From Bacteroidota bacterium (lineage in GTDB: Bacteria; Bacteroidota; Bacteroidia; Chitinophagales; JADIYW01), in the NCBI GenBank assembly GCA_963169645.1, contig CAUJCO010000014.1, positions 67,001 through 131,000 of the forward strand: 64,000 bases of DNA. The letters run 5' to 3'. Below the pieces are notes generated by a model that did no database searches, was not told the DNA's origin, and saw nothing but the letters and a program-made list of their open reading frames with translations. Shown here piece after piece: positions 1 through 64,000 of this stretch (the first letter of the stretch is position 1; every line of letters starts with the position of its first letter). Position numbers and translations under genes: made by a program.

Positions 1-212
1 GAACGTCTGTTGGTAGATAAAAACGGGATCCCATATCCACCGCTTACGTTAATATACCAACCTTTTCCTTCCGGTCTTGGTTTGTCACTTTTTTTTGATT
101 TTTTTGATTTTGCCATCGGGTTGAAAGTAATTCCTGAGGTCGAAATATGCTCGTTGGCAAATAATCCAATTGACGACAAGGCGAGTAACCCTGATAGTAT
201 CAATTTCTTCAT
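1..212 (-). CDS. Partial outer membrane beta-barrel protein (N-terminal part)
   Basis: The start codon is ATG at 212-210 and the frame stays open to the left edge, so only about 70 residues are visible. It begins with a signal peptide (MKKLILSGLLALSSIGLF, probable cut after A-N). A short lysine-rich linker follows (KSKKSKKSDKPR), then GWYINVSGGYGIPF. That aromatic/glycine pattern is typical of the first strand of Bacteroidota outer membrane beta-barrel (porin-family) proteins. The function cannot be assigned because the barrel lies outside the window. It lies downstream of the FabG-like gene on the same strand, but a terminator-like hairpin separates them, so it is probably transcribed separately. 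Confidence 0.7.
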   Translation of the reverse strand, partial: MKKLILSGLLALSSIGLFANEHISTSGITFNPMAKSKKSKKSDKPRPEGKGWYINVSGGYGIPFLSTNRR

Positions 213-248
213 AATGGTTCGTTTACGTGTTATTTGGTTATTAAAATG

Positions 249-285
249 AACTTAAAAAAAATACAGCAACGTTAGATACTGTATT
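249..285 (-). terminator. Intrinsic terminator downstream of the FabG-like gene
   Basis: On the minus strand, arms AATACAG and CTGTATT (279-285 and 260-266) enclose a 12-nt loop and are followed by a run of T. It lies 64-100 nt past the stop of the FabG-like gene. The stem is short, so strength is uncertain. Confidence 0.5.
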
Positions 286-348
286 CATTTCATAATATTA
301 CGAATAAAAAACTTAAATAAAAAATAATAGACACATTTTTTTCACATA

Positions 349-1674
349 TTAAGCTCCTATCATACTTCCACCACAAGCACGTATGCATTGACCATTAATT
401 CCATCTGAAAGTGGTGATGCTAAGAACCCAATTAACTCTGCGATATCTTCCGGAACACCACCTTGTTTTAACGTAGATAAACGTCTTCCACCTTCTTTAA
501 TAAAGAATGGTAAATTTTCTGTCATTTTTGTTTCGATAAATCCAGGAGCAACGGCATTAGCATAAATATTTTTATTGGTTGCAGCAACGGCTTGCGTAAA
601 TCCAATAACACCGGATTTAGTTAATGAATAATTTGTTTGTCCCACATTTCCGGCAATACCTGAAATAGAAGATAAACTTACCACTTTGGCATTTTTGGAA
701 AAACCTTTTTGTGCAAATATATCTGTCAAGTTTATCACTGCTTTTAGGTTTACATTCAGAACGGCACGCCATTGGTCAATACTCATTTTTGCGATAGTTT
801 TATCGCGGGTGATACCGGCATTATTTACTAAAATATCCAATTTCCCATACGTGCTAATTACGTAATTTTGTAATTCTTGTGCTGCACCATCTTTTGTAAT
901 ATCTACTAATTTAGCTTCGCCTTCAATTTCTTTTGCTAACGCTTGTGCATCTTCACTCGCCTGAGGTACATCTACAATAATAACTTTTGCACCTTCCCGA
1001 TATAATACTTTTGCGGCTGCAGCACCAATACCACGAGCACCACCTGTAACAATAGCAACTTTCCCTTTTAATAATTGCTGTTGTGATGTCAATGCTTGAC
1101 CATCTGCCGTATTTAACTCTACTACTTGGCCTGTAATAAATGGTGATTTATCACTCAAAAAGAAAGTAGCTGCATTTACAACTTCTTTCGCTTTTACATC
1201 GTCATTCGTAATTTTTAATAAATTTACGGTTACACCTTTTTTGCCACCAATTTCTTTTGATAAGGCACGAGAAAAACCATCAATAGAACGTTGAACAGCA
1301 AAACTGGTGATACTTTCTGTGTCGATTTTTGATACCAAAACAATACGACCATTTGCTGCAATTTTATTAACGGTATTTTTTACTGAAGTAAATAAATCTT
1401 CTAAATCTTCGATAGATTGCATTCCAATGCAACTCACCACTAATCCATCAATAGCTGAATCATAAATTGTAGCAGCATCCGATTTTGCATGTAATAACTG
1501 TTGTATTTCGTGTGAGAAATCAGACTCTTTTCCGGCTACTGCAATTTTTTTATTTTGAAGTTCCGCATCAGAAAAAGCCTGTCCGTTTCTTTTCAAAATT
1601 GGTGGTACAGGTACCGGAATATTCAAAGTTTTTAATACTTGTCTTAACGAGCTATTTTGTAAGTAATCGTTCAT
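349..1674 (-). CDS. High-molecular-weight FabG-like 3-oxoacyl-(ACP/CoA) reductase
   Basis: A 441-residue short-chain dehydrogenase, much longer than ordinary FabG (about 245). The C-terminal half (from about residue 203) is a complete SDR domain: cofactor motif TGGARGIG at 210-217, NNAG at 284-287, and catalytic Ser336, Tyr349, Lys353. The N-terminal half (about 40-195) looks like a second, degenerate Rossmann domain without the Gly motif or YxxxK. This two-domain layout matches the FabG4/HMwFabG class, which reduces 3-oxoacyl-CoA or -ACP with NADH or NADPH. Whether it serves synthesis or degradation is not decided by sequence. It is divergent from a MarR regulator, and its upstream region holds the palindrome AATGCATGCATT, also found before the acyl-CoA dehydrogenase at 4095-5900. 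Co-regulation in fatty acid metabolism is therefore likely. Confidence 0.88.
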   Translation of the reverse strand: MNDYLQNSSLRQVLKTLNIPVPVPPILKRNGQAFSDAELQNKKIAVAGKESDFSHEIQQLLHAKSDAATIYDSAIDGLVVSCIGMQSIEDLEDLFTSVKNTVNKIAANGRIVLVSKIDTESITSFAVQRSIDGFSRALSKEIGGKKGVTVNLLKITNDDVKAKEVVNAATFFLSDKSPFITGQVVELNTADGQALTSQQQLLKGKVAIVTGGARGIGAAAAKVLYREGAKVIIVDVPQASEDAQALAKEIEGEAKLVDITKDGAAQELQNYVISTYGKLDILVNNAGITRDKTIAKMSIDQWRAVLNVNLKAVINLTDIFAQKGFSKNAKVVSLSSISGIAGNVGQTNYSLTKSGVIGFTQAVAATNKNIYANAVAPGFIETKMTENLPFFIKEGGRRLSTLKQGGVPEDIAELIGFLASPLSDGINGQCIRACGGSMIGA

Positions 1675-1796
1675 TTTTATTATTTTTTAAATTGGATAAA
1701 TTAATATGTAAACATACGAAAATACCGATTGATAATTGCTGAAATTATGATACAGCACCCATTTCTTAACGATTGAATAAAATTTAACAAAAATTC

Positions 1797-1808
1797 AATG
1801 CATGCATT
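1797..1808. promoter_or_regulatory. Palindromic operator AATGCATGCATT, probable MarR site
   Basis: A perfect 12-bp palindrome between the divergent FabG-like and marR genes. The same 12 bp occur before the acyl-CoA dehydrogenase (5955-5966). Read toward each target gene, both copies are followed by TGA, a T-rich stretch of 11-13 nt, then ATTTTATTCA, so site and promoter core appear conserved together. Binding by the adjacent MarR protein is inferred. Confidence 0.6.
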
Positions 1809-1858
1809 TATTTTTTATTCTGTATTATGTACTTTTTGATACTTTATTTTATATTTTT

Positions 1859-1870
1859 AATGCATGGATT
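1859..1870. promoter_or_regulatory. Second operator-like site overlapping the marR start codon
   Basis: AATGCATGGATT differs at one position from the palindrome at 1797-1808 and contains the marR ATG (1864-1866). The two sites are 62 bp apart centre to centre, about six helical turns, which would suit autorepression. It could be chance, since the sequence is also coding. Confidence 0.4.
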
Positions 1871-2322
1871 TATTTCAGCAGACAGCCGACAAAATGGTGT
1901 TGTATCATTTGCGTACTTCATGGTTAAATTTATCAAAAGCATTTAACGATAAAGCATCTCAATACAACGGTACAATTTCAATGGCATTTATTCTAATGGC
2001 AATATATGAAGAAGATGGTGTGCCTGTAACTAAAATTGCACCCAGAATTGGAATGGAACCTAATAGCTTGTCGCGCACACTAAATACATTGGAAGAAAAT
2101 GGATTTTTACTTCGAAAGCCGGATGAAAACGACCAACGAAAAGTATTAGTATATCTTACAGAAGCCGGAAAGAAACACAGAAAAATTGCCTTAAAAACCG
2201 TATTTGATTTAGAGAAAAAAATAACTGAAAAATTGTCGCCAAAACAACTGAAAGCATTTACAGATGTTATAGAGCAAGTCAGTGATGCCTTAGATGAATT
2301 TGGCAAGCAGATGGAAAAATAA
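1864..2322 (+). CDS. MarR family transcriptional regulator
   Basis: A 152-residue protein with the MarR winged-helix layout. It has an N-terminal dimerisation helix, a helix-turn-helix around IAPRIGMEPNSLSRTLNTLE, and a wing with the family signature DENDQRKVLVYLTEAGKK, then C-terminal helices. MarR dimers bind palindromes and usually repress neighbouring genes, often releasing DNA on binding a small ligand. Here the neighbour is a divergent FabG-like reductase. The palindrome AATGCATGCATT in the shared promoter region recurs before an acyl-CoA dehydrogenase, so the ligand may be an acyl-CoA or fatty acid (inference). A near-copy of the palindrome overlaps its own start codon. Confidence 0.9.
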   Translation: MDLFQQTADKMVLYHLRTSWLNLSKAFNDKASQYNGTISMAFILMAIYEEDGVPVTKIAPRIGMEPNSLSRTLNTLEENGFLLRKPDENDQRKVLVYLTEAGKKHRKIALKTVFDLEKKITEKLSPKQLKAFTDVIEQVSDALDEFGKQMEK

Positions 2323-2377
2323 TTTGCGGCGAAGAAATAGTAAACTACCATAGTTTACTGTATTTCTAATAAAAATC

Positions 2378-3229
2378 TTATTCTATTTTTAGTTGTTCTA
2401 TTAAATCTAAGAAATATGATTTACTCCAAATTTTAATGGATGCATCATTGCGTATAAACCGAACCACATCTTCTTTTACATTCTCTATTGAAATTGTTTC
2501 AATTCTATTTTGGAGTAATTGTAAAATCTCTTGATTAGAAATTGTACTTTTTTGCCAATCACCGGTATCCTTCGCTCGCTGTAAAAAATGTGCTTTGCTT
2601 AGCGGAATGCTGTTTTTTATATACCATTCTAAATCATACCAATCTCTGCCTTTTACTCTGTTTTTCCATTTCCTAAACAACAATGCATGTACTTTACCTG
2701 CAAATAAACTCGACTTTGTAAAGCATTTTACATAAAATGAAAACGGACGAAGCAATAATTTCTCTTCTGTATCAAAACCTTGTGGCGGGTTACAATCTAC
2801 TTCCATTTTTATTTTTATCGATTTGTTTGATTTAATGCCGGCTTGTTTCACAATATCTTCCAAAACCAATTCTTTCCAAATTGTATCCTGTTTTAGAAAC
2901 GCAGATTCTATTGCTGTTTTTATTCTTTTATTTTTTTCTTTAATGCTTACACGAATTCCATTTGCTTCAAATTCGGTAGTAATGGCAGCAAAATAAGGCT
3001 CTAATGAGAATGAAGCGTTTTTCTTCAACAATGAAAAATCTAAATCTTCTGAATATCTATCCAACCCATAAAAAATGCGAAGTGCCGTACCGCCATAAAA
3101 GGCTGCTTGTTCAAAAAAATCGGTACGCGATAAACCTGCTAGTGTTATCTCTTGCATAATTTCTCGCATAGCCGACAAAACTTCCTCTTCATTTTTAGGA
3201 TTATATTCTTCAATCCATGCTTTTATCAT
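2378..3229 (-). CDS. abiEii: AbiEii/AbiGii family nucleotidyltransferase toxin
   Basis: A 283-residue protein with the DNA polymerase beta-like nucleotidyltransferase fold of AbiEii toxins. The first motif is GGTALR (46-51) followed by SEDLDFSL (60-67), which supplies the metal-binding acidic pair. A further conserved acidic strand (IKIKMEVDC) and the C-terminal motif KVHALL...GRDWYDLEWYI complete the family pattern. AbiEii proteins are the toxin half of type IV toxin-antitoxin systems and can act in phage abortive infection; some relatives transfer nucleotides to tRNA. The start overlaps the antitoxin stop by 4 nt (ATGA), the usual antitoxin-first operon. All motifs look intact, so the system is probably functional. 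Confidence 0.9.
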   Translation of the reverse strand: MIKAWIEEYNPKNEEEVLSAMREIMQEITLAGLSRTDFFEQAAFYGGTALRIFYGLDRYSEDLDFSLLKKNASFSLEPYFAAITTEFEANGIRVSIKEKNKRIKTAIESAFLKQDTIWKELVLEDIVKQAGIKSNKSIKIKMEVDCNPPQGFDTEEKLLLRPFSFYVKCFTKSSLFAGKVHALLFRKWKNRVKGRDWYDLEWYIKNSIPLSKAHFLQRAKDTGDWQKSTISNQEILQLLQNRIETISIENVKEDVVRFIRNDASIKIWSKSYFLDLIEQLKIE

Positions 3230-3864
3230 AACGATTCTAAAGTTTTAACAAGCATACGCAAACTGTTTTTTTTAGGTGCATCTTCTATCCATGAAAAAAT
3301 TTGTGTTCGATTCAAGGTGGACAATACTTCTTCATCTATTCGCATGTCATCTATTAAAAAATCCAACGTTTGACGCACACTTCGTAATAAAATTCCGGAA
3401 GTAAGAATTATCTTATCACAAATGGCTTTTTCAGGCGATGCAATTAATGCTGTTTGTTGAGTAGTAAGTTGTACACTTCTTATTCCGAACGAATAATACG
3501 GAGCCGATACATGTAAAAATGAAAACCGACCTAAATCGTTTGTATAAACTTTGGAGGTTTTAAGTGTAACAGAGCTGATTTCAAATACACGCTCCGGGAT
3601 TAATTGCCAATAAGCTAAAGCAGATTCTAAAGATACATAACTTGGACCTCTTAAATGATTCGCTATAAGGAAAGCATTGGGTACTGGCAATTCTGTTTCA
3701 GGGCCCGGCACATACAAACCCCTACGGACTGCTATCAATTCTCCATTTCTTACCAACTCACTTATTTTATCGTTTGGACGATTATATTCCGGTAACATTT
3801 CCTCTACTATCTGATGAGAAATGGGCATCTCTGCATACGCTTTTACCTTTTTATAAAAGTTCAT
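3226..3864 (-). CDS. abiEi: AbiEi antitoxin, transcriptional autoregulator
   Basis: A 212-residue protein upstream of and overlapping the AbiEii toxin. The N-terminal winged-helix part contains KISELVRNGELIAVRRGLY, the signature of the AbiEi antitoxin wHTH. The rest is the C-terminal antitoxin domain, including SYVSLESALAYWQLIPE and an SPEKAICDKI segment. In characterised AbiE systems the antitoxin does not bind the toxin directly, and it represses its own operon by binding inverted repeats. Two near-identical palindromes stand directly upstream here (3884-3906 and 3948-3968), which fits that model well. Confidence 0.9.
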   Translation of the reverse strand: MNFYKKVKAYAEMPISHQIVEEMLPEYNRPNDKISELVRNGELIAVRRGLYVPGPETELPVPNAFLIANHLRGPSYVSLESALAYWQLIPERVFEISSVTLKTSKVYTNDLGRFSFLHVSAPYYSFGIRSVQLTTQQTALIASPEKAICDKIILTSGILLRSVRQTLDFLIDDMRIDEEVLSTLNRTQIFSWIEDAPKKNSLRMLVKTLESL

Positions 3865-3883
3865 ACTGTTAATTTACAACACA

Positions 3884-3906
3884 ATAATCGGAATTATTCC
3901 GATTAT
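3884..3906. promoter_or_regulatory. AbiEi operator-like palindrome, proximal
   Basis: Arms ATAATCGGAAT and ATTCCGATTAT flank a single central T, giving a perfect 23-bp palindrome 20 bp upstream of the antitoxin start codon. A second copy lies 63 bp further upstream. Confidence 0.75.
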
Positions 3907-3947
3907 ATGCAAGCTTTTTAACATATTTATGTAAAAATAAGACATGT

Positions 3948-3968
3948 TAATCGGAATAATTCCGATTA
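3948..3968. promoter_or_regulatory. AbiEi operator-like palindrome, distal
   Basis: Arms TAATCGGAAT and ATTCCGATTA around a central A. It is identical to the proximal site except for that centre base and one outer pair. Centre-to-centre distance is 63 bp, six turns of B-DNA, so two dimers would sit on one face. Confidence 0.75.
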
Positions 3969-4039
3969 TGCATACAATATTTTACATAAACAGATAGAAA
4001 ATTATAATTTTTACTAAATTTAATTGGATAGATAAAACA

Positions 4040-4067
4040 AAAAAAAGAGGCTGAATCTTCAGCCTCT
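4040..4067 (-). terminator. Intrinsic terminator of the acyl-CoA dehydrogenase gene
   Basis: Arms AGAGGCTGAA and TTCAGCCTCT with a 2-nt centre (4046-4067). On the minus strand the hairpin is followed by a long T run. It begins 28 nt after the stop codon of the minus-strand gene at 4095. Confidence 0.85.
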
Positions 4068-4094
4068 TTGAATAAGTAATAAATTCTAAAAATA

Positions 4095-5900
4095 TTAGAA
4101 TGGATATTGATTTGCAGCAATTACAGCATCTGCAATAGCGCGACGTGTATCTTTTGGATTAATATCGTAATTTTTCAATAAAGAACCTATCACACGTTTC
4201 ATTGTAAATTTCTCAACACCGGATGAATAGCTATCGATAGCATTATCTGCTGCTTTACGAGCAATATCTAATGCCTCATAAACATACAATTGAGTCATCT
4301 TAGTTTTTATTTTCAACTCATCTTTATCCGTATCTTTATTTGCTTTCAATTTTTTAGTACGTAAGATAGCAGATTCTGCCATGAACGCAACCGCCATAAT
4401 ATCTGCTAAATTCATTACGATTTCTTGCTCATCCACTAATTTCGTTTTTAATTTTCTACCTGCAGCACCTGTAATAATCATAAATACAGATTTCAAGTTC
4501 GAAACGATTTCACTCTCTTCAGCTAAGAAACCATTATTAAATGGATTGAAGTTTTGAGCGATACCTAACGGAATAGTTTTCATTGCATCATTAATCTTCA
4601 ATTCTTTTGTTTGGAAAGCACGTTTGTAAAACTCAGCCAATGCCAACATTCTATTGATTTCATTTGTACCTTCATAGATTTTTGTAATACGAGCATCTCT
4701 ATAAGCCATTTCCACACCTGTTTCCATAGAGTAACCCATTCCACCGTGTACTTGGATTGCCTCATCGGCTGCCCAGCAAACAGCATCAGAACCTTGTACT
4801 TTTAAGATGGCACACTCAATTGCATACTCACGCATAGAGTTAATTTTCGCATCGTTCTCAGATGCACCAGCTGCTAAGAATTCTTTGTATTTTTTATCTA
4901 CTTCAGCACCTACTCTGTACACCGCAGATTCGTTAACGTATGCTAACATTGCCATTTGGCCTAATTTATATTTAATAGCACCAAACTCTGCAATCGGTTT
5001 TTCAAATTGGATACGTTGGTTTGCATACTCTACTGATTTTGTAACGCCAAATTTGATTCCACCTACGCCACCGGCACCAATTTTAATACGTCCGTTATTC
5101 AAGATGTTTAATGCCATATTGAATCCTTTACCACGCTCTCCTAACAAGTTTTCTTTTGGAATAGGTACATTATTGAAAAATAATTGAACTGTTGAAGAAG
5201 CTTTGATACCCATTTTCTTTTCTTCTTTTCCGATTTCGATACCGCCGAATTCTTTTTCTACAATGAAAGCAGACAAACGCTCATCGTTATCAATTTTTGC
5301 AAAGATGATGAAGATATCCGCAAAACCACCATTGGTGATCCACATTTTTTGTCCATTCAAAATATAATGTGTGCCTTCCTTATTTAATACGGCTTGAGAT
5401 TTAGCTGAATTTGCATCAGAACCTGAACTTGGTTCTGTTAATGCATACGAACAAGCATATTCACCTGTTGCAATTTTTGGCAAATATTTTTCTTTTTGTT
5501 CTTGAGTTCCGTAAAATACAATTGGCAAAGAACCAATAGATACTTGAGCACCTACAGTTGTTGCGAAAGACAAACCAACGGATAATGCTTCTGTATACAA
5601 TAATCCTGTATTAAAATCGGCACCCATTCCACCAAATTCTTCCGGAATAGAAATACCATACAAGCCTAATTCTCCGGCTTTTTTAAATAATTCCAATACT
5701 AATTCTCTGTCTTTTTCAGCATCTAAAAGTGCTGCACGCTCGATACCTAAACCGTGAATTTCCTGCATACAGAAATCACGTACGGTTTGCCACACCATTC
5801 TCTGCTCTTCGGTAAATTCTTCCGGAATAAAAACATCTTTTATATCTGTTTCTGTAAACAAGAAATTACCACCAATTAATTTACTTTTTGTCGTTGCCAT
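4095..5900 (-). CDS. Acyl-CoA dehydrogenase family protein
   Basis: A 601-residue FAD flavoprotein that oxidises acyl-CoA to trans-2-enoyl-CoA in beta-oxidation. The standard fold is complete: an N-terminal helical domain, the FAD/substrate motif ALTEPSSGSDANS, the motif KMWITNGGFADI, and the C-terminal motif with catalytic glutamate in RITKIYEGTNEINRML. About 170 residues follow that glutamate, so it belongs to the long VLCAD/ACAD9-like group rather than the 380-residue short-chain group. It stands alone, with its own terminator. The palindrome CAATGCATGCATTG lies upstream and matches the site at the FabG-like/marR promoter, which suggests MarR control. Confidence 0.92.
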   Translation of the reverse strand: MATTKSKLIGGNFLFTETDIKDVFIPEEFTEEQRMVWQTVRDFCMQEIHGLGIERAALLDAEKDRELVLELFKKAGELGLYGISIPEEFGGMGADFNTGLLYTEALSVGLSFATTVGAQVSIGSLPIVFYGTQEQKEKYLPKIATGEYACSYALTEPSSGSDANSAKSQAVLNKEGTHYILNGQKMWITNGGFADIFIIFAKIDNDERLSAFIVEKEFGGIEIGKEEKKMGIKASSTVQLFFNNVPIPKENLLGERGKGFNMALNILNNGRIKIGAGGVGGIKFGVTKSVEYANQRIQFEKPIAEFGAIKYKLGQMAMLAYVNESAVYRVGAEVDKKYKEFLAAGASENDAKINSMREYAIECAILKVQGSDAVCWAADEAIQVHGGMGYSMETGVEMAYRDARITKIYEGTNEINRMLALAEFYKRAFQTKELKINDAMKTIPLGIAQNFNPFNNGFLAEESEIVSNLKSVFMIITGAAGRKLKTKLVDEQEIVMNLADIMAVAFMAESAILRTKKLKANKDTDKDELKIKTKMTQLYVYEALDIARKAADNAIDSYSSGVEKFTMKRVIGSLLKNYDINPKDTRRAIADAVIAANQYPF

Positions 5901-5953
5901 TATATTGATTTTAAAAATTTAAAATATGGATGAATAAAATTAGTATAAAAAAA

Positions 5954-5967
5954 TCAATGCATGCATT
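5954..5967. promoter_or_regulatory. Palindromic operator CAATGCATGCATTG before acyl-CoA dehydrogenase
   Basis: A perfect 14-bp palindrome 54 bp upstream of the gene start. It contains the 12-bp sequence found at 1797-1808. On the gene's strand a TAATTTTA element, close to TAnnTTTG, lies 12 nt downstream, so a bound repressor would cover the promoter spacer. Confidence 0.6.
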
Positions 5968-6114
5968 GGATTAATGTAAATTTAATGCTATAGTGAAAAT
6001 AATTAATCTGAGTAAAGTTAGTTGCTAATTTACAAAGTGGCACGATATGCAATTTAATTAACATCTTTATATCCAAACAATACAAAAATGGATACGAATT
6101 AAATCAGATTAATT

Positions 6115-6122
6115 TACATTTG
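6115..6122 (+). promoter_or_regulatory. Probable -7 element TACATTTG
   Basis: An exact match to the Bacteroidota -7 consensus TAnnTTTG, 23 nt before the ATG at 6146. No clear TTG is seen at the expected -33 position. Confidence 0.45.
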
Positions 6123-6145
6123 TAGTATAAATAATACAATTTAAT

Positions 6146-8362
6146 ATGATTTCGAAAAAAATATCCATCTTATTCATTTACGTATTTCTGATGTTTGTCT
6201 CAAAAGCGAATGATACCTTAGAAATCAATTCTGTTGTAACGAATGCTATTTATCCCAATAAATTTACCGGAATAAGTAGCATGACGATGTATGAACACAT
6301 AGACACCATCTACAATCCTAATACACATACATTTACTTCCAAAATATTTGACACGATATATAATCTGATAAAACCGCTTAACTTAAAAGTTTTTCGATTT
6401 CCGGGCGGAACAATTGGCAACTATTATCATTTTTATGGTAAAGGGCACGGCATCGACACATCCGAAACCACCTGTGCTACCGGAAGAATTGGAGAAGCTG
6501 CCTTTGCCAACCAACATCTTGGATTTGACCAAAAAGCAGATCGAAACATCATTGAATTTTTTAAAGAAGAAATAGATACACTAAAAAAATATGGCGACAA
6601 TATTGGTGTATGTTATCGAATAAATTCGCATACGCATTTTTACAAAGGCGATTTAAAAAAACATACGGATTCTATCCAATATCTCATCTCAAAATATTTC
6701 ACTACCGATACGGCTTTTTTAAGCACGAATGGTAACACGTTAGATAGTACTAAAATAAATACAATGGTGAGCAAATTACTCACGATACAAAGCGATCCAA
6801 TATATATCCGAATTAAGAAAAAGCTCATTTCGGATAGTGCATTTTATTATCGATTTAAAGAAAACACAGACGCTGTTTCCTATTTAAAAAATAATAGAAT
6901 TAATATTTTGGGTGCAGAAATTGGAAATGAAACATATGCTGAATACGTAGTATTTGATGATGATTTGAACTATTTAGGTTATGATTGCACCAATGTGCCA
7001 CCTAATTTCCATTACGATTTATGGCAATTACCGGTTCGATATTACATAGAAGGAATGCTAAAAAATAATCTATTAGTTTCATTATATGCTGACACGCTTA
7101 AATCTCGGTTTAATATCTATTCGGCGGTGCCTGCAAATAATGGATTTAACTATCTCACGTTAGATAATCAATACAATCCGGTGCATATAAAACCGTATGA
7201 TTTGACGGTGAAAAAAAGCGATTTATGGAATAAATATTTTGCATCACAAAACAATGTATCCGCATTAATTCCACACATTTATAGCCAGGAATTTATGAGT
7301 TGTTCTACTTATATGAATGCTGATTCTACCTACAATTTGCCGTTTTCGGAAATCAACAAAATTGCTACCCGTTTTTACAAATATTATATCGATACATTGC
7401 TCGTTTATAATTTAAAACGATTTAACTTTTATGCCAATAACAAACCACTTTGGATAACAGAATGGAATTTTTCGGAAGGTAGTTTTGCCAATAACACCTT
7501 TTTGCACGCCTTTTACGATTATTACTTTATACGCAAGATGGTAGATATTCATGATTTTTCAACTAATTACGTACAAATTCTTTTATATCATCACCTTAGT
7601 GGCGGAAGTCATACTTGGCCAATAATTAGAACCAGAATAACCGGTCATCAATTTAATACACAAAAACAAATTACCTATTCACCTTTTTACATTTGGAGTA
7701 ACACCATTAACAAACACGTAAAACGATTAAAAACACCATTTTGGAATACAAATCCAAATACTATCATAGATGCATTTATTGATTCATCTAAACAAAATAT
7801 TATTATTCAATATGCTAATATGGATACGAATACTCATTTTATTGATTTAAAAAATCTCATTATCAAAAACAATCTTTTATCTAAAGAATTTAGTATTGAT
7901 AAGATAGATTATTACCAATTAGATGCGGCATCTATTTTATCGACAAACTACACAACTTGCTCATTTTTTACTGAGCCAAATTATGCTACGAGTTATCAAA
8001 TTTTGGAAGATACACTTGCATCCACAGACACCTTATTTTTACCGGGAATTTCGATGGGAAAATTCACCTTACATTTAAAAAACAAAGTGAACACAGCAAT
8101 TCCTAAATCTTCTAAGAAAAATGGATTTTCACTTTATCCTAATCCATCACAAAATACGCTTATTGTACAGTTGCAAAATCAAAATATGGTTTTCCCGCTT
8201 ACCTACACTATTTATGACAGTTTAGGAAAGCTTATTTTAAGTGATGCAATTACGGAACTGCAATCCACAATTGATATTTCGTCTATTGCACAAGGTTGGT
8301 ATCAACTCCAGCTCACTAAAAACGGACAACACCTTGATACTAAGAGCTTTATTAAAATGTAA
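6146..8362 (+). CDS. Secreted glycoside hydrolase-like protein with T9SS C-terminal domain
   Basis: A 738-residue exported protein with an N-terminal signal peptide (hydrophobic residues 7-19, then SKAND). The central region resembles a clan-A TIM-barrel glycosidase: FRFPGGTIGNYYH (83-95), a candidate acid/base glutamate in EIGNE (Glu262), and a candidate nucleophile in WITEWN (Glu439). The PGG and GNE motifs recall GH51/GH39/GH79 arabinofuranosidase- or glucuronidase-type enzymes, but the family is not certain and large segments are unfamiliar. The last 80 or so residues (about 656-738, starting NGFSLYPNPS, ending near FIKM) form a type A T9SS sorting domain, so the protein should be secreted or surface-bound. 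The substrate is unknown. Confidence 0.72.
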   Translation: MISKKISILFIYVFLMFVSKANDTLEINSVVTNAIYPNKFTGISSMTMYEHIDTIYNPNTHTFTSKIFDTIYNLIKPLNLKVFRFPGGTIGNYYHFYGKGHGIDTSETTCATGRIGEAAFANQHLGFDQKADRNIIEFFKEEIDTLKKYGDNIGVCYRINSHTHFYKGDLKKHTDSIQYLISKYFTTDTAFLSTNGNTLDSTKINTMVSKLLTIQSDPIYIRIKKKLISDSAFYYRFKENTDAVSYLKNNRINILGAEIGNETYAEYVVFDDDLNYLGYDCTNVPPNFHYDLWQLPVRYYIEGMLKNNLLVSLYADTLKSRFNIYSAVPANNGFNYLTLDNQYNPVHIKPYDLTVKKSDLWNKYFASQNNVSALIPHIYSQEFMSCSTYMNADSTYNLPFSEINKIATRFYKYYIDTLLVYNLKRFNFYANNKPLWITEWNFSEGSFANNTFLHAFYDYYFIRKMVDIHDFSTNYVQILLYHHLSGGSHTWPIIRTRITGHQFNTQKQITYSPFYIWSNTINKHVKRLKTPFWNTNPNTIIDAFIDSSKQNIIIQYANMDTNTHFIDLKNLIIKNNLLSKEFSIDKIDYYQLDAASILSTNYTTCSFFTEPNYATSYQILEDTLASTDTLFLPGISMGKFTLHLKNKVNTAIPKSSKKNGFSLYPNPSQNTLIVQLQNQNMVFPLTYTIYDSLGKLILSDAITELQSTIDISSIAQGWYQLQLTKNGQHLDTKSFIKM

Positions 8363-8385
8363 ATTCTTTTTAACAAGTTTTTAAC

Positions 8386-8407
8386 TGCAACTCAGTTGCA
8401 TTTATTT
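8386..8407 (+). terminator. Weak terminator-like hairpin
   Basis: TGCAAC, loop TCA, GTTGCA, then TTTATTT, 24 nt after the preceding stop. The stem is only 6 bp and the T run is broken, so transcription may continue into the NlpC/P60 gene. Confidence 0.4.
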
Positions 8408-8441
8408 GGCTCACTGAATTGTGGTAAGTATTTTTATGTTC

Positions 8442-8984
8442 ATGAGAAGAACAGCCCTACTTTTATTTTTATGTTTCAATTTGTTTGCTATGCAAAATAT
8501 GCATGCATCCAATGGTTTTTGTACATCTTTAGAAAAATTATGCAATCAGAAAAACATTGATATAGATGCATTTTCTAATTTCTTTCAGAAAGTAAACATC
8601 AATGTAAAGAAAGCAACCGACTTAGGTATGTACACTAAAATTTTCAATTGGTTGAATACACCTTATAGATATGGTGGAAAAACTAAAAAAGGAATTGACT
8701 GTTCTAACTATGTATTTAAGTTGATGAACGATTGCTATGATAACTACGCTACATCCAATCAACTATCCGACCTTACGGAATATGTAGATAGAGAGGAACT
8801 AAAAGAAGGCGATTTAGTGTTTTTTAATACCAATGGATACGGAATCTCTCATGTAGGTGTGTATTTACAAGATGGCAAATTCACCCATTCTTCTTCTTCA
8901 CAAGGTGTAACTATCAGTTCATTAAATGAGCCGTATTGGGACAAACGTTATTGTAGAGCAGGAAGAATTATTGAAAATAAATAA
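8442..8984 (+). CDS. NlpC/P60 family cell-wall peptidase
   Basis: A small exported NlpC/P60 protein, about 180 residues from the ATG at 8442. Upstream in-frame starts (GTG 8421, ATG 8436) would only lengthen the signal peptide, which begins MRRTALLLFLCFNLF. The catalytic domain has the cysteine in GIDCSNYVFKLM, the histidine in GISHVGVYLQDGKF, and a following polar residue in THSSS. This is the usual Cys-His-polar triad of enzymes that cut peptidoglycan stem peptides. A YRYGGKTKKG segment before the cysteine is also typical. No SH3 or LysM domain is present. It is the second gene on the plus strand here and ends at a clear terminator. Confidence 0.88.
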   Translation: MRRTALLLFLCFNLFAMQNMHASNGFCTSLEKLCNQKNIDIDAFSNFFQKVNINVKKATDLGMYTKIFNWLNTPYRYGGKTKKGIDCSNYVFKLMNDCYDNYATSNQLSDLTEYVDREELKEGDLVFFNTNGYGISHVGVYLQDGKFTHSSSSQGVTISSLNEPYWDKRYCRAGRIIENK

Positions 8985-9005
8985 ATGATGTTATTTAATA
9001 GTAAG

Positions 9006-9032
9006 GCTGCTTAGAAATAAGCAGCTTTTTTT
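9006..9032 (+). terminator. Intrinsic terminator after the NlpC/P60 gene
   Basis: GCTGCTTA, loop GAAA, TAAGCAGC, then seven T. It touches the stop codon of the convergent yjbQ gene. Confidence 0.88.
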
Positions 9033-9459
9033 ATGCACCATAGATAGTGGTTATCAATTTCCGATTGCCACCATTATTGCGAAATTCACACAAATAAATA
9101 CCTTGCCAAGTGCCTAAATTAAGCTGATGTTGTGTAATTGGAATAGAAATAGAACTACCGACTAAAGTAGATTTTATATGAGCCGGCATATCGTCGCTAC
9201 CTTCCAATGTATGTAGATAATAAGATTCATTTTCTTTTACAGCGCTATTAAACCAACTTTCAAAATCCATTAATACTTCCGGTGAAGCATTCTCATTTAT
9301 TGTTAATCCTGCGGAAGTATGTTGGATAAATAAATGGAAAATCCCAACAGAAGGTAACACCTGTATTTTTGACAAAATTAAATCAGTTATTAAATGAAAC
9401 CCACGAGGAAAAGCAGGCAATACTATTTCAATTTGCTGGACCATATCACATTGATTCAA
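9031..9459 (-). CDS. yjbQ: YjbQ family protein (UPF0047)
   Basis: A 142-residue protein of the YjbQ/UPF0047 family, full length for the family (about 138). Conserved blocks are IQHTSAGLTINENASPEVL, GSDDMPAHIKSTLVGSSI, and LGTWQGIYLCEFR. Members fold as a compact trimer and several show weak thiamine-phosphate synthase activity, but the physiological role is unclear. The protein is cytosolic, with no signal peptide. A start at the internal Met6 is equally possible. It converges on the NlpC/P60 gene and is divergent from the aminotransferase at 9600, with about 140 bp between. Confidence 0.88.
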   Translation of the reverse strand: MNQCDMVQQIEIVLPAFPRGFHLITDLILSKIQVLPSVGIFHLFIQHTSAGLTINENASPEVLMDFESWFNSAVKENESYYLHTLEGSDDMPAHIKSTLVGSSISIPITQHQLNLGTWQGIYLCEFRNNGGNRKLITTIYGA

Positions 9460-9548
9460 TTAAAATTACAGTTATTTCTTTCAATTCTGAAAAGAAATCT
9501 AATTTTCACTGATTTATGAGAATACCTAAACATAACATAATATCTGAT

Positions 9549-9583
9549 TTGAATGAAAAAAATAGCATTCTAAGTAAATTTGT
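9549..9583 (+). promoter_or_regulatory. Putative promoter of the aminotransferase gene
   Basis: TTTG at 9549-9552 and TAAATTTG (matches TAnnTTTG) at 9576-9583. The 23-nt spacer is a little longer than the usual 19-21. The start codon is at 9600, so the leader would be about 10 nt. Confidence 0.5.
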
Positions 9584-9599
9584 TTCATAAATAAAAAAT

Positions 9600-10796
9600 A
9601 TGTTACCTACTTCCAACACATTAAACAGAGTATCTGAATCTGCCACCATAAAAATGGCACAGTTGAGCAGAGAATTAGCCGCAAAAGGCGTGAATGTAAT
9701 CAGCTTATCATTAGGTGAGCCGGATTTTAATACACCTAAGCACATAAAGGAAGCAGCAAAGCAAGCAATAGACAGTGGAAAATATGATTCGTATTCTCCA
9801 ATTTCTGGATATTTAGATTTAAAACAAGCTATTTGCAAAAAATTAAAACGCGATAATAATTTAGATTACAAACCGGAAAACATCGTAGTTTCTACAGGAG
9901 CAAAACAAAGTTTAGCCAACGTATTTATTTCTTTCTTAAACGAAGGTGATGAAGTAATTATTCCGGCACCATTTTGGGTATCTTATCCGGAACAAGTAAA
10001 ATTATGCAATGCAACTTGTGTAATTGTTCCAACTTCAGTAGATGCTGATTTTAAAATGACAGCAGCACAATTAGAAAATGCCATCACTCCAAAAACAAAA
10101 TTTTTAGTGTATTCTTCTCCAAGTAACCCAACAGGTTCAGTATATACACGAGAAGAAATAGAAGCATTTGTAAAAGTTTTAGAAAAACATCCGCACGTAC
10201 ACGTTATTTCTGATGAAATTTACGAACATATCAACTATGCGGGAAAACATGTTTCCATTGCAGAATTCCCATCTATGAAAGATAGAACAATAGTGGTAAA
10301 CGGACAAGCAAAAGGTTATGCGATGACCGGTTGGAGAATTGGCTACATTGCGGCTCCGGCTTACATTGCAAAAGCTTGTGATAAATTACAAGGTCAGATA
10401 ACATCCGGAACCAATTCGGTAGCACAACACGCTACTATTGCTGCTTTATTGGGCGACCAAGCTCCAACAGAAGTTTTCAGACAAGCATTCCAAAAAAGAA
10501 GATATTTAGTATTAGGAATGTTAAAAGATATTCCGAATGTAAAATGCAATATACCAACCGGTGCATTCTATGTATTCCCAGATTTGAGTGCTTATTTTGG
10601 CAAATCATACGAAGGTGAAGTTATAAAAGATGCGGATGACTTGTGTTTATTTTTATTAAATGTAGGACATATCGCAGCTGTTAGCGGTTCGGGATTTGGT
10701 ACGCCGGAATGCGTTCGTTTCTCGTATGCTGCTTCTGAAGAAAATTTGAAAGAAGCATTTACACGCTTAAAAAATGCATTAGCTAAATTAGCTTAA
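9600..10796 (+). CDS. Class I pyridoxal-phosphate aminotransferase (aspartate type)
   Basis: A 398-residue fold-type I aminotransferase of the AspB/AspC class Ib group. Visible active-site residues include Asn176 in SSPSNPTGS, Asp205 and Tyr208 in ISDEIYEH, the Schiff-base Lys238 in NGQAKGYAMTGWRIGY, and the substrate carboxylate-binding arginine in ECVRFSYA near the C terminus. Length and motifs match enzymes that move amino groups between aspartate and 2-oxoglutarate; substrate range (aspartate, prephenate or aromatic) cannot be told from motifs alone. Cytosolic. It is a single-gene unit with a probable promoter just upstream and a strong hairpin downstream. Confidence 0.93.
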   Translation: MLPTSNTLNRVSESATIKMAQLSRELAAKGVNVISLSLGEPDFNTPKHIKEAAKQAIDSGKYDSYSPISGYLDLKQAICKKLKRDNNLDYKPENIVVSTGAKQSLANVFISFLNEGDEVIIPAPFWVSYPEQVKLCNATCVIVPTSVDADFKMTAAQLENAITPKTKFLVYSSPSNPTGSVYTREEIEAFVKVLEKHPHVHVISDEIYEHINYAGKHVSIAEFPSMKDRTIVVNGQAKGYAMTGWRIGYIAAPAYIAKACDKLQGQITSGTNSVAQHATIAALLGDQAPTEVFRQAFQKRRYLVLGMLKDIPNVKCNIPTGAFYVFPDLSAYFGKSYEGEVIKDADDLCLFLLNVGHIAAVSGSGFGTPECVRFSYAASEENLKEAFTRLKNALAKLA

Positions 10797-10829
10797 TACG
10801 ATTAGTTATTTATAGTGATATTATAGGGA

Positions 10830-10862
10830 AAGCACCGTATTTCATGGCGAAATACGGTGCTT
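10830..10862 (+). terminator. Strong hairpin after the aminotransferase gene
   Basis: A perfect 14-bp stem, AAGCACCGTATTTC with GAAATACGGTGCTT, loop ATGGC. The following T content is modest (CTGTTTAATTTT). It ends 17 nt before the small ORF at 10879, so it may instead act in that gene's leader. Confidence 0.75.
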
Positions 10863-10878
10863 CTGTTTAATTTTAAAT

Positions 10879-11037
10879 ATGGAAAATAAACACTTCCATA
10901 TTGACAAAAACAAAGAGAAACTAAACGATTATTTCGTCACCTTAATGAATGTAATTTTTTTAGTTGCCATTATGATTTGTGCCGTTTTGTTCTTTTGGTG
11001 GTTGATGGAATTATTAAAACAAATTTCAATTAATTAA
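10879..11037 (+). CDS. Small single-pass membrane protein, 52 residues
   Basis: An ORF from ATG 10879 to TAA 11035-11037 encodes 52 residues. The N-terminal third is charged and polar (HFHIDKNKEKLNDYF). A hydrophobic helix follows at about 22-46 (MNVIFLVAIMICAVLFFWWL), and the tail is short. It has no recognised family. Support as a gene comes from the typical charged-then-hydrophobic layout, the hairpin just before it, and its position in an otherwise empty same-strand gap. It could still be a chance ORF. Orientation and partner are unknown. Confidence 0.5.
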   Translation: MENKHFHIDKNKEKLNDYFVTLMNVIFLVAIMICAVLFFWWLMELLKQISIN

Positions 11038-11105
11038 ATCGTAACGAGTCGTAGTTCCTTTAAAATATAGTATCGCTTTCACTATATATTTACTATTTTC
11101 GTTTG

Positions 11106-12068
11106 GTGCAACACATAGATATTTCGAAATTCACCAATAAACGCGTTTTAATCGTAGGTGATATTATTTTAGATGAATTTATACAAACAACATCTGAACG
11201 CAATTCTGCGGAATACAAAGACATACCTATTTTAAAAATTAAAGAAAAGAAATCCTATTTAGGTGGTGCCGCTAATGTGGCACTCAACCTAAAACAACTA
11301 CATGCAATACCATATTTAGTTGGTTGCATAGGAGATGACGCTAACGGAGCTACTATTGAAAAATTACTACAACAAGCAGAAATCTCCATAGAATATATTT
11401 ATCGAAATCATACACAAAAAACTACTGTAAAAACAAGAATTTTTAAAGACAACCGACCTATTTTTAGGTTGGATGATGAATGCGATACATACACGAATAA
11501 ATTACACAATGCATTCATCTTACGAAATATTACAAATGCTATACAACAACACAAACCGCATATTCTCCTTTTGCAAGATTATAATAAAGGCGTTTTAAAC
11601 CAAGAAAATATTTCAGAGATTATACAATTGGCAAAACAACATCAGATGTTAATTTGTGTTGATCCAAAGTTTGAAAATTGGGATTTATATCAAGATGTAG
11701 ATTTATTTAAACCGAATGAAAAAGAGCTCAATGTAATGCGAGATACCATCAGTTTAAAAAATGACTCCTTTGAAAATATTTCGAAAGTAATAGCAGAAAA
11801 AATAAATTGTAAGAACCTATTAGTTACATTAGGTGCAAAAGGTAATTTTATCTATAATTCTACGATAGCAAAGCATACACCACTTCATACAACAATAGAA
11901 AATGCAGATGTTTGCGGTGCCGGCGACACCGTTATTGCTGTGGCTTCATTGGCATTAGCAGCCGGATTTAGCTTAGAGCAAATTGCAATACTTTCCAACC
12001 AATCCGGTTTTATTGTCTGCCAAAAAGAACACACACAACCGATTTGTTTTAATGAAATAATGAAATAA
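11106..12068 (+). CDS. hldA: PfkB family sugar kinase, probable D-glycero-beta-D-manno-heptose-7-phosphate kinase
   Basis: About 320 residues with the ribokinase/PfkB fold. It resembles the N-terminal kinase domain of HldE (RfaE): VGDIILDEFI near the start, YLGGAANVALNLKQL, VDPK...LFKPNEKE, and the C-terminal ATP/catalytic motif DVCGAGDTVIAVASLA with the base Asp in GAGDT. It phosphorylates heptose-7-phosphate at C1 for ADP-heptose and lipopolysaccharide core synthesis. The C-terminal adenylyltransferase domain of HldE is absent, so the partner must be encoded elsewhere. There is no ATG at the N terminus, so translation must start at GTG 11106 or TTG 11103. The stop codon lies inside an 8-bp tandem repeat. 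Confidence 0.82.
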   Translation: MQHIDISKFTNKRVLIVGDIILDEFIQTTSERNSAEYKDIPILKIKEKKSYLGGAANVALNLKQLHAIPYLVGCIGDDANGATIEKLLQQAEISIEYIYRNHTQKTTVKTRIFKDNRPIFRLDDECDTYTNKLHNAFILRNITNAIQQHKPHILLLQDYNKGVLNQENISEIIQLAKQHQMLICVDPKFENWDLYQDVDLFKPNEKELNVMRDTISLKNDSFENISKVIAEKINCKNLLVTLGAKGNFIYNSTIAKHTPLHTTIENADVCGAGDTVIAVASLALAAGFSLEQIAILSNQSGFIVCQKEHTQPICFNEIMK

Positions 12069-12098
12069 TGAAATAATGAAACAATGTAGTAATGAAAT
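12051..12098. repeat. 8-bp tandem repeat across the hldA stop codon
   Basis: Six consecutive octamers: AATGAAAT three times, then AATGAAAC, AATGTAGT, AATGAAAT. The hldA stop codon (12066-12068) lies in the second-third unit. Gain or loss of a unit changes only the last codons or the 3' flank. Confidence 0.8.
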
Positions 12099-12148
12099 TA
12101 TCCTTAACTCATTTCTCACGTCTCTTGTCTCACATCTCACTTCTATCT

Positions 12149-13411
12149 TTATTTGCTACGTATCGCTTCCACCGGATCCATTTTGGCTGCTAAAAATGCC
12201 GGAATAATACCTGCTAAAATTCCCAGAATAAATGAAAGAGTAAATGCTATCATTATATTTCCGGCACTCAAGGAAAACACCATTCCGCTGGCTTGAGTAG
12301 CAAAATAACATAACACATACACTAACAACAAACCCACCATTGCACCCATCATGCATAAGAAAATAGCTTCCAATAAAAACTCTAATAAAATATCGGAACG
12401 CTTGGCTCCTAATGCTTTTTTTATGCCTATTAATGCTTTGCGTTCAGATACAGAAACAAACATAATATTGGCAATACCAAACCCGCCTACAATCAACGAA
12501 AATGCACCAATAACCCATTTCACCATACTCATAGAATCAAAAACACTATCAAAACCTTTGGCAATTACACTGAGTTGATTGATTGAAAAATTATCTACTT
12601 GTGTTGGTCTTAATTTTCTGGCTGCTCGTAAAATCCCAATTAATTCTTGATTGAGCTCGGCTAAGGTAACATTAGGTCGTGTACGCAACTCAATTGTTTT
12701 ATCAACCGAATTATCATCTACGGTAAAATAACGTTCGTAGTAATTCAAAGGAACGATAACGGCTTTATCAAAATTAAAACCAAGCAAATCTTCTCCTTTT
12801 TTAGCAATTACACCAATCACCTTGGCAGGCTTTCCATCTATCCGCATTTCTAAGCCCACAGGATTGGGAACTTGCTTAAAGAGTTTATCCGCCACATCAC
12901 CACCAATTACACACACGTTCAAACCATTAGCTATTTCCATCGAAGACAAAAAGCGTCCGTGTGCCAAATCTAATTGAAAAACTTTCCCGTAATTATCCGT
13001 TACAGCAGACAAATATGCTTTATGTGTTTTCTTATTTTTGTACGACATTTCCGGCGACTGTCTTGGGTTAACCTCGAATGTTACAGCTTCCGCTAATTTT
13101 GATTTAGATTGTACATACTTGTAATTCTCGTATTTAATATTTGGTCGTTGTGCGTATTTCCACCAAGGGTAGTCGCTCGGTCCATCAAAAGTCCAAGCCC
13201 ATTTATTTACGAAAAGTACATTATCTCCCAAACTATTAATGGATTGATTGATGTTATTTTTCAATGCATCCACCGCTGTTAAAATGGCAATAATGCTAAA
13301 AATACCTACGGTAATACCAAAAAGTGACAAAAATGTACGCAACTTATTCAGCCACAATTGCTGAAAAGTCAACTTCAACGTTTCTACTAATACATTAAAC
13401 AGCTGTCGCAT
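12149..13411 (-). CDS. ABC transporter permease of the MacB/FtsX type
   Basis: A 420-residue permease (MacB_PCD plus FtsX). It has one N-terminal transmembrane helix (LRTFLSLFGITVGIFSIIAILT), a periplasmic domain of about 220 residues, and three C-terminal helices. Between helices is the family segment FVSVSERKALIGIKKALGAKRSDILLE, and the end AAKMDPVEAIRSK is also typical. Partners would be an ATPase and a membrane fusion protein exporting lipoproteins, peptides or drugs; neither is adjacent. Start choice: a TTG-initiated extension to 13426 would overlap the -7 element TAAATTTG (13431-13424), so the ATG at 13411 is preferred, giving a nearly leaderless message. Confidence 0.9.
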   Translation of the reverse strand: MRQLFNVLVETLKLTFQQLWLNKLRTFLSLFGITVGIFSIIAILTAVDALKNNINQSINSLGDNVLFVNKWAWTFDGPSDYPWWKYAQRPNIKYENYKYVQSKSKLAEAVTFEVNPRQSPEMSYKNKKTHKAYLSAVTDNYGKVFQLDLAHGRFLSSMEIANGLNVCVIGGDVADKLFKQVPNPVGLEMRIDGKPAKVIGVIAKKGEDLLGFNFDKAVIVPLNYYERYFTVDDNSVDKTIELRTRPNVTLAELNQELIGILRAARKLRPTQVDNFSINQLSVIAKGFDSVFDSMSMVKWVIGAFSLIVGGFGIANIMFVSVSERKALIGIKKALGAKRSDILLEFLLEAIFLCMMGAMVGLLLVYVLCYFATQASGMVFSLSAGNIMIAFTLSFILGILAGIIPAFLAAKMDPVEAIRSK

Positions 13412-13423
13412 TTCGATTCTGTA

Positions 13424-13431
13424 CAAATTTA
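13424..13431 (-). promoter_or_regulatory. -7 element TAAATTTG for the ABC permease
   Basis: An exact TAnnTTTG match on the minus strand, 12 nt before the ATG at 13411. No matching -33 TTG was found at 19-21 nt. Confidence 0.45.
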
Positions 13432-13560
13432 ATCAAATAAAAATATCTGTCGTTTGTAAAATGACAATCTTACACGTAACTTTGCAACTTCATTAATCAT
13501 TTATTTTCTTTTATCGAAATAGATTAATGGTATTATTCCGTAAAATAATAAACACACATA

Positions 13561-14610
13561 ATGAAACTTTCACAATTCGACTTCGAACTTCCTAAGGAAA
13601 AAATTGCACTTTATCCATCCAAAGAGCGCGACCAATGCAAATTAATGGTAGTGCATCGCAAAAGTGGCAAAATTGAGCACAAAGTATTTAAAAACGTTTT
13701 AGATTATTTTGATGACGGCGATGTCATGATTGTCAACAACACCAAAGTTTTTCCGGCTCGTATGTATGGTACAAAAGAAAAAACGGGTGCTAAAATTGAA
13801 GTATTTTTATTGCGTGAATTAAATCACGAATTACGTTTGTGGGATGTTTTAGTGGATCCGGCTCGTAAAATTCGGGTAGGCAATAAATTGTATTTTGGAG
13901 ACGATGATTTAGTAGCTGAAGTAGTGGACAATACTACCTCACGTGGAAGAACAATCCGATTCTTGTTTGATGGTAGCGATGCAGAGTTCAGAGCTATTTT
14001 GGATAAATTGGGGAATACACCATTACCAAAATACATTAAAAGAGAACCGGAAGATTCCGACAAAGAAAACTACCAAACAGTTTTTGCCAGCCAAGAAGGT
14101 GCTGTGGCTGCTCCAACAGCAGGTTTGCATTTCAGCAAAGAATTAATGAAACGCTTAGAAATCAAAGGTGTTGATTTCGCCGAACTTACATTGCATATTG
14201 GCTTAGGTACTTTCCGCTCTATTGATGTAGAAGATTTATCTAAACATAAAATGGATGCAGAATATTTTAAAGTAGATGAAAGATGTGCGAAAATTGTAAA
14301 TCGTGCATTACAAAAGAAAAAAAATATTTGTGCAGTTGGTACAACTTCTATGCGTTCTATTGAAACGGCTGTTTCTGCAGAAGGGTTATTAAAACCCATG
14401 GAAGGTTGGACAAACTTATTCATTCATCCACCTTACGATTTCAGCATTGCTAATAGCATGATAACAAATTTCCATGTCCCAAAATCCAGTTTAATTATTA
14501 TGATTTCAGCTTTTGCCGGATATGATTTAACAATGGAAGCCTATCAAAAAGCAATGGAAAAGAAATACAATTTCTTCTCTTACGGCGATGCCATGTTGAT
14601 TATTGACTAA
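13561..14610 (+). CDS. queA: S-adenosylmethionine:tRNA ribosyltransferase-isomerase
   Basis: A 349-residue QueA, the usual length. It transfers and isomerises the ribosyl group of AdoMet onto preQ1 at position 34 of tRNAs with GUN anticodons, making epoxyqueuosine. Hallmarks are [19 protein letters not shown] near the N terminus, [24 protein letters not shown], the [16 protein letters not shown] stretch, and [12 protein letters not shown]. The C-terminal [17 protein letters not shown] is present. Cytosolic. It stands as a single transcription unit with its own terminator. No other queuosine genes are in the window. Confidence 0.96.
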
Positions 14611-14634
14611 GCAGCATTTTCAGCTTAAAAATAC

Positions 14635-14664
14635 AGCCTCCAAAATTTCTTGGAGGCTTTTTTT
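14635..14664 (+). terminator. Intrinsic terminator of queA
   Basis: GCCTCCAA, loop AATTTC, TTGGAGGC, then a run of seven T. It starts 26 nt after the queA stop. Confidence 0.9.
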
Positions 14665-14700
14665 ATTAGAATGCCGTATCTTACATAAAACAATATAACT

Positions 14701-15618
14701 GTGAAAATCAAAAAATTTAACTGCATTCAATGTGGTGCACCCAAAATCAATCCGTATGCATCACCATATATTGTTTGTGATTTCTGTGGTGCTTTCACCG
14801 ACATCGATTTTGAACAAGGATTAGATGCTTGGAACAAAAACCCTAAACGCACTCAAAAATACACAGAAGAAAAAGTAAATTATGAAACAGCGCTTGCCCA
14901 ATTATTTGGCAAAGGCGACAAAAATAATTATTTAAAAACACAGTTTGCTTATTGGGATTTTTACTATCAAATGTATCCTGAATATTTACCACCATCGATT
15001 CAAACAGAAGAGCAATATAAATTGTATATAGCTATTTGTGCAGACAGTTCCACCAATGCGGCTTTTGATGAAAAATGGGCTGAAAAAGCTCGGAAACAAA
15101 CAGAATTACAGCAGAAAATAAGTTATCATTTTGAAGATGGAAAAACGTATGCTGATACAGATGCATTTTTTGAGATGAACGCCTTTTTTATTCAAAATAC
15201 AAAAGATTCATTTCAAGAATTTTACACAAATCCGAAATATCAAATCATGCATGAACTATTACCACCGGATGTGCATCTTAAAATGAAATTATCCATGTAT
15301 GTGCAAGCTTGGATTCCGTATTTACGTGCCATTGATGTGCATAGATTATTACAGCAAACCGGGTTTTCAACCGAATACATAGAACTCCAAACGGTAAACG
15401 GAAAAAATCAATCGTGTACTTTTTGTAAGGAAGAACTATTTATTCCGGAAGGCTCTTATAAGATATTGTGTGAACATTGTTTAAAAATAAATACTGTACA
15501 ATCCTTCTTTAATTGCATCTCGTGTGGAATGAAAAATGAAATTACGGAAAGCCCGGCAAAGCCCATGAACTGCATTTCTTGTGGCACCGAAAACAGATTG
15601 ATAAAAGGTTGGTTTTAG
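14701..15618 (+). CDS. Multi-zinc-ribbon protein of unknown function
   Basis: A 305-residue cytosolic protein starting at GTG 14701. An N-terminal zinc ribbon uses Cys8, Cys11, Cys26 and Cys29 (CIQCGAP...CDFCG). The middle (about 40-230) is helical, rich in aromatic and charged residues, and has no motif I recognise. Two more ribbon-like clusters follow near the C terminus: CTFCKEE...CEHC and CISCGM...CISCG, spaced as CxxC pairs. Such ribbons often mediate protein or nucleic acid contacts. The gene is monocistronic between the queA terminator and convergent purD. Nothing in the neighbourhood suggests a pathway. Confidence 0.78.
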   Translation: MKIKKFNCIQCGAPKINPYASPYIVCDFCGAFTDIDFEQGLDAWNKNPKRTQKYTEEKVNYETALAQLFGKGDKNNYLKTQFAYWDFYYQMYPEYLPPSIQTEEQYKLYIAICADSSTNAAFDEKWAEKARKQTELQQKISYHFEDGKTYADTDAFFEMNAFFIQNTKDSFQEFYTNPKYQIMHELLPPDVHLKMKLSMYVQAWIPYLRAIDVHRLLQQTGFSTEYIELQTVNGKNQSCTFCKEELFIPEGSYKILCEHCLKINTVQSFFNCISCGMKNEITESPAKPMNCISCGTENRLIKGWF

Positions 15619-15728
15619 CAGTGAAAATCAGCAACGTTACATCTCATTTTAATTGCATTGTTAGCCGAAAGTCAGCATCATAAAACATAAATCTAATAGA
15701 GAAAATATTAAACTACAATAAAAGTTAA

Positions 15729-17018
15729 TTACAAATCGAATCCAATATCTCTTCTGTAATATCTTCCTTCAAATGCAATTTTTTCGGCATTTTTATTGGA
15801 AATTTGCGTTGCTTGTTTCCAATCCTTATGTAAGGATGTTACCGCTAAAACGCGTCCACCATTGGTAACCAACTGAACTTCTTGGTTCGTATCACCATCA
15901 ACTAATTTCGTTCCACAATGAAATACTATTGAATCTTCGATTGTATTTATTCCGGTAATCACTTTTCCTTTCTCAAACGTTTCCGGATAGCCACCGCTTG
16001 CTAAAATTATAGTAGTAGCGGCACGCTCATCAATTTCTAAGTTGATGGAATTTAATTGCTGTTGTATTGTTGCCTGAAAAGTTTCTATAATATCATTTTT
16101 CCATCTTGGGAAAACAGCTTCTGTTTCCGGATCGCCCATTCTGCAATTGTATTCTACTACTTTCAGTTCTCCTGTTTTCAAATACATTAACCCAACATAC
16201 ACAAAACCTATATATTCAATGTCATCTTTTTGCAGGCCCGCAATGGTGGGTTGCACGATGGTAGACTCTACAATTTGTATCATCTCATTGGTAACAAATG
16301 CCGGTGGCGAAACAGCACCCATTCCGCCGGTATTTAATCCGGTATCACCTTCGCCAATACGTTTGTAATCTTTGGCGGTTGGCAGTATTTTATATTCTGT
16401 TCCATTGGTTAGTACAAACACTGAAAACTCGATGCCGTCCATAAATTCCTCTATCACCACTTTTGCACTGGCATCACCAAATTTCCCGTCTAACATTTGG
16501 TTAAATTCCGATTTTGCTTCTTCGATGGTAGCACAAATCAACACACCTTTTCCGGCTGCTAATCCATCTGCTTTTAATACAATTGGAGTTTGTTGTTGTT
16601 CAATATATTGCAACCCTTCTTCTTTATTTTGCAGTGTAAATTCTGCGTATGCTGCAGTTGGTATTTGATGGCGAAGCATAAATGCTTTGGAGAATGCTTT
16701 ACTACCTTCCAACTGTGCACCTTTTTGCGATGGGCCAAAAACAGGAATATTTTTTAAGACTTCATCGGATTTAAAGTAATCATAAATGCCGGCTACCAAT
16801 GGAGCCTCCGGACCAACAATTACAAAATTAATAGCATTTTCCACTACAAATTTTTTGATTGCCGGAAAGTCGGTTGCTGCTATATCAACATTGGTTCCTA
16901 AGGCTGCAGTTCCGGGATTTCCGGGTGCAATGAACAAATGAGTACATTGTTTACTTTGAGCAATTTTTAATGCGAATGCATGCTCTCTTCCTCCCGAACC
17001 CAATAATAATATTTGCAT
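15729..17018 (-). CDS. purD: Phosphoribosylamine--glycine ligase
   Basis: A 429-residue PurD, full length. It joins phosphoribosylamine and glycine using ATP, in the second step of purine synthesis. The N-terminal domain begins LLLGSGGREHAFALKIAQS and includes APGNPGTAALG. The ATP-grasp core shows VLKADGLAAGKGV, VVIEEFMDGIEFSVFVLT, and the metal-binding VVEYNCRMGDPETEAVF. The C-terminal domain (SGGYPETFEKG) is complete. It lies 22 nt downstream of the phosphohexomutase gene on the same strand and is probably co-transcribed. Confidence 0.97.
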   Translation of the reverse strand: MQILLLGSGGREHAFALKIAQSKQCTHLFIAPGNPGTAALGTNVDIAATDFPAIKKFVVENAINFVIVGPEAPLVAGIYDYFKSDEVLKNIPVFGPSQKGAQLEGSKAFSKAFMLRHQIPTAAYAEFTLQNKEEGLQYIEQQQTPIVLKADGLAAGKGVLICATIEEAKSEFNQMLDGKFGDASAKVVIEEFMDGIEFSVFVLTNGTEYKILPTAKDYKRIGEGDTGLNTGGMGAVSPPAFVTNEMIQIVESTIVQPTIAGLQKDDIEYIGFVYVGLMYLKTGELKVVEYNCRMGDPETEAVFPRWKNDIIETFQATIQQQLNSINLEIDERAATTIILASGGYPETFEKGKVITGINTIEDSIVFHCGTKLVDGDTNQEVQLVTNGGRVLAVTSLHKDWKQATQISNKNAEKIAFEGRYYRRDIGFDL

Positions 17019-17040
17019 AAATATGTTACTTTAAATGGCT

Positions 17041-18441
17041 TTAGCCTAATAATGTTGCTTTTACAGTATCCAATAAATCAATAACGGAATGTCTGTCTTT
17101 TGCTTGTCCATACACGCGTAAAACAGGTTCTGTTCCGCTGGCACGAATCATTGTCCATGCACCATCCGGCAAGAAATATTTCCAACCATCGATATCTTCT
17201 CTACGTTCAATGGTATATTTTCCAAATTGTTGATATGCGTTGCTTTTACAGTTGGCAATCACTTTTTGTTTTACTTCTTCTGTGATGTGTAAGTCATATC
17301 GGTCATAATCAAATGTACCCACTACATCATACACTTCTTGAATCAGTTCTTTAATTGATTTTCCTGTTTTAGCCATAAATTCCATCAACACCAACGCCAT
17401 CCAAACGCCATCACGTTCCGGAATATGTCCTTTAATCGCAATTCCTCCACTTTCTTCACCACCAACTAATACATCTTCCTGTATCATTATCTCACAAACA
17501 TACTTAAAGCCAACCGGTGTTACTTCACAAGGTAAACCATACGCATCGCATAAGATTTTTACTTTATCAGAAACTGTAAATGAAATAACAACTTTACCCG
17601 ACAACCCTTTGTATTTATGTAGATAATGAATCAGCAATAAAATGACATGATGTGAATCGATAAAATTTCCTTCGTTATCATAGCAACCAATTCTATCAGC
17701 ATCACCATCATTCGCAAAACCAAATTCGATGTCCGTAGAGTGTTTAATTAACTCCGAGAATTCTAATAAATTTTTATGTAAAGGCTCCGGAGCTTGCCCA
17801 TTAAATCCCGGATTTTCTTCGCAATGTAAAAACACTAAATTATCCGGCAATAAACGACGCGTAATTTTTTGTCCTGCACCGTACATTGCATCATATCCAA
17901 AAACCATCCCCGAATGGCGAATCGCATTCATATCAAAAGACGACTCTACGTGATTAAAATACATCGTTTCTAAATCAACATATTTTAATTGTCCGTTTTT
18001 TTGTAATTCATCTAATGTAATAGAAGGAATATCCGATTTTTCCGGAATTAAGGCTTCCACTTTTGCAATATCTGCCGGTGTGGTTGGTCCGCCATAATTA
18101 GATTTTAATTTAAAACCATTATAGCTTGGTGGATTGTGTGATGCTGTAATTACAACACCTGCAGTTGCATCTAATTTTACACAGGCTAATGATATCATTG
18201 GTGTGGAGCAAATACCTTTATGTGCTATTACTTTTACACCTTCGTTGCACATTACTTTAATGGCGGTTTCCACAAAAAGTGGTCCGGCAAAACGGCAATC
18301 ATGTCCGATGACAATGGATGGATTATCAGAGATAGATTTCACCCAGATTGCCGTTGCTTTCGCTACGCGAGCCACATTGTCTGTTGTAAATTCTTGTGCA
18401 ATGATGGCTCTCCAACCATCTGTACCAAACTTAATTTGCAT
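17041..18441 (-). CDS. Phosphoglucomutase/phosphomannomutase family protein
   Basis: A 466-residue alpha-D-phosphohexomutase that interconverts hexose 1- and 6-phosphates through a phosphoserine. The four domain signatures appear in order: GTDGWRAIIAQEF at the start, the phosphoserine loop VVITASHNPPSYNGFK, the metal loop FANDGDADRIG, the sugar-binding loop VGGEESGG, and the phosphate-binding loop RASGTEPVLRVY. Whether glucose, mannose or glucosamine phosphates are preferred cannot be judged. Product would feed polysaccharide and nucleotide-sugar synthesis. It is the first gene of a likely two-gene operon with purD. Confidence 0.94.
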   Translation of the reverse strand: MQIKFGTDGWRAIIAQEFTTDNVARVAKATAIWVKSISDNPSIVIGHDCRFAGPLFVETAIKVMCNEGVKVIAHKGICSTPMISLACVKLDATAGVVITASHNPPSYNGFKLKSNYGGPTTPADIAKVEALIPEKSDIPSITLDELQKNGQLKYVDLETMYFNHVESSFDMNAIRHSGMVFGYDAMYGAGQKITRRLLPDNLVFLHCEENPGFNGQAPEPLHKNLLEFSELIKHSTDIEFGFANDGDADRIGCYDNEGNFIDSHHVILLLIHYLHKYKGLSGKVVISFTVSDKVKILCDAYGLPCEVTPVGFKYVCEIMIQEDVLVGGEESGGIAIKGHIPERDGVWMALVLMEFMAKTGKSIKELIQEVYDVVGTFDYDRYDLHITEEVKQKVIANCKSNAYQQFGKYTIERREDIDGWKYFLPDGAWTMIRASGTEPVLRVYGQAKDRHSVIDLLDTVKATLLG

Positions 18442-18544
18442 AGTAAAATTTTGAGTTTCAAAAGTACGAAAAGAATAGAATAAAACGGCGAAACCGCTTT
18501 TAAAATTCCAAATACTAAATAAAAAATGCCGAATACTAAGTAGG

Positions 18545-18577
18545 TTGAATGTACTAGTATTATTGGATATACATTTG
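18545..18577 (+). promoter_or_regulatory. Probable promoter of the lipoprotein gene
   Basis: TTG at 18545-18547 and TACATTTG (TAnnTTTG) at 18570-18577, with a 22-nt spacer. The start codon at 18598 implies a leader of roughly 14 nt. Confidence 0.55.
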
Positions 18578-18597
18578 AACCATCAAAAACAAAAAAA

Positions 18598-19077
18598 ATG
18601 CAAAAAGTATTTTTATTAATGTTAACAATTAGCACCTTATTGAGTGCCTGTAAAAAAGATAAAGTAAATGGTGGTAATATGTCGTATAAAGTAGATGGCA
18701 CTTTAGTAACTACTAAGTCACACAATGCGAGCTATGGCAACCTTTTACCCGCTTTTATGACTACCAATATTACCAGTAGCATGCATACCGATAAGCGAAC
18801 CATCAATATAAATATAAATGCCGTAAAAACAGGCACCTATAATTTTGTAAGCAATACCTCAACCGCCAATACTGCCTACGGCTTTTACTATCCGGATTAT
18901 TTTGATTTTGGTGGTGATGCTTTCGCATTTAAAACCGGAAATATAGAGATTACTGCTATTGATACTATTGCCAAAACGTTTTCTGCTACATTTTCAGGCA
19001 CAGCAAAGGTTGCAGATGGCAGAATGGTTACTATTACGGAAGGAATAGTAACAAACGCTACCCTAACAAGATTCTAA
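18598..19077 (+). CDS. Small lipoprotein of unknown function
   Basis: A 159-residue protein with a lipoprotein signal peptide: MQKVFLLMLTISTLLSAC, lipidated Cys18, followed by KKDK. The mature part is beta-rich (GNMSYKVDGTLVTT, a run of IDTIAKTFSATFSGTAK, ending VTITEGIVTNATLTRF). This resembles the small Bacteroidota lipoproteins often labelled DUF6252, though the assignment is tentative. The absence of an Asp at +2 leaves the sorting destination open. It is monocistronic, with its own promoter and a terminator shared with the convergent receptor gene. Confidence 0.75.
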   Translation: MQKVFLLMLTISTLLSACKKDKVNGGNMSYKVDGTLVTTKSHNASYGNLLPAFMTTNITSSMHTDKRTINININAVKTGTYNFVSNTSTANTAYGFYYPDYFDFGGDAFAFKTGNIEITAIDTIAKTFSATFSGTAKVADGRMVTITEGIVTNATLTRF

Positions 19078-19093
19078 TCAACATTAAAAAAAT

Positions 19094-19136
19094 TAGAATT
19101 GGTGAATAAATTAGTTGCCACCAATTCTATTTTTTT
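19094..19136. terminator. Bidirectional terminator between the lipoprotein and receptor genes
   Basis: An 11-bp stem, TAGAATTGGTG (19094-19104) and CACCAATTCTA (19119-19129), followed by seven T on the plus strand and preceded by seven A. The right arm encodes the last residues of the convergent minus-strand receptor. Confidence 0.85.
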
Positions 19137-21543
19137 CTTCTTCATTACTTTTTTGCAAGCGTGTGTTTTGGAATTTTTTTCCTTTTTGAAAATTATAGGT
19201 TACACTCAACACAAAAAAGCGGGAACTCCATTTATTTTTAGTGCTGGATTTTACGTTAAAAAAATCGGTATCGTAAGAGACGTTTTTAGTGGCGAATAAG
19301 TCATTTCCGGCAATTCGTATCCGTAATTTCTTATTAAAAAATGTTTTAGAAACAGACACATTAACCATGCCATCACTTTTCATAATATCCGTTGCATCAA
19401 GGTGTGGAGAAGTATAAAATGCAAATACATTAATAGCAAAATCTTTCGGTAAGATAAACGTATTATCCATTGAAATATGAAACTTATGCGATGTTACTTT
19501 AAACGGTGAATTATTGACAATAGAATTGTATTTGAAAAAAGTATATTGTGCCGAATACGAAATCACCCACCATTTGAACAATTCTTTATTGACATTTACA
19601 CCGATATTTAAGTTGTTGCGTACTTTAAAATTTGACGCTCTATAGGTGGAAATTTTTGTGCTGTCATCCTGAAAAATTAAGTGCGTATAATTGTTATTCA
19701 AATTTTCATGTCCGATGAAAAAGCTATAGGCGTTTTTAAAAGTATAAGTAAACTCAGTAATGTTGGCATATTGTGGTTTCAAATTTTCATTACCAGTCCA
19801 AATAGAATATGGACTCAAATAAAATTGAAATGGATTCAAATCGTTGTAATCCGGTCGTTTTATTTTTCTGCTAAAGTTGATATTTACACTGTGTTTTTCG
19901 CCAATATTCTTTTGTATAAACAAGCTTGGAAAGAAATCGACATAATGGCGTTTTACCAATGTTTGCAAGGTGTATGAGCGTTGGTTGGTGTTGGTTTGTT
20001 CAATGCGCAATCCCAAATTAGTGCTCCAACCTTTGTTCCAGTTTTTACTCCAAGTCCCATACAATGCATTGATATTTTCTATGTATTGAAATTTATTTGA
20101 CTTAGTAGAATCCAGCACATACGAGTTGCCAATAAGATTTTTATATTGAATATCGTTGGTGGTTTTTGTCCACGTAAATTTTGCACCAACTTCAATCGAA
20201 TGTTCTTTTTTGAGTGGTTTACTGTAATTTAATTGAGTCGTGTGCAAATGCACTATATACGGATTATCTTGTACAAAATCAGAATGCGGAATAGGTTTTT
20301 CGTTCGATAAAGAATCCAAAAATGCCGTGTTTAAATGGCTGTTCGTATAAAGATTAGAATACGTGTAATCGTATATCAATTCAATTACACTACCAATGCT
20401 ATCCAATTTACCTCTATAATTAAAATTCACGGATGGATTGATGCCTTTACCGGAAGAGAGATTGAGGGTTTCTTGGATAGAATTGATTTGTTCAGCAATG
20501 CGAATATTATCGAATATATTAAGCGTTGATGTGGCTGTATGTGGATTTCTAAATTGAAAAACTTCCGCACCTATTCCAATAGCATGATTATCATTTATAG
20601 CATATTTCAATGTCAAATTTCCATAGTGATTGATAAATTTATTTTTATCAAAACTACGTTCATCATACCGTATAATGGTGCTATCCGATGTAAAATCGCG
20701 CTGAAAGCGATTGCGTTGATAATTATTATTATACCCAAAATTATAATTTGTGCTAAGTGTAATTTTTTTATGATGCATGTTGATATTAAAACCCATGTCT
20801 GTACTGGCATATTCGTTTTGTCTGTAATTCACAAACACTGAACCATTCACACCTGTATTTAAATTAGATTTTAGCTGAATTTCCAACACACCACCTTTCG
20901 ATTCTGCATCGTATTTTGCAGATGGATTGCTTACTACATCAATCTTTTTCACATTGGAACTTTGAATCGACTTTAATAAATTTGCTAACTGTTCTGCATT
21001 CAATTGTTCCACTTTCCCATTAATCATCACTTGCACATCACTCTTTCCGTTGATGCGAATTTGGTCGTTGCCACTCACCGTTACTCCGGGAACAGAACGC
21101 AATAAATCCAGCACATTTTCGCCACTTGCTTTAGCACTATTTTCTACATTATATACTATTCTGTCTGCCTTGCGTTCGATAGTAGGTTTTAATCCGGAAA
21201 TCTCAACACCAGAAAGTATATTATCCATCAATTGCAATGCAATCGAACCAATATCTACATTGGTTGTTCCATCTAGTTGTATTGCTTGGATAGTATCAAT
21301 CTTATAACCGACAAAAAGCACTTCTAAGAAATAAATTCCTTGCTCCACATTTGGAATAGAGAATTTACCGGAACTATCGGTTGTTGTTCCATTTATATAG
21401 CTTGGATTATCGGATTTATGCAATAAAATATTAGCAAATTCAACGGGCTTTTTTTGTTCATCTATTATTATTCCGTATATGGAATTGTTACAGAATGCAA
21501 CAAAACTAAATAGCAATAATACACACGTTAGTACAAGATGCAT
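19111..21543 (-). CDS. TonB-dependent receptor-like outer membrane protein
   Basis: An 810-residue outer membrane protein. A signal peptide (MHLVLTCVLLLFSFVAF) is followed by a carboxypeptidase regulatory-like domain (GIIIDEQKKPVEFANILLH to about residue 100). Next is a plug with ENVLDLLRSVPGVTVSGNDQIRINGKS and VKKIDVVSNPSAKYDAES, then a large beta-barrel with alternating aromatic strands. It belongs to the outer membrane beta-barrel (OMP_b-brl_3) branch of TonB-dependent receptors rather than SusC, since the SusC length and signature are absent. The ligand is unknown: no SusD partner, sigma/anti-sigma pair or metal-binding gene is adjacent. The last residues are rich in charge (KSNEEEKNRIGGN), an unusual end for a barrel. 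Confidence 0.88.
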   Translation of the reverse strand: MHLVLTCVLLLFSFVAFCNNSIYGIIIDEQKKPVEFANILLHKSDNPSYINGTTTDSSGKFSIPNVEQGIYFLEVLFVGYKIDTIQAIQLDGTTNVDIGSIALQLMDNILSGVEISGLKPTIERKADRIVYNVENSAKASGENVLDLLRSVPGVTVSGNDQIRINGKSDVQVMINGKVEQLNAEQLANLLKSIQSSNVKKIDVVSNPSAKYDAESKGGVLEIQLKSNLNTGVNGSVFVNYRQNEYASTDMGFNINMHHKKITLSTNYNFGYNNNYQRNRFQRDFTSDSTIIRYDERSFDKNKFINHYGNLTLKYAINDNHAIGIGAEVFQFRNPHTATSTLNIFDNIRIAEQINSIQETLNLSSGKGINPSVNFNYRGKLDSIGSVIELIYDYTYSNLYTNSHLNTAFLDSLSNEKPIPHSDFVQDNPYIVHLHTTQLNYSKPLKKEHSIEVGAKFTWTKTTNDIQYKNLIGNSYVLDSTKSNKFQYIENINALYGTWSKNWNKGWSTNLGLRIEQTNTNQRSYTLQTLVKRHYVDFFPSLFIQKNIGEKHSVNINFSRKIKRPDYNDLNPFQFYLSPYSIWTGNENLKPQYANITEFTYTFKNAYSFFIGHENLNNNYTHLIFQDDSTKISTYRASNFKVRNNLNIGVNVNKELFKWWVISYSAQYTFFKYNSIVNNSPFKVTSHKFHISMDNTFILPKDFAINVFAFYTSPHLDATDIMKSDGMVNVSVSKTFFNKKLRIRIAGNDLFATKNVSYDTDFFNVKSSTKNKWSSRFFVLSVTYNFQKGKKFQNTRLQKSNEEEKNRIGGN

Positions 21544-21731
21544 AGTTTTATTTTAGATAAAATCAGTATCTAAGTTGTGTTACTTATTACACTTTGGTAT
21601 GTTATTTTTTTTATGGTGTAATTGGCAATGCTGCTATCAAGTGTCATCAACCGAAATTTTTATGGGTATTTATTAACATATTAGTATAGTTTTTTGATGG
21701 GTAAATATAAAATCAAGCGTATTTTTACAGC

Positions 21732-22379
21732 ATGTTAGATACGTACAGACATCAAGGGTTACGAAAAAGATTGGTACAAGAATTGAAAGAATTAGGCATT
21801 AAAGATTGGAATGTATTGAATGCAATAGAGAAAATTCCAAGGCATTTTTTTATAGAATCTGCTTTTGAAGATGATGCTTATGAAAATAAACCTTTCCCGA
21901 TAGAAAGAGGTCAAACTATTTCCAATCCATATACGGTTGCATATCAAACAGAATTATTAGAGGTAAAAGCCGGCGATAAAATATTAGAGATCGGCACCGG
22001 TTCCGGCTACCAAGCAGCAGTTTTGGCAACCTTACAAGCTCAAGTGTACACCATCGAACGACATCAACCTTTATCTACTAAAGCAAAAATATTGTTTACG
22101 CAATTAGGCTATCCAAATATCCAAACTTTTTATGGTGATGGTTTTAAAGGATTACCACAACAAGCACCGTTTGATAAAATTTTAATTACCGCAGCCGCAC
22201 CCGAAATTCCTAAACAATTATTGGTACAACTTAAAATTGGCGGTTGCATGGTATTACCATTTGGAAAAGGCGATATACAAGAAATGTTAAAGATTGTTCG
22301 TTTAGATAAAAATGAATTTGAGAAAGAAACATTTTCAACATTTACCTTTGTGCCGATGTTAAAAGGAATCGAAGATTAA
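21732..22379 (+). CDS. pcm: Protein-L-isoaspartate O-methyltransferase
   Basis: A 215-residue PCMT. It methylates isoaspartyl residues formed by protein ageing, starting their repair. Motifs are the substrate-side GQTISNPYTVAYQTELL, the AdoMet-binding ILEIGTGSGYQAAVL, VYTIERHQPL (acidic end of strand 2), and GDGFKGLPQQAPFDKILITAAA. The C-terminal GGCMVLPFGKG is also conserved. Cytosolic. The next gene starts 18 nt downstream, so the two probably form an operon. Confidence 0.95.
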   Translation: MLDTYRHQGLRKRLVQELKELGIKDWNVLNAIEKIPRHFFIESAFEDDAYENKPFPIERGQTISNPYTVAYQTELLEVKAGDKILEIGTGSGYQAAVLATLQAQVYTIERHQPLSTKAKILFTQLGYPNIQTFYGDGFKGLPQQAPFDKILITAAAPEIPKQLLVQLKIGGCMVLPFGKGDIQEMLKIVRLDKNEFEKETFSTFTFVPMLKGIED

Positions 22380-22397
22380 TATTTAAAAAGATACAGA

Positions 22398-23723
22398 ATG
22401 AAAAGAATTCAACACATTACACTTTTAGTTGCATTGATTAGTTTACACAGCTTTGCATTGGCACAAAAAACAATATCCAAAAGTAAATTTGATGAATTAT
22501 GGAATAAAGCAGATAGCAGTAATAAAGCAGGCAACCATCATTCCATTACAAAAAGCTTGAATGCAGCAGAACAAGAAAAAATTAATGCCATCGACGTAAA
22601 AGAAAAAAAAGCAGTAAACCCAAATTATAAACCGATTGACACGTCCAATCTGGAAATGTTTTCAACCAAACCAATTGTGAAAGGAGCATCCGGAAAAGAA
22701 AATATCCAACCGAAACAAGCCAAAATTATTTTGCCGGAAAAAACAAAAACAACCGATAAAAAAGCAGCAGAAACAGCCAAGAAAATAGTTACCGAGACGA
22801 AACCAATCATAAAAGAAACGAAACCTGTTGTTCCTGAAAAGAATATTGAAATCAATAAAAATACAAAACCAACATCAGCAGCACCAACAACCACATCAAC
22901 GACAAAAAAATCGGAAGATTTTTCGACAAAACAGATTGTAAAAGGAAAAACTATAGAGGCAACACCTCAACCAAAATCAACTCCGAAATACAAAATTGAC
23001 ACCACAAAAGATTATAGAAATTTCACTTTTGACACAAAACCAATTATCAACAACAATGCTTCGTACACCAGAAAAGATGAGCCATTGCCAAAATCAAAAA
23101 TGCAAATAGACGAAGAGATTCCGGTGAACAGAATGCCGAATAACACGAACATTGGAAAAGATAATGCATTCCTAAAAGAAGCGTATGCCTCTTACGATCG
23201 CGAAGCAGATTCTTTGCATTCTGCCAATAAAAAACGATTGGACAGCATCATGCAAGCCTTAAATATTAAAGTTCCTGTTGTTATCAATCCGACAGAATAC
23301 ATTGATATTTTTGTGAGTGGCGGCGGCACTTTAAAAGACAACAACTCCAAACAATACGACCGAATTTTTATTCAAAATTCCGGTTTGATACAACGTGAAT
23401 ACAAAACAAAAAATGCCGGTGTGCAACGTTTGGAAAAGAAAATATCGAAAGATGAATTAAGCAAGTTAGCTCAATATATTGTAGATATGGGTTTCTTGGA
23501 TTTTGCAGCTGAATACGATTGTGCAGATGATAACACATCGTGCAACCAACGTTTTAGCAAAATGCCTTCGCTTGTTCCGTTAGAAATGACATTGAGTGTG
23601 GGCCAACGCAAAAACAGCATTAAAGTAAGTATTTATGCACCCGAAACAGAAGGCAACTTAGTAGGTTATCCAACTAATTTAGAAAAAATAATGAAAGCTA
23701 TTTATACGATAGTAGAAAAATAA
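22398..23723 (+). CDS. Exported lysine/threonine-rich protein of unknown function
   Basis: A 441-residue protein with a signal peptide (ITLLVALISLHSFALA, cut before Q). Residues about 60-230 are low-complexity, rich in Lys, Thr, Pro and Glu. They carry three related short segments: MFSTKPIVKG (87-96), DFSTKQIVKG (174-183) and TFDTKPIINN (210-219). The C-terminal part (about 285-441) looks folded: IDIFVSGGGTLKDNNSK, IFIQNSGLIQREY, and two cysteines in YDCADDNTSC. I do not recognise the family. The layout suggests an envelope-anchored linker with a C-terminal domain. It follows pcm by 18 nt. Confidence 0.75.
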   Translation: MKRIQHITLLVALISLHSFALAQKTISKSKFDELWNKADSSNKAGNHHSITKSLNAAEQEKINAIDVKEKKAVNPNYKPIDTSNLEMFSTKPIVKGASGKENIQPKQAKIILPEKTKTTDKKAAETAKKIVTETKPIIKETKPVVPEKNIEINKNTKPTSAAPTTTSTTKKSEDFSTKQIVKGKTIEATPQPKSTPKYKIDTTKDYRNFTFDTKPIINNNASYTRKDEPLPKSKMQIDEEIPVNRMPNNTNIGKDNAFLKEAYASYDREADSLHSANKKRLDSIMQALNIKVPVVINPTEYIDIFVSGGGTLKDNNSKQYDRIFIQNSGLIQREYKTKNAGVQRLEKKISKDELSKLAQYIVDMGFLDFAAEYDCADDNTSCNQRFSKMPSLVPLEMTLSVGQRKNSIKVSIYAPETEGNLVGYPTNLEKIMKAIYTIVEK

Positions 23724-23730
23724 ATCGACC

Positions 23731-25389
23731 TTAATTCAACAAACGTTTGGCGTTTTCAATTGCCTCTTTTGGCGGATTATTTCCGCTCAACATGACGGCT
23801 AATTCGTGCAAGCGTTCGTTGCCTGACAGCGTTTTTATTTCTGTAAATGTTTTCTCTTTTTCGTGATTTTTGAACACAAAAAAATGTTTACTCGCTTTGG
23901 CTGCTACTTGCGGTAAATGTGTAATGGAAATTACCTGATGTTTTTTGCCTAATGCTCTTAAAATATTACCTACTTTTTGAGCCACTTCGCCGGAAATTCC
24001 GGTATCTATCTCGTCAAATATCAACGTAGGCAACGTAGTTGTTTCAGCAACTAAACTTTTTATAGCCAACATCAAGCGTGATTTTTCGCCACCACTTCCA
24101 ACTTCATCTAATGGTTGTGCTGTTGTGCCTTTATTAGCAGAAAAAAGCAATCGTATTTCATCTATACCGTAAGCATTTAACGGTGCTGTGTTGTTCACTT
24201 TTTGTTCCAATTGTATAAAACCAAACGGCATACCTAAATCTGCCAGCAAGCCGGTTACTTTACTTTCGGCCGTTTTAATTTTTTCACTTCTATTTTTAGA
24301 AATGCGTTGTGCAGTAGCCAACAAATCAGCATGTTCTTTTGTAAGCTCATTTTCCAATCGCATTATTTCATCTGTTGAGTTGGTAAATGCCGCCACTTTT
24401 TGTTGCAAATCGGTTTGAATATCAATTAAATCTTGCACTGTTGCTACGTGGTGTTTTTGCAAGAGTTTGTTGATGTTGGATTGCTTTTCTGATAGTTCTT
24501 GCACGCGTTCTTCGTTGTATTCTGTAGCATCCGCTATGTTGTTTATTTGGCGTGTAATGCTTTTCAGTTCATCATTAATCGACACTAATTTTTCGTGCAT
24601 TTCCAATATCGTTGGATGAAAATCCGTGAGCTGTCCGATTTGTTTATTTGCTTGCAATAATTGGCTCAACGCAGCATACTCATTTCCATCTATCAAATGA
24701 AAGGATTCTGCTAAATTGCGTTTTATAACTTCTGCATTTTGTAATAAACCTACTTCGTGTTCTATACTTTCATATTCATCTGCATCTAGTTTCGCTTCTT
24801 CTAATTCATTTAGTTGAAATGAAATAAAGTCGAATTCTTTTTGCAAACGAATTTGCGTTTCTTGCAGTTGATGTAAGCGAGTTTGTTTTTGTATATATTG
24901 ATGATATTGTATTTGATAGGATTTTACAATATTACTTTGTTTACACAACTCATCTAATATCTCACAAAAGAAATATTTATCTAATAAATTTTGTGTTTCG
25001 CCTTGTGCGTATATATCTACTAATTGTTCTGTTAAAGCACGAAGCACTTCTAACGTAACAGGTGAATCATTAATAAATGCTCGCGATTTTCCGGATGTAT
25101 TTATTTCTCTTCGGATGATTGTTTCATCTTCATACTCTAAATTATTTTCTTCAAAGAAATTTTTCAACGAATAAGGTTGGATATGAAATACAGCTTCTAT
25201 TAAACATTTTTCACACGCATCACGCAACACATGGCTATCTGCACGTTTTCCTAAAATCAAATTTAAAGCACCTAACAAAATAGACTTTCCGGCTCCGGTT
25301 TCGCCAGTGATAATATTGAGTTGAGCATCGAATTGAATATCGACGGTTTCAATAATGGCATAATTCTTTATGGAAAGCGATTGTAACAC
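23731..25389 (-). CDS. recN: DNA repair protein RecN
   Basis: A 552-residue SMC-like ATPase of double-strand break repair. It has the N-terminal Walker A ITGETGAGKSILLGALN, long central coiled coils (about 150-350), the ABC signature EVGSGGEKSRLMLAIKSL, and Walker B LIFDEIDTGISGEVAQKVG. Length and the N-terminal SIKNYAIIE are typical. It is the last gene of the minus-strand cluster bamD-rpoZ-coaBC-DUF4835-recN, an arrangement seen in many Bacteroidota. It converges with the lysine-rich gene, with only 7 nt between stops. Confidence 0.96.
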   Translation of the reverse strand: MLQSLSIKNYAIIETVDIQFDAQLNIITGETGAGKSILLGALNLILGKRADSHVLRDACEKCLIEAVFHIQPYSLKNFFEENNLEYEDETIIRREINTSGKSRAFINDSPVTLEVLRALTEQLVDIYAQGETQNLLDKYFFCEILDELCKQSNIVKSYQIQYHQYIQKQTRLHQLQETQIRLQKEFDFISFQLNELEEAKLDADEYESIEHEVGLLQNAEVIKRNLAESFHLIDGNEYAALSQLLQANKQIGQLTDFHPTILEMHEKLVSINDELKSITRQINNIADATEYNEERVQELSEKQSNINKLLQKHHVATVQDLIDIQTDLQQKVAAFTNSTDEIMRLENELTKEHADLLATAQRISKNRSEKIKTAESKVTGLLADLGMPFGFIQLEQKVNNTAPLNAYGIDEIRLLFSANKGTTAQPLDEVGSGGEKSRLMLAIKSLVAETTTLPTLIFDEIDTGISGEVAQKVGNILRALGKKHQVISITHLPQVAAKASKHFFVFKNHEKEKTFTEIKTLSGNERLHELAVMLSGNNPPKEAIENAKRLLN

Positions 25390-25445
25390 ATCGTAAAATT
25401 AAGCTTTACGAATTAAGATTTATGATTTTGAAGTAGAAAAATTAC

Positions 25446-26378
25446 TTAATTTTTTCCAATCTGTTTGTATTTATCCGCATTAGTCGGATCTAAGGCTGAA
25501 AGCATTTGAACGGCAATAGCGCGTTCACTCATATCACTTTTAGAATAGATATTGATTAATTCAGCACTTTTTGCATTAAAGAAAATACGCATCGGTAATA
25601 AATTCGGATTATCGGAATTTACATTTTGCAATAAGGTTAGTGCTGAGGTAATGGTCATTCTTCCTTGAGCAGCATCGCCGTACATTCTATCCAAACCATT
25701 CAGATGATACGTAAAAAATGCATTTCTAAAATCTTTATATCTCGGATTTATCCAAGAATCAATCAATACATATCTATTAATGGTTCCGGTAGTAAAACTA
25801 ATGCCGCCATCAAACGGATTCCAACCTTTATATCTTGATTTTTCGTTGGCAGGTACGTTGTTTACTACGGTTAATGCCTTTTGGAAATAAGGTGTTCCAC
25901 CCTCTTTACTAAAACTTTCGTAATCACATCCAATAATCATATAGGCATAATATGCCAACAAAGAAGTTAGGTGCGTTACATATCCGTTATCCGTATAATC
26001 TAAATTTTGCAAATCGGCATAATTGAAATCGAATGTCTTATCTTGAACATTCAAAATCATGGAATTCAAATTCGTATTAAATATCGGACGTTGTGATTGT
26101 ATGATAGCACTTGCTTTGTACTCGCCTTCTGTTGGTATTTCTGTTATATTAATAATGATATTACATTTAATACGCTCTATTTCTTTATAGTTATCATTGG
26201 TCCATTTACGGCCGTTCATAAATTCGCGAATAAAATTTTCCATATTCACAAATACTTGCGGATCGACATTTTGATTTTTGGGTGCATTAATGGAAACGGA
26301 ACATTCTAACTCTTGAGCATTTGCGGAATGAAGTAGCAAACAAAAGAAAGTAGTAAGGAATAATGCTATTTTTTTCAT
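25446..26378 (-). CDS. DUF4835 family exported protein (PorD-like)
   Basis: A 310-residue protein with a signal peptide (KKIALFLTTFFCLLLHSANA). The mature start ELECSVSINAPKNQN and the segments FIREFMNGRKWTND and INITEIP are typical of DUF4835, a Bacteroidota-specific periplasmic family. Members are often annotated as the type IX secretion protein PorD; I hold this name as probable, not shown. Its start overlaps the coaBC stop by 4 nt (ATGA), so expression is coupled. The window also holds two proteins with T9SS sorting domains. Confidence 0.82.
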   Translation of the reverse strand: MKKIALFLTTFFCLLLHSANAQELECSVSINAPKNQNVDPQVFVNMENFIREFMNGRKWTNDNYKEIERIKCNIIINITEIPTEGEYKASAIIQSQRPIFNTNLNSMILNVQDKTFDFNYADLQNLDYTDNGYVTHLTSLLAYYAYMIIGCDYESFSKEGGTPYFQKALTVVNNVPANEKSRYKGWNPFDGGISFTTGTINRYVLIDSWINPRYKDFRNAFFTYHLNGLDRMYGDAAQGRMTITSALTLLQNVNSDNPNLLPMRIFFNAKSAELINIYSKSDMSERAIAVQMLSALDPTNADKYKQIGKN

Positions 26379-27598
26379 ACTAATTTTTCAATCTCATTTA
26401 AAATATCCGACGCTACAGCCTCTTTATTCTTTAACTCGAATTTAGTGATTTTATTATTCTTATTTACTATTGTAATTTTATTGGTATTAAATTGAAATCC
26501 GGCACCTTTATCGTTCAGCGAATTTAAAACCACTAAATCAAAATTTTTCTTTGCCAATTTTCCTTTTGCGTGTTTCAATTCATCATTGGTTTCTAATGCA
26601 AAACCTACCGATAGCTGGTTTTTCTTTTTTATTTTTCCAAATTCGTAGGCAATATCTACATTCTTCTTTAATAAAATAGAAAATTCAGCATCGTCTTTTT
26701 TTATTTTTTGGTTCGATACGTTTTTGGGTGTATAATCAGCAACAGCTGCTGCAAAGATGCAAATATCGGCTTTGGCAAAATATTTTTTACATGCGGCATA
26801 CATTTCATTCGCAGTAAAAACGCGCGTTACGGAGATACCTTCCTGCACGGTTAATTTAGATGGACCTAAAATTAATTGTACATCAGCACCTAATTGATAG
26901 GCCATTTCAGCAAGTGCAATGCCCATTTTTCCGGATGAATGATTGCCGACAAATCGCACCGGATCGATGGCTTCATACGTTGGGCCGGCTGTTACAATTA
27001 TTTTTTTTCCTTGTAACTTTGAGTTTGTACTTGCAAGCTGTGTGTGTGTTTTTGTTTTTGTTAATACTTCTTTCAAATATTGCACCAATTGTTCCGGTTC
27101 CGCCATTCTGCCTTCGCCTACCAAGCCACTCGCCAACTCGCCATTATTTACAGAAATCACATTATTTCCGTACAATTTTAATTGGTGTATATTATGTTGT
27201 GTAGCCGGATGTTTCCACATATCTTCATCCATCGCCGGTGCAATCAAAATTGGGCACCGTGCCGAAAGATAAACCGCCAACAAGAGGTTGTCGCAGATGC
27301 CGTTTGCCATTTTAGCAATGGTGTTTACGCTTGCCGGAGCAATGAGCATACAATCTGCCCAAAGTGCCAATTCCACATGGTTGTTCCAATTGGTTTTGGT
27401 GCTGTTGATATAATCTAAATGACATTCGTTTTTGGAGAGTGTTGCCAAGGTGAGTGGTGTAATAAACTCAGTGGCAGCCGTCGTCATGATCACTTTTACC
27501 TGTGCACCTTCTTTTACCAAAAGACGTACTAAAAAAGCTGCCTTATAGGCAGCTATACTTCCACAAACTGCCACTAAAATTTTTTTATTTTTCAGCAT
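26375..27598 (-). CDS. coaBC: Bifunctional phosphopantothenoylcysteine decarboxylase/synthase
   Basis: A 407-residue CoaBC. It makes 4'-phosphopantetheine from phosphopantothenate and cysteine, two consecutive steps of coenzyme A synthesis. The N-terminal FMN decarboxylase (CoaC, about 1-180) shows AVCGSIAAYKAAFLVRLL, the histidine in NHVELALWAD and LIAPAMDEDMWKHPAT. The C-terminal synthase (CoaB) shows ITAGPTYEAIDPVRFVGNHS, SSGKMGIALAE, and the KIKKDD segment of the nucleotide site. Cytosolic. It is in a tight operon after rpoZ and overlaps the DUF4835 gene. Confidence 0.96.
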   Translation of the reverse strand: MLKNKKILVAVCGSIAAYKAAFLVRLLVKEGAQVKVIMTTAATEFITPLTLATLSKNECHLDYINSTKTNWNNHVELALWADCMLIAPASVNTIAKMANGICDNLLLAVYLSARCPILIAPAMDEDMWKHPATQHNIHQLKLYGNNVISVNNGELASGLVGEGRMAEPEQLVQYLKEVLTKTKTHTQLASTNSKLQGKKIIVTAGPTYEAIDPVRFVGNHSSGKMGIALAEMAYQLGADVQLILGPSKLTVQEGISVTRVFTANEMYAACKKYFAKADICIFAAAVADYTPKNVSNQKIKKDDAEFSILLKKNVDIAYEFGKIKKKNQLSVGFALETNDELKHAKGKLAKKNFDLVVLNSLNDKGAGFQFNTNKITIVNKNNKITKFELKNKEAVASDILNEIEKLV

Positions 27599-27660
27599 GG
27601 TTTGTTGGTTATTTAATGAAAAAATTATCTACATTTTAAAACAAAAAACAAGTTGTTTGC

Positions 27661-27987
27661 TTATTCTTTATCTCTAAAGTACGTTTCATCGCTAATAAAT
27701 TCTTGCAATGCCGTAATTGTAGTTTTGGGTAATTTTTCGTAGTAACGAGAAATTTCAATTTGTTCTCTGTTTTCAAATACTTCTTCTAAGTTATCGGTTG
27801 CAGAAGCAAACTCTTCTAATTTGCGGTGCAACTCTTCTTTCATTTTAGCATTCATTTGATTAGAGCGCGCAGAAATAACATTGATAGATTTGTATAAATT
27901 ACCTGTTTTTTGAGCTAACTCATCTAAGTTTCTGGTTTCGATATAAGCAGAAACTGATTTACCTTCTTCTTTTTTTACGTTTGACAT
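27661..27987 (-). CDS. rpoZ: RNA polymerase omega subunit, Bacteroidota type
   Basis: A 108-residue protein matching the divergent omega/Rpb6-like subunit of Bacteroidota. The central segment has NLYKSINVISARSNQMNAKMKEELHRKL in pieces (INVISARSNQMN is the recognisable core), followed by an acidic region and a conserved end ITALQEFISDETYF. Omega helps assemble and stabilise RNA polymerase. The position directly downstream of bamD (13 nt) and upstream of coaBC is the conserved Bacteroidota order and supports the call. Confidence 0.85.
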   Translation of the reverse strand: MSNVKKEEGKSVSAYIETRNLDELAQKTGNLYKSINVISARSNQMNAKMKEELHRKLEEFASATDNLEEVFENREQIEISRYYEKLPKTTITALQEFISDETYFRDKE

Positions 27988-28000
27988 ATTCTACTTTTTT

Positions 28001-28798
28001 TTACTTTTTGTTTTTTAATTTCTCGATGCTTTGTTGCATTTTATCCAATTCCGCTAAGTAAGTACTATTCGGATATTTAGATTTGAATTTTTCGTACGCT
28101 GCAATTTCATCTTTTATACGTTCATCTTGTTTTTCTTTATAACTACCTTCTGCAAATTTCTTTAACGATTTTACGATGAGATAGTTTACTTTTTCGGGAT
28201 TTTCGTATTCCGGAAATTCTTTCAAGAAGTTTTCAAAAGCAACCGCTGCAGCACGGTATTGACCAATTTTGTAGTAAAGATACGCACTTTCATACGCTTT
28301 TTTAAGTAATTTACCTCTTAATTCATCAATTTTTTCGTTGGCTTGTGGCATTCGGGTGCTTTGCGGATACCGCGTAACAAACTCGCCAAATGCATCAATA
28401 GCACGTTGGGTGCTAGTTTGCTCTAAGGAATAGCGAGGCGATTGGTACAAATAGCACATTGCTTCATCAAATGCAGCTTGCTCGGCGTGTTCACTTGCCG
28501 GATAGGTATTATAAAAACTTCTAAAATAATACGCGGCTAACTCATAGCTTTTGTTCAGATAATGTGAATTAGCGTATTTATAATAGATTTCATCTACGCT
28601 TTTTTGCCCTTTTAATACGGTTAAAAGCTGTTCATATAATGGAATAGCTTTATCGTATTTCTTTTTAGCATACATTTCGTCTGCCATTTTCAACTTGTTT
28701 TCAACGTCATTGCTCTTAAAAACCTTGTCGTATTGGCGAGAGCAAGAAGCTAAAAAACTGACAAAAACAACTAAAATAAGCGATTTCTTAAAAAACAT
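28001..28798 (-). CDS. bamD: Outer membrane assembly lipoprotein BamD
   Basis: About 265 residues from ATG 28798. A lipoprotein signal (FFKKSLILVVFVSFLASC, lipidated Cys19) is followed by tetratricopeptide-type helical repeats: YAKKKYDKAIPLYEQLL, YYFRSFYNTYPASEHAEQA, AIDAFGEFVTRYPQS, and AAVAFENFLKEFPEY. BamD is a core lipoprotein of the BAM complex that inserts outer membrane beta-barrels. Start choice: a longer start at 28816 lies upstream of the -7 element TATTTTTG (28813-28806), so it would not be transcribed; 28798 also gives the canonical signal peptide. Confidence 0.92.
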   Translation of the reverse strand: MFFKKSLILVVFVSFLASCSRQYDKVFKSNDVENKLKMADEMYAKKKYDKAIPLYEQLLTVLKGQKSVDEIYYKYANSHYLNKSYELAAYYFRSFYNTYPASEHAEQAAFDEAMCYLYQSPRYSLEQTSTQRAIDAFGEFVTRYPQSTRMPQANEKIDELRGKLLKKAYESAYLYYKIGQYRAAAVAFENFLKEFPEYENPEKVNYLIVKSLKKFAEGSYKEKQDERIKDEIAAYEKFKSKYPNSTYLAELDKMQQSIEKLKNKK

Positions 28799-28805
28799 AA
28801 GGACG

Positions 28806-28813
28806 CAAAAATA
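28806..28813 (-). promoter_or_regulatory. -7 element TATTTTTG of the bamD operon
   Basis: A TAnnTTTG match on the minus strand, 7 nt before the bamD ATG. The implied transcript is almost leaderless. No TTG is present at the ideal -33 distance. Confidence 0.4.
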
Positions 28814-29108
28814 CAACTTAATTGCCGAATTAACTAATCTGAAAATGAGTGAATTAACGATTTGATGTTAATTTAGTTTAAAATAGCATATAGAACCTAT
28901 CTTGATGTTAGTTTATGACATACAAATCTTTACACTCGTGAATTAGAATGTTATTTTTTAACCAGATGCCTATATAAAACAGAAGAATATGAGATATGGT
29001 TCATTAAAGTTGATTTATATCTCAAACACGAAACAGAAAAATTTCAAAAAAAAGAAGTAATTATACAAATTTACAATATAAATTAAAAAAAAAGAATGTA
29101 TATATGTA
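28814..29108. other. AT-rich intergenic region without recognisable gene
   Basis: About 300 bp between the divergent bamD operon and the T9SS protein gene. It has no ORF with coding character, no tRNA and no strong hairpin. It becomes very A-rich toward its right end. Only the flanking promoter elements were identified. Confidence 0.6.
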
Positions 29109-29139
29109 TTGTTTTTTTATTTTACGATACTTATATTTG
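29109..29139 (+). promoter_or_regulatory. Promoter of the AT-tract T9SS protein gene
   Basis: TTG at 29109-29111, a 20-nt spacer, and TATATTTG at 29132-29139, an ideal Bacteroidota promoter. The ATG at 29159 gives a leader of about 13 nt. Confidence 0.7.
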
Positions 29140-29158
29140 ACTAATAAAATTATTTACA

Positions 29159-31036
29159 ATGAAAATAAATACCAAACCTAATATATATATATATATATAT
29201 ATATTAATTTCTACACTAAATATTTCTTACGCACAATTTTCAACTTCATTCGATTATACGAATGTAAATACCCTCGCCTTCACCGTGCCACCCAGCTATA
29301 TGGGTAACAACAACCAAAATGCTTATAATATGAGTATTTTGGATATGTCTCAACGTGTAAGTGCCATTTATACAAATGGAGCTTTTGATACGGATTATAA
29401 TATCAATTCATATATTAAAGTTAGAAAAGTAAAATTTGGACCTGATAATCTACGAATGATGATTATACAACCTATATACAGCCCAACTGTAAAGAAAAGA
29501 TGCGTATTAATGTCTCCGGGTAACGATGGTGCTTTTGGAAGTTGGTACACTACCAATAGGTATGCAATAGATTTTGCATTAAGAGGTTACATCGTTGCCT
29601 ATTACGAAAATTCCGGTTCTGTAAACCCAAACTTAAATGGAACTAGCTACAATACAAGAGATTATTTTATAAATAAAGTAAACTCTTGTATGGTTGCTCC
29701 GTATAATACAAACAAAGATAAGTTTTTCACTTCTATGTTTATTAATTTATTTATAAGTGATGCAGCACGAAAATACGTTGTTTCAAATAGCACATCTTTA
29801 AAAATTGATACAACCGGTTTATTTTTAGCAGGTGGTAGCTTAGGTGCTAATACTGCACTCTTTTTTGGCTATGGAAGTAATAATAATTGGAGTACAAATA
29901 CTTATTTTAATTGTGTAAAAAACATGCTAAACTATCCAGGAAACATAAGTAATAATGGTGTACGTTGTATTTTGTCAATAGGAGGAGGCTTACCGGCACC
30001 AACAGAAGCGTTAGGCAACATAATAAACAGTAGCGACAACATACCGAGCATTCATTTTTCCGGTGCTGGAGACCCTGTAGCACATCCAAATAAAAGCAAT
30101 ATTTTAGGGCCAGAAATTTGGGGTCCTTTGGCATATAAAAGTGTTTATGAAACAAATAACATAAAGCATAATGTGTATTTAAATTGTTATGGAATACATG
30201 CATTTGAAGCTCCGTCTTATGATGATATATTCACTGGATTATGGTATAATAGTTTACCTTCAAATACTATTAGTGGGAATACAAATCCTCCTTATAATAA
30301 TACACTTACATATACACAAGTAAATAATTATGTTTTATCTCACTTGCAAAATCTATTATATTATCAATATACTGAATTCCAATCTTATCAAGCATTATCT
30401 ACTACTGCTAATTATTTTGTAGCAATAATTAATAATTCCATTCCGATAGATGTTCTTAACTATATAAGACCAACTCAATTAAATAATTCACCATTTTATA
30501 AATATAGTATTGGTCAATATACTTTAGAACAAGCAGTATTAGGATATTATTCGTGTGAATCTAATCAACCTATTTGCATATTTAGTGGTGCTCATGAGTA
30601 TGATAATACCGCCAAAAATAATATTAATTCAACTTTCATAGCTTCTGATGTATGTGATATCCTGCCTGATAACTATGCTTCTGTAAGTTATTCATTAATT
30701 AACGAAAACACAACAGCAACTAGTCGAATTGCAGACATTAATATTGAAAAAAATGTAAGTGAGTTAACGAACATCTTTGAAATAAATATTGATAAAGATG
30801 AAAATCTAATTTTCACATTCACGAATGAGCTACATTCAAAAGAATGCAACATTAATATATTTAATATACTTGGTGAAAGATTATATTCAAAAAATATAAT
30901 AAGTATAGAGAATGTAGTTGAGAACCAAATTCATTTAAAAGATTATTTAAACAATATACCTACAGGAATACTAATATGTCAAGTAAATATTGGAGGAATA
31001 AATAAGTCTATCAAGTTTTTCCATAAAACAAACTAA
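29159..31036 (+). CDS. Secreted alpha/beta-hydrolase-like protein with T9SS sorting domain
   Basis: A 625-residue exported protein. The hydrophobic core of the signal peptide (about 8-18, alternating Ile and Tyr) is encoded by an AT dinucleotide run. The next 350 residues resemble an alpha/beta hydrolase: ILMSPG-type strand (RCVLMSPGNDGAFGSW), nucleophile elbow LAGGSLGANTALFFG (Ser227), a candidate acid in SGAGDPVAHP (Asp305) and a candidate histidine in GIHAFEAP (His347). The C-terminal 85 residues form a T9SS type A-like domain, ending VNIGGINKSIKFF. Substrate is unknown; esterase or carboxylesterase-like activity is plausible. The gene is followed closely by an acyltransferase (17 nt) and may be co-transcribed with it. 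Confidence 0.7.
   Translation: MKINTKPNIYIYIYILISTLNISYAQFSTSFDYTNVNTLAFTVPPSYMGNNNQNAYNMSILDMSQRVSAIYTNGAFDTDYNINSYIKVRKVKFGPDNLRMMIIQPIYSPTVKKRCVLMSPGNDGAFGSWYTTNRYAIDFALRGYIVAYYENSGSVNPNLNGTSYNTRDYFINKVNSCMVAPYNTNKDKFFTSMFINLFISDAARKYVVSNSTSLKIDTTGLFLAGGSLGANTALFFGYGSNNNWSTNTYFNCVKNMLNYPGNISNNGVRCILSIGGGLPAPTEALGNIINSSDNIPSIHFSGAGDPVAHPNKSNILGPEIWGPLAYKSVYETNNIKHNVYLNCYGIHAFEAPSYDDIFTGLWYNSLPSNTISGNTNPPYNNTLTYTQVNNYVLSHLQNLLYYQYTEFQSYQALSTTANYFVAIINNSIPIDVLNYIRPTQLNNSPFYKYSIGQYTLEQAVLGYYSCESNQPICIFSGAHEYDNTAKNNINSTFIASDVCDILPDNYASVSYSLINENTTATSRIADINIEKNVSELTNIFEINIDKDENLIFTFTNELHSKECNINIFNILGERLYSKNIISIENVVENQIHLKDYLNNIPTGILICQVNIGGINKSIKFFHKTN
29181..29204. repeat. (AT)12 dinucleotide tract inside a signal-peptide coding region
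   Basis: Twelve uninterrupted AT units, codons 8-15 of the gene at 29159. Losing or gaining one unit shifts the frame, so the tract could switch the gene on and off. Confidence 0.9.
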
Positions 31037-31053
31037 GGTAAGTTAGAAAGTAT

Positions 31054-32229
31054 ATGGATAAGAAGATAGCTTATTTTCCTAACTTAAACGGAATTCGATT
31101 TATATTAGCCTGTTTAGTGTTGTTACATCATGTAGCTGTAGTATTATATGCAAATGGTTTCTCAAATTTATATTTAAAAGTAAATGCATTAAAAGCATTT
31201 GGGCCGGTAGCTGTATCTTTATTTTTTTGTCTTAGTGGTTTTCTAATTACATACCTGCTTCTGCAAGAAAACAAAATTACAGGAACAATTTCAATAAAAT
31301 CTTTTTATAAAAAAAGAATAAAAAGAATATTTCCATTATACTATTTAATAGTAATTATTCATTTATTTATTTTACCGCATACAGCATTAATAAGTTTAGA
31401 TGAAAAATTAACGTTAGGAAATATTGGAGGTTATGCTTATTCAACTATATCTATTTCAAATTTTTGGATTAATAGTTTATATTTATCACTATTACCACAA
31501 TTTGCTTTAGCATTGATGGTAGCATCAGGCAATAATTATGTACCGGCAGGTCATGTATGGAGTATTGGCGTAGAAGAAATCTTTTATATTTTATATCCTA
31601 TTCTATTAAAGAAAAATACACATATATTTAAGAAATTTATCTTTTCTTTAATTGCAATATACTACTTTATAGCAATTAGTATTTTTATTATAATTCAAGT
31701 TAGTAAAAATACATCAATTGAAAATTCATCTTTTATGAGATTACTTAATGCTTCGATTATAATAGTAATATATAACAGAGTAGTATGTATGTTTATTGGT
31801 GCAATTGGTGCATATTTGTTTATACATAAACACAAATATTTAAAGTATTTTACGAATCAATACTTCTTTATTGGTTCATTAGCAGGAATCCTATTTTTAT
31901 TTTCAATTGGTGCTCGTGTACCATTTTTAACGCATGAAGTATATTGTATATTTTTTTTGAGTATGCTTTTGTTTTTAATAAAAGACAATAAATCATATTT
32001 TTTAGAAAATAAATATGTATCCTACTTTGGGAAAATTTCGTATGGAATTTACATGTATCAAATGATAGCAATATTAATTGTAGTTTATGTAGTTAAGAAA
32101 AATGATATAAATATATTTTTTGTTTATCCATTATCGTTTATACTTACCATATTTATGTCGTTCATATCATATGAGTATTTTGAAAAGAAAATATTATTTT
32201 ATAACAAGCAATCTGAAAACTCAATATAA
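31054..32229 (+). CDS. Acyltransferase 3 family membrane protein
   Basis: A 391-residue integral membrane protein of the acyltransferase 3 (OafA/YrhL) family. It begins with the family pattern NLNGIRFILACLVLLHHVAVV, including the conserved R and the HH pair in the first helix. FGPVAVSLFFCLSGFLITYLL and the RIKRIFPLYYLIV arginine region follow, then VWSIGVEEIFYILYPILL. About ten transmembrane helices are visible. Such enzymes O-acetylate or succinylate polysaccharides, lipids or antibiotics at the membrane; the acceptor is unknown. AT content is high, like its upstream neighbour, which together might be an acquired pair. Confidence 0.9.
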   Translation: MDKKIAYFPNLNGIRFILACLVLLHHVAVVLYANGFSNLYLKVNALKAFGPVAVSLFFCLSGFLITYLLLQENKITGTISIKSFYKKRIKRIFPLYYLIVIIHLFILPHTALISLDEKLTLGNIGGYAYSTISISNFWINSLYLSLLPQFALALMVASGNNYVPAGHVWSIGVEEIFYILYPILLKKNTHIFKKFIFSLIAIYYFIAISIFIIIQVSKNTSIENSSFMRLLNASIIIVIYNRVVCMFIGAIGAYLFIHKHKYLKYFTNQYFFIGSLAGILFLFSIGARVPFLTHEVYCIFFLSMLLFLIKDNKSYFLENKYVSYFGKISYGIYMYQMIAILIVVYVVKKNDINIFFVYPLSFILTIFMSFISYEYFEKKILFYNKQSENSI

Positions 32230-32340
32230 AAAAAGAAAAATTATTAATTCACATCCATCCGATTTAACATTTCGACATACAAAAACATTGTTGTGTATAT
32301 CATTTTTTACAAAATCGCATAGCTTTCTTACTTTTACACT

Positions 32341-33222
32341 ATGCAACAGTATCAGCAATTTTTACAGCATATTTTAGATAAGGGCACGCGAAAAGAGGAC
32401 CGCACCGGAACCGGAACCATCAGCGTTTTCGGCTATCAAATGCGTTTTGATTTAAACGCAGGCTTCCCATTGGTTACTACCAAAAAATTGCATTTAAAAT
32501 CTATCATCCACGAATTATTGTGGTTTATTGCCGGCGATACCAACATCGAATATCTATGTAAAAACGGTTGTAATATCTGGAATGATTGGCCTTTTTCAAA
32601 ATATCAAAAAAGCGAAGCCTACCAAGGCGAAACCATGAAAGAATTTGCCGCCAAAATTGCCAACGATGCCGACTTCGCCAAACAATATGGCGAATTAGGC
32701 CCTGTATATGGGCATCAATGGCGACATTGGCCGGATGGAAATGGTGGAGAAATTGACCAACTTTCCAACTTAATCCATCAACTTAAAACCAATCCCGATT
32801 CGCGTCGGCATATTATTTCTGCTTGGAATGTAGCTGACATTGAGCAAATGACCTTGCCGCCTTGTCATTCCTTGTTTCAGTTTTATATTATTGATGGAAA
32901 ATTAAGCTGCCAACTCTACCAACGCAGTGCTGATGCCTTTTTGGGTGTGCCTTTTAATATTGCATCGTATGCTTTATTTACCATGATGATTGCTCAAGTT
33001 TGCCAATTAGAATTAGGCGATTTCGTGCATACTTTTGGCGATGCACATATTTATTCCAATCATATAGAACAAGTACAATTGCAACTATCTCGCTCGCCGT
33101 ATCCATTGCCAAAAATGAACATCAATCCAAGCATACATTCTATTTTTGATTTTACCATTGATGATTTTTCTTTAGAAAATTATCAAGCACATCCGCATAT
33201 AAAAGGAGAAGTTGCCGTGTAA
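32341..33222 (+). CDS. thyA: Thymidylate synthase
   Basis: A 293-residue ThyA. It methylates dUMP to dTMP using methylene-tetrahydrofolate. Motifs are [18 protein letters not shown] with the phosphate-binding arginine, the catalytic cysteine in [30 protein letters not shown] and THTFGDAH-type [12 protein letters not shown]. The length is between short (264) and long forms; the extra residues lie in the [12 protein letters not shown] region. The ATG comes directly after a T-rich stretch. It is followed by folA (64 nt), which regenerates tetrahydrofolate from the dihydrofolate made here. Confidence 0.97.
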
Positions 33223-33286
33223 GTATAGATGATAGTTTTTGTCCATTGTTGATGGTTTATTGACTTTAATAAAATAAAATAAAAAA

Positions 33287-33805
33287 ATGAAAATTTCTAT
33301 TGTAGTAGCTGCTGCTGAAAATGGTGTAATTGGAAAAGACAATCAATTACTTTGGAAATTATCATCCGATTTAAAACGCTTTAAAACCATTACTTCCGGA
33401 TATTTTATATTAATGGGCCGAAAAACCTTTGAATCTATCGGCAAGCCTTTACCGAACCGAACTTCACTCATTATTTCCGGAAATTTTGAATGTACATTAG
33501 AAAATTGTTTTGTTTTTAAAACCATACATGATGCTATTGTATTTGCAGCACAACAAAATCAACAGGAGATTTTTGTAGTAGGTGGTGGCGAAATTTATAG
33601 GCAAACATTACCGCTTGCACATACATTGCACCTCACCTTAGTGCATACCGAAATGGAAGGCGACACCTATTTTGAATACGACGATTCCAATTGGAAAGTA
33701 GTGCAATCTTCCTTTATTCCCAAAGATGACAAAAATGAATACGACTCGACTTATCTTGTTTTAGAACGCTCTGATTTGGAATCAATACCTTATGCTATTA
33801 TGTAA
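33287..33805 (+). CDS. folA: Dihydrofolate reductase
   Basis: A 172-residue DHFR. It reduces dihydrofolate to tetrahydrofolate with NADPH. The N-terminal motif VVAAAENGVIGKDNQLLWKLSSDLKRFK appears in the expected order (catalytic acidic Asp replaced in the family sense by the D of SSDLKRFK), followed by FILMGRKTFESIGKPLPNR and the NADPH-site EIFVVGGGEIYRQTLP. The C terminus carries about ten extra residues (SDLESIPYAIM) beyond the usual end. It pairs with thyA immediately upstream. Confidence 0.95.
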   Translation: MKISIVVAAAENGVIGKDNQLLWKLSSDLKRFKTITSGYFILMGRKTFESIGKPLPNRTSLIISGNFECTLENCFVFKTIHDAIVFAAQQNQQEIFVVGGGEIYRQTLPLAHTLHLTLVHTEMEGDTYFEYDDSNWKVVQSSFIPKDDKNEYDSTYLVLERSDLESIPYAIM

Positions 33806-33850
33806 ATTAATTTCAACTTATTTAATAGAAAACAAGCCATCCTTTTTTTG

Positions 33851-33858
33851 TATTTTTG
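33851..33858 (+). promoter_or_regulatory. rnpB: -7 element TATTTTTG of rnpB
   Basis: A TAnnTTTG match whose expected start point (about 33864) coincides with the 5' strand of helix P1. Confidence 0.5.
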
Positions 33859-33860
33859 TA

Positions 33861-34182
33861 CGGCAGGTCGATCTATCGTGTTTCGCCATTGGCGAGATAA
33901 GGAAAGTCCGAACAGCACAGAGCAGTTTGACAGCTAACGGCTGTCTCGTTTAGAACGAGAGAAAGTGCCACAGAAAATTGTCTCGATTTTTTCGAGAGTG
34001 AAAATATAAGTTTGCAGTAATGCATTCTTCAAGGTAAACCTCAAACGCTGAAACATCATGTAAACCAACGATCATATAGGGTGGCTCGCCTAATGTTGGA
34101 GGGTAGATGGATAGATTTCGATAGTGATATCGAAACCAGATAAATGATAGAGTAGAAACAGAATTCGGCTTATGAGCCTGCG
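33861..34182 (+). ncRNA. rnpB: RNase P RNA (class A, Bacteroidota)
   Basis: The catalytic RNA that removes tRNA 5' leaders. The hallmark 5' P4 strand and J region read AAGGAAAGTCCGAACA (about 33899-33914), followed by ACAGAGCAG and GCTAACGGC. Mid-molecule AGAAAGTGCCACAGAAA is a conserved CR-type stretch. The 3' conserved block reads AACAGAATTCGGCTTATGA (34157-34175). Helix P1 closes the molecule: GCAGG at 33863-33867 with CCTGC at 34177-34181. Length (about 320 nt) suits a bacterial RNase P RNA. It lies between folA and the response regulator gene. Confidence 0.95.
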
Positions 34183-34326
34183 TTTTTGAAGATTGGAGTA
34201 GTAAGGTTGAAGTAATATGATTTTTACGCATCAAACAAACTACTTTTATTAATATTTTTTTGAATATGGTATAAATTTTGCACTTACTTATTTATACTTT
34301 ATACTTACTACTTAATACTAATAAAT

Positions 34327-35682
34327 ATGCCAAAGATTTTAATTGTAGATGACGAAAAAGCAATACGCAGAACATTAAAAGAAATATTAGAATACGAAAA
34401 ATACGACATCGATGAAGCAGAAGACGGAGAAGCCGGTTTGCAGAAGATGGAAAAAAACAACTACGATGTTGTAATATTAGATGTGAAAATGCCCAAAAAA
34501 GATGGCATTGAAGTATTGACAGAAATGCAACAAAAAGGCATAGATATGCCGGTCATTGTACTATCCGGGCACGGAAATATTGAAACCGCTGTGGAAGCAG
34601 TAAAAAAAGGTGCATTTGATTTTATTCCAAAACCACCGGATTTAAACCGCTTGCTAATTACGGTTCGCAATGCGATGGATAAGGTTTCGTTGGTTACAGA
34701 AACTAAAATATTAAAAAAGAAAATTGCAAAATCGAAAGATATTGTTGGCGACTCCAATCCGATTGTAAAAATTAAAGAAACCATTGCAAAAGTTGCCCCC
34801 ACGGAAGCCCGTGTTCTCATCACCGGCGACAATGGCTCCGGAAAAGAATTGGTAGCACGTTGGCTACACGAACAGAGCAACCGAGCAAGTGGTCCTTTAG
34901 TAGAAGTAAATTGTGCCGCCATTCCATCTGAGTTGATAGAAAGCGAACTTTTTGGACATGAAAAAGGTGCTTTTACATCGGCCATCAAACAACGTGTTGG
35001 GAAATTTGAACAAGCCAACGGTGGAACACTTTTCTTAGATGAAATTGGCGACATGAGCTTGTCAGCTCAAGCAAAAGTATTACGTGCATTACAAGAAAAT
35101 AAAATTACTAAAGTAGGTGGCGATAAAGAAGAAAAAGTAGATGTACGTGTGGTAGCGGCAACCAATAAAGATTTATTGAAAGAAGTAGAAGAAAACCGTT
35201 TCCGCATGGACTTGTATCATCGTTTAAGCGTGATTCTTATTCATGTGCCATCTTTAAATCAACGAAAAGATGATATTCCGGTATTGACAGAGCATTTCTT
35301 AAACGAAATTTGTGGCGACTATGGCATACCTGTAAAAAAAATTGAAAAAGATGCAATCGAAACATTGCAAGCACGTAACTGGACAGGCAATATTCGCGAA
35401 CTGAGAAATGTGGTAGAACGCTTGGTTATTATGAGTGAAAAAACAATTACTAAACAAGATGTAATTGATTATTCCGGACCGAGCGGCAAAGCAGAAAATA
35501 ATGGAATAGACTTTGATAAGTTTGCCAATTTACAACAACTGAACGATTATGTTGAGCGGAGTTACATTGAAAACAAACTAAATAAAAACGATTGGAACAC
35601 TTCCAAAACTGCGGATGATATTGGCATCAGCAAAAAAGCATTGGAAGAAAAAATGGAAAGTTTAGGATTGAAGAAGCGATAA
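34327..35682 (+). CDS. Sigma-54-dependent NtrC-family response regulator
   Basis: A 451-residue three-domain regulator. The receiver domain has phosphorylation site Asp52 (ILDVKMPKKDG) with acidic pair DDE (8-10). The AAA+ domain has Walker A GDNGSGKE (167-174), the sigma-54 contact loop GAFTSA (214-219; the usual form is GAFTGA), and Walker B LFLDE (235-239). A C-terminal helix-turn-helix follows (TSKTADDIGISKKALEEKME). It activates sigma-54 promoters when phosphorylated by a histidine kinase, which is not adjacent. The last codons (LKKR stop) are part of the tandem repeat that begins here: the sequence TGAAGAAGCGATAA recurs in downstream units. Confidence 0.95.
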   Translation: MPKILIVDDEKAIRRTLKEILEYEKYDIDEAEDGEAGLQKMEKNNYDVVILDVKMPKKDGIEVLTEMQQKGIDMPVIVLSGHGNIETAVEAVKKGAFDFIPKPPDLNRLLITVRNAMDKVSLVTETKILKKKIAKSKDIVGDSNPIVKIKETIAKVAPTEARVLITGDNGSGKELVARWLHEQSNRASGPLVEVNCAAIPSELIESELFGHEKGAFTSAIKQRVGKFEQANGGTLFLDEIGDMSLSAQAKVLRALQENKITKVGGDKEEKVDVRVVAATNKDLLKEVEENRFRMDLYHRLSVILIHVPSLNQRKDDIPVLTEHFLNEICGDYGIPVKKIEKDAIETLQARNWTGNIRELRNVVERLVIMSEKTITKQDVIDYSGPSGKAENNGIDFDKFANLQQLNDYVERSYIENKLNKNDWNTSKTADDIGISKKALEEKMESLGLKKR

Positions 35683-36157
35683 TACGACTTTGTCCTATTG
35701 AGCGAAGCGAAACAACTTTTGTATTGCTTGCACTTGCGCAAGAATATTACAAAAACATTCCGCGTTTCACAGTTCAAAAGATTCTTCGCTACGCTCAGAA
35801 TGACCTACCGCAATAGTTCGTGTCCTCACGAACCAATAAAATAAATCAAGAAGCGATAATACGACTTTGTCCTATTGAGCGAAGCGAAACAACTTTTGTA
35901 TTGCTTGCACTTGCGCAAGAATAATACAAAAACATTTCGCGTTTCACAGTTCAAAAGATTCTTCGCTACGCTCAGAATGACCTACCGCAATGGTTTGTGT
36001 CTTCACGAACCAATAAAATAAATCAAGAAGCGATAATACGACTTTGTCCTATTGAGCGAAGCGAAACAACTTTTGTATTGCTTGCACTTGCGCAAGAATA
36101 ATAAAAAACGTTTCACGTTTCATAGTTCAGAAGATTCTTCGCTTCGCTCAGAATGAC
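35670..36157. repeat. Tandem 177-bp repeats, left block (three units)
   Basis: Units start at 35671, 35848 and 36025 (period 177). Each has a left arm TCCTATTGAGCGAAGCGAAA and a right arm GATTCTTCGCTACGCTCAGA; these are imperfect inverted copies about 90 bp apart. Between them is a hairpin-prone stretch (CTTGC with GCAAG), and after the right arm lies a hairpin such as GTTCGTG TCCT CACGAAC. The third unit stops just after its right arm, 2 nt from the stop codon of the GIY-YIG gene. The first unit overlaps the last codons of the response regulator. Confidence 0.9.
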
Positions 36158-36158
36158 T

Positions 36159-36455
36159 TCAAAAATAAAAATTCATATTCAAAGTATGCCATTTAGGATT
36201 CATCGTTGCAATTAATTCTTCTTTGCGTGTTCTTGTCCAGCCTTTTAATTCCTTTTCTCTATCAATTGCATATCTAATGTCTCTAAACTCTTCAAAATAA
36301 ATTAATTTATGACAATAGTATCTGCCTGTAAAACTCTTGTTTGTTCCTTTATTTGCTCTGTGTTCATCCAATCTTCTTCTAAGGTTATTTGTAACACCAA
36401 CATACAAAACTGATTTTCCTGGATTTGTTAAAATATATACATAATAGACTTTCAC
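36159..36455 (-). CDS. GIY-YIG nuclease family protein
   Basis: A 98-residue protein consisting of one GIY-YIG domain. The motif reads YVYI (5-8) and YVG (18-20), the catalytic arginine falls in NLRRRLDEH (Arg27 region), and the metal-binding glutamate is in DREKELKGW (about Glu67-69). This is the short UvrC/URI-like class common in Bacteroidota, with no DNA-binding domain. Its substrate is unknown. The gene sits inside the tandem repeat array: its stop codon is 2 nt from the right arm of the left block, and the right block resumes 75 nt upstream of its start. Its insertion replaces the inter-arm spacer of one unit exactly, which suggests that it moves with, or acts on, the repeat arms (inference). 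Confidence 0.88.
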   Translation of the reverse strand: MKVYYVYILTNPGKSVLYVGVTNNLRRRLDEHRANKGTNKSFTGRYYCHKLIYFEEFRDIRYAIDREKELKGWTRTRKEELIATMNPKWHTLNMNFYF

Positions 36456-36530
36456 AATAAATGCTTTTATCTATTAAGAGACATAAACTGCCGAAATTCC
36501 ATAAAAAAATAGTATTTTATATTTACCAAC

Positions 36531-37556
36531 GTGTCCTATTGAGCGAAGCGAAACAACTTTTGTATTGCTTGCACTTGCGCAAGAATAATACAAAAACATT
36601 TCGCGTTTCATAGTTCAAAAGATTCTTCGTTACGCTCAGAATGACCTACCGCAATAGTTCGTGTCCTCACAAACTATTAAAATAAATGAAGAAGCGATAA
36701 TACGACTTTGTCCTGTAGAGCGAAGCGAAACAACCTTTTTATTGCTTGCACTTGCGCAAGAATAATACAAAACGTTTCGCGTTTCATAGTTCAAAAGATT
36801 CTTCGCTACGCTCAGAATGACCTATCGCAATTGTTCGTGTCCTCACAAACCAATAAAATAAATGAAGAAGCGATAAAACGACTTTGTCCTGTTGAGCGAA
36901 GCGAAACAACTTTTGTATTGCTTGCACTTGAGCAAGAATAATACAAAACGTTTCGTGTTTCATAGTTTAAAAGATTCTTCGCTACGCTCAGAATGACTTA
37001 CAGCAATAGTTTGTGTCCTCACAAAACAATAAAATAAATGAAGAAGCGATAATACGACATTGTCCTGTAGAGCGAAGCTAAACAACTTTTGTATTGCTTG
37101 CACTTGCGCAAGAATAATACAAAACGTTTCGCGTTTCATAGTTCAAAAGATTCTTCGCTACGCTCAGAATGACTTATCGCAATGGTTCGTGTCCTCACAA
37201 ACCAATAAAATAAATGAAGAAGCGATAAAACGACTTTGTCCTGTTGAGTGAAGCGAAACAACTTTTGTATTGCTTGCACTTAAGCAAGAATAATACAAAA
37301 CGTTTCGCGTTTCATAGTTCAAAAGATTCTTCGCTACGCTCAGAATGACTTACCGCAATGGTTTGTGTCTTCACAAACCAATAAAATAAATGAAGAAGCG
37401 ATAATACGACTTTGTCCTGTAGAGCGAAGCGAAACAACTTTTGTATTCCTTGCACTTGCGCAAGAATAATACAAAACGTTTCGCTTTTCATAGTTCAAAA
37501 GATTCTTCGCTACGCTCAGAATGACTTACCGCAATAGTTTGTGTCCTCACAAACCA
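36531..37556. repeat. Tandem 176-bp repeats, right block (six units)
   Basis: The first unit enters at its left arm (TCCTATTGAG, 36533). Later units start at 36689, 36865, 37041, 37217 and 37393, an exact 176-bp period. Odd and even units differ consistently: 36689, 37041 and 37393 have CCTGTAGAG and CTTGCGCAAG, while 36865 and 37217 have AAAACGAC, CCTGTTGAG and CTTGAGCAAG or CTTAAGCAAG. This shows amplification of a 352-bp dimer. No coding function is likely, because 176 is not a multiple of three. Confidence 0.9.
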
Positions 37557-37595
37557 GCATAATACGGAATTTTAGATACGAAATATAACAACTTC

Positions 37596-38510
37596 TTAAA
37601 CCGAAAAGATGTTGCCTTCAATGGCTAATGCTGTGTTTTCGAAAACTGTTTTAGCTTCCTCTTCCAATTCTGATAAATGATAATAGCGCGACGAAAAATG
37701 GCCTAAAATTAATTTTTGAACTTTAGCTTTCTTGGCAATCTGTGCTGCTTGTAATGCGGTTGTATGCATGGTTTCTTTTGCACGCACTTTATCTTGGTGC
37801 AGAAAAGTTGCCTCGTGATACAATAAATTTGCATTTTTTATGTATTGCACTATTTGCACATCGTACACCGTATCCGAACAATATGCATACGAACGTGTCG
37901 GCTTTCCTTTCTGTGTAACCCAACTATTTTTTATTTTTTTCCCGTTCACATCTAACACATCTTCGCCATCTATCAAAAATTTATATTGTGTTTTGTCGAT
38001 TTGAAATTGTTGGATTTTTTCCAAATCCAATTTTCGTTGTATGGTTTTAGATGTAATTAAGAAACCGGTAGTTGGTATTCTATGATTGAGCGGAAATGAA
38101 TATACAGTACATTCCGGAATATCCAAGATGCAATACTTGTCATCCGTTTGCGTAGCAATAAATTTTAAATCAAAATTTAGAGTGGTGTTGGATACTTTGA
38201 GTTGCTGTTGAATTATTTTTTTTAATTCTTTCGGTGCAAAAATGGTCAGCTTATTTTTGCGCTTCAACAAATTAAAGGTGGTTAAAAGTCCAATTAATCC
38301 AAAATAATGATCGCCGTGTAAATGAGAAATAAAAATGTAATCAATCTTAAACCATTTCACTTTATTTTCATGCATTCGTTCTTGTGTACCTTCGCCACAA
38401 TCTATTAAGAAATGTTGATTTTGGATTTGAACAAATTGTGCCGATGGATGTCTTCCATGATTAAAAATAGCAGAGTTACTGCCTAATATGGTAATTTGGA
38501 AATCAGTCAT
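37596..38510 (-). CDS. rnz: Ribonuclease Z
   Basis: A 304-residue metallo-beta-lactamase-fold endonuclease that trims tRNA 3' ends. It has the N-terminal ILGSNSAIFNHGRHPSAQ, FLIDCGEGTQERM, the zinc motif FISHLHGDHYFGL, the AYCSDT motif, the downstream HEATFLHQ and the final HFSSRYY. These are the tRNase Z short-form markers. Cytosolic. It starts 62 nt after the STAS gene on the same strand and shares the region with an 8-bp inverted repeat. The 3' end abuts the tandem repeat block. Confidence 0.95.
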   Translation of the reverse strand: MTDFQITILGSNSAIFNHGRHPSAQFVQIQNQHFLIDCGEGTQERMHENKVKWFKIDYIFISHLHGDHYFGLIGLLTTFNLLKRKNKLTIFAPKELKKIIQQQLKVSNTTLNFDLKFIATQTDDKYCILDIPECTVYSFPLNHRIPTTGFLITSKTIQRKLDLEKIQQFQIDKTQYKFLIDGEDVLDVNGKKIKNSWVTQKGKPTRSYAYCSDTVYDVQIVQYIKNANLLYHEATFLHQDKVRAKETMHTTALQAAQIAKKAKVQKLILGHFSSRYYHLSELEEEAKTVFENTALAIEGNIFSV

Positions 38511-38526
38511 TGGTTGATGGTCAATG

Positions 38527-38562
38527 GTCGATAGAATGTTGTTAGAACTATCAACTATCGAC
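38527..38562. repeat. Inverted repeat between STAS and rnz genes
   Basis: GTCGATAG (38527-38534) and CTATCGAC (38555-38562) flank a 20-nt loop. No T run follows on either strand, so it is not an obvious terminator; its role is unclear. Confidence 0.6.
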
Positions 38563-38572
38563 GGAGAATAAA

Positions 38573-38926
38573 CTATTTCTTTTTCTTCTTATCCAAAGCG
38601 TTCTCTGCGTCGTGTTGTGTAGAGTAGATATGCAACACATCGTCTAACTGAGAAATTTTAATTAATCCTTTTACGGAGTCGTTCAAACCGCACAAAGCAA
38701 AAATTCCTTTTTCATCTTTGCATAATCTATGGCCAATTAATAAGGCGCTTAAGCCGGAAGAATCAACGAATTTTACTTTATCTAAATCTACAATCACATT
38801 CTTATAGCCTTCCGCATTTGCCAATACTAATTCTGATTTCAGAACCGGTGCATTCATTGAATTTAATTTCTCATCCAACAACTCATAAACAACTACATTT
38901 TCTCTTTTATCTACGCTAAATTTCAT
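38573..38926 (-). CDS. STAS-domain protein (anti-sigma factor antagonist-like)
   Basis: A 117-residue single STAS domain of the SpoIIAA/RsbV type. The phosphorylatable serine site is in VKFVDSSGLSALLIGHRL, near residues 55-60, and VIVDLDKVKF precedes it. In the family, dephosphorylated protein sequesters an anti-sigma kinase and frees the sigma factor. No anti-sigma kinase, sigma factor or phosphatase is adjacent, so the partner is not identified here; the family also includes single-domain forms with other partners. The C terminus is very lysine-rich (ALDKKKKK). It precedes rnz on the same strand. Confidence 0.88.
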   Translation of the reverse strand: MKFSVDKRENVVVYELLDEKLNSMNAPVLKSELVLANAEGYKNVIVDLDKVKFVDSSGLSALLIGHRLCKDEKGIFALCGLNDSVKGLIKISQLDDVLHIYSTQHDAENALDKKKKK

Positions 38927-39164
38927 GTGTTTAATTTTTAAAGTAAAACTATAACAAAATATTTTCCACTAAAATAAAACTATTTATGTAAAAATCACGT
39001 CTATTAGTATATCAAAACAGAAAACAGTTCTTTTTGTTAATATTGGACAGAAAAAAACAAATTGTGCAAAAAAAAAATAAAAAAAACAAAAAAGCATTCT
39101 ATTTTTAAAACAAGTAACTATGTCAGTTTTTTAGAATTGGCAAATAAATTGAGGAACATATAGT

Positions 39165-41741
39165 ATGGAAGCAAAATTTTCACCCAAAGTAAAAGAAGTG
39201 ATTTCTTACAGCAGAGAAGAAGCACTTCGTTTGAAACATGACCAAATCGGTGTGGAGCATTTATTGCTCGGTTTGATACGAGAAGGCGACGGCATGGCTA
39301 TAAAAGTTCTGCGTTCCTTAGATATCGACGTGGTTCTTTTTAGAAAAAAAATAGAAGATGCTATCAAAGATAGAGTTACAGCGATAATGGGAAATGTCAA
39401 TAGTTTACCATTGACAAAACAAGCTGAGAAAGTATTAAAAATTACACTTTTGGAAGCTAAGTCAATGAAACAAGATACCGTTGGCACAGAACACCTTTTG
39501 CTATCTATTTTAAAAAATAAGGAAAACTTAGTAACACAAATGCTTAGCAAATGGGATGTTACGTATGAAGTTTTCCGTGCCGAATTAGAGTTTATGCAAA
39601 ACGACAATAAAGAAATCACTGATTTCAGTGCAGAATTACCCAATGAGCCATTTGAAGATGGCGATGAAGACGAACGCAAAGGTTACGGAAGTCAAGGCGG
39701 AAGCAGCCAATCTACTGCCAAAAAGTCGCCTTCCAAATCGAACACACCGGTTTTGGATAATTTTGGACGAGATATCACCAAATTAGCGGAAGAAGGTCGA
39801 TTGGATCCAATTGTGGGTCGTGAAACAGAAATAGAACGCGTATCTCAAATTTTATCGAGAAGAAAGAAAAATAATCCGATTTTAATTGGCGAACCGGGCG
39901 TAGGTAAAACAGCCATCGTGGAAGGTTTGGCATTGAGAATTGTACAACGCAAAGTATCACGTGTTTTATTTGGCAAAAGAGTCGTATCGCTTGATTTGGC
40001 AGCTTTAGTGGCTGGAACTAAATATCGTGGTCAATTTGAAGAACGCATGAAAGCCATCATGACGGAATTAGAAAAAAACCGCGATGTTATCTTATTTATT
40101 GATGAAATACATACCATCGTTGGTGCTGGCGGTGCCACCGGTTCGTTAGATGCTTCTAACATCTTTAAACCTGCGTTAGCACGTGGCGAATTGCAATGCA
40201 TCGGTGCTTCTACTTTGGATGAATACAGACAATACATCGAAAAAGATGGTGCATTAGACAGACGATTCCAGAAAGTAATTGTTGACCCACCTTCTCCGGA
40301 AGAAACACTCATCATCTTATCCAACTTAAAAAATAAATACGAAGATTACCACAGCGTTTCTTACAGCGACGAAGCAATTAATGCTTGTGTGCAATTGAGT
40401 ACACGTTATATCACAGACCGTTTTTTACCGGATAAAGCTATCGACGTATTAGACGAAGTTGGTGCACGTGTTCATCTTAAAAACATACATGTTCCGGAAA
40501 ACATCACACAATTAGAAAAGGAAATCGAGAACATAAAAGAAGAAAAAAACCAAGTAGTAAAAAACCAACGTTACGAAGAAGCAGCACGCTTGCGCGATAC
40601 AGAAAAAAAATTACAAGAACAATTAGAGCAAGCTAAAAAAGATTGGGAAGAAGATGCCAAAACCAAACGCTTTCCGGTAAATGATGAAGACATAGCCGAA
40701 GTAGTAGCCATGATGACCGGCATTCCGGTAAAACGTGTGGCACAAAGCGAAAGCAAAAAGTTGGTGCAAATGGCAGATGACTTGAAAAAACAAGTAATTG
40801 GTCAAGATGAAGCCGTCGTTAAAATAACGAAAGCTATACAACGTAATCGCGTAGGTTTAAAAGATCCTAAAAAACCAATTGGAACTTTTATTTTCTTAGG
40901 ACCAACCGGTGTAGGTAAAACAGAATTAGCACGTGCTTTAGCCAGATATATGTTTGACACAGAAGATGCGTTAATCCGTATTGACATGAGTGAATATATG
41001 GAGAAATTCTCTATCTCTCGATTAATTGGTGCACCTCCGGGATATGTTGGATACGAAGAAGGCGGGCAACTCACCGAAAAAGTACGCAGAAAACCATATT
41101 CTGTTATCTTGTTAGATGAAATTGAAAAAGCACATCCGGATGTGTATAATGTATTATTGCAAGTGCTGGATGATGGAATTTTAACCGATGGTTTAGGAAG
41201 AAAAGTTGATTTTAAAAACTCGGTTATTATCATGACTTCAAACATTGGCGTTCGTCAATTAAAAGATTTTGGAACCGGTGTAGGTTTTGCAACAAGTGCC
41301 ATCAAAGAAAATACCGACAACCTCAATAAAGGTGTAATTCAAAAAGCATTGCAAAAAACATTTTCTCCGGAGTTTTTAAATCGTATTGATGATGTGATTG
41401 TATTTAATAGTTTAGGAAAAGAGGAAATTCATCAAATCATTGACATTGTTTTGTCCGGCGTATATACCAGATTGGAAAAATTAGGCTATCAAATTGAGTT
41501 GACAACCGCAGCAAAAGATTTTATTGCCGACAAAGGTTATGATCCGCAATTTGGAGCCAGACCATTGCACAGAGCAATACAAAAATATGTGGAAGATCCA
41601 TTAGCCGAAGAAATATTGAATACACATATCAATGAAGGCGACATCATTATTGCTGATTTAGATACGGAAGCGAAAGACAAATTAAAATTTGAAATTCGCA
41701 AGAAACCAAAAACTAAAAAAGCAAAAGAAGAACAGAATTAA
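39165..41741 (+). CDS. clpC: Clp protease ATP-binding subunit ClpC
   Basis: An 858-residue Hsp100 unfoldase that feeds proteins to ClpP. The N-terminal domain has two Clp repeats (residues about 1-145; ALRLKHDQIGVEHLLLG and TVGTEHLLLSIL). The first AAA+ module has Walker A GEPGVGKTAIVEG and Walker B VILFIDEIHT. A middle domain with the UVR-like coiled coil (QRYEEAARLRDTEK) marks ClpC rather than ClpB. The second AAA+ has GPTGVGKTELARAL and the C-terminal D2-small domain. A ClpP-docking loop was not checked. Monocistronic, with a terminator at 41762-41788. Confidence 0.97.
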   Translation: MEAKFSPKVKEVISYSREEALRLKHDQIGVEHLLLGLIREGDGMAIKVLRSLDIDVVLFRKKIEDAIKDRVTAIMGNVNSLPLTKQAEKVLKITLLEAKSMKQDTVGTEHLLLSILKNKENLVTQMLSKWDVTYEVFRAELEFMQNDNKEITDFSAELPNEPFEDGDEDERKGYGSQGGSSQSTAKKSPSKSNTPVLDNFGRDITKLAEEGRLDPIVGRETEIERVSQILSRRKKNNPILIGEPGVGKTAIVEGLALRIVQRKVSRVLFGKRVVSLDLAALVAGTKYRGQFEERMKAIMTELEKNRDVILFIDEIHTIVGAGGATGSLDASNIFKPALARGELQCIGASTLDEYRQYIEKDGALDRRFQKVIVDPPSPEETLIILSNLKNKYEDYHSVSYSDEAINACVQLSTRYITDRFLPDKAIDVLDEVGARVHLKNIHVPENITQLEKEIENIKEEKNQVVKNQRYEEAARLRDTEKKLQEQLEQAKKDWEEDAKTKRFPVNDEDIAEVVAMMTGIPVKRVAQSESKKLVQMADDLKKQVIGQDEAVVKITKAIQRNRVGLKDPKKPIGTFIFLGPTGVGKTELARALARYMFDTEDALIRIDMSEYMEKFSISRLIGAPPGYVGYEEGGQLTEKVRRKPYSVILLDEIEKAHPDVYNVLLQVLDDGILTDGLGRKVDFKNSVIIMTSNIGVRQLKDFGTGVGFATSAIKENTDNLNKGVIQKALQKTFSPEFLNRIDDVIVFNSLGKEEIHQIIDIVLSGVYTRLEKLGYQIELTTAAKDFIADKGYDPQFGARPLHRAIQKYVEDPLAEEILNTHINEGDIIIADLDTEAKDKLKFEIRKKPKTKKAKEEQN

Positions 41742-41761
41742 TTTGAACGGTTCATACATGA

Positions 41762-41788
41762 AAGTCGGTCTAATAGACCGACTTTTTT
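41762..41788 (+). terminator. clpC: Intrinsic terminator of clpC
   Basis: AAGTCGGTC, loop TAATA, GACCGACTT, followed by T's. It starts 20 nt after the stop. Confidence 0.9.
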
Positions 41789-41934
41789 ATTTAATCTAAT
41801 TCATATTCTTCGAAATATAGGACGCTTGTTTTATAAAATGACAAGTAACATTTACCAAGTTAAATGTCTTTAAATCTAAAGAGAAAATTGAATGGTACTT
41901 TAATTTTAACACAAAAGGATTGTACTGTTTAATT

Positions 41935-41959
41935 TTAAAAAATCAAGCTTTCGTTGATT
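41935..41959 (-). terminator. Probable terminator of the sterol desaturase-like gene
   Basis: On the minus strand AATCAA, loop CGAAAGC, TTGATT, then TTTTTT, about 85 nt past the stop at 42045. The rest of the 300-bp gap (41789-42044) shows nothing else beyond a small plus-strand AACC/GGTT hairpin before a T run. Confidence 0.55.
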
Positions 41960-42044
41960 GATTTTCCAACTAAACCTTTTGGTTGCTTTTTTTCTAAAAC
42001 GAACAAAGTATTTATTGCTCTATTTCTATTTAGGTATAATACTA

Positions 42045-42977
42045 CTAAAGATTTTTCTGAAGTGTTTTGGCGCGTTGGTCTGCTCCGGTATGGCTCCAGC
42101 CCGGCGACTTAAAAATATAATTCCATTTGCTTTTTAGCGTTGGTGCATTTCGCACATCGCTCCACATATTTTTCCACTCGTGAAAGGCAATATAAAACAA
42201 GTTGTAACTATCAATATTTTTGGTAATACCGTAAACCGGTTGTTCTTCATCTTCTGATTTAAATGTGCCAAATAATCTATCCCAAATAATAAAAATGCCG
42301 GCATAGTTTTTATCTAAATATTTGATGTTACTGGCATGATGCACTCGGTGGTGCGAAGGCGTATTAAAAATAGCCTCAAACCATTTTGGCAATTTCCTTA
42401 TCGCTTCGGTATGTGTGGTAAATTGATAAATTAAATTGAGTTGATGTAACGTCAAAATCATCAATGGATGAAAACCAAGAATTGCCATTGGAATATACCA
42501 AGCATCTTTATACAATAATTCCAACCAACTTTGTCGCAAGGCAACGGCAAAATTTAAATGTGTAGATGAATGATGATTGATATGTGCTGTCCATAAAATA
42601 CGCAATTCATGGCTCAATCGGTGGTGCCAATAGAATGCAAAATCTTGTAAAAACAAAGCAATAATCCAAACCCAAAAATGTGCTTTATGCCATTGCCAGT
42701 TGGCAAATTCCTCCACTGACGAAGGTCCTAAGTTTTCAAAAATTCGGAATTGATAAAACCAAAACAAATAACCCAACACAATTGCTTTCATGGCAATATC
42801 AATCAACACAGAACCTAATCCCATTCCAATGCTCGCGGCTGCATCTTTAAAATAGGTACTCGACGGATTTAATTTCTTTTTTATATAAAAATAAAATTCT
42901 ACAACAATTAACAATACAAAACCCGGAATGGCATACGTTACCGGATCATTGAAATCAAATGGATTGAAAAATGTCAT
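42045..42977 (-). CDS. Sterol desaturase/fatty acid hydroxylase family protein
   Basis: A 310-residue integral membrane di-iron enzyme. The histidine clusters are in order: YWHHRLSHE, WTAHINHHSSTHLN, and the C-terminal HHRVHHASN. At least four hydrophobic helices surround them. The family oxidises C-H bonds of lipids with O2. The substrate in Bacteroidota is usually an unknown lipid, since these bacteria rarely make sterols. Monocistronic. It lies beside a DUF3060-like gene and penicillin acylase on the same strand, but a hairpin separates it from them. Confidence 0.88.
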   Translation of the reverse strand: MTFFNPFDFNDPVTYAIPGFVLLIVVEFYFYIKKKLNPSSTYFKDAAASIGMGLGSVLIDIAMKAIVLGYLFWFYQFRIFENLGPSSVEEFANWQWHKAHFWVWIIALFLQDFAFYWHHRLSHELRILWTAHINHHSSTHLNFAVALRQSWLELLYKDAWYIPMAILGFHPLMILTLHQLNLIYQFTTHTEAIRKLPKWFEAIFNTPSHHRVHHASNIKYLDKNYAGIFIIWDRLFGTFKSEDEEQPVYGITKNIDSYNLFYIAFHEWKNMWSDVRNAPTLKSKWNYIFKSPGWSHTGADQRAKTLQKNL

Positions 42978-43011
42978 GTGCTATTTTATCTCTAAAAATA
43001 CGAAGCAAACA

Positions 43012-43041
43012 ACAAAAAAACGAACCCAAAAGAGGTTCGTT
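43012..43041 (-). terminator. Terminator of the DUF3060-like gene
   Basis: On the minus strand AACGAACC, loop, GGTTCGTT (43019-43041), followed by a T run. It begins 23 nt after the stop at 43064. Confidence 0.85.
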
Positions 43042-43063
43042 TTATAAAATAAAATGGGTGGTA

Positions 43064-43480
43064 TTAATTATCTGATTTATCTAATGCAGCACCCGATTTT
43101 TTACCTACGTTATTGTAGCCACCTTTATCTGATATAATTGGCTTACCATTGGCATTGGGTGATTGTTGCCAGCTTACAAAGTTGTAATTGAATTTAATGG
43201 CAATCTCTTTCACGCTTTCTACATCTATTTCATTATCATTTCCGGAAATGGACAACTTACCAACGGTTCCTTTTATTTTAATTTTATTGCCATCGCCAAC
43301 AATGCTTACATCTTTATTTTGTATGGTGAATTCTTGTTCTAAATTGCTTTCTGCAATTTTCACTTCATTGTTTAATATTTTTGTTTTAGAATTGGAATTT
43401 ACCACAGCTTGTGCTTTGGCTCGTTGCACACCAAAAAATACGATTGCCATACAACATATTACGATATACTTCATTTTCAT
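43064..43480 (-). CDS. Exported DUF3060-like protein
   Basis: A 138-residue protein with a signal peptide (YIVICCMAIVFFGVQRAKA). The mature part has repeated short beta-strand turns, VSIVGDGNKIKIKGTVGK and LSISGNDNEIDVES, typical of DUF3060 proteins, which likely form a small right-handed beta solenoid. This is inference from periodic G-N/D turns. Function unknown. Start may be Met1 or Met3. It has its own terminator and lies 44 nt downstream of the penicillin acylase gene on the same strand. Confidence 0.75.
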   Translation of the reverse strand: MKMKYIVICCMAIVFFGVQRAKAQAVVNSNSKTKILNNEVKIAESNLEQEFTIQNKDVSIVGDGNKIKIKGTVGKLSISGNDNEIDVESVKEIAIKFNYNFVSWQQSPNANGKPIISDKGGYNNVGKKSGAALDKSDN

Positions 43481-43524
43481 TTTTATATTTTAATTATCTA
43501 AAATTATACCAAAAAAATAAATAT

Positions 43525-45894
43525 TTAGGATTTTTTCAGCCATAAAGTGTGTTTTTTATGGGCATCCACTTTTGTTCTTGTCCAACACATGGGATAACTA
43601 TTTCCGGCAAACCAATCCTTTAATTGGTTTTTATAGAAAGGGCTTGCCATATTTCCGGAGTTGCCCAAAGGCATTATAATGGTTGATTTATCAAAATCAG
43701 AAAAATCGATTATTTGGCGATATGATGGTGCGGACAATTCACCGCCGAAATGATCAACTGCCATATTATACGTTTGATGCGGTGTATCTTTATCACCACC
43801 AATGGGAAATGGTCCGATGTTAAAAATTTTGTCCAAAGGTGGCTGAGCACTTAAGGCATGTGGAAATACGATTGCATGTAAATTGCCCCATTTCCATTTT
43901 TGCGGATTGGTTCCATAATTTAATTTCATCCAATCGATGGCATTTTTAAATCCTTCTTTTAATACTTTTTCTTTTCCGCCGGCAGCTTTCAACCAAAAAG
44001 ATTCCGGATTATCTAAAATGCGTAACAATATCGGCGTATTATGACCTAAGTAAGCATTTACAGGGCCGAAAATGGCGTTAAATCCTTTTCCTAATAATTC
44101 ATCAACCAACTTTTTATCGTGTATGGCTGATTCAAAAATACGGCGAACTATCATCCATTTTGAAACATTGTATAAACTACCCTCCACTCTATCGGCATCT
44201 AAAACACCATTCCAGGCTAAAAACAAATCCAGATAGCGTTGCAAATCGACATTATCCATCTTAATATCTTTAAAATGGGCAGCTAATAATTTTCCGGGCG
44301 TACAATAAAAGTCCATTTGCATTTCGGTATAATCTTTTGCATCAGATTTTTCTTTGCGTTGCAACATATTTTCTAATCTATCTGCACGATAACCATTCAT
44401 ATAAATATCACCTAAAAAATGCGGAAAATCATCCGGTTCTATTTTGTGATTGGCTGTTATGATATAGCCTTTTTCCGGGTTTAACACATACGGCATTTCC
44501 TCAAACGGAACAAAGGATTTCCAATCGTTTTCGCCTGTCCAGCCAGCTTGTGGAAACGATGCAATTTCTTTATTGCGTACAGGCACTTTTCCGGAATTAT
44601 AATATCCGATATTGCTGTTTATATCTGCATAGACAATATTTAAGCCCGGAGCTGTAATATGGCTTACAGCTTCGGTAAATTCATTCCAATTTTTTGCTTT
44701 ATTTAATTGAAACCAACCACGCGTTGCTGTAGATGCTTTATATGCCATGGAACATAATGTAAGTTTCATGGATGAATTGCCTGTAACATCCGAAATTAAC
44801 ACACCATGTACCGTTTCAAATACTTTCTCTATAAAAGGCATCTTCTCTCCTTTTATAAAAATTTTCTCTTCCAATATATGCGTGTCTTTTAGCTTACCGT
44901 CGTGCATATAGGTTGTACACGTATCATCCGTAAACTTTTCTACAAAAACATCTTCTAAATCTGTAAAGCTTAATGTAATTCCCCAACCGATATGTTCATT
45001 GTGCCCAATTTGCACCATCGGTACAGCCGGAGCCGTAACGCCACTAACATGTAGCTCCGGACAATGCAAATGATTCATATACCAAATATTGGGATTTTTT
45101 AAAGTAAGATGTGGGTCGTTTGCCAAAATAGGTTTGCCCGTTTTTGTTTTTGCTCCACTCACTGACCATGCATTACTACCGCTTATCTGCGGAATATACG
45201 GACCTTTTAACGCCTCAAATTTTCCGGACACATCCAACACATTAAATTCAATTCCTTTTGGCAATGTAACCGGTGTGTCTTTCGTGTAGGTGTTGTCTAA
45301 TTCCAAGGCAGCATCCATTCCTACTGCTTCCACTAATTTAGCGCGAATAATTTCATCGTACCAACCCCAAGTAAGCAATGAAGTAAGCAAACGTGAAAAC
45401 GAAGCTACATCCATTGGGTCCCAAAGTTCAGGTCGGTGTTTTAATAAACGAAATTCTACAGAAAGTTTAAATTCTTCACTTTTAATATATGCATTTATGC
45501 CGTTGCAATAATCAATAATTATTTGTTGTTCTTCCTCCGTAAATAATTCCCAATCTTGTTTGGCAACGCGTTCGTAGCCCAATGTTCTGGCTATTCTATC
45601 GCTATCTAATGCTTTAATACCGATAATTTCACTCAACTTACCGCGTGCAACTTTTCGGTTTAATTCCATTTGAAAAAGACGATCTTGAGCGTGTGTATAT
45701 CCTTGAGCAAAAATTAAATCGTTCTTATTTTTTGCATAGATATGCACAGCACCTAATTCATCGCGTATAATTTCAACTTCTTCTTTTAACCCTTTCAAAA
45801 ATACTTGGCCATCAATTTTAGGCAATTGTGTTCTGCTCCATTCTTTAATAAATGGTTTTAACAAAACACCTCCAATGTTGTTAAGTATAGACAT
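43525..45894 (-). CDS. Penicillin acylase family protein
   Basis: A 789-residue N-terminal nucleophile hydrolase precursor of the penicillin acylase/acyl-homoserine lactone acylase family. The alpha-chain region includes RDELGAVHIYAKNKNDLIFAQGY and HAQDRLFQMELNRKVARG. The self-processing site precedes catalytic Ser240 in QISGSNAWSVSGAKT. The beta chain follows with ILANDPHLTLKNP, GHNEHIGWG and the late DHFGGELSAPSYRQI. The N terminus (MSILNNIGGVLLKPF) is not a convincing signal peptide, although the family is normally periplasmic; the true start may differ or export may be absent. Substrate unknown. Confidence 0.92.
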   Translation of the reverse strand: MSILNNIGGVLLKPFIKEWSRTQLPKIDGQVFLKGLKEEVEIIRDELGAVHIYAKNKNDLIFAQGYTHAQDRLFQMELNRKVARGKLSEIIGIKALDSDRIARTLGYERVAKQDWELFTEEEQQIIIDYCNGINAYIKSEEFKLSVEFRLLKHRPELWDPMDVASFSRLLTSLLTWGWYDEIIRAKLVEAVGMDAALELDNTYTKDTPVTLPKGIEFNVLDVSGKFEALKGPYIPQISGSNAWSVSGAKTKTGKPILANDPHLTLKNPNIWYMNHLHCPELHVSGVTAPAVPMVQIGHNEHIGWGITLSFTDLEDVFVEKFTDDTCTTYMHDGKLKDTHILEEKIFIKGEKMPFIEKVFETVHGVLISDVTGNSSMKLTLCSMAYKASTATRGWFQLNKAKNWNEFTEAVSHITAPGLNIVYADINSNIGYYNSGKVPVRNKEIASFPQAGWTGENDWKSFVPFEEMPYVLNPEKGYIITANHKIEPDDFPHFLGDIYMNGYRADRLENMLQRKEKSDAKDYTEMQMDFYCTPGKLLAAHFKDIKMDNVDLQRYLDLFLAWNGVLDADRVEGSLYNVSKWMIVRRIFESAIHDKKLVDELLGKGFNAIFGPVNAYLGHNTPILLRILDNPESFWLKAAGGKEKVLKEGFKNAIDWMKLNYGTNPQKWKWGNLHAIVFPHALSAQPPLDKIFNIGPFPIGGDKDTPHQTYNMAVDHFGGELSAPSYRQIIDFSDFDKSTIIMPLGNSGNMASPFYKNQLKDWFAGNSYPMCWTRTKVDAHKKHTLWLKKS

Positions 45895-45995
45895 CTATTT
45901 TGTTTAGTGAGATAAAGATACTAATTATTACAAGCACCACATTATGAATAAAAATAACACAAATTTTTTATTTTTAATTTATTCCAATTTAGATG

Positions 45996-46003
45996 TATAT
46001 TTG
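45996..46003 (+). promoter_or_regulatory. -7 element TATATTTG of the M42 peptidase gene
   Basis: An exact TAnnTTTG match, 45 nt before the ATG at 46049. No clear TTG at -33. Confidence 0.55.
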
Positions 46004-46048
46004 TGTCCCAAATTTTTAAAAGCATAATACCTTATTCATCAAAAGTTT

Positions 46049-47098
46049 ATGAAAACAAATGTAAAATTATTAGCTCAAATCTGTGAAGTTGCCGGTGCAC
46101 CGGGTTATGAGCAACGAGTACGCGAACTCGTTTTGAAAAACATCGAAGGTGTGGCTGACACAATAGAACAAGATAATCTTGGAAATGTATATGCCATTAA
46201 AAAAGGAAAAGACAGCAGTAAACGTGTCATGATTGCAGCACACATGGATGAAATTGGATTTATGGTGAAGCACATTGACAATAATGGGTTCTTACGCTTC
46301 CATACATTAGGTGGTTTTGATCCAAAAACATTGACAGCACAACGCGTAATTGTGCATGGTAAGAAAGATTTAATAGGTGTAATGGGCTCTAAACCAAATC
46401 ATATTATGTCTCCGGATGAGCGAAATAAACCGGTACACATCCACGATTTTTTTATTGATTTAGGATTACCTTACAGCGAAGTGGTAAAACACGTTACCAT
46501 TGGTGATGTTGTAACACGCGACCGACAATTGATAGAAATGGGTGATTGTGTTAATTGCAAATCTATCGATAACAGAGTAGCTGTTTATATTTTAATTGAA
46601 ACATTAAAATTATTGAAAGATTGTCCGTATGATGTGTATGGTGTTTTTTCTGTACAAGAAGAAGTAGGCATTAGAGGTGCAAATGTGGCAGCACATAATA
46701 TCAACCCAACATTTGGATTTGGCTTAGATACAACCATCGCCTACGATTTACCCGATTCCAAACCGGAAGAACAAGTAACAAAATTAGGCGAAGGTGTTGC
46801 CATAAAAATTATGGATGCTTCAACTATTTGCGATTACAGAATGGTGAAATACCAAAAAGAAATTGCGGATAAATTTAAAATAAAATGGCAACCGGAAGTA
46901 TTGCCAATGGGTGGTACAGACACTGCCGGCATACAACGTATGGGAAAAACCGGTGCAATTGCCGGTGCAATTTCTATACCAACACGTCACTTACATCAAG
47001 TAATTGAGATGGCACACAAATCTGACATTGAGGCGAGTGTGTTGCTCTTAAAACACTGTATTGAAAACTTAGACCAATTTGATTGGAGCTTGAAATAA
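46049..47098 (+). CDS. M42 family metallopeptidase (glutamyl/deblocking aminopeptidase type)
   Basis: A 349-residue M42 aminopeptidase, usual length. Metal ligands and the catalytic set are visible: AAHMDEIGFMV, the CKSIDNRVAVY aspartate, QEEVGIRGA (base glutamate), GLDTTIAYD and the late RHLHQVIE with a terminal metal histidine. These form tetrahedral dodecameric cytosolic peptidases that trim peptides from the N terminus. Monocistronic. The downstream hairpin is shared with the convergent sdhB. Confidence 0.95.
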   Translation: MKTNVKLLAQICEVAGAPGYEQRVRELVLKNIEGVADTIEQDNLGNVYAIKKGKDSSKRVMIAAHMDEIGFMVKHIDNNGFLRFHTLGGFDPKTLTAQRVIVHGKKDLIGVMGSKPNHIMSPDERNKPVHIHDFFIDLGLPYSEVVKHVTIGDVVTRDRQLIEMGDCVNCKSIDNRVAVYILIETLKLLKDCPYDVYGVFSVQEEVGIRGANVAAHNINPTFGFGLDTTIAYDLPDSKPEEQVTKLGEGVAIKIMDASTICDYRMVKYQKEIADKFKIKWQPEVLPMGGTDTAGIQRMGKTGAIAGAISIPTRHLHQVIEMAHKSDIEASVLLLKHCIENLDQFDWSLK

Positions 47099-47120
47099 GC
47101 TTAGAAAAATAGTAATATAA

Positions 47121-47152
47121 AAAATGGTGGACGAATTGTCCACCATTTTTTA
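47121..47152. terminator. Bidirectional terminator between M42 peptidase and sdhB
   Basis: AAAATGGTGGAC and GTCCACCATTTT with a 5-nt loop GAATT. It is flanked by A's on the left and T's on the right, so it serves both convergent genes. Confidence 0.9.
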
Positions 47153-47175
47153 TATTTAATATGAGCTATAAACTT

Positions 47176-47940
47176 TTATTCTTCACTTGATAAACTTGCC
47201 GCAGCAAATTCTCTATTTAAGCGAGCAATATTTTCTAAAGATATTTCTTTTGGACATTCTGCTTCGCAGGCACCGGTGTTGGTACAGCTTCCAAATCCTT
47301 CTTTATCCATTTGTGCAACCATGTCTAACACACGAGATTCGCGTTCTGCTTGTCCTTGTGGCAACAACGCAAATTGAGAAACTTTTGCGGAAACAAATAG
47401 CATAGCAGAAGAGTTTTTACATGCAGCAACGCAAGCACCACAACCGATACAAGCAGCAGCTGCAAACGATTTATCAGCATCAGATTTTGGAATAGGTGTT
47501 GCATTCGCATCTACCGTAACACCTGTATTTACGGATACATAACCACCTGCTTGGATGATTCTATCAAAAGCCGCTCTGTCTACTACTAAATCTTTAATTA
47601 CCGGAAATGCTTTTGCTCTCCATGGTTCTACAACAATCGTATCACCATCTTTGAAAGCACGCATGTGTAGTTGGCACGTTGTTGTGGCATGCCAAGGACC
47701 GTGTGGGCGACCATTGATGTACATGGAACACATACCGCAAATACCTTCACGGCAATCGTGATCAAAAGCAATTGGGTCTTTATCCTCACTAATTAATTGT
47801 TCATTTAAAACATCAAACATTTCCAAGAAGGACATCTCCGAAGAAATGTTTTTTACTTGGTATGTTTCTAAACCACCTTTATCGTTGCTGTTTTTTTGTC
47901 GCCACACTTTAAGTGTGAGGTTCATATTGTAATGTTCCAT
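47176..47940 (-). CDS. sdhB: Succinate dehydrogenase/fumarate reductase iron-sulfur subunit
   Basis: A 254-residue SdhB/FrdB. It passes electrons from the flavoprotein to the membrane subunit. The [2Fe-2S] ligands are in [11 protein letters not shown]. The [4Fe-4S]/[3Fe-4S] ligands are in [11 protein letters not shown] and [12 protein letters not shown]. Here the last motif reads CTNTGAC, and its match to known cluster spacing is reasonable. It follows sdhA by 57 nt and ends at the shared terminator. Bacteroidota complex II of the three-subunit (SdhCAB) type. Confidence 0.96.
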
Positions 47941-47997
47941 ATTCTTTTAATTTGACAATTTGATAGTTTGATAATTTATATTGTCATTTCTATCTTA

Positions 47998-49977
47998 TTA
48001 TTTATAACTTCTTGCTGCAATTTTGATGTTTTCGTAAATCAAGTCTTCTTTATTTAAAACCCATTCACTTTCACCTTTGTATTCCCATGCGGAAACAAAT
48101 TTGAAATTTTCGTCATCTCTTTGTGCTTCGCCTTCTTCTGTTTGGGATTCTTCTCTGAAGTGACCGCCGCAACTTTCTTTTCTATCTAAGGCATCACGAC
48201 ACATCAACTCGCCTAATTCTAAGAAATCGGCTACACGACCAGCTTTATCTAATTCCGGATTAAACTCATTGATTCCGCCCGGAATTTTCACGTCTTTCCA
48301 GAACTCTTTTCTCAACGCTTGAATTTCAGCGATTGCTTCTGTTAAGCCTTTTTCATTTCTCGCCATACCGCATTTATCCCACATAATTTTACCTAAACGT
48401 TTGTGGAAACTTTCTACCGATTTGGTGCCTTTTATACTCATCAATGTAGTAATTCTATCGGCAACTGCTTTTTCGGCATCTAAGAATTCTTTGCTATCTG
48501 TAGAGATTGGTTTTGTCGCAATTTCGTCTGCCAAATAATTTCCGATTGTATAAGGAATTACGAAATAACCATCTGCTAAACCTTGCATTAATGCAGAAGC
48601 ACCTAAACGATTAGCACCATGATCGGAGAAATTACATTCACCTAAAGCATATAACCCTTTTACCGAAGTCATCAACTCATAATCAACCCAAAGTCCACCC
48701 ATTGTGTAATGTACTGCCGGATAAATACGCATTGGCACTTCATACGGATTTTCGCCGGTGATTTTCTCATACATATCGAATAAGTTTCCGTATTGTTCTT
48801 TCACTACTTCTTTACCCAACTTAACCAATGTTGCTTCATCCGGATTTTCAATACCTAATTTTGAAGCTTCTGCTCTTCCGTATTTATTGATTAGATTGTA
48901 TCGAAAATCTAAATAAACAGCTTGTTTGGTGGTACCTACACCATACCCTGCATCGCAACGTTCTTTGGCTGCTCTTGATGCCACGTCGCGCGGTACTAAG
49001 TTTCCAAAAGCAGGATATCTACGTTCTAAATAATAATCGCGTTCTTCTTCCGGAATATCGTTGGCTTTGCGTTTTTCGTCTTTATTTTTTGGCACCCAAA
49101 TACGACCGTCATTTCTCAACGATTCAGACATCAATGTCAATTTAGATTGATGATCGCCGGAAACCGGAATACAAGTTGGGTGAATTTGTGTAAAACAAGG
49201 GTTGCCGAAGAAAGCGCCTTTTTTATGTGCTTTCCAAGCTGCCGTTACATTAGAGCCCATGGCGTTGGTGGACAAATAGAATACGTTTCCATAACCACCT
49301 GTACACAATACTACTGCATGACCGAAATGACGCTCTAATTTTCCGGTGATTAAATCACGGGCAATGATACCGCGTGCTTTACCATCTATTTCTACCACAT
49401 CCAACATTTCGTGGCGAGTGTATTGTTTCACACTACCTAAAGCTACTTGACGTTCTAATGCTGAATAAGCACCTAATAATAATTGTTGTCCTGTTTGGCC
49501 TGCTGCATAAAATGTACGTTTAACTTGCACACCACCAAAAGAGCGGTTATCTAAATAACCACCGTATTCACGAGCAAATGGAACGCCTTGTGCTACACAT
49601 TGGTCAATGATATTTACAGAAACTTCTGCTAAACGGTGTACATTTGCTTCGCGTGCTCTATAGTCACCACCTTTGATGGTATCGTAAAACAAACGATATA
49701 CAGAGTCGCCATCATTTTGATAATTTTTTGCTGCATTGATACCACCTTGTGCTGCAATAGAGTGTGCACGACGTGGTGAATCTTGAAAACAGAATACTTT
49801 AACTTTGTATCCCAATTCACCCAATGTAGCAGCGGCAGATGCACCAGCCAAGCCGGTTCCTACTACGATGATTTCAAGTTTACGTTTATTGGCCGGATTT
49901 ACTAACTTAACATGTCCTTTGTAATTCGACCATTTTTTATCTATATCACCTTGAGGTATTTTTGAATTAAGAGCCAT
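47998..49977 (-). CDS. sdhA: Succinate dehydrogenase/fumarate reductase flavoprotein subunit
   Basis: A 659-residue SdhA/FrdA. FAD-binding motif [19 protein letters not shown] stands near residue 38. The FAD-linking histidine is in [19 protein letters not shown]. The active-site region includes [16 protein letters not shown] and the [12 protein letters not shown] region. The C-terminal half carries the substrate domain. The long form with the [14 protein letters not shown] insert is the type B-like flavoprotein common in Bacteroidota and epsilonproteobacteria. It lies 30 nt after sdhC and 57 nt before sdhB. Confidence 0.97.
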
Positions 49978-50007
49978 CTTATATGCTAATTTGAACTTGT
50001 ACTAAAA

Positions 50008-50676
50008 TTATTGAACTAGACCGAAGAATACAGCTAATGCTATTATAGCAAACAAACCCGGAACAACAATAGAGAATGCTGTACCAACTGCTTTAATAAT
50101 AGGTGTGTATTTTTTATGATTTAAACCTAAAGATTGGAATGCACTGGGAAAACCATGCAACAAGTGAAATCCTAAAGAGAAAACACCAATTACATATATC
50201 ACCAAAAATATTGGATTGGATAATGTCGTTATAATTTGCTCATATGGATTATCCGCTTCTTTGGTAATGTATAATGCTTTTTTAGTTGCCCACCAAAAAT
50301 CAGACATGTGAACGACTAAGAACAACAATAATAACGAACCCAATACACCCATAGAACGAGAGTACCATTTAGAGTTTGCATTACCTGCACTTACAGCATA
50401 TTGCACCGGACGTTTACTTCGATTTTCAATTGTTAAACGGATCGTAAGAGCGATATGAATTAAAATACCTACTAATAATCCTATTTCTAATATACGAATC
50501 AACCAGAAATGCGACATAAAATGTGCAGCTGCGTTAAATGTTTCTCCATTGTCATTTAATAAGATTAATGCATTAATACCTACGTGAATAACAAGAAAAG
50601 AAATTAGAAATAAACCTGTAAGACCGACAATTAATTTTCTGCCGATTGATGAAGAGAAAAAACTTTCTTTTGCCAT
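50008..50676 (-). CDS. sdhC: Succinate dehydrogenase/fumarate reductase cytochrome b subunit
   Basis: A 222-residue membrane anchor with five hydrophobic helices. It has SIGRKLIVGLTGLFLISFLV, ILEIGLLVGILIHIALTIRL and LVVHMSDFW, supplying heme-binding histidines (HVGI, HIAL, HMSD, HLLHG). Two hemes b and the menaquinone site are expected for this class B-type subunit. First gene of sdhCAB. Upstream, TAATTTTG (50710-50703, minus) fits TAnnTTTG and may be the promoter. Confidence 0.94.
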   Translation of the reverse strand: MAKESFFSSSIGRKLIVGLTGLFLISFLVIHVGINALILLNDNGETFNAAAHFMSHFWLIRILEIGLLVGILIHIALTIRLTIENRSKRPVQYAVSAGNANSKWYSRSMGVLGSLLLLFLVVHMSDFWWATKKALYITKEADNPYEQIITTLSNPIFLVIYVIGVFSLGFHLLHGFPSAFQSLGLNHKKYTPIIKAVGTAFSIVVPGLFAIIALAVFFGLVQ

Positions 50677-50779
50677 GATAATAAGATTTCAAAAAATCGA
50701 TGCAAAATTAAACCTTTGCAAATGAATTAACTTTTCATTAAGGTTAATTTTTCGATTTTATACAGTTTGGAATTAATCT

Positions 50780-50829
50780 AAATTACCGATATTTATCTTC
50801 ATATAAACTAGAATAGCAATCGGTAATTT
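50780..50829 (-). repeat. Inverted repeat after the acyl-CoA-binding protein gene
   Basis: AATTACCGAT (50781-50790) and ATCGGTAATT (50819-50828), a perfect 10-bp stem around a 28-nt loop. It lies 15-65 nt downstream of the minus-strand stop at 50844. The loop is long and the T run short, so terminator function is possible but not clear. Confidence 0.5.
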
Positions 50830-50843
50830 TATAAGATAATTGG

Positions 50844-51107
50844 TTATTTGAGTGTCGCTAACAACTCATTTACTAAATCAATGTATTTTTGTTGTGCCTC
50901 TGATTTGCTCATGCCGGCTTTTGCTTTCCATGTTTCCCATTTAAATTTACCTTTAATATCAAACATGCCGGGTTTGGATGTTTTATTATCACCTTCCGTT
51001 GCTTGTTTAAAAAAAGCGTATAAATCTAATAATTGCATATCAGAAGGACGTTTTGTAAGTGTTCTTACATCTACTTGTGCTTGTTCAAATTGTTTATCTA
51101 AGCTCAT
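50844..51107 (-). CDS. Acyl-CoA-binding protein
   Basis: An 87-residue ACBP, the typical size. It is a four-helix bundle that binds long-chain acyl-CoA. The core motif is LLDLYAFFKQATEGDNKTSKPG, followed by GKFKWETWKAKAGMSKSEAQQKYIDLV. The conserved Tyr, Lys and Trp residues are visible. Cytosolic; likely protects acyl-CoA pools. It is divergent from the membrane glycosyltransferase-like gene at 51177, with a 22-bp palindromic segment between. Confidence 0.93.
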   Translation of the reverse strand: MSLDKQFEQAQVDVRTLTKRPSDMQLLDLYAFFKQATEGDNKTSKPGMFDIKGKFKWETWKAKAGMSKSEAQQKYIDLVNELLATLK

Positions 51108-51136
51108 CTTTTTTAATTTTTGCTAAATTTATAAAA

Positions 51137-51158
51137 TGATTTCTATTTAAAGAAATCA
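51137..51158. repeat. Palindrome between divergent ACBP and membrane protein genes
   Basis: TGATTTCT and AGAAATCA around ATTTAA. It is AT-rich and sits in a 69-bp divergent intergenic region. It may be an operator or chance. Confidence 0.45.
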
Positions 51159-51176
51159 AATTTTATCTTACACACC

Positions 51177-52697
51177 ATGAAGCGACTCCAATTCACCTTG
51201 CTTTTGGCAATACCACTTTGTTGGTTTTTCTTTAAGCTTTTACCCGCATTTACGCAACCTGCTGCTTGTTCAACTGCAAATTTTATGTATGCTGAAAACA
51301 TGGAACAGTATAAAATATGGTTTTTCCAAGCAGATAATTACCAAATACAAGCTTTTGACGACAGCAACAACTTTTTATATGTTTTAACACTTTGGTTTTT
51401 TATACATTTTCTAAAACTAACTACCATAAAGGCGGCTTACACCATTTCATCAATTAGTATTTTCATAAGTGTTTATTTGATACAACGTATTATTGATTCC
51501 AGATTTTGGAGTATTCATTTACTTTTAGTTGGCTTGCTATTTATGAGCACACAAATTTGGGCCGGTGTGTTGGGTGATGAAATACTGTTTCAAGGAATGC
51601 TATGGCTTTTTGCCGTTCGCTCTTTTTGGAAACATCGATATAGTTGGTTGATGTTTTGGAGTGTGGTAAATATTGTTGCTCGTCCTGATAATCTGTTTTT
51701 TGTATTACCAATGATAATAGTGAGTTACTATGATGTTCGAGATTTAAAAGAACGATACAAACGCGGATTTATTAAGAGTAGAATTCGAAAAACTATCTTG
51801 TTTTTATTTGCACCTTTAGCTGTTTTTTATTTTTACAGATATGCTTATTTCCATACAATATTGCCACACAATTGGCTACATCAAAATGAAAGAATGGATA
51901 CTTTTTTTCATTTAGATGCTTGGAATTATTTAAAGCATTATCTAAGATATTTCGTAGCTCCGTTAGCTATTGGTGTTGTATTTTATTTTATTAAAGAATA
52001 TAAAAGTTTACACGCACGCTATTTTGCTTTAGCAGTATGTTTCATTATTATTCCGTCGTTATATTCTTGTACCTACGCACAAACAGAAAACTTAGCGTTT
52101 AAAAATTACTATGTTATTTTTCTTGGGCTAATCGTCTTATCCATGTTATTTATCCGAGATTTTCGTTCGATATCACAAGGCATAACAACGGCTATTTTTG
52201 TTTTCTTTTTTGGCTTCCAAACAGCATTTGCTTATTTTGAAAAAACCTTACAAAGCGACTTCGATAATATGTATTATGTAGCCAATGATTTGTCGGCTGT
52301 ACGCAACGGAAAATTAGTAGCCTACTACGACAACTTTGTTTCGTGGATTGGAAACTGGCAAAGTATTTTTGCAAATGGCAACCACACGAAACAACAAAAA
52401 AAATTGAGTACAAATGAAATTTTAGCACTCAAGGCTGATATTATCTTGGCGGACAAAACAACACCGATTGACGCATTTAAAAACGATTATCATTTGTTTC
52501 AATTGCCCGCCAGTACACGGCAATTTGAAAAACAAAGCAGACCGGAAAATTCATTGGATTTATTCTTTTACAAATACGCACACAAAACACCTATCAACAA
52601 AAAAGAAAGTGTATCAATATTAGTACTAAAAAATAGCAAGAACTACAAAGAGATTGAAGAGCATTTAGTAGTGCATGCCGGAAAAATAATTTGGTGA
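51177..52697 (+). CDS. Polytopic membrane protein, glycosyltransferase-like, unknown
   Basis: A 506-residue protein. It has a signal-anchor (FTLLLAIPLCWFFFKLL), then about ten further hydrophobic helices up to about residue 390. A soluble C-terminal domain of about 115 residues follows (from HTKQQKKLSTNEILALKAD). The layout of periplasmic loops and long TM part resembles GT-C type lipid-linked glycosyltransferases, but the diagnostic DxD/ExD loop motif is not clear. I do not assign a function. Divergent from ACBP. Confidence 0.7.
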   Translation: MKRLQFTLLLAIPLCWFFFKLLPAFTQPAACSTANFMYAENMEQYKIWFFQADNYQIQAFDDSNNFLYVLTLWFFIHFLKLTTIKAAYTISSISIFISVYLIQRIIDSRFWSIHLLLVGLLFMSTQIWAGVLGDEILFQGMLWLFAVRSFWKHRYSWLMFWSVVNIVARPDNLFFVLPMIIVSYYDVRDLKERYKRGFIKSRIRKTILFLFAPLAVFYFYRYAYFHTILPHNWLHQNERMDTFFHLDAWNYLKHYLRYFVAPLAIGVVFYFIKEYKSLHARYFALAVCFIIIPSLYSCTYAQTENLAFKNYYVIFLGLIVLSMLFIRDFRSISQGITTAIFVFFFGFQTAFAYFEKTLQSDFDNMYYVANDLSAVRNGKLVAYYDNFVSWIGNWQSIFANGNHTKQQKKLSTNEILALKADIILADKTTPIDAFKNDYHLFQLPASTRQFEKQSRPENSLDLFFYKYAHKTPINKKESVSILVLKNSKNYKEIEEHLVVHAGKIIW

Positions 52698-52704
52698 TGG
52701 TATA

Positions 52705-54792
52705 CTAACGAATAGTATATCCGGCTTGAACATCGGATGCATTTACGAAATACAATTTACCATTGGCATCTTCTGCCATCAATATCATTCCGTTGCTTTC
52801 TATTCCACGCAATTTTCTGGGTGCAAGATTAACCAACACTGCTACATTTTTACCAATAATTTCTTCCGGTTGAAAATGTGTTGCTATGCCGGAAACAATA
52901 GTGCGTTGCTCTATTCCAATATCCACCAATAACTTCAATAATTTATCTGCTTTGGGTACGCGTTCTGCCGCTACAATTACGCCTGTTCTGATATCTAATT
53001 TGGAGAAATCATCGTATTGAATTTCTGGTTTCAATGGCAGGAATTCTGAGTTAGAAACTTCCGTCACATCTATGTCCGAAGCAAGCTGTTGATTAGACTG
53101 TTTGCTTTTATTCAATTTTTCTATTTGAAATGCTATTTGTTCATCTGTTATTTTTTCAAATAAAATTTGGGATGGAAGGATAGTATCCTTAAACGCATTA
53201 AACTGTGTTCGTATTTTTGCACTTGTTTGTGGCAATAAAGGTGCAAATACATCCGATAAAATTTTACAAATTTGTACGGCAACTGCCATAATTTCTTCGG
53301 CTCTTTGTGCATCTGTTTTTATTAATTTCCAAGGTTCGTTATCACCTAAAAATTTATTTCCTACAGATGAAATTTGCAAAGCAAATTGTAACGCTTCTTT
53401 AAATCGGAATGCAGAAATAGATGCATTCACTTTAGATGTTAATGCATTAATTTCATCAAAAATAGCTTGATCTTTTTCATTTATTTTTGATGGAATTTTT
53501 CCATCATAGAATTTATGCGTTAACACAGCAACTCTATTTACAAAATTGCCCACATTGGCGGCCAACTCATTATTCACTCTACTTTGAAAATCTTTCCACG
53601 TAAATTCAGCATCTTTATTTTCCGGCATATTGGCAATTAAGCAATACCGTAACTCATCTTCTTTTCCCGGAAATTCTGCTAAATATTCGTGTAGCCAAAC
53701 AGCCCAATTTCTTGAAGTAGAAATCTTATCGCCTTCCAAATTCATAAACTCATTCGCAGGTACATTGCTTGGCAAAATGTAATTCTCATGTGCTTTTAAA
53801 ATTGCCGGAAATGTAATGCAATGAAATACGATATTATCTTTTCCTATAAAATGCACCAACTGTGTTGACGCATCTTTCCAATATTTTTCCCAATCGTTTT
53901 CTGTACAATTTTCAAAACTTCGATGTTGATAGGAAAACTGATGTAGTTTAGTCGCTTTCTCTAAAAACAATTGTTTCGTAGCTGAAATATATCCAATTGG
54001 TGCATCTAACCACACATACAATACTTTCCCTTCACTGCCATTTATTTCTTGCGGAACCGGAATACCCCAATTTAAATCACGTGTCATGGCACGTGGTTTC
54101 AACCCATCATTTAACCAACTTTTACATTGGCCTATTACATGTGCTTTCCAATTATTTTGCTCTGCTGTTTGCTCCAGCCAATTTTTTATTTCTTCTTGTT
54201 GGGCATCTAATTTTAGGAACCAATGTTTAGTTTTTTTCAAAACCGGTGTGGAGTTGGTTAATGTAGATTTGGGTTGAATTAAATCTGTTGGATTTAATGA
54301 AGAACCACATTTTTCACATTGATCGCCGTATGCATTTGTATTGCTACATTTTGGACAAGTACCCATGATATATCTATCTGCTAAGAACTGTTTTGCTTCT
54401 TCATCAAAATATTGTTCACTCTCTATTATCTCAAATGCTTTTTTATCATTCAAAACTCTAAAAAAATCTTGCGAGGTATTGTAGTGAATTTTTTCTGAAG
54501 TACGATGATAGATATCAAATGAAATTCCAAATTTCTCAAAGCTATCGCGGATAATTTGATGGTATTTATCCACTATTTCTTGTGGTGATGTATTTTCTTT
54601 TTTGGCTTTAATGGTGATGGCGGCTCCGTGTTCATCGCTACCACAAACAAAAATGACATCTTTTCCTTGTAATCTTAAATAACGTACATAAATATCTGCG
54701 GCAATATAAGCACCGGCTAAGTGCCCGATATGCAATGGTCCATTGGCATACGGCAAAGCTGCTGTAACGGTATATCTTTTTGGCTCTGTCAT
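52705..54792 (-). CDS. metG: Methionyl-tRNA synthetase with C-terminal tRNA-binding domain
   Basis: A 695-residue MetRS from ATG 54792. The HIGH motif appears in PYANGPLHIGHLAGAYI, the zinc knuckle in CPKCSNTNAYGDQCEKCGSS, and the KMSKS-equivalent reads GDKISTSRNWAV. After the anticodon-binding domain comes an EMAP-II/Trbp111-like domain starting FSKLDIRTGVIVAAERVPKA. This is the MetG1 form with a fused dimerisation/tRNA-binding module. A 25-residue N-terminal extension to 54867 is not credible: the -7 element TATATTTG lies at 54804-54797, inside it. The 5' leader is then almost absent. Confidence 0.96.
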   Translation of the reverse strand: MTEPKRYTVTAALPYANGPLHIGHLAGAYIAADIYVRYLRLQGKDVIFVCGSDEHGAAITIKAKKENTSPQEIVDKYHQIIRDSFEKFGISFDIYHRTSEKIHYNTSQDFFRVLNDKKAFEIIESEQYFDEEAKQFLADRYIMGTCPKCSNTNAYGDQCEKCGSSLNPTDLIQPKSTLTNSTPVLKKTKHWFLKLDAQQEEIKNWLEQTAEQNNWKAHVIGQCKSWLNDGLKPRAMTRDLNWGIPVPQEINGSEGKVLYVWLDAPIGYISATKQLFLEKATKLHQFSYQHRSFENCTENDWEKYWKDASTQLVHFIGKDNIVFHCITFPAILKAHENYILPSNVPANEFMNLEGDKISTSRNWAVWLHEYLAEFPGKEDELRYCLIANMPENKDAEFTWKDFQSRVNNELAANVGNFVNRVAVLTHKFYDGKIPSKINEKDQAIFDEINALTSKVNASISAFRFKEALQFALQISSVGNKFLGDNEPWKLIKTDAQRAEEIMAVAVQICKILSDVFAPLLPQTSAKIRTQFNAFKDTILPSQILFEKITDEQIAFQIEKLNKSKQSNQQLASDIDVTEVSNSEFLPLKPEIQYDDFSKLDIRTGVIVAAERVPKADKLLKLLVDIGIEQRTIVSGIATHFQPEEIIGKNVAVLVNLAPRKLRGIESNGMILMAEDANGKLYFVNASDVQAGYTIR

Positions 54793-54796
54793 GGTG

Positions 54797-54804
54797 CAAA
54801 TATA
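54797..54804 (-). promoter_or_regulatory. metG: -7 element TATATTTG of metG
   Basis: An exact TAnnTTTG match on the minus strand, 5 nt before the metG ATG. Confidence 0.55.
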
Positions 54805-54879
54805 ACAATTACAAATGAGTGATATGTGAATCCGGTATTTGAATATATTATTACGTCCGTTTTTCATTAATTTTACCGC

Positions 54880-55776
54880 ATGATACGACCAGCATTTCTG
54901 AAAGAAGGCGATACGATTGGTATTACTTGTCCGGCGCGAAAAATTTCATTAGCAGAAATTCAACCGGCTATTGATATTTTAAAATCGTGGAACTTAAACG
55001 TACTCATTGGCGATACTATTGGAAAAGAAGACCACCAATATGGCGGAACCGATGCCGAACGACAATCGGATATGCAACGCATGCTCAACAATCCAAACAT
55101 CAAAGCTATTATGGCCGCACGCGGTGGTTATGGCACTGTTCGCATAATGGACAATTTGGATTTTAGAGCATTTTTAGACAACCCTAAATGGCTGATTGGG
55201 TTTTCGGATATTACTTATTTTCACGCACAACTAAGTTGTAATATTGGCATAGAAAGTTTGCATGCCATTATGCCTATTACTTTCCCAACCAGTACGCAAG
55301 CGGCTTTAATGTCGTTAAAAGATGCTCTATTTGGAAAATCTTTGCATTATACATTCGAGACACATCCGTTTAATAGAAATGGAATGATGCAAGGTGAAAT
55401 TATCGGTGGAAATTTATCTATTTTATATTCCATTTTAGGTACAAAAACTATCTTGGATACTACTAAAAAAATCTTATTAATAGAAGATTTAGATGAGTAT
55501 TTATATCATATAGATAGAATGCTATTGGCTTTGAAACGCGCCGGAAAATTAAAGCATTTAGCCGGGTTAATTGTTGGCGGCATGACCGAAATGAAAGACA
55601 ATACTATTCCATTTGGAAAAACAGCGGAAGAAATTATTCAAGAACATGTTGCTGCATACGACTATCCGGTTTGTTATCAGTTTCCGAGTGGTCATATATC
55701 GGATAATAGAGCATTGATTATGGGCAGGCACGCAAGTGTTGCTGTCGGACAAATCGTAGAATTTAAGCAAGCTTAA
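54880..55776 (+). CDS. LD-carboxypeptidase (S66 family)
   Basis: A 298-residue muramoyltetrapeptide carboxypeptidase of the LdcA family, which recycles peptidoglycan by removing the terminal D-Ala from L-Ala-D-Glu-Dap-D-Ala. Motifs are the start IRPAFLKEGDTIGITCPAR, AIMAARGGYGTVRIMD, the nucleophile serine in GFSDITYFHAQL, the glutamate in LLIEDLDEYLYHIDRML, and the C-terminal FPSGHISDN with catalytic His. No signal peptide, so cytosolic like LdcA. Divergent from metG; a lipoprotein gene follows on the same strand. Confidence 0.93.
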   Translation: MIRPAFLKEGDTIGITCPARKISLAEIQPAIDILKSWNLNVLIGDTIGKEDHQYGGTDAERQSDMQRMLNNPNIKAIMAARGGYGTVRIMDNLDFRAFLDNPKWLIGFSDITYFHAQLSCNIGIESLHAIMPITFPTSTQAALMSLKDALFGKSLHYTFETHPFNRNGMMQGEIIGGNLSILYSILGTKTILDTTKKILLIEDLDEYLYHIDRMLLALKRAGKLKHLAGLIVGGMTEMKDNTIPFGKTAEEIIQEHVAAYDYPVCYQFPSGHISDNRALIMGRHASVAVGQIVEFKQA

Positions 55777-55844
55777 AAATCATATTAAAAGATTAGCATC
55801 TTTTTTGTGCAATAAATTTTAATCTATTTTTCAATAATAATACG

Positions 55845-56255
55845 ATGCGTATGAAACCATTTTTTTTAATTATCGGTATGCTATTGATTACTGTTTCATT
55901 TGCCTGTGGTAAAAAGAAAAGAAAGCAACAAAATATGGCTCTGCCAGATTCTGTTTGGATGCAGTACGAAGAAACAAAATGCCAAAATCCGTGGCAATTG
56001 AACTGGTTTACAAAGCCTACAGAAGAGCAATTACGAGGTGCCGTGAAAAGCCAAATTGAAAAACAAGAAATAAAAATATTGGAAATTCGCTCTACATACG
56101 ATGATGGTATGATTTCCTGTGATGCGTGCACTTGCCCAAACGGACGAACGTATTATGTGCTTGTACATTCGGGTGCCGTTGCTACTTTAGAGGCACTACA
56201 TTTTTATAAGACAACAAATGTTCCGGAAGCAAATAATCCGGACAAAACAAGGTGA
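55845..56255 (+). CDS. Small lipoprotein of unknown function
   Basis: A 136-residue predicted lipoprotein (MRMKPFFLIIGMLLITVSFAC; Cys21 lipidated, or Cys19 from Met3). The mature part begins with a basic GKKKRKQQ stretch. It has a conserved-looking core (MQYEETKCQNPWQLNWF) with paired cysteines (CDACTCPNG) near residue 87-92. I do not recognise a family. It is probably co-transcribed with the S66 peptidase, 68 nt upstream, and converges on the HIT gene. Confidence 0.72.
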   Translation: MRMKPFFLIIGMLLITVSFACGKKKRKQQNMALPDSVWMQYEETKCQNPWQLNWFTKPTEEQLRGAVKSQIEKQEIKILEIRSTYDDGMISCDACTCPNGRTYYVLVHSGAVATLEALHFYKTTNVPEANNPDKTR

Positions 56256-56294
56256 TGTTTCTTAAATTTTAGAAAAAGAGAGAATGGAAATAAT

Positions 56295-56681
56295 TTAAAG
56301 CTGTGCTTTGATTTTATCTGCTATTTCTTGCATTACTTCTTTGGGAATTTCTTTTGCTTTTCTGAAATCCAAATCGTGTACCGAATTAATAGGAGATAAA
56401 TGAATGTGCGTATGTGGCACTTCTAAACCAATAACGGCAATTCCGATGCGTTCGCACGGAATTGCCTTTTTTATAGCTATAGCAATTTTTTTGGCAAAGA
56501 CAATCAAACCTTGCAGTTCATCGTCTTCCAAATCAAAAATATAGTCAGTTTCTTTTTTGGGAATCACTAAAGTATGACCGGCACTTAATGGACGAATATC
56601 CAAGAACGCAAAATATTTTTCGTCCTCAGCTATTTTATAGCAAGGAATTTCGCCGAGTATGATTTTAGTGAAAATAGTCAT
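56295..56681 (-). CDS. HIT family protein
   Basis: A 128-residue HIT hydrolase, full length. The histidine triad is VPHTHIHLSPI. FLDIRPLSAGHTLVIPKK is also conserved and the N-terminal IFTKIILGEIPCYKIAEDE matches Hint-type proteins. These cleave nucleoside phosphoramidates or adenylated compounds. It follows greA by 14 nt on the same strand and may be co-transcribed. Confidence 0.93.
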   Translation of the reverse strand: MTIFTKIILGEIPCYKIAEDEKYFAFLDIRPLSAGHTLVIPKKETDYIFDLEDDELQGLIVFAKKIAIAIKKAIPCERIGIAVIGLEVPHTHIHLSPINSVHDLDFRKAKEIPKEVMQEIADKIKAQL

Positions 56682-56695
56682 CCTATAAAAAGTAA

Positions 56696-57169
56696 TTAAA
56701 CAAAAATATCTAACACTTCCAATTCTAATGAACCAGCCGGAATTTGAACGGAAACTGTTTCACCTACCGTTTTTCCTAATAAAGCGGACCCGATTGGTGA
56801 TTTGACCGAAATTTTCGATTGTTTTAAGTCGGCTTCTGTTTCAGAAACTAGATGATACGTGAATTCTTTTTTTAATTTCACGTTGCGAACCTTCACTTTA
56901 GACAATACGAATACTTTAGACGTATCTATAGTAGATGTATCTAACACGCGCGCATTTCCGATATCTGTTTGTAATTGAGTAATGCGCAACTCTAACAAAC
57001 CTTGTGCCTCTTTGGCGGCATCATATTCTGCATTTTCTGATAAATCTCCTTTTTCTCTTGCTTCAGCAATAGCTTTTGAAGCGTTCGGACGCTCTACGGC
57101 AATTAAATGAGCTAACTCTTCTTTCATTTTTGCCATTCCTTCTTCTGTAACATAAACTACGTTGTTCAT
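56696..57169 (-). CDS. greA: Transcription elongation factor GreA
   Basis: A 157-residue GreA from ATG 57169, the usual size. The N-terminal coiled coil begins VVYVTEEGMAKMKEELAHL and carries the acidic tip (EKGDLSENAEYDAAKEAQ). The C-terminal domain has FVLSKVKVRNVKLKKE and the ISVKSPIGSALLGKTVGE signature. GreA rescues backtracked RNA polymerase by stimulating transcript cleavage. A GTG extension to 57202 would run through the leader hairpin, so 57169 is preferred. A hairpin with a U tract lies 18 nt before the start codon (see leader feature). Confidence 0.97.
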   Translation of the reverse strand: MNNVVYVTEEGMAKMKEELAHLIAVERPNASKAIAEAREKGDLSENAEYDAAKEAQGLLELRITQLQTDIGNARVLDTSTIDTSKVFVLSKVKVRNVKLKKEFTYHLVSETEADLKQSKISVKSPIGSALLGKTVGETVSVQIPAGSLELEVLDIFV

Positions 57170-57187
57170 AATATGTATTTTAATATG

Positions 57188-57221
57188 AAAAAAAAGAGAC
57201 ACGCCCCGAAAGAGACGTGCC
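57188..57221 (-). promoter_or_regulatory. greA leader hairpin with U8 tract, candidate attenuator
   Basis: On the minus strand a 10-bp stem (57221-57212 with 57207-57198, including three G-U pairs in RNA) encloses loop TTTC. Two nucleotides later come eight T (57195-57188), and greA starts 18 nt further on. The promoter TATATTTG at 57237-57230 puts the transcription start at about 57223, so the hairpin is at the very 5' end of the greA message. Architecture matches a promoter-proximal terminator. Confidence 0.7.
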
Positions 57222-57229
57222 TTGAACTA

Positions 57230-57260
57230 CAAATATACCAATCTTTTTTGAAATAAGCAA
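57230..57260 (-). promoter_or_regulatory. greA: greA promoter
   Basis: TATATTTG (57237-57230) with TTG 20 nt upstream (57260-57258), the ideal Bacteroidota spacing. Start point expected near 57223. Confidence 0.72.
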
Positions 57261-57589
57261 CTTTTAACACTTTTAAAGGTTCATTGCTTGTTCCAAAAGC
57301 ATCTTATATTTCTACCTCATTTTAGTAATCAACAATTAAATCCTAAAGAAAGTTCAATCCATGAAAAGTAATAACATTACAAACCAGCTTTTTTTGATGT
57401 GTTGTGCCGTTTATTATAATATTCATTTTCTTATTTAATTGATTGTCGTGTTGAACATTTTTGCCACTTTTTATTAGTCAAAAAACGTGTTGCACTTTTA
57501 TTCATTTCGTTTCTTTGCGTTTATATTTTGTTACATCGAAATTCAAACCGCACAACAGATTATTCTATTAAAAAGAGTATTTTTATAGC
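57261..57589. other. Intergenic region between greA promoter and the membrane transferase gene
   Basis: About 330 bp with no credible ORF, tRNA or strong hairpin. It must hold the plus-strand promoter for the gene at 57590; TATATTTTG (one base longer than TAnnTTTG) near 57520 is a candidate. Nothing else was seen. Confidence 0.6.
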
Positions 57590-58942
57590 ATGAATACGTT
57601 TTTAGATGCATTTAAACTACCCAAAAAATTATGGTGGCTTTTATTTTTTTCACTCATCGTAAGGATTTTTGTTTTTATTCGGTTTGAACCTTGGGATGCA
57701 ACTGTTATCAAAAATCAAATTCTCATTTTCGACTCAATGGGTTACCACAATTTGGCATTGTGCATTAAAAATTATTTTACTTTCTGTGGCGATGCCTTTC
57801 GTACACCTGCATATCCATTTTTTGTTTCTATAGTGTATCAATTATTTGGTGATTATCCGTATGCAGCCATCTTTGTGCAAATATTCTTGAATTTATTTTC
57901 CATTGTGTTGATGTATAAAATTGGAAAAGAAGTATTCAGCGAAAAAGTTGGTTTCATTGCTGCACTTTTATTCTCATTGGATTTACATCACCTCATTTTT
58001 ATCTACCAAATTTTAACAGAAACCATATACACCACTGTATTTTTAATGGGATTGTTGTATTTCATAAAGGCTATCCAACAACATAAATTGAAATATTATA
58101 TTCTCACGGGAATAATTTATGGAATCAGTACTTTAATACGACCTATTTCGCAATATTACATTGCCGGTATTTTATTATTTACGTTGATGTGGTATTTTAA
58201 AGATTTAAGGATTGGAATTAAACATACGTTTGTAATTGGATTGGCATATTTTATTACCATTGCACCTTGGTGTTTACGAAACTATAATGAATACGGGCAT
58301 TTTGCCTTATCGAATATTAAAGGATACAATTTGCTTTTTTGGAATGCCAGCTATTACGAAGCCAAACGATTACAATTACCAATTGATACGGTGAATGCAC
58401 ATTTCAAAGAAGAATTATTAAAAATGGGTTGGCGACCGGATGCCAATCCATTTGAAAAAGAAAAATACGATGGTGCATTAGCCAATAAAATTTTAAAAGC
58501 ACATTTTGCAGATTATTTAAAAACACACTTAATTGGAACCGTAAAAATACATTTGAGTGTTGGCACGCACATACTCACCGAAGTACTGCACATTCCTGCA
58601 AAGAAATTTAGTGAAGAAGAAAAATATACCAATGGTGTATTTACGTTGGTGCAAAAATTTTTCCGTGAAAAAACCATTTATGAAGTAGGCTTAGGTGTGT
58701 TTGTTGGCACTATGCTTGCCCTAATTTACAGCTTTGCAATGTTGGGTATTTGGAAACTTATTAAAGAAAAACGGACTTTACTAATGTTGTTTTTATTAGG
58801 TTCGGCCGGATATTTTACCTTAATTAGTGGCATTATATCGTATGCAAGATACCGATTGCCAAGTATGCCATTTTATATTTTATTAGCAAGTTTCGGCGTT
58901 GCATGGTGGCTGGATAAAAGAGCCAACAAAGCAAAACAATAA
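57590..58942 (+). CDS. GT39-like polytopic membrane glycosyltransferase
   Basis: A 450-residue membrane protein with about eleven hydrophobic helices. The layout fits the PMT/ArnT (GT-C) group: a long first periplasmic loop, RTPAYPFFVSIVYQLFGDYPY, AALLFSLDLHHLIF, TGIIYGISTLIRP, then a later LFWNASYYEAKRL loop. These enzymes use polyprenyl-phosphate sugars to glycosylate proteins or lipids. The substrate is unknown. It is convergent with the dehydrogenase gene at 58944 with one base between stops. Confidence 0.78.
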   Translation: MNTFLDAFKLPKKLWWLLFFSLIVRIFVFIRFEPWDATVIKNQILIFDSMGYHNLALCIKNYFTFCGDAFRTPAYPFFVSIVYQLFGDYPYAAIFVQIFLNLFSIVLMYKIGKEVFSEKVGFIAALLFSLDLHHLIFIYQILTETIYTTVFLMGLLYFIKAIQQHKLKYYILTGIIYGISTLIRPISQYYIAGILLFTLMWYFKDLRIGIKHTFVIGLAYFITIAPWCLRNYNEYGHFALSNIKGYNLLFWNASYYEAKRLQLPIDTVNAHFKEELLKMGWRPDANPFEKEKYDGALANKILKAHFADYLKTHLIGTVKIHLSVGTHILTEVLHIPAKKFSEEEKYTNGVFTLVQKFFREKTIYEVGLGVFVGTMLALIYSFAMLGIWKLIKEKRTLLMLFLLGSAGYFTLISGIISYARYRLPSMPFYILLASFGVAWWLDKRANKAKQ

Positions 58943-58943
58943 G

Positions 58944-59876
58944 TTATAATTTGGATAAACACAACTCAATTTTATCCATTAAAATTTGTACCAATTTATA
59001 TTTGGATTCATGCGTCCATCCGGCAATGTGCGGTGTGGCTACCACATTAGGAAATGCCAATAATTGTTGATAGACTTCTACAGCATGTAGTTGATTTTTA
59101 TTGATAGGTTCATCTTCAAAAACATCTATACACAAACCACTTATCTGTTGTTGATTTAATGCTTGAATAATGGCATTCGTATCCAACACAGCACCGCGTG
59201 AAGTATTAATAACAATGGGCTTTTGGGTACATTGTTGCATAAAATCAGTATTGCAAAAATGATGTGTTTCCGCATTATAAGGAACGTGAAAACTGATGAC
59301 ATTGCATTGTTTTTTGATATCATCTAACGATACATTTTTCACAACATTATCTTTTGCTAAATGGTATTTATCATACACCAAAATATCTACTTCAAAACCA
59401 CGTAATTTTTTTGCAAATGCTTTTCCGGTGTGTCCATAGCCAATAATGCCAACCGTCTTGCCATCTAACTCAGCTCCTCTATTGGCTTCTCGTTGGAAGA
59501 TAGCCTGCTTTAGCTCTATATTTGATTTTGTGATGTTGTTCATTAAGCACAACAACATGGCCAAACTATGCTCACCAACGGCATTTCCATTTCCTTCCGG
59601 CGAATTGATGCAATATATATTCTTTTGTTGTGCATATTCGGTGTTTACATTTTCCATACCACTGCCCACACGGCCTATAATTTTTAACCGCACTGCTTTA
59701 TCTAATAAAGCAACATCCGCTTTGGTATAAGTAGTAATAATTAAGATATCGTATTTATGAATAATGGAAAGTAACGCTGCACGCTCAATATCTATTTTCA
59801 CATCCACCGTGAAGCCCAATGTTTCCATGCGTTGTTGTAAATACGGATGTATGTCTGCGGTAATTAAAACGTTCAT
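58944..59876 (-). CDS. D-2-hydroxyacid dehydrogenase (phosphoglycerate dehydrogenase-like)
   Basis: A 310-residue NAD-dependent 2-hydroxyacid dehydrogenase. The NAD motif is TVGIIGYGHTGKAFAKKL, the substrate Arg is in INTSRGAVLD, the acidic partner lies in VFEDEPINKNQ, and the catalytic histidine is in ATPHIAGWTHESK. GRVGSGMENVNTEYA precedes the cofactor domain. It lacks the C-terminal ACT domain of long SerA, so the substrate may be phosphoglycerate, glyoxylate/hydroxypyruvate or another 2-oxoacid. It is downstream of rsmA on the same strand (about 70 nt). Confidence 0.9.
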   Translation of the reverse strand: MNVLITADIHPYLQQRMETLGFTVDVKIDIERAALLSIIHKYDILIITTYTKADVALLDKAVRLKIIGRVGSGMENVNTEYAQQKNIYCINSPEGNGNAVGEHSLAMLLCLMNNITKSNIELKQAIFQREANRGAELDGKTVGIIGYGHTGKAFAKKLRGFEVDILVYDKYHLAKDNVVKNVSLDDIKKQCNVISFHVPYNAETHHFCNTDFMQQCTQKPIVINTSRGAVLDTNAIIQALNQQQISGLCIDVFEDEPINKNQLHAVEVYQQLLAFPNVVATPHIAGWTHESKYKLVQILMDKIELCLSKL

Positions 59877-59944
59877 TTTTCTCTTTTATGATTGATAATT
59901 TAAACAATAAAAAACAAGATGTGTCATTTGAAAAATATGACAGT

Positions 59945-60730
59945 TTATTTTTTATGATGTTCAATCTTTTTAGTGAGTTCAATAAAATCTTGTACACTTA
60001 ATTGTTCTGCTCTTTTTGTAAAAATTTCTTCTTGCAACATATCTTTTGGCACAATGCCACTCAAGCCGTTGCGTAGCATTTTACGACGTTGGTTAAATCC
60101 GGATTTTACTACATTTTTAAACAACTTAAAATCAAAATCAAGTTGGATGTTTTCTTTTCTTTTGAGTGATATAACACTGCTCATCACTTTAGGTGGTGGC
60201 GAAAAACTTTGTGGAGCAATATCAAACTCTAATGTAACATCATACAGTAATTGCGTAAATACACTGATAACTCCATATTCTTTTGTGCCGTGTGCTGATG
60301 CGATGCGTTCCGCCATTTCTTTTTGAAACATCCCAACCATAAACGGAATATTATCGTAATTATCCAATATTCTAAACACAATTTGCGATGAAATATTATA
60401 CGGAAAATTACCGACTATTGCAGTAGGTTGGTTTAACAATTGCCGCATATCTAATTTTAGGAAATCGGCATCTATAATTGTGAAGTGAGGAAATTTAGGT
60501 TGTATATTTTGTTGTAAAAAATCAATACATCTTTTGTCCACTTCTATGCTGGTGAGTGTCTCAAATTCCGGCAACAACACGTTGGTTAACGCGCCGGTTC
60601 CGGGACCAATTTCTATGATTTTCTCATCTTGACGTAATTCCTTAATAACGTGAACAATCTTATCTAACACTATTTTATCTGTTAAAAAGTGCTGACCATA
60701 CGATTTTAAGGCTGTCACAAAACCTGACAT
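59945..60730 (-). CDS. rsmA: 16S rRNA dimethyladenosine transferase
   Basis: A 261-residue RsmA (KsgA). It dimethylates two adjacent adenosines in the 3' hairpin of 16S rRNA. It has KSYGQHFLTDK, the AdoMet site EIGPGTGALTNVLL, the catalytic NFPYNISSQI, and QKEMAERI. FNQRRKMLRN is the C-terminal RNA-contact stretch. Length typical. It is divergent from the leucyl aminopeptidase gene. A TAGTTTTG (60780-60773, minus) may be its -7 element. Confidence 0.96.
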   Translation of the reverse strand: MSGFVTALKSYGQHFLTDKIVLDKIVHVIKELRQDEKIIEIGPGTGALTNVLLPEFETLTSIEVDKRCIDFLQQNIQPKFPHFTIIDADFLKLDMRQLLNQPTAIVGNFPYNISSQIVFRILDNYDNIPFMVGMFQKEMAERIASAHGTKEYGVISVFTQLLYDVTLEFDIAPQSFSPPPKVMSSVISLKRKENIQLDFDFKLFKNVVKSGFNQRRKMLRNGLSGIVPKDMLQEEIFTKRAEQLSVQDFIELTKKIEHHKK

Positions 60731-60808
60731 AATATCTTTTATTATTTATTACGAGAATTTAATTTTGAATTGCAAAACTATTAACTAAACGACCTAAAGA
60801 TATACAAT

Positions 60809-62281
60809 ATGTTACAGATTTCCTCAAAACCTGCAAAAAGAGCTATTCTCGTTATATTCACCAAATCCACCTATAATTTATTACCTTTTTTTGATTTAGA
60901 TGAAAAAAAATCTATCCATGAAAAATTAAATGATGGTGTACAAATCATCTCCTTTAGTAAGCAACAGAAGACATACCTCTTATTACCAATTGAAATGGAT
61001 GCTACTACAAATGAAGATAGCTTGCATGAAAAGCTTCGAATTCGAGGTAACACCGTTTATAAAACTTGTAAAGAATTAAAAGAATCCGAAATCAGCATTG
61101 AATTATTAGGAAATATTCCGAAAGAGCAATTAATATCTATCTTATTAGGAATTAATTTATCGTGCTATGAGTTTTTAAAATATAGAACCAAGCAAAAAAG
61201 CTTCAATTTATCTATACATATCGACCCAATTATTTTGGATAAAGAAAGTATTCTAGAAATTAATACCATTACGGAAAGTGTACAAATAACGAAGGATTTC
61301 GTGAATGAGCCTGTCTCCTATTTAACGGCACTTCAGTATGCTAAAGAGATGCAACGAATTGGTTCAGCAGTAGGCATTCAAGTAACCACCATGGAGCAAA
61401 AAGAAATTGAAGAAGAACGCATGGGTGGTATTATTGCTGTAAACCAAGGTAGCTCTGCTCCTGCAACTTTTACTATTTTAGAATACAAACCATCTAACCC
61501 GAAAAATGAAAATCCATTAGTATTAGTTGGCAAAGGTGTTGTATTTGATACAGGTGGTCTATCCTTAAAACCAACCCGCAGCAGCATGGACATGATGAAA
61601 TCGGATATGGCAGGCTCCGCAGCAGTTTTTGGAGCATTACATGCCATTGCAAAATCAAAATTACCCTATCATATTATCGGATTAATTCCGGCTGTAGAAA
61701 ATCGTCCGGGTTACGAAGCCATTTGTCCGAGTGACGTTATAACAATGTACGACGGCACTACCGTAGAAGTTATGGACACCGATGCAGAAGGACGATTAAT
61801 ATTAGCCGATGCATTGCATTATGCCAAACGGTACAAGCCTGAATTGGTATTAGATTTTGCCACTTTAACCGGCTCTGCAATGCGTGCCATTGGTAAAGAA
61901 GCGAGTGTAATGATGGGAAATGCAGGAAAAGACATCAAAAAGAAACTTAAGAAAGCAGCAAATTTCACAGGTGAGCGCGTCGTTGAATTTCCACTTTGGG
62001 AAGAATATGGCGACTATATGAAGAGCGACATAGCAGACTTAAAAAACTTGGGACCGGTAGATGCAGGTGCCATCACTGCAGGGAAATTTTTAGAACACTT
62101 TACAGATTATCCTTGGGTACATTTCGATATCGCCGGTCCCGCTTATGTCGCGTCGCCTTATAATTACCGCGGAAAATGGGCAACAGCGTATGGTGTCAGA
62201 TTATTGTTTAAATTTGTACAAAATCTATGCACTGATGAGCTTACAAGAACAGAAAAGAAAAGTAGGAATAACGTTGGGTGA
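60809..62281 (+). CDS. Leucyl aminopeptidase family protein (M17)
   Basis: A 490-residue M17 zinc/manganese aminopeptidase, cytosolic hexamer. The N-terminal domain is divergent. The catalytic domain shows GKGVVFDTGGLSLKP with the lysine and aspartate ligands, MMKSDMAGSAAVFGAL, and MDTDAEGRLILADAL (family signature NTDAEGRL with Met-Asp for Asn). The end overlaps pdxA by 47 nt, so the two genes are coupled. Products are amino acids from short peptides. Confidence 0.92.
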   Translation: MLQISSKPAKRAILVIFTKSTYNLLPFFDLDEKKSIHEKLNDGVQIISFSKQQKTYLLLPIEMDATTNEDSLHEKLRIRGNTVYKTCKELKESEISIELLGNIPKEQLISILLGINLSCYEFLKYRTKQKSFNLSIHIDPIILDKESILEINTITESVQITKDFVNEPVSYLTALQYAKEMQRIGSAVGIQVTTMEQKEIEEERMGGIIAVNQGSSAPATFTILEYKPSNPKNENPLVLVGKGVVFDTGGLSLKPTRSSMDMMKSDMAGSAAVFGALHAIAKSKLPYHIIGLIPAVENRPGYEAICPSDVITMYDGTTVEVMDTDAEGRLILADALHYAKRYKPELVLDFATLTGSAMRAIGKEASVMMGNAGKDIKKKLKKAANFTGERVVEFPLWEEYGDYMKSDIADLKNLGPVDAGAITAGKFLEHFTDYPWVHFDIAGPAYVASPYNYRGKWATAYGVRLLFKFVQNLCTDELTRTEKKSRNNVG

Positions 62282-63302
62282 TGTTTCGGGTATTGGTCCT
62301 GAAATTATCATGAAAACTTTCTCTGAAGAATTAATCTATAAACACTTTACACCGATTGTATTTGGCAATCCTAGAGTTTTATCTTATTATAAAAAGATGT
62401 TGGATATTGAAAAATTTCAATACACCACCATAAAAAATTTCAATAATTTAAGTCACAACACGCTGAATATTTTTCCGGTTTGGGAAGAAGAATTTCAAAT
62501 CACACCGGGAAATCCATCCGAAACATCCGGAACCTATGCACTTAAATCATTAGAGGCAGCTTGTGAAGCACTCAAAAACAAACATATTGACGTATTAGTA
62601 ACAGCACCCATCAACAAAAATGTAATCCACTCTGATAAATTTCCGTTTGCCGGACACACCGAATATTTAATGCAATATTTTGAGGCAAAAGAAAACTTGA
62701 TGTTTATGGTGGCAGAAGATATTCGAGTTGGTTTAGTAACCAATCATTCTGCAATTAAAGAGGTTGCCAACGGAATTACAAAAGAGAAAATTCTTCGTAA
62801 ATTACAATTAATGAATGCTTCACTTTGTGAAGATTTTGGAATAGACAAACCACGCATTGCCGTATTAGGACTGAATCCGCACGCCGGTGATGGCGGTGTT
62901 ATTGGGAAAGAAGAACAAACCATTATTTTACCGGCAGTGCAAGAAGCCAAAAACAATGGTATTATGGCATTTGGTCCGTATCCGGCAGATGGCTTTTTCG
63001 CCTCAAGTCAACATCACAAATTTGACGCTGTTTTAGCTATGTACCACGATCAAGGATTAATACCTTTTAAATATATTGCTGCGGAAGATGGCACGAATTT
63101 TACAGCAGGGTTACCTATTGTTCGCACATCGCCAGACCACGGTACCGCAGAAGATATTGCCGGGAAAGGAATTGCCGATGAAACATCGTTTAGAAAAGCA
63201 ATTTATACGGCAATTGACATCTACAATCAACGTATCCGCTATGCAGAAATGCGCGAAAATCCGTTGGTAAAACGTGCTGTACTGCATGATGAAAGAATTT
63301 AA
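62235..63302 (+). CDS. pdxA: 4-hydroxythreonine-4-phosphate dehydrogenase
   Basis: A 355-residue PdxA from ATG 62235; an ATG at 62145 in the same frame would add 30 residues of no family character. It oxidises 4-phosphohydroxy-L-threonine in pyridoxal phosphate synthesis. Motifs: GITLGDVSGIGPEIIMK, FAGHTEYLMQYF, LGLNPHAGDGGVIGKEE and AMYHDQGLIPFKYI, which hold the metal-binding His and Asp. The start sits inside the last 47 nt of the aminopeptidase gene. The other pdx genes are not in this window. Confidence 0.95.
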   Translation: MSLQEQKRKVGITLGDVSGIGPEIIMKTFSEELIYKHFTPIVFGNPRVLSYYKKMLDIEKFQYTTIKNFNNLSHNTLNIFPVWEEEFQITPGNPSETSGTYALKSLEAACEALKNKHIDVLVTAPINKNVIHSDKFPFAGHTEYLMQYFEAKENLMFMVAEDIRVGLVTNHSAIKEVANGITKEKILRKLQLMNASLCEDFGIDKPRIAVLGLNPHAGDGGVIGKEEQTIILPAVQEAKNNGIMAFGPYPADGFFASSQHHKFDAVLAMYHDQGLIPFKYIAAEDGTNFTAGLPIVRTSPDHGTAEDIAGKGIADETSFRKAIYTAIDIYNQRIRYAEMRENPLVKRAVLHDERI

Positions 63303-63318
63303 TTTCTAATTTATTTTA

Positions 63319-64000
63319 ATGCAATTCAACATTACTCAAAAATATATCGCTGGTTTAATAGCACTTTTATTTTGGGTAACAATGTTGGTTATTGCGAACA
63401 CATTTTCAGGAACCGGAGATGAAGGCGATAGCATCATGCATTATTTGTATGCACGTGCTGCACTAAAGCAACCTATCTATTTTTTTGATCATTGGGCAAA
63501 GCCTGTATATGTATTGATTACTTGTCTTCCGGCACAATTTGGATTTAAAGGAATCCAAATTTTCAATATCACCATTCAGGCCGTATCAATTTTTATTAGC
63601 TTTCGAATAGCTCAATTAGTACACATCAAACAAGCTTGGATGGCTGCATTATTTTTGGCTATCTTTCCGCATCAAATTATTTATGCATTATCGGGATTGA
63701 CAGAACCCTTATTTGCATTTGCATTGGTAGCTATCCTTTTGCTCTGGCTAAAACAAAAAAAAACAATTGCATTACTCGTTTTATCTTTTCTACCATTTAT
63801 TAGAAGCGAAGGTTTAATTGTCATTGTTGTTTTTATCATTTATCTACTTCTAAAAAAAGAATACCAACGAATACCTTTATTATTTGTTGGGCATCTTGTT
63901 TATACATTATTAGGTGTGTTCATTTATAATAAATCCATTGGGTGGACACTTATTGAAAACCCATATGCTGTGGGTGCTACTGATTACGGGAAAGGGCCTT
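63319..64000 (+). CDS. Polytopic membrane protein, truncated by the window edge
   Basis: Open from ATG 63319 through the end of the window with no stop, at least 227 residues. It begins YIAGLIALLFWVTMLVIANTF, then FSGTGDEGDSIMHYLYARAA, and several hydrophobic helices follow. An acidic pair in the first periplasmic loop (GDEGDS) recalls GT-C type membrane glycosyltransferases, but the rest is missing. It begins 16 nt after the pdxA stop and may be in its operon. Family is uncertain. Confidence 0.65.
   Translation, partial: MQFNITQKYIAGLIALLFWVTMLVIANTFSGTGDEGDSIMHYLYARAALKQPIYFFDHWAKPVYVLITCLPAQFGFKGIQIFNITIQAVSIFISFRIAQLVHIKQAWMAALFLAIFPHQIIYALSGLTEPLFAFALVAILLLWLKQKKTIALLVLSFLPFIRSEGLIVIVVFIIYLLLKKEYQRIPLLFVGHLVYTLLGVFIYNKSIGWTLIENPYAVGATDYGKGP

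Follow-up and report, generated by a model that had tools for sequence, protein, structure and literature searches.

Small GIY-YIG nuclease genes flanked by CGTC/TGTC-tagged hairpin repeats: a likely REP/RAYT-like partnership

Why should a gene for a small nuclease lie, almost to the base, at an arm boundary within a tandem array of inverted repeats? The question is raised by a 64,000-nucleotide stretch of a Bacteroidota bacterium contig (hereafter the window), in which a GIY-YIG nuclease gene encoding 98 aa from a GTG start (36159..36455, minus strand; PF01541 match of 63.8 bits, cut-off 22.6) is found inside a repeat array that spans 35692-37556. A sequence-only reading of this locus had likened the arrangement to REP elements and their RAYT transposases, with the alternative that the gene is a passenger. 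Its placement of the gene at an arm boundary inside a tandem inverted-repeat array held within a few bases: only 1 nt, where 2 nt had been given, separates the end of the left block's right arm (36157) from the stop codon (36159-36161), and the right block's left arm, which begins at 36533, lies 77 nt, not 75, upstream of the GTG start. Its claim that the gene replaces the segment joining one right arm to the next left arm also held, in that a 375-bp gene segment (36158-36532) stands between units 3 and 4 where the normal 64-bp linker would be. Two points required correction; the exact fit is partly a product of local tandem duplication, and the arm type it named (TCATTCTGAGCGAAGCGAAG) is one type within a YGTC-tagged hairpin superfamily.

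The array contains nine inverted-arm dimers of 112-113 bp each, located between 35692 and 37525 with a period of 176-177 bp, three to the left of the GIY-YIG gene and six to its right. All nine are inverted arm pairs arranged head-to-head with their tags outward. By repeat mapping unit 1 (left arm GTCCTATTGAGCGAAGCGAAACAAC, right arm GATTCTTCGCTACGCTCAGAATGAC) occupies 35692..35804 on the plus strand, followed on the same strand by units 2 (35869..35981) and 3 (36046..36157), and then, beyond the gene, by units 4 (36533..36645, the first one to its right), 5 (36710..36821), 6 (36886..36997), 7 (37062..37173), 8 (37238..37349) and 9 (37414..37525). The left arms are of the type GTCCT(A/G)T(T/A)GAGCGAAGCGAAACAAC and the right arms are GATTCTTCGCTACGCTCAGAATGAC, except that in unit 3, which abuts the gene, the right arm and the inner right half are slightly unlike those of the other units (CGCTTCGCTC). 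Read on the minus strand the right arms are (A)GTCATTCTGAG; the left arms have TGTCC and are degenerate, with CT...AA at the first stem positions and broken pairs. Units 5-9 (36710-37525) come in two alternating forms (TAGAG or TTGAG left arm), a 352-bp higher-order tandem repeat.

The 64-bp linkers (representative copy 35805..35868; further copies 35982-36045, 36646-36709 etc.) are made of native intergenic DNA, found too in the relative G003, and of GAAGAAGCGATAA, the last codons of the upstream ntrC-like response-regulator gene (34327..35682, plus strand), whose 3' end belongs to the duplicated unit and was multiplied together with the dimer. Since the linkers carry this gene end and native intergenic DNA, the array arose from one dimer locus by tandem duplication. 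Nine independent arm insertions were considered and rejected, as the 176-bp repeat unit includes the gene end. The right-arm pattern, searched with up to two mismatches through the 2.7-Mb genome, has nine copies in the array and one elsewhere and gave 0 in a reversed control, and such near confinement to the array means that the arms there are not a chance occurrence. The one arm outside the array is a degenerate solo copy (L012, 1501-1520; G000:C14:31397) that adjoins an apparent tRNA-Leu gene. With one gene, one tandemly duplicated array and decayed left arms, the unit in this genome may be quiescent, perhaps dormant. On the other flank of the array is an RNase Z-like gene (37596..38510, minus strand), and in the relative G006 the ntrC-like and RNase Z-like genes adjoin each other without an intervening array. 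At the same junction in G003 (L138, about 820-1376) the place of the array is taken, as judged by eye, by a MazEF-like toxin-antitoxin pair, and the junction could be a recurrent insertion spot.

Do the arms form hairpins? The window arm class, ATTCT-GA-GC-GNA-GC-GA-AGAAT, can be drawn with outer pairs (5 bp), tandem G.A, two G-C pairs and a GNA triloop with a free middle base. As general background, DNA gains particular stability from tandem G.A and from GNA loops. ViennaRNA gives this class only a weak folding energy (about -2 kcal/mol, z near 0); energy-only folding is uninformative, and the hairpin case rests on covariation. Among 88 distinct arms, outer pair 3 varies among C-G, T-A and G-C, inner pair 8 varies among G-C, A-T and C-G, and double changes greatly exceed those in shuffles. 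In 32 hand-picked representative arms (A3) the covariation score was 0.529 as against 0.185 when shuffled, and slid structures reached at most 0.127.

These repeats belong with the CGTC-tagged REP superfamily, as a structural variant of its stem. That superfamily, as surveyed in PMC3733652 (Di Nocera 2013), includes Neisseria dRS3, Rickettsia RPE-4/RPE-6 and alphaproteobacterial REPs, and the likenesses are a C/TGTC tag left unpaired, AT at the start of the stem, a head-to-head dimer arrangement (all nine units in the window) and dispersed intergenic copies. The unpaired terminal tag is present, and [CT]GTCAT is the dominant flanking motif across homologues of the nuclease gene; A-T pairs at the first two stem positions are present in the window right arms and most homologues but absent from the window left arms. 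The stem is where the two differ: the superfamily has a continuous stem of 8-9 bp with a 4-5 nt loop, which is present in the Neisseria, Azospirillum and relative G002/G011 arms, whereas the window arms have instead the G.A-interrupted stem and GNA triloop. A second difference concerns the enzyme. The survey reported CGTC repeats to be unassociated with transposase genes and apparently without a dedicated transposase, and it found no CGTC repeat flanking a tyrosine transposase; here a GIY-YIG gene is associated, and Neisseria and Azospirillum lipoferum, both covered by that survey, have such hairpins around GIY-YIG genes.

The association was measured with 93 homologues from at least ten phyla, 79 of them from GTDB contigs (373 confirmed places, up to 6 kb each side) and 14 from a plasmid collection, some records of which are chromosomes. 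The motif [CT]GTCAT is found within 150 bp of the gene in 87/93 and on both sides in 71/93; the values are 22.5% and 1.9% for control windows, and 33% and 3.7% for control ORFs (at least 80 aa, same loci). Outward from the gene edge the tag counts per 100 bp are 182, 132, 67 and 30, then about 18. In an unbiased hexamer scan of the same 150 bp TGTCAT ranks first (74/93 loci vs 95/987 control windows, p about 5e-57). Such p-values assume independent loci, which is untrue here (27 loci are from Hymenobacter), and the phylum spread and genus-level counts, with the tag in 55 of 59 groups and on both sides in 41, are the safer statement. The first arm test used window-class arms (TCATNNTGAGCGNAGCGAAGNA, lightly degenerate), of which there were 72 in the 47 kb within 300 bp of the gene and 25 in the remaining 797 kb, about a 48-fold difference in density; 47 of 147 gaps beside the gene had such arms, as against 11 of 352 other gaps in the same loci. 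Many homologues without window-class arms have other hairpins bearing the same tag, and in a hairpin scan the YGTC-type tag was 15-fold enriched near the gene whereas four control tags were 0-1-fold. Thus neither of the outcomes that the sequence-only reading had named as refuting a link, homologues consistently lacking nearby arms or arms equally common beside unrelated genes, was observed.

Searches for exact arms in the window's own order and family gave few matches because the stem sequence is lineage-specific, and an apparent refutation by this scarcity was dropped once the tag rather than the arm was searched. The closest same-genus homologue (L013, 61% identity) has imperfect TGTCAT hairpins only. 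N. gonorrhoeae has eight dRS3-type hairpins within 400 bp of its GIY-YIG gene, and CGTC hairpins flank the gene in Sinorhizobium, Rhizobium, Neorhizobium, Shinella, Azospirillum and Aeromonas. Among the six exceptions that lack [CT]GTCAT, both sides are occupied by CGTCGC and CGTCAC hairpins in L156 and L159, and CCTCATTCC forms can be made out by eye in L153 and L162; CCTC is a tag variant noted in PMC3733652. Arm similarity and protein similarity are correlated between genera (Spearman 0.36, 0/500 permutations), also in pairs more than 10% apart in G+C, the pattern that joint movement or joint evolution of gene and arms would produce. In one locus, L161 on Planktothrix agardhii plasmid p1, the GIY-YIG gene with TGTCATTCTGAGTGAAACGAAGAATC arms lies inside a DISARM/MmeI defence island.

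Repeats that flank an enzyme gene and are also dispersed genome-wide are a feature of REPtrons, and both are present in relatives. Exact window-class arms have 5-202 dispersed copies in 15/17 genomes searched (reversed control 0), all 17 of which have GIY-YIG genes, one to five per genome. The 28 GIY-YIG loci of these genomes all have a tag within 300 bp, 26/28 on both sides, and 16/28 have a GAGCG-type arm. HUH/Y1 transposase loci (PF01797) were examined in 11 genomes, the window's own and ten of the 17; of 15 such loci 4 have any tag within 300 bp, and over the same distance 0/15 have a GAGCG-type arm and 0/15 have tags on both sides. The PF01797 match can be shorter than the gene, and part of the 300 bp may be coding.

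In the protein itself the active-site positions Y7, Y18, G20, R28, H32, E67 and N86 are all retained, and among 46 homologues Y18, G20, R28, H32, E67 and N86 are invariant and Y7 is conserved in at least 90%; the catalytic Tyr, Arg, Glu and Asn that characterize the GIY-YIG domain superfamily (PF01541) are thus present. This conservation fits a selected, active nuclease, an activity that is inferred here from sequence alone. Single-sequence structure prediction was poor, and we used instead an alignment-based AlphaFold model (pLDDT 93.9) whose alignment comprised the window protein and the proteins of the GTDB-contig loci, those of the plasmid collection being left out. The best PDB fold matches of this predicted structure are UPF0213 1zg2 and then Slx1, a nuclease of branched DNA. 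By family, then, the enzyme is an ordinary GIY-YIG protein; the pairing with repeats, and its breadth, appear to be new. The same genome has a second small GIY-YIG gene (G000:C9:91952-92203; L236, about 1500-1790) with no YGTC arms close by. It adjoins a tRNA-Arg gene, a copy of whose 3' end (GTGAACCTGAAGGGAGTC) lies on the other side of the GIY-YIG gene, and it may be a tRNA-targeted freestanding GIY-YIG element.

Two arrangements dominate among homologue loci when classified by immediate neighbours, the gene inside a dimer (+ gene -, 33 loci) and the gene between two dimers (+- gene +-, 21 loci, the window being of this kind). Empty sites lacking both gene and arms, which the earlier reading had proposed to look for, were found in G006 (above) and in Azospirillum and Sphingobium relatives. 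In A. lipoferum a dimer-gene-dimer unit lies between sufB and sufC and is absent from three relatives with 94% similar flanks, and Shinella PSBB067 has, independently, an arm-gene-arm unit in the same spacer. The arms that accompany the GIY-YIG genes in these two spacers (L154, L158) differ in sequence between Azospirillum and Shinella. Related Sphingobium plasmids differ at the fnrL spacer, which is occupied in some strains but vacant in others, and strains TYG64 and TYG74 (L229, L230) retain only CGTCACCCCGGGTCAAGCCCGGGGTGACG-like palindromes there. This solo palindrome is the outer halves of both arms fused, as would result from deletion between the arms (ACCCCGGG repeats) of the filled allele or its precursor. 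Empty-site joints are too diverged for exact mapping, and no exact joint was resolved.

Some dimers are centred on palindromes. Perfect inverted flanks of 8 bp or more surround 14 of 140 distinct dimers, where 1.3 were expected and the maximum in 200 shuffles was 5; the 14 include a few loci fetched twice. In L034, from Hymenobacter sp. BT18, the dimer fills the loop of AAAAAACGCC...GGCGTTTTTT, and the orthologous place in most other Hymenobacter compared is, by eye, a plain terminator-like hairpin. CGTC dimers of H. neapolitanus are likewise placed at palindromes (PMC3733652). Outside the outermost arms no direct target-site duplications were evident by eye, and a subset has inverted flanks.

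We consider the most likely explanation to be that the YGTC-tagged hairpin arms together with the GIY-YIG gene make up a single selfish REP/RAYT-like (REPtron-like) unit, with the action of the enzyme on the repeats being inferred. In this unit an Slx1-fold GIY-YIG nuclease would stand in place of the HUH tyrosine transposase, the arms would be its cognate DNA elements, and the gene-less dimers would be its non-autonomous, REPIN-like derivatives. The arm may extrude as a hairpin with the YGTC tag unpaired at its 5' side, the nuclease would nick at the tag or at the hairpin base, a matching cut at another hairpin or cruciform (e.g. a terminator tip) would open the target, and host repair or replication would then fill the break with a copy of the segment bounded by arms, whether or not this includes the gene. 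The association, the covariation, the conserved active-site residues, the arm-protein co-variation, the presence/absence polymorphism, the dispersed copies and the palindrome-centred dimers are shown; hairpin recognition or binding, cutting, target opening and copying are inferred. The partnership of gene and repeats is therefore strongly supported by sequence, and we think it likely, with hairpin cutting and mobilisation remaining inferences; the REP/RAYT-like link of the sequence-only reading is upheld to the same extent, as an association. Several points tell against the proposal. There is no biochemistry, and a hydrolytic GIY-YIG enzyme, unlike a RAYT, cannot itself carry out strand transfer; since GIY-YIG hydrolysis proceeds without a covalent intermediate, joining cannot take place as it does with RAYTs. 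In addition, the arms in the window's genome are confined to one array, and its second small GIY-YIG gene has none. The degenerate left arms, the merely imperfect hairpins of L013, the weak folding energy of the window arm class, the want of a resolved target-site duplication or exact joint and the non-independence of related loci also weigh against it.

Comparison with known systems places the unit near several of them. It resembles REP/REPIN-RAYT systems (REPtrons; TnpA-REP of the IS200/IS605 HUH group) in having one or few enzyme genes flanked by inverted hairpin repeats, many gene-less dimers elsewhere, and arms and enzyme that vary together, and differs in that the enzyme is GIY-YIG with hydrolytic chemistry rather than HUH/Y1 and the tag is [CT]GTC (YGTC) rather than GTAG. 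Thus it probably works like REP-RAYT but is no member, both the HUH enzyme and the GTAG tag being absent. With UPF0213-type small GIY-YIG proteins and Slx1 it has in common the fold and the conserved residues of the active site (1zg2 and Slx1-Slx4 being the closest solved structures), whereas for those proteins no published repeat link was found in the literature searched, and Slx1 works with Slx4 and has an extra domain. Like freestanding GIY-YIG homing endonucleases (phage Seg-type) it is a small stand-alone gene inserting in spacers; unlike them it is bounded by its own hairpin repeats, gene-less copies of which are dispersed in the genome. The literature searched contained no report of a link between GIY-YIG proteins and REPs, and as preprints and most subscription papers were outside its scope, earlier notice is possible.

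Three other explanations deserve consideration. The gene could be a passenger in a safe haven, that is, small freestanding homing-type GIY-YIG genes might survive preferentially in REP-rich intergenic spacers with no functional link to the repeats. In its favor, array and gene are intergenic, and arms also occur far from GIY-YIG genes (of the order-wide exact-arm sites outside the array, only L109 has one within the locus). Against it, arms crowd both flanks of the gene and thin out steeply with distance, few of the other intergenic gaps in those loci contain any, the stem sequence is lineage-specific yet the tag is constant, arm and protein similarity correlate, and in Azospirillum and Shinella gene and arms lie inside the suf operon, an unlikely haven. 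We therefore regard this alternative, which the earlier reading had left standing, as unlikely. Similarly improbable is that the arms are not mobile and serve as terminators, in mRNA stability or as target marks for a host-defence or repair nuclease. Palindromes at gene ends are often terminators and several dimers do lie inside terminators, but up to 202 dispersed copies occur where a genome has just one to three genes, close relatives have empty sites, and a variable stem with a fixed unpaired tag is no terminator signature. Finally, that an HUH tyrosine transposase (RAYT) moves these repeats as in classical REPs while the GIY-YIG gene hitch-hikes, for which it can be said that CGTC repeats resemble GTAG REPs in structure and that RAYTs or other transposases were suggested in PMC3733652, is very unlikely and was rejected, since no PF01797 protein was matched in the arm-rich genomes G300, G307 and G312 (43, 202 and 63 exact arms, respectively), none of the 15 Y1 loci has a GAGCG-type arm within 300 bp of the matched part, and that same survey found no CGTC repeat beside a tyrosine transposase.

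A bolder reading of the REP/RAYT-like unit, against which we lean slightly at present, is that a hydrolytic, Slx1-like GIY-YIG nuclease is the dedicated spreader of CGTC/TGTC-tagged palindromes throughout bacteria, cutting hairpin or cruciform tips while host repair does the joining; the tagged arms would be the donor, and palindromes such as terminators the target. Few short bacterial repeats are as widespread as the CGTC/TGTC-tagged palindromes, Neisseria dRS3 among them, and their mover was left open by PMC3733652. A GIY-YIG gene flanked by its cognate repeats in at least ten phyla is a concrete candidate for the missing partner. If the enzyme does cut its own hairpins, REP-type selfish repeats would have arisen around two unrelated nuclease folds and thousands of genes annotated 'GIY-YIG nuclease family protein' would gain a role, and if the bolder reading is true DNA would have a way to move that needs neither transposase nor integrase.
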